Positions 1 through 10,574 of a stretch of DNA of 10,574 nt are shown piece by piece (the stretch's first letter is position 1; each line of letters opens with the position of its first letter). Made by a program: the position numbers and the translations under genes. Below the pieces are notes generated by a model, which did no database searches, was not told where the DNA came from, and was given only the letters and a program-made list of their open reading frames with translations. This stretch comes from Methanobacteriota archaeon (GTDB lineage: Archaea; Thermoplasmatota; Poseidoniia; Poseidoniales; Thalassarchaeaceae): NCBI GenBank assembly GCA_002712645.1, contig PAUH01000005.1:6475-17048 (forward strand). The letters are read 5' to 3'.

Positions 1-1773
1 TTCAAGCCACAACTAGACGTTTCTGCCGTCTCTGAGATGACGAAGCACAGGCACTCGTTAGGAATACACCCGGTATTCAGGATGGTCGACTCATGCGCTG
101 CTGAGTTCGCTGCGGTAACTCCCTACTATTATTCGACATATGAGGGCGGCAACGCTTCAAGAGGAATAGACAAGGTTCAAGCAGACGCCTTGAAAGAAGT
201 CAGGAGAATGGTCGTGATAGGATCGGGACCAATTAGAATAGGCCAGGGAATTGAATTCGACTATGGCTGTGTTCATGCAGTAGGTGCAATACGGGATATG
301 GGGCATGAGGCTATTATAATCAATAATAATCCTGAAACAGTATCAACTGACTTCGATACTAGCGATCGTCTGTATTTCGATCCTCTGACCCTTGAATCTG
401 TCATCGAAATACTTCTGAGGGAAAGGGCGGATGGCATAATTTTGCAATTTGGCGGTCAGACAGCAATCAATCTCGCACTGCCGATTCAGGGCCAGCTCGA
501 CCACTTGCATTCCATGGGGGTAGACTTGAAGATGGCTGGAACGTCACCAGATGCAGTCGATGAAGCGAGCGACAGGCACCGTTTCGAGGAGTTCGCTGCT
601 AGGAATGGATTGAGGATGCCGAGAGGCATTACGGCAAAAGATTCCATCGCAGTTAGGAATGGTGCTGCTGAGATAGGATTTCCAGTTTTGATCAGACCAT
701 CCTATGTGTTGGGCGGCAGAGGAATGGAGGTACTCGCGGACTCAAAGCAACTAGATGCATACATGTCTGAGGCCTACGTCGCACCTGAGAAGCCCCTCCT
801 AGTTGACGAATATCTCGGCAATGCCATAGAGCTGGATGTAGATGCCGTATGCGATGGTAACGAGGTGCTGATAGGCGCAGTGATGGAGCATCTAGAAGAG
901 GCAGGCATACATTCTGGCGATTCAACGTGCTTCATCCCTACTCAGAATGTATCAGACGCTATCCTCGAAGAGGTCGAAGAGTGGACCAAACGAATAGGGC
1001 TAAAACTCGGCGTGATCGGATGTTACAACATACAGTTCGCCATAAAGGGCGACGAGCTATTCGTGCTAGAGGTCAATCCGAGAGGATCCAGGACATTCCC
1101 CTTCGTTGCGAAGTCAACAGGCATCCCTCTCGCAAGAATAGCTGCAAGAATCACGATGGGTGACCGCCTAGAGGATTTGGACATACCCGAGAGACAGATG
1201 GACGCAGTTGCTGTCAAGGCGCCAGTTTTCCCATTCATAAAGCTCAGAGGACTAGATCCGGCGCCTGGGCCCGAGATGAAATCCACGGGAGAGGTGATGG
1301 GATCCCACAAGTCTCCTGCCGCTGCCTATCTGAAAGCAAGGATGGCCACAGAAATACCAGTCCCAACCCACGGAGGGGTATACATCACTGTGAAGGACGC
1401 AGACAAACATTCGATCATACCCCTTGCCCGGGAGCTCCATTCGATGGGCTTCGCCATTCATGCAACGCGTGGTACTGCTTCAGTAATCCGGGAGTCCGGG
1501 ACCTTACCTGCTAATACCGTCTACAGGATAGCTGAACAGGGCTCGCCGGACGCACTAGACTTAATGCGCCAAGGAAAGATCCAACTCATCATCAATACGC
1601 CTACTGGCTCTGGGGGTGCTATACTCGATGGAAATATGATGAGGAGACTCGCTGTCGAGCTAAATATCCCGTTTGTAACAACACTTTCAGGTGCAAAGAT
1701 GGAAGTTAAGGCGATATCTGAATTGATCAAGGGAGTGCCCGAGCCAAGGAGTCTGACAATCGGAACTGTCTAA
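1..1773 (+). CDS. carB: Carbamoyl-phosphate synthase large subunit, C-terminal part (5' truncated by window edge)
   Basis: This subunit makes carbamoyl phosphate from ammonia, bicarbonate and two ATP, feeding pyrimidine and arginine synthesis in the cytoplasm. The reading frame is open from base 1, so the ATG at 37 is internal and the gene begins outside the window. About 590 residues remain of the usual ~1,070. In fragment numbering they start at the end of the oligomerisation domain (VDSCAAEF, then TPYYYSTYE). Next come the second pre-ATP-grasp Rossmann segment (VIGSGPIRIGQGIEFDY, ~70-90) and the second ATP-grasp domain (~185-390, with RPSYVLGGRGMEV and the metal-binding end VLEVNPRGSRTFPF). 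The C-terminal MGS-like allosteric domain (~455-590) contains HATRGTASV and INTPTGSGG. This half phosphorylates carbamate in the known enzyme. The TAA stop overlaps the stop of convergent lysK by three bases. The missing N-terminal half could not be examined. Confidence 0.97.
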   Translation, partial: FKPQLDVSAVSEMTKHRHSLGIHPVFRMVDSCAAEFAAVTPYYYSTYEGGNASRGIDKVQADALKEVRRMVVIGSGPIRIGQGIEFDYGCVHAVGAIRDMGHEAIIINNNPETVSTDFDTSDRLYFDPLTLESVIEILLRERADGIILQFGGQTAINLALPIQGQLDHLHSMGVDLKMAGTSPDAVDEASDRHRFEEFAARNGLRMPRGITAKDSIAVRNGAAEIGFPVLIRPSYVLGGRGMEVLADSKQLDAYMSEAYVAPEKPLLVDEYLGNAIELDVDAVCDGNEVLIGAVMEHLEEAGIHSGDSTCFIPTQNVSDAILEEVEEWTKRIGLKLGVIGCYNIQFAIKGDELFVLEVNPRGSRTFPFVAKSTGIPLARIAARITMGDRLEDLDIPERQMDAVAVKAPVFPFIKLRGLDPAPGPEMKSTGEVMGSHKSPAAAYLKARMATEIPVPTHGGVYITVKDADKHSIIPLARELHSMGFAIHATRGTASVIRESGTLPANTVYRIAEQGSPDALDLMRQGKIQLIINTPTGSGGAILDGNMMRRLAVELNIPFVTTLSGAKMEVKAISELIKGVPEPRSLTIGTV

Positions 1774-3338
1774 GTCAGGGAAAATAACTCTGACAACTCA
1801 TCACGATCACATTCTGCCATTAATGTGGAGGCCTTGGGCCCGTTGCTTCTCCCGATTAGTATCGAATATATGGCCAAATATCCCTCCTTCGCCCCTATGC
1901 CGCATACGCCTATGGAATCAACAATCAAAGACCCTATGTCTGAATCGCTCCATTCACATTCTTTGATCTGGGTTCCGAGATGCCTTATGAAAGCAATTTG
2001 ATCACTATCGAGAGTATCTAGTATGGCGCGATCTGCAATTTTCGATATTTCTATTCGGCTTTCTTCTGGGAAGTGCTTTCCATCGATCCAAGCACGCATC
2101 CTCGATAGACGTAATTTCAACGCCTCAGACGGGTATCCTGAAAGATGTCCGGATTTTCGCAATGATTCCCAAACAAGTTCGTCTTCGGATCTGATTTGTG
2201 CCAAAAGTGAAAGATGTCTGAATGGGACCTGTCCTGCCTCAATGGGCGCGTCTCTCGCAATTTGGCTCAGTCTGAGTGCACCATGTGCCGTAGCTGCTGC
2301 CACTTGCTTCCGACGCGGCTCGTCATCCCGAACAACGGGAGGAGATTTCACAAGTCTTTCATATTCATCCGCCATTTCGAACAGCATATTCCCTGTATTG
2401 AAATCGATATGTTTGGACATTTTTGTCCTGGCAATCATGTACCTTACAATCTCTGGAGGGACGATTTCTAGAGTCTCTAGGGGGCCAATCGTATTCCCGC
2501 TGGAACTGGACATGGGCCCCATGCCTTTGATCTGTATCCATTCATAGACCATTTTGCTGGGAGGTTCATGACCCAGGAGACGTGAAATCGGTATTCCCGT
2601 GTCATATGAGCCACCTGCTGAACCATGATCTTTGCCGGCTGGCTCACAGGTTATGCCATGAAGGCCCCACCGAGCAGCCCAATCAACTCTCCAAGGCATT
2701 TTTCCATCTGCTTTTCTTATGTCTGACTTTCCTTCTACACCGTGCCTATCCTTCCAATGGACATACGGGCGATCGTACCCAGTCACTCTTACCCCATCGA
2801 GACTCCCATCGGATCCAAGAGGATTGTATGGAAACCAATACTCATCAAGATCCCTGCCGGATATGGTTTCTATGATGCCTCTTATCTCATCACGCTTCTC
2901 GATGACGGAATGAATTCTGTTTTCCAAGGCTCCTGATGCGTATACTTCGTGGTTTAGAACAACTTCTGGGACTACGCCTATGGCTTCTAGAGACTTCAGG
3001 AAGGGACCTAGAAAGTGGTCAGCATAGTTTCCTAGCGAAGCATCTGGCTTTCCATCGACCCCAGGGGCTGGTATGAATGCAAGAGGATGACCGATATACT
3101 GCTCATAGGAATCATCAAGAAATGAATACACCCTTCTCAACGGGTCCATGCTGTCCACGATGAATATGTATCTCGATTCGATACCTCTGTCCAGGCAGCT
3201 TCGATGTATCATTTCCGCAGAAAGGATCTCTCTCAGATGACCTATGTGAAAACTTCCAGAGGGAGTTATCCCCGATGCTACCGTCTGTGGCCCACCTCTC
3301 TCCGAGAGGACTCTTGCAGCATGATCCGCCCAGTGCAT
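1770..3338 (-). CDS. lysK: Class I lysyl-tRNA synthetase
   Basis: This enzyme charges tRNA-Lys with lysine. It is the class I type (LysRS1) found in most euryarchaea and some bacteria, unrelated to the common class II LysRS. The 522-residue protein has the HIGH signature intact (SGSFHIGHLRE, residues 27-37) and a KMSKS-loop variant MSSSSGN at 276-282. It also has the family motifs WRVDWAARW (216-224) and GKDHGSAGGSYDTG (235-248), followed by a helical anticodon-binding C-terminal half. Around residues 168-205, where zinc-binding LysRS1 proteins as I remember them carry CxxC pairs, there are no cysteines. The start at 3338 is supported by a strong Shine-Dalgarno GAGGAAGG about 5 bases upstream. 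That site contains the TGA stop of the upstream gfcR-like gene, so the two are probably co-transcribed and translationally coupled. The 3' end meets carB tail to tail. Confidence 0.96.
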   Translation of the reverse strand: MHWADHAARVLSERGGPQTVASGITPSGSFHIGHLREILSAEMIHRSCLDRGIESRYIFIVDSMDPLRRVYSFLDDSYEQYIGHPLAFIPAPGVDGKPDASLGNYADHFLGPFLKSLEAIGVVPEVVLNHEVYASGALENRIHSVIEKRDEIRGIIETISGRDLDEYWFPYNPLGSDGSLDGVRVTGYDRPYVHWKDRHGVEGKSDIRKADGKMPWRVDWAARWGLHGITCEPAGKDHGSAGGSYDTGIPISRLLGHEPPSKMVYEWIQIKGMGPMSSSSGNTIGPLETLEIVPPEIVRYMIARTKMSKHIDFNTGNMLFEMADEYERLVKSPPVVRDDEPRRKQVAAATAHGALRLSQIARDAPIEAGQVPFRHLSLLAQIRSEDELVWESLRKSGHLSGYPSEALKLRLSRMRAWIDGKHFPEESRIEISKIADRAILDTLDSDQIAFIRHLGTQIKECEWSDSDIGSLIVDSIGVCGIGAKEGYLAIYSILIGRSNGPKASTLMAECDRDELSELFSLT

Positions 3339-3349
3339 GTGTGCCTTCC

Positions 3350-3934
3350 TCAGATTCTAGCAGCGCGAACAAGGGCCCTCAGGGGGACGCCATCGATTTC
3401 GTCCATCCAAGTCTTATTCACTAATACAAGACAGAGTAAAACTTCGGCACCAGCATTAGTGAGGTGTTCGATGGTTTTACGCATGGTCAAACCCGACGAA
3501 ACGACGTCGTCTATTACAACGACTCTTTTACCCTCTACACCTGCAAAAACTTCTGACAAGTGCCCACCTTCCTCTTCGCTAATACTACGGGCCACACTGA
3601 GTTCAAGATCCATCCCAGAAGCTATGCATGTGGCAAATGGTATGCCGTTGATGGAAATACCGACTATTGAGTCAACTTCCTCCTCTATTTCTTCCAGCAT
3701 TATGTCTGCGAATATTTCCGAGACCGCCTCGATCCTCTCACCTTTGACGGCTATGGACCTCCATCCGACTCTGATATCTGCAGGATGATCCTCAACTGGC
3801 TGCTGACTGGACGATAACCATTGGATCGTTGTCTGGGACAAAGAGAGCTCATCAGCTATTTGTTGAGAGTTAAGCCCCTTTGCTTTCATGGTGGCGACTG
3901 TTGAGCGGAGCTCATCGATAGACTGAGGCGGCAT
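3350..3934 (-). CDS. gfcR: GfcR-like transcriptional regulator: HTH plus orotate phosphoribosyltransferase-like domain
   Basis: The 194-residue protein has an N-terminal helix-turn-helix (about 18-42, GLNSQQIADELSLSQTTIQWL) joined to a type I phosphoribosyltransferase domain. The PRPP-binding loop VVVIDDVVSSGLT lies at 138-150. This architecture matches the archaeal 'orotate phosphoribosyltransferase-like' family. The haloarchaeal member GfcR activates sugar-catabolism genes rather than acting as a PyrE enzyme. Function here is inferred from that family; the target genes cannot be seen. It lies 57 bases downstream of dut and 11 bases upstream of lysK on the same strand, which suggests a dut-gfcR-lysK transcription unit. 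The ATG at 3934 has a G-rich stretch (GGGGTGG) about 11 bases upstream. A plain PyrE enzyme is less likely because of the HTH and the order of domains. Confidence 0.85.
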   Translation of the reverse strand: MPPQSIDELRSTVATMKAKGLNSQQIADELSLSQTTIQWLSSSQQPVEDHPADIRVGWRSIAVKGERIEAVSEIFADIMLEEIEEEVDSIVGISINGIPFATCIASGMDLELSVARSISEEEGGHLSEVFAGVEGKRVVVIDDVVSSGLTMRKTIEHLTNAGAEVLLCLVLVNKTWMDEIDGVPLRALVRAARI

Positions 3935-3991
3935 GGCCTGAAGCCCACCCCGGGTAACAAGAATGCTTCGGACATAGTTTACGTTTCAAAC

Positions 3992-4441
3992 TCAGAAACG
4001 ACCTGTTGAGCCAAAACCGCCTTCCCCTCTTTCCGTATCCCCCAGAGACTCCAGATTTACCTCGGTAAACTCGCTCGGCGGGATGGGCGCTATCACCATC
4101 TGCGCAATACGTTCTCCTTTCTCTATGGTGTAAGAACTCCCTTCTCCGATCCAAGTCATGAGCACGAACAACTCTCCTCGATAATCGGCATCAATCGTTC
4201 CAATGCTATGCGGAAGAATGAGTCCCTTTCGACCAAGAGACGATCTTGCACGTATCTGCCCCTCGTATCCAACCGGAATGGCAACTTTCAACCCAGTCGG
4301 AACCATGGTTGAGCTTCTGAATTCTACGACGGTCTGTTCGAGGGCTCTTATGTCCCATCCAGCTGCGAATTTCGAGCCCCTCACGGGTAATGCAGCATCA
4401 GGGTGAGTGCGTACCACCTTCACTTCGATGGGAGCGGCCAT
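3992..4441 (-). CDS. dut: Deoxyuridine 5'-triphosphate nucleotidohydrolase (trimeric dUTPase)
   Basis: dUTPase hydrolyses dUTP to dUMP and pyrophosphate, keeping uracil out of DNA and supplying dUMP for dTMP synthesis. At 149 residues it has the usual size of the homotrimeric family, and all five motifs are visible. They are motif I AAGWDIRA (26-33), motif II RARSSLGRKG (64-73), motif III GTIDADYRGEL (81-91, with the catalytic Asp and the uracil-stacking Tyr), motif IV KGERIAQMV (108-116) and the glycine-rich motif V RGEGGFGSTG (138-147). Motif V rules out the related dCTP deaminase, which lacks this P-loop-like tail. The gene is divergent from aIF2-beta with 71 bases between starts, and gfcR follows on the same strand. 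The start at 4441 has only a weak ribosome site (AAAGGAC directly before ATG). Confidence 0.96.
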   Translation of the reverse strand: MAAPIEVKVVRTHPDAALPVRGSKFAAGWDIRALEQTVVEFRSSTMVPTGLKVAIPVGYEGQIRARSSLGRKGLILPHSIGTIDADYRGELFVLMTWIGEGSSYTIEKGERIAQMVIAPIPPSEFTEVNLESLGDTERGEGGFGSTGRF

Positions 4442-4469
4442 GTCCTTTGCTAGGGCTATGTGTCCATAT

Positions 4470-4483
4470 CCTCTCCGGTGAGG
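4470..4483. promoter_or_regulatory. Near-palindrome in the dut / aIF2-beta divergent promoter region
   Basis: The 71-base region between the two divergent starts holds CCTCTCCGGTGAGG, a 14-bp dyad in which six of seven base pairs match. It sits roughly midway, so a bound protein could affect both promoters. No clear TATA box is seen for either gene. Whether this is an operator is speculation; a short dyad like this can occur by chance. Confidence 0.25.
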
Positions 4484-4512
4484 TGAAAAGGGACGGGTGG
4501 TTCAGCAGCCAC

Positions 4513-4923
4513 ATGGGAGAGTTCGATTACGAGTCGCTGTTGGACAGGGCCAGGGACCGTATTCCAAAGGATATAAGCGAACGTGCTCGCTGGACTATGC
4601 CTGAGCCAGAGATTCTTCTGGAAGGAAATCAGACTATACTTCGAAACTTCTCCTCGATAGTCGACTCAATGGATCGTGATGCCAACCATGTCTATCAATT
4701 CCTGATCAATGAACTGGGTACTTCCGGCACCCAGGAATCCACTCGAATATTGCTCAAAGGAAGAGTGCCGCCGAAGAGAATCAAGGAGAAAATAGTGGCC
4801 TATGTCAAGACATTCATTCTTTGCGGGCAGTGCAAAGCACCAGATACCAGATTCATCAAAGAAGATCGTACTTATTTGCTGAAATGTCAGGCATGTGGCG
4901 CCACTAGGCCCGTACGTCTATGA
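4513..4923 (+). CDS. eif2b: Translation initiation factor 2 subunit beta (aIF2-beta)
   Basis: This is the beta subunit of the heterotrimeric factor that brings initiator Met-tRNA to the archaeal small ribosomal subunit. From the ATG at 4513 it is 136 residues, the normal archaeal size. It starts with the typical helix (DYESLLDRARDRIP, 5-18), followed by the core alpha-beta domain with LLKGRVPPKRIKEKI (80-94). It ends in a Cys4 zinc knuckle: C104-x2-C107 and C125-x2-C128. The frame stays open upstream to an ATG at 4390, but that extension overlaps dut on the other strand, has no family similarity and would add 41 residues, so 4513 is preferred. A GTG at 4483 is another possible start. GGGTGG about 12 bases before 4513 is a weak ribosome site. 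A CPBP-like gene begins about 25 bases after the stop. Confidence 0.95.
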   Translation: MGEFDYESLLDRARDRIPKDISERARWTMPEPEILLEGNQTILRNFSSIVDSMDRDANHVYQFLINELGTSGTQESTRILLKGRVPPKRIKEKIVAYVKTFILCGQCKAPDTRFIKEDRTYLLKCQACGATRPVRL

Positions 4924-4948
4924 TCTTGCTACAGCAGCCACAAAGGAT

Positions 4949-5662
4949 ATGCATGATGCATTCCGAGATTTTGGCATGGAATCGAAGAAAAATGCATTAC
5001 TAGCAATATTGCTGGTCGGCTTCGTCCCCACCCTTTCGATATTGATGACACTCTTGGTGATAGACGGTGAATTGGCATCCCAGGCATTCTTCATTTTGTG
5101 TAAGGCATGGTTATTATTCATTCCAACATACTGGTTCTTGCGGGTCGAGGGAAATCCTATCTCATGGTCGCCTTCAGATAAAAACGGAATATTCGAGGGG
5201 GTCGTCACAGGCGTGGCTATGAGCGTGATAATATTCGTAGTATGGATGGTTCTTGGAGATTCCATAGATGCCGAATCCATGGTCGAACAGTTGCAAAACA
5301 CCGGTCTGACCAGTATTGAAGTCTACGTGGCTGGAATGTTTTACTGGATATTTCTCAATAGTATGCTTGAGGAGTATGTTTTCCGTTGGTTCATAACTGT
5401 AAAGGGAATTGAACTTACAGGAAGTGAATCCGGAGGGATCATCCTATCCGCCTTGTTGTTCACTCTTCATCACGCTCTAGCACTTCATCTGTTCGGGTTC
5501 GAATGGTGGCAGACTGGAATAGCATGTTTCGGCTTGATCTCAGCAGCTGCAATTTGGTCATGGCTGTACATACGCCATAGGTCGATATGGGTCTGCTGGA
5601 TATCCCACGCCATTTGTGACGTCGCTGTATTCGCGATAGGATACCAACTGGTGTTCAACTGA
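4949..5662 (+). CDS. CPBP (CAAX/Abi-type) intramembrane metalloprotease-like protein
   Basis: This is a multi-pass membrane protein with about six to seven hydrophobic segments. From the ATG at 4949 (237 residues) it carries the three CPBP motifs: EEYVFR (residues 141-146), FTLHH (171-175) and HAICD (220-224, HxxxD). The motif residues correspond to the glutamates and histidines that bind metal in the type II CAAX prenyl protease Rce1. Archaeal members may process prenylated or other membrane proteins, but the substrate is unknown. The first ATG in the frame is at 4895, inside aIF2-beta. I prefer 4949 because AAAGGA lies just before it, though the spacing is very short; 4976 (MESKKN) is also possible. 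Co-transcription with aIF2-beta is likely given the short gap. Confidence 0.85.
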   Translation: MHDAFRDFGMESKKNALLAILLVGFVPTLSILMTLLVIDGELASQAFFILCKAWLLFIPTYWFLRVEGNPISWSPSDKNGIFEGVVTGVAMSVIIFVVWMVLGDSIDAESMVEQLQNTGLTSIEVYVAGMFYWIFLNSMLEEYVFRWFITVKGIELTGSESGGIILSALLFTLHHALALHLFGFEWWQTGIACFGLISAAAIWSWLYIRHRSIWVCWISHAICDVAVFAIGYQLVFN

Positions 5663-5673
5663 AAATATAGATA
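5661..5673 (+). promoter_or_regulatory. TATA-like box for the proline-rich DUF4190-like gene
   Basis: The A/T-rich stretch TGAAAATATAGAT spans the CPBP stop codon. Its centre lies about 30 bases before the GTG start at 5697. Archaeal transcription normally starts some 25 bases after the TATA box, which would put the transcript start nearly on the GTG. This suggests a leaderless mRNA, and no Shine-Dalgarno is seen before the start. Confidence 0.5.
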
Positions 5674-5696
5674 GCCATCTCCTTTTCTGCGATAAC

Positions 5697-6143
5697 GTGG
5701 TTTCCAACAATCCCCCTCCTCCTGCGCCGCCGCCGCCACCTGCGCCCCCATCTCCTCCAGAGGTTCCAACCCCCTCCCCTACTCCTGTGCCCGTGCCCTT
5801 ACCGCAGGGAATTCCCCCCGGCTTAGTCCAGGGAAATGTGATAGTTTCCTATCAGCGTCTTCCGTCCAATAGCGCAGCTGCAGCAGGCATGGTATTGGGG
5901 ATCGTGTCTCTTATATTCACTGTCATCGCCCCGCTATTCTTCTTCTTTTGTTGCTTCTTATCTCTGCCAATGGCCCTGGTTGGAGTCGCCTTCTCGCATG
6001 CGGGGCTCTCGAACTCTAGAACATCCGGTGTGGGCAACGGCCAAGCAGTGGCCGGACTAATACTCAACTACATACAAGTCGTGCCCTTTGCGATACTAAT
6101 GATTCTGGTTCTGCTTGGAGTCGCAACAATACCAGAGGTCTAA
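5697..6143 (+). CDS. Proline-rich, DUF4190-like membrane protein
   Basis: The 148-residue protein begins with GTG. Residues 6-41 are extremely proline-rich (22 of 36, including runs of four and five), with S/T/V/E between them. Two hydrophobic stretches follow: about 62-98, broken by polar or cysteine residues (FFFFCCF), and about 115-143. The pattern GMVLGIVSLIF, then PMALVGVAFSHAGL, then GNGQAVAGLILNYI matches the DUF4190 type of small two-helix membrane protein, usually of unknown function and often preceded by a proline-rich tail. The tail may face the cytoplasm and bind other proteins, but this is inference. Only three bases separate its stop from that of the convergent SDR-like gene. 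A T5 run at about 6158-6162, inside that neighbour, could help end transcription. Confidence 0.8.
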   Translation: MVSNNPPPPAPPPPPAPPSPPEVPTPSPTPVPVPLPQGIPPGLVQGNVIVSYQRLPSNSAAAAGMVLGIVSLIFTVIAPLFFFFCCFLSLPMALVGVAFSHAGLSNSRTSGVGNGQAVAGLILNYIQVVPFAILMILVLLGVATIPEV

Positions 6144-6146
6144 TCA

Positions 6147-7094
6147 TCACACGTCGTTTTTATCGGGTGAAGAATATCTTCTTTCACGAAGGTCGTTATG
6201 GTATTTGAGACCCAAACTAGCACCATTTTCTGAGATCCATTCGCTGAACAGCAATTTCCCCAGGGGCTCTTCTTCAGAAGCCATAAGACCTTGCATTAGA
6301 CCTCTTATTTCGGCCATTGTTATGACGTCATCTTTCAGGAAAATCCCGAATACTCTACCAGCCAACCAGCCAGCTACAGGGGGAGCCGGAATGATTAGTC
6401 TACTGGCCCCCATCCCTCTCGCTATCGTCTTGACGAATTCTTTGTAGGTGTAAATTTCAGGACCTGCAACATCCATTGTGACATTTTCATCTTTCATGCC
6501 GGCTTCTATCGCCATAAGAGCGACATCTTCGACGTGAACAGGTTGTATTGGGTATTTTCCCCATCCGAATAATCCGAAGACAGGGAACTTTCTGATCAGC
6601 CAAGCCATGTTGTTGACCAGCACATTCCTCCTACCGCCAAAAAGAAGAGTCGGTCTGATAACTGCATACGAGTTTCCAGACGCTCTCAACGCACGCTCTG
6701 CCTCCACCTTACCCTGGAAGTATGTCCATCCGGGAGCATCTTCGGGACGAGAGACGCTGAAATGAACCACTCTGCCCACTCCAGCCTCTAATGCCGCATC
6801 GAATAATATCGAGCAGTTTCTTGTAGCCAAAGAATGATCGTAACCGCCTGATTTCTTGTTATATCTGACCCAGTAGGTGTTGTACAAAACCTCTGCACCA
6901 CGTAGAGATTGAACGAGAGAATCCCTGTCTTCGAAATCAAGGGGAAGCACCTCGACACTTCCATCAAATGGATCGTCTCTCCCAATTGCATTGGTTAGAG
7001 TTTTGACCCGTACTCCTCGGTCTAGAAGTAATTTGGCAATCCATCTTCCCGAATAGCCGAATGCTCCCGTGACCACGTGGAAGCCATCAGCCAT
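6147..7094 (-). CDS. NAD(P)-binding extended/atypical short-chain dehydrogenase-like protein
   Basis: The 315-residue protein has an N-terminal Rossmann fold with the nucleotide motif TGAFGYSG (9-16, TGxxGxxG). An acidic segment LDFEDRDSL follows at 52-60. The YxxxK pair is at Y125/K129 (TYFQGKVEAE), with a candidate catalytic serine in HFSVSRP (111-117). The segment IQPVHVEDVA (183-192) is typical of NDUFA9/NmrA-like and UDP-sugar-epimerase-like proteins. It probably binds NAD(P)H and acts on a nucleotide sugar, quinone or lipid-linked substrate, or works as a redox sensor. The sequence does not decide which. The start at 7094 has GGAT just before it and shares a 120-base divergent region with the GST-like gene, in which I see no clear TATA box. 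Confidence 0.85.
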   Translation of the reverse strand: MADGFHVVTGAFGYSGRWIAKLLLDRGVRVKTLTNAIGRDDPFDGSVEVLPLDFEDRDSLVQSLRGAEVLYNTYWVRYNKKSGGYDHSLATRNCSILFDAALEAGVGRVVHFSVSRPEDAPGWTYFQGKVEAERALRASGNSYAVIRPTLLFGGRRNVLVNNMAWLIRKFPVFGLFGWGKYPIQPVHVEDVALMAIEAGMKDENVTMDVAGPEIYTYKEFVKTIARGMGASRLIIPAPPVAGWLAGRVFGIFLKDDVITMAEIRGLMQGLMASEEEPLGKLLFSEWISENGASLGLKYHNDLRERRYSSPDKNDV

Positions 7095-7214
7095 ATCCGG
7101 CCCTGAGCGAAACGTCGGAAAAACACCGCGGATGACTTTCTATGCTGGCTGCAAGGTATTGAGCGGGCATTCCTGATTCGATGGATTCACAAGGCCCCCT
7201 TTGAGCGCAATATC

Positions 7215-7964
7215 ATGCCAGTGGACGATTCAGTTGAGAAGCCAACTTCAGGAGTACAGGTGAAACGCGTTCCGGAAAGGATCGTCAACAATCTGCCAAC
7301 AATGTACTGCTTCGAAACCTGCCCTTTCTGCTTCAAGGTAAAGGCCCTCCTAGGGTCGAGGGGCATCAAGTACTCGAAAGTAGAGGTGGACCCCACATTC
7401 AAGACCCAACTCAAATGGTCTGATTGGGGCAAAGTGCCGATTTATGTGGATGCCGACGGGACTCAGGTGAATGACTCAAACCATATTCTCCATTACATCG
7501 ACTCCACCGGCACCAACTCATTCCCCCGGGCAGGAGAAGACCCCGAACAAGATCGTTGGATGGATTTCTCCAATCAGATTCTCGGTAAGTCGATAGTCGC
7601 GGTGATTTATACCTCGTACAGAACCTCGGTCCAGGCTCTCGACTATGTCACAAAGGTGGATAACTTCTCTTTCGGAAGTCGTCTGATAAACAAGTGGATT
7701 GGAGGTTTCATAATGCGAATGGTGGGTAAGAGTAGGGCGAAGATGTTCGAATTGACCCCTCGTGACAATCTCCAATATCAGTTAGACGTCATGTCGGAAG
7801 GCGTCCAAGGAAACTTCTTCGGAAAGCAAGAGCCGAATGGTGCAGATTATGCTAATTTTGGCATACTTCGTTCCATGCAAGGGCTGTATGGATTCGATAT
7901 AGTCCAGAACCATCCGGTAATATCTGTATGGTACAAGGCTATGCAAGACCACTCTGGCGTCTGA
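7215..7964 (+). CDS. Glutaredoxin/GST-fold protein resembling microsomal prostaglandin E synthase 2
   Basis: The 249-residue protein has an N-terminal thioredoxin-fold domain with a CPFC redox motif (C36-C39, in YCFETCPFCFKVKALL). The cis-proline segment is GKVPI (72-76), followed by NDSNHILHYID. The C-terminal part is helical and GST-like. The spacing and wording follow animal mPGES-2: TCPFCxKV, then KVPI, then LNDSxxI, and at the end KQEPNGADYANFGILRSMQGL against the human [22 protein letters not shown] type of tail (recalled from memory). The animal enzyme isomerises PGH2 and binds glutathione and haem. An archaeon has no prostaglandins, so a thiol-disulfide or glutathione/thiol-transferase role is more likely. 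The ATG at 7215 is the first in frame; no strong ribosome site precedes it. The GDPD-like gene follows 101 bases downstream. Confidence 0.82.
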   Translation: MPVDDSVEKPTSGVQVKRVPERIVNNLPTMYCFETCPFCFKVKALLGSRGIKYSKVEVDPTFKTQLKWSDWGKVPIYVDADGTQVNDSNHILHYIDSTGTNSFPRAGEDPEQDRWMDFSNQILGKSIVAVIYTSYRTSVQALDYVTKVDNFSFGSRLINKWIGGFIMRMVGKSRAKMFELTPRDNLQYQLDVMSEGVQGNFFGKQEPNGADYANFGILRSMQGLYGFDIVQNHPVISVWYKAMQDHSGV

Positions 7965-8002
7965 CATGATCTGATGACTGGCCACCATCAAGATAGCAGG
8001 AA

Positions 8003-8018
8003 CACTCGGTAACGAGTG
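8003..8018 (+). other. Perfect 6-bp hairpin with a GTAA loop between two plus-strand genes
   Basis: CACTCG-GTAA-CGAGTG forms a perfect 6-bp stem with a four-base loop that, as RNA, is GUAA, a member of the stable GNRA tetraloop class. It lies between the GST-like stop and the GDPD-like start. No T-run follows, so it is not a typical terminator. It could be an mRNA stability or processing element; the role is unknown. Confidence 0.4.
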
Positions 8019-8065
8019 GTGCAGCAATAGACATCATAGGAGTGGCTAACATAGGATATCTATAC

Positions 8066-8641
8066 ATGCGTAATCTCGGACATAGACTTGGCGCATCCGG
8101 AACTAAATTTGAGAATACCATACAGGGCCTACATAATTCATTCAGTATGGTCTCAAACCCCAAATTCAGATACTGGGAATTCGATGTTAGGGAATCCGCT
8201 GACGGAGTCTTATTCGTCTTTCATGATGATCATATATGGGCTAAGGGAGAATGTATGAACACCCGTAATATGAATATGTACGATATTATCTCAGCAGGCT
8301 GCGAAATTGACATAGCCATACCAACTCTTGAGCAGGTGATATCCGAATTGGAGTGCAGGGAGGAACCAGTGATGGTGGAGATAAAGGAACTAATATCAGA
8401 CTCATGCAGGGACGAAATCATCAATTCAGTTGCCGGGAGAAGGGGATGGAAGTTGATGGCTACTCCAGAGAGATTCGATAAGTCGTTTCCGATCAATGGT
8501 CGGAATCGATGGAGCGAGATGGCCAGCCTGAAAGATGTAAAGCTGGTAAGGGTGGGGAGACATAGGGCACAACTCTTCAGATTCTCAGATTCAATTCTTG
8601 GAAGACTCTACTTGTATCCTAAGTGGCTTTTTGGATTCTAG
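8066..8641 (+). CDS. Short glycerophosphodiester phosphodiesterase (GDPD) family protein
   Basis: GDPD enzymes cleave glycerophosphodiesters to glycerol 3-phosphate and an alcohol. Numbered from the ATG at 8066 (191 residues), the family motifs are present. They are GHRLGAS (5-11, catalytic HR), FENT (15-18, usually PENT), WEFDV (37-41, metal-binding E and D), FHDDH (52-56, the second catalytic His) and VEIKE (104-108). Typical family members have 230-250 residues. The C-terminal third, where the last barrel strands should be, is short and poorly matched, so the barrel may be incomplete. The start at 8066 has AGGAT eight bases upstream. A GTG at 8042 is an alternative that would add eight residues, but its AGGAG overlaps the codon itself. 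Activity is plausible but uncertain. Confidence 0.78.
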   Translation: MRNLGHRLGASGTKFENTIQGLHNSFSMVSNPKFRYWEFDVRESADGVLFVFHDDHIWAKGECMNTRNMNMYDIISAGCEIDIAIPTLEQVISELECREEPVMVEIKELISDSCRDEIINSVAGRRGWKLMATPERFDKSFPINGRNRWSEMASLKDVKLVRVGRHRAQLFRFSDSILGRLYLYPKWLFGF

Positions 8642-8735
8642 GAAGACACTTATCGCGCTATAATCCGAGTAAGAGCGGCCAAAGTTGCACAACCAACGAT
8701 CTGAATGCCTCTGAAATCGTCAATAGGTAATTATC

Positions 8736-8746
8736 GATATATTTTA
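8736..8746 (+). promoter_or_regulatory. TATA-like box of the transferrin-like operon
   Basis: GATATATTTTA is the best TATA-like match in the 148 bases between the GDPD-like gene and the ATG at 8790. With usual archaeal spacing, transcription would begin near 8765-8770 and leave a leader of about 20-25 bases, containing GACGAGG just before the start. A second A/T-rich stretch (AAATTTTATTT, 8756-8766) could instead give a leaderless transcript. The rest of this intergenic region shows nothing else clear except the adjoining dyad. Confidence 0.55.
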
Positions 8747-8758
8747 GGCAAGCCTAAA
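8743..8758. promoter_or_regulatory. Iron-box-like inverted repeat overlapping the TATA region (candidate DtxR/IdeR-family operator)
   Basis: TTTAGGC-AA-GCCTAAA is a dyad with seven perfect base pairs per arm around a two-base centre. The TTAGG/CCTAA arms are the half-sites of DtxR/IdeR-type metal-dependent repressor boxes, as known from bacteria and from archaeal relatives. It overlaps the 3' end of the TATA-like box, so a bound repressor would block the basal transcription factors. The gene it controls encodes a transferrin-like protein, which makes iron-dependent repression the simplest reading. I noticed no other copy in the window. Confidence 0.6.
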
Positions 8759-8789
8759 TTTTATTTCTCTCCTGCCTCCGGACGAGGCT

Positions 8790-9851
8790 ATGAACGTAGA
8801 CGACGTGACAAGTTGGGCCCAAGCAAACAAAGCAATCTCAATCTCAATTTTACTGCTCCTTGGAGGTGGATTTTATCTTCTTATGTACGAGCCTGATTAT
8901 GATTCTTGCGAAGAAGGCAAGAACTGTTTGACAATCGCATATCAGGTTCAGGAAGACTACCAGGTTTGGGATAGCAATCCTCAGCATTTGGCTGATAAGA
9001 TGAGTATTTTGATGGGAGATGACTGGGATGTTGAAATTTATCCAGTTAGCGATTCAGGACCGCTAATCGAGGCTATAGACAAGGGTAACGCCGACATCGG
9101 ATTCGTAGATGGGGCTGCTGCATGGTTAGCTTGGGAAGTATACGATTTGGACGTTCTCGCTGCTGAGACGAAATCAGACGGCAGGACTTACTACAACGCC
9201 GCTGCATGGGTGAGGGCCGATTCGGACATGGCTGCAGCATATTTGGACGATGATCCGGACACAGATCCATTCGCCCTGATGGAGGGCAAGCGGTCATGTC
9301 ACACTGGCTGGTTGAAGAGTGCAGGCATGCTCATACCGATGGGATATCTGATTGGAAATGGGTATGCCGAAGTCAAAGGTGATGATCCGACTCATATCGA
9401 TTCCTTGGAGGCCACGGTACACGGATTCTTCTCCGAGGATTCCAGTATCCCGAGGGGTAGCACCCCGTATTCATCTTACAAAGGCGCCATGAGGTGCATG
9501 ATGGACGGGACGGGAGATATAGCGCTTGTCAAAGATACAGTATACGACACATATTGTACAGGAGACGATGCGTACGAATGGTGCCTAGATAGGGACGAGG
9601 TCGTCATGCTAGAACCATTCGGACAGGCACCCAGTCATCCGGCGCTTTACAATCCAGACAACATGGATGCAGATGCTGTAGTTGCCGTACAGAACGCCCT
9701 CGCCGCGTTGAATGATGATAGTGAGGGAAGCGAAATACTGTGGGATCTCCTATACACAAATGACATGGTGCCTACTAATGCAGAAAACCATCTCGGTACA
9801 TATGGCGCAGCAGTTTCCAACGTGCCCGGTATTCAAGCCTACTTCGGGTGA
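8790..9851 (+). CDS. Membrane-anchored, single-lobe transferrin-like iron-binding protein (PhnD/transferrin superfamily)
   Basis: The 353-residue protein has one hydrophobic segment (about 14-33) as signal peptide or anchor, then an acidic domain the size of one transferrin lobe. Against human transferrin N-lobe (from memory), the order of motifs is the same. GNADIGFVDGAAAWLA matches ADAVTLDAG (ligand D107). TYYNAAAWVRADS matches FYYAVAVVKKDS (ligand Y134 or Y135). KRSCHTGWLKSAG matches KKSCHTGLGRSAG (anion-site T172; Arg replaced by K176). YSSYKGAMRC matches YFGYSGAFKC (ligand Y230), GDIALVKDTV matches GDVAFVKHST, and GQAPSHPAL matches AQVPSHTVV (ligand H283). C170-C236 matches a known transferrin disulfide; C40/C46 and C256/C265 may form two more. 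Ferric iron with a synergistic anion is the likely ligand. Phosphonate-binding PhnD proteins share the fold but not these motifs. It heads an operon with the downstream dehydrogenase-like gene. Surface iron capture is inference. Confidence 0.82.
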   Translation: MNVDDVTSWAQANKAISISILLLLGGGFYLLMYEPDYDSCEEGKNCLTIAYQVQEDYQVWDSNPQHLADKMSILMGDDWDVEIYPVSDSGPLIEAIDKGNADIGFVDGAAAWLAWEVYDLDVLAAETKSDGRTYYNAAAWVRADSDMAAAYLDDDPDTDPFALMEGKRSCHTGWLKSAGMLIPMGYLIGNGYAEVKGDDPTHIDSLEATVHGFFSEDSSIPRGSTPYSSYKGAMRCMMDGTGDIALVKDTVYDTYCTGDDAYEWCLDRDEVVMLEPFGQAPSHPALYNPDNMDADAVVAVQNALAALNDDSEGSEILWDLLYTNDMVPTNAENHLGTYGAAVSNVPGIQAYFG

Positions 9852-9858
9852 ATATCCG

Positions 9859-10574
9859 ATGAGAGTTTCACTCATTGCCGCGATTCTCGTGCTGTCGACA
9901 GCATCCAGTGGCTGCATGTCCGGGTCTGACGAAGCATACGAGTGGCCAGATCCCGTTTCTGGGAATTGCAACCTAGACGAGTTTTACAGTTTGGGATGCG
10001 AACTCTTACTGGAGGCTTTTGATATCCCGCATCAGTCGCTGATTAATCCGGCCACCGGCGAATTATGGATTGTATATTTGAGTGGCTACATCAAGTCATG
10101 GGATGGCAATAATCTGGAATTAGTCGCAGACTTGAGCATGATTGTGAACCGCTGTCACATGGAGCAGGGCCTCCTCGGGGTAGTCTTCGAGGATGATTTT
10201 GAAATGACGGGGGAAGTCTTGTTATCGTACGTCAATGAAGGGCCCTGCGCAGGGCCCAACGAGTCAAATCTTGTCCTGGCGTCCATTAATGTCGACAGCG
10301 AGGGACATCTCGACCCTTCAACTATCGTGATACTGAAGGAGATTGACCAACCATATAGGAACCACAATGGGGGCTACCTGCTCCCTATCGGCGACCATCA
10401 GTATCTGTGGGGTGTCGGTGACGGAGGGGCTAGTGACGATCCACATCAGAATGGGCAAAATAACTCGACCCCCCTAGGGTCAATCCTATTGTTCGCATAC
10501 GAACAAGGCGGTATCAGCCCCGTAATGGAAAATCAAACTGGGGATCAATATATCCTCCATAGTGGCCTGAGAAA
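9859..10574 (+). CDS. PQQ-dependent glucose/sorbosone dehydrogenase-like lipoprotein (3' truncated by window edge)
   Basis: The frame is open from ATG 9859 to the window end, giving 238 residues. Residues 1-19 form a short hydrophobic signal ending in a lipobox-like SSGC (C19), so the protein is probably exported and lipid-anchored. The rest follows the GSDH/HHIP six-bladed beta-propeller family. Visible motifs are QGLLGVVFEDDF (103-114), HNGGYLL (169-175) and WGVGDGGASDDPHQNGQN (184-201), which correspond to HNGGxL and GDGGxxxDPxxxxQ in soluble aldose dehydrogenases. The HNGG histidine is the expected catalytic base. Four more cysteines (37, 47, 99, 130) suggest disulfides. GGTGA at 9847-9851 contains the stop of the transferrin-like gene and lies seven bases before this start, pointing to coupled translation. 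Real PQQ use and substrate are unknown; some family members are non-catalytic binding propellers. Confidence 0.85.
   Translation, partial: MRVSLIAAILVLSTASSGCMSGSDEAYEWPDPVSGNCNLDEFYSLGCELLLEAFDIPHQSLINPATGELWIVYLSGYIKSWDGNNLELVADLSMIVNRCHMEQGLLGVVFEDDFEMTGEVLLSYVNEGPCAGPNESNLVLASINVDSEGHLDPSTIVILKEIDQPYRNHNGGYLLPIGDHQYLWGVGDGGASDDPHQNGQNNSTPLGSILLFAYEQGGISPVMENQTGDQYILHSGLR
10240..10257. repeat. Perfect 18-bp palindrome inside the dehydrogenase-like gene
   Basis: GGGCCCTGC-GCAGGGCCC is perfectly self-complementary. It coincides exactly with six codons (Gly-Pro-Cys-Ala-Gly-Pro, residues 128-133), in a predicted loop of the propeller. It may be chance, a protein-binding site or an mRNA structure. 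Confidence 0.7.

Follow-up and report, generated by a model that had tools for sequence, protein, structure and literature searches.

Transferrin is taught as an animal protein and, by analogy, also as an algal one. Ferric ABC importers have binding proteins of the FbpA/FutA type, which belong to other families but have the job proposed for the protein studied here. Poseidoniales, the archaeal order concerned, are abundant in the surface ocean, and among the listed matches of a search of open-licence literature (titles and abstract openings) we found no paper on an archaeal or prokaryotic transferrin. In algae, the FEA1 domain is the domain of iron-assimilation proteins to which phytotransferrin is related, according to PMC7972479. 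In the PhnD/PtxB-type family, an STS-H motif and a hinge tyrosine contact the oxyanion and Asp205 is a capping residue, as described in another study (PMC5700983).

We analysed a stretch of 10,574 nucleotides (the window) on contig C12 of a Poseidoniales genome of 1.55 Mb (86.7% complete, 6.3% contamination). The gene of interest, the segment that anchors its product and the gene that follows are located as follows:

8790..9851, + strand: transferrin-family protein, single lobe, 353 aa (ORF call, profile searches, alignment, predicted structure)
8829..8885, + strand: N-terminal membrane segment spanning residues 14-32 (modelled as helix H14-32; hydropathy maximum 1.97, residues 15-33)
9859..10572, + strand: following gene, GSDH-type (glucose/sorbosone dehydrogenase) lipoprotein, beginning 7 bp past the transferrin stop and running off the window (PF07995, 1.9e-8 for 9862-10572)

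The window protein matches the transferrin profile PF00405 (E 3.1e-16; 59.9 bits, cut-off 20.3) and, with a slightly higher score, the superfamily profile PF12974 (E 2e-18; 67.1 bits, cut-off 27). With phmmer against the PDB, bovine lactoferrin was matched at 2.6e-21 and transferrin-family chains made up all of the best 60 of 94 rows, and the predicted structure adopts the two-domain lobe fold of the transferrin family. These searches confirm the transferrin-like lobe that the initial annotation of this DNA had recognised in an archaeal genome, and the N-terminal membrane segment that it had described is seen both as a hydrophobic helix in the model and as the hydropathy maximum. The window protein has no match to PF07692 (Fea1) up to E 1; FbpA is absent among the fold matches listed (50 rows in one list), an absence that carries no evidential weight. 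The PF00405 match is not due to chance, since none of 14 control genomes matches this profile while 12/14 match PF12974, and since PF12974 proteins can lack it: four such proteins, E. coli PhnD among them, gave no PF00405 match at E <=10, a range in which the HMMER filters drop most matches above ~0.1. Thus, the window protein is a transferrin-family lobe and simultaneously a PhnD-family binding protein. Its family, fold, iron box and gene links are computed results. Contamination by animal DNA was considered and rejected, because the neighbouring genes read as archaeal (lysyl-tRNA synthetase class I and aIF2-beta, identified by reading frames), because a relative occurs in the Poseidoniales assembly AG-404-A19 (locus L024), which we take to be a single-cell genome, and because the family is spread over archaeal groups.

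Indeed, PF00405 is present in 113/389 Thermoplasmatota genomes: 44 in the window's own family (12 are listed without it), 63 in another family of the order, three elsewhere in the class and three in other classes (family tally counted by hand). In the genome-contig set, relatives were found at 29 loci, in assemblies titled Euryarchaeota, Poseidoniales, Poseidoniaceae or Thalassarchaeum; one relative's assembly, titled Pedosphaera, is probably mis-binned. According to source annotation, relatives also occur in the haloarchaea Natronococcus amylolyticus, Halorubrum vacuolatum, Natrononativus and Natronorubrum. The idea that the order holds single lobes only had to be rejected, as two-lobe relatives are frequent there, with open frames of ~690-820 aa. 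A two-lobe paralogue adjoins ABC genes at loci L015, L016, L017, L020, L023, L024 and L027, which belong to relatives of the window's own family. In one further protein (P0099), a ParB N-terminal domain is joined to a transferrin lobe, perhaps through a chimeric assembly.

Residues were counted over 289 distinct near-complete lobes, kept from 382 domain hits after removal of duplicates, of hits <230 positions and of hits with X; the lobe profile was built from 58 rows that are themselves among the proteins counted. The positions concerned are:

9108..9110, + strand: D107, counterpart of the Asp ligand (alignment; D in 258/289 lobes, S in 18, E in 8)
9192..9194, + strand: Y135, counterpart of the first Tyr ligand (alignment; 283/289)
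9297..9299, + strand: C170, predicted to form a disulfide with C236 (C236 codon 9495-9497; each in 285/289)
9303..9305, + strand: T172 of SCHTG, anion-site Thr (alignment; T in 289/289)
9477..9479, + strand: Y230, counterpart of the second Tyr ligand (alignment; 277/289)
9636..9638, + strand: H283 of the APSH motif, aligned with the His ligand (278/289)

By alignment, D107, Y135, Y230 and H283 are the predicted counterparts of the Asp/Tyr/Tyr/His ligand set of transferrins. The initial annotation had listed D107, Y230 and H283, which stand, together with Y134/Y135, which we narrow to Y135: HMMER pairs Y135 with the first Tyr of animal HYYAV, and Y134 was rejected as a ligand because only 180/289 lobes have Tyr there, against the count given for Y135. 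The His-ligand motif reads VPAH, VPTH, IPPH or VAAH in animal chains and APSH here. T172 in CHTG and the C170/C236 pair, also proposed earlier, are both present and aligned with animal lobes; C170 and C236 fall on the animal cysteine pair, from which a core disulfide is predicted. The anion site requires one correction, as it combines T172 with a basic residue at the Arg position that is Lys176 and not the Arg of animals, the animal CHTGLGRSAG reading CHTGWLKSAG in the window protein. The melanotransferrin C-lobe is likewise without the Arg (SCHAGFGSPAG). After T172, K176-SAG opens a helix (H177-189 in the model), and these residues are widely kept in the 289 lobes (K176 in 265, S177 in 269, A178 in 276, G179 in 287). 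Thus, the window protein shares with animal transferrins (serum, ovo-, lacto- and melanotransferrin) the fold, the D/Y/Y/H positions, the SCHTG anion loop, the C170-C236 pair and PF00405, but differs from them by its single lobe, a Lys in place of Arg124, an N-terminal membrane helix, a shorter stretch leading from the anion helix to the second Tyr, and PhnCE-type ABC genes under the same box.

Among 31 further lobes, mainly of haloarchaeal type, Ser replaces D107 in 28 and C170 is missing from 13, and all 31 retain Y135, T172, Y230 and H283; at the animal Arg position, the haloarchaeal-type lobes mostly carry Thr, Ala or Lys. Glu stands in place of Asp107 in eight lobes, one being the single lobe encoded at L031 and the other seven the second lobes from two-lobe frames, and Y230 is missing in L071. 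In a list of ligand changes drawn from 58 representatives at 70% identity, all five listed C-lobes of the two-lobe paralogue are without iron ligands, and its two N-lobe representatives have Phe at Y230 and Asp at the H283 column. Ligand loss is also found in some animal transferrins.

We also compared the site with that of PhnD-type binding proteins. In a joint alignment with E. coli PhnD (mature numbering, assuming a 26-residue signal peptide), the Y135 column is Tyr93, the H283 column is Asp205, the Y230 column is Glu158, beside His157, and STS (127-129) falls on K176-S177-A178. Since these columns coincide, the transferrin site overlies the PhnD oxyanion site while the motif itself is gone: the window protein has K-S-A and Y at the STS-H columns. 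Relative to PhnD, PtxB and HtxB (PF12974, PhnCDE-type importers), STS becomes K/T-S/G-A, the His of STS-H becomes Tyr (within one column) and the capping Asp205 becomes His. Scores grade from the PhnD-like towards the transferrin-like family: for PF12974 and PF00405, respectively, E. coli PhnD gives 268 bits and none, the Natronococcus protein 128 and 33, a distant Thermoplasmatota protein 113 and 70, the L074 single-lobe protein 94 and 72, the window protein 67 and 60, and a whole two-lobe Poseidoniaceae protein 93 and 123. In Bacteria, a Leisingera plasmid (L081, 1499-6287) carries mntR, a cytochrome c peroxidase, a PhnD-like binding protein, an ATPase and phnE, and this binding protein agrees with the transferrin ligand set in three columns out of four (Tyr, Tyr and His); the operon may encode an intermediate type of bacterial metal importer. 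Similar matches occur on other Roseobacter-group plasmids.

Given this kinship, the window protein might be the phosphonate, phosphite or phosphate binding protein of a PhnCDE importer, merely transferrin-like since the folds are close. Its slightly higher PF12974 score, its PhnC/PhnE-like partner genes and a tie with PtxB in fold Z speak for this, as does the fact that annotated relatives are often named 'phosphate/phosphonate' in their sources (the best 120 of 575 homologues, and the haloarchaeal records). We nonetheless regard it as very improbable. The protein falls far below the cut-offs of NCBIfam TIGR03431 (PhnD; 19.6 of 261.1 bits) and TIGR01098 (33.7 of 112.05 bits), the STS-H motif known for phosphite/phosphonate binders (PMC5700983) is absent, metal ligands are conserved, the gene has an iron-type box, PhnJ has no match in the source genome (86.7% complete), and the four ordinary PF12974 proteins mentioned above lack a PF00405 match. 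A plain phosphonate binder was rejected on the NCBIfam cut-offs, PhnJ, STS-H and these four proteins. The initial annotation had named a clearly better PhnD-family match as evidence against a transferrin; this does not apply cleanly, because PF00405 and PF12974 are both over cut-off, and the phosphonate-specific signatures are lacking.

Upstream of the transferrin gene lie two promoter elements:

8744..8757, no strand assigned: iron box of DtxR type, TTAGGCAAGCCTAA, a perfect palindrome located 32 bp 5' of the ATG (upstream-sequence search)
8738-8746, no strand assigned: TATA-like stretch TATATTTTA, overlapping the iron box (sequence)

We take the pattern TTAGG...CCTAA to be a DtxR/IdeR-type box. 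The iron-box-like promoter noticed earlier is a perfect palindrome, and it is shared by relatives. The exact box was found upstream of 29/36 transferrin frames with upstream sequence in the genome-contig set, the seven frames without it being the two-lobe paralogues listed above, and in 26/29 loci of other genomes (L032-L061; 28/29 at <=1 mismatch, L048 being without upstream sequence), two counts that are not independent because some genomes are shared and many are close relatives. At L069, outside the class, no box was found at <=2 mismatches. As a control, the box was sought at <=1 mismatch in other gene families with usable members and gave no matches bar four families: the FEA1 family (10/11), the ABC ATPase family (11/18) and two families adjoining these genes (5/14 and 3/19).

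The source genome has four exact boxes (4+4), and the reversed control pattern gives five (5+5), so the number of boxes is not unusual or enriched. It is their placement that distinguishes them: all four lie at three gene sets, namely the transferrin, an FEA1-type lipoprotein, and an ABC ATPase with a PhnE-type permease. The box of the ABC ATPase lies inside the frame as called, yet 4 bp before the first ATG. The FEA1-type lipoprotein (L066 5698-6981, contig C22; PF07692, 7.2e-15) has two boxes 45 bp apart; this phytotransferrin-related protein and the transferrin are predicted to share a regulon. The locus thus resembles the phytotransferrin/FEA1 system of algae by an FEA1-type protein under the same box, while PF07692 is a different domain family from that of the window protein. 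As for the regulator, one DtxR gene of the source genome is over the profile cut-off. At L074, three boxes separate a DtxR gene from the divergently oriented transferrin, ATPase and permease genes, and in Natronococcus occultus a DtxR gene is followed by a transferrin-type stretch, an ATPase and phnE. A plasmid copy of this species (L080 7001-8022) is frame-broken and unannotated, its DtxR, ATPase and phnE neighbours being annotated.

It is quite unlikely, in our estimate, that another metal or ferric complex (Mn, Fe-phosphate, Fe-citrate or a siderophore) is bound instead of Fe(III)-carbonate. The variation of D107 to Ser or Glu and of the Arg to Lys or Thr would suit such a ligand, and so would the Leisingera plasmid operon, which adjoins mntR and whose binding protein keeps only the Y, Y and H columns; but the full D/Y/Y/H set with the Thr/SAG anion loop is present in most lobes, the same box precedes an FEA1-type gene, whose domain is known from iron-assimilation proteins of algae, and a ferritin-family gene adjoins the transferrin in L024.

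The association with ABC importer genes goes beyond the shared box. A transferrin gene abuts ABC genes in 11 loci of the genome-contig set, and in 7/11 this gene is the two-lobe paralogue. At L072, the transferrin, ATPase and permease genes overlap end to start, and this order recurs in L028-L031 and L073-L075 and, with the ATPase recognised by reading the frame, in L046/L070. In L071 the ABC genes precede the transferrin, and in L069 a permease recognised by reading comes after it. The L027 permease is over the PhnE cut-off (233.7 vs 216.7 bits), and two ATPases are nearest PhnC but below its cut-off. An ATPase and a PhnE-type permease are thus found under the same box in the source genome and in operons in relatives. 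In the source genome itself, the transferrin gene does not share a contig with the ABC genes, and one in-frame stop breaks the frame of the permease (L067 6952-7827, contig C16) in this assembly; permease frames are uninterrupted in relatives such as L014 and L027. Profile searches of the source genome gave no second PF12974 match besides the transferrin-type protein, and no FecCD or FeoB_C match, absences that weigh little because this genome is 86.7% complete. Because the protein belongs to the PhnD family and some of its relatives stand in operons with an ABC ATPase and a PhnE-type permease, its likely role is that of an ABC importer binding protein, a role that the initial annotation overlooked. 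Of what it did propose, the lobe, ligand set, cysteine pair, anchor and iron-type promoter are supported, and a prokaryotic ferric-binding surface system is the best inference. Very probably, the protein serves a PhnCE-type importer as its iron-regulated ferric binding protein; we infer iron binding, carbonate and transport.

With good confidence, although short of certainty, we propose a membrane-anchored, single-lobe transferrin on the outer face of the Poseidoniales (Marine Group II) cell, iron-regulated, predicted to bind Fe(III)-carbonate and to feed a PhnE-type permease. Family, fold, aligned ligand and anion positions, the iron-type box and the ABC genes with the same box form the computed part of this explanation. 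Upon iron limitation, a DtxR-family repressor would leave the box. The lobe would close on one Fe(III) held by D107, Y135, Y230 and H283, and synergistic (bi)carbonate may be bound by T172, by K176 and by the helix that begins at S177, through its N-terminus. Once closed, the lobe would dock on the PhnE-type permease with its PhnC-type ATPase, leading to iron import. The carbonate site would occupy the place of the oxyanion site in PhnD-type binding proteins, and the metal ligands would stand at or beside PhnD's ligand-binding and capping positions. Several of the above observations weigh against this explanation: the slightly higher PF12974 score, the separate contigs and broken permease frame of the source genome, the boxless two-lobe paralogue with lost or changed ligands at 7/11 ABC-adjoining loci, Lys for the animal Arg, Ser or Glu for D107 in some lobes, the lack of Y230 in L071 and of a box in L069, and a box number no higher than that of the control.

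Only the last step differs if the lobe is a stand-alone surface scavenger or store that passes iron elsewhere than to the PhnCE-type importer, for instance to a ZIP-domain protein or a reductive route, a reading that otherwise overlaps with ours. We judge it unlikely: the direct operons in other lineages, the shared box and the lack of another PF12974 match in the source genome favour delivery to the importer, against the distance between the locus and the ABC genes in this genome and many relatives, the broken permease frame, the boxed ZIP-domain protein adjoining in L014 and the ferritin in L024.

Finally, we examined the origin of the family. In a 65-row tree, all six animal lobes, whether N or C, form one clade and the halves of archaeal two-lobe proteins lie elsewhere; in a second tree, built without the duck lobe, the melanotransferrin C-lobe and three lobes devoid of ligands, four animal lobes again group together (support 96). 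Because of this arrangement, the lobe duplications of animals and archaea look separate. Rooted with E. coli PhnD alone, the animal lobes fall among archaeal ones (root branch 6.5); with a Leisingera protein added, they fall outside them, with support 44 and long branches meeting. Nor do the data reject a tree in which animal lobes group with those haloarchaeal-type lobes that carry Ser107 (p-AU 0.664). The placement depends on rooting, and the trees do not settle the branching order of animal versus archaeal lobes. The single lobe had been presented earlier as the ancestral state, a view that we do not retain given the frequent two-lobe relatives in the order and this unsettled branching.

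A transfer from a eukaryote to archaea is hardly credible. The strong similarity to animal lobes speaks for it, but within archaea the forms are graded from PhnD-like to transferrin-like (PF12974/PF00405 scores above), they are present in several archaeal groups and they stand in operons with ABC genes. A broader scenario is tentative and, to us, slightly on the doubtful side: transferrins would have begun as binding proteins of prokaryotic PhnCE-type importers, a PhnD-like oxyanion pocket becoming the carbonate site and the hinge Tyr and other ligand-contact positions becoming iron ligands, before eukaryotes took over the lobe. The importer would be a main ferric uptake route of marine Poseidoniales, and two-lobe forms would have arisen there independently of animals, with later ligand loss in one branch, as in animals.

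Gene control and relatives suggest iron capture for a membrane import pump, and animal transferrins would gain close microbial relatives. With an archaeal member that belongs to an ABC-importer regulon, the family would acquire a prokaryotic branch and be concretely bridged to PhnD-type binding proteins. Such a member would also name a ferric uptake system for Poseidoniales where sources write 'phosphonate', and would tie archaeal iron uptake to carbonate, and so to ocean acidification. The hypothesis is testable because cultured haloarchaea carry relatives.

Other genes recur around these loci. A fusion of an M28 peptidase and a ZIP metal transporter, with its own iron box, adjoins the transferrin gene in L014 (5535-7856), and a ferritin-family gene lies directly 5' of it in L024 (7470-7904) and also in L023 and L027. 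The window (8042-8641) and 19 related loci encode a GDPD-type protein, either immediately 5' of the transferrin gene or at one gene's distance. A gene of the GSDH-type family lies directly 3' of the single-lobe gene in 24/29 loci.
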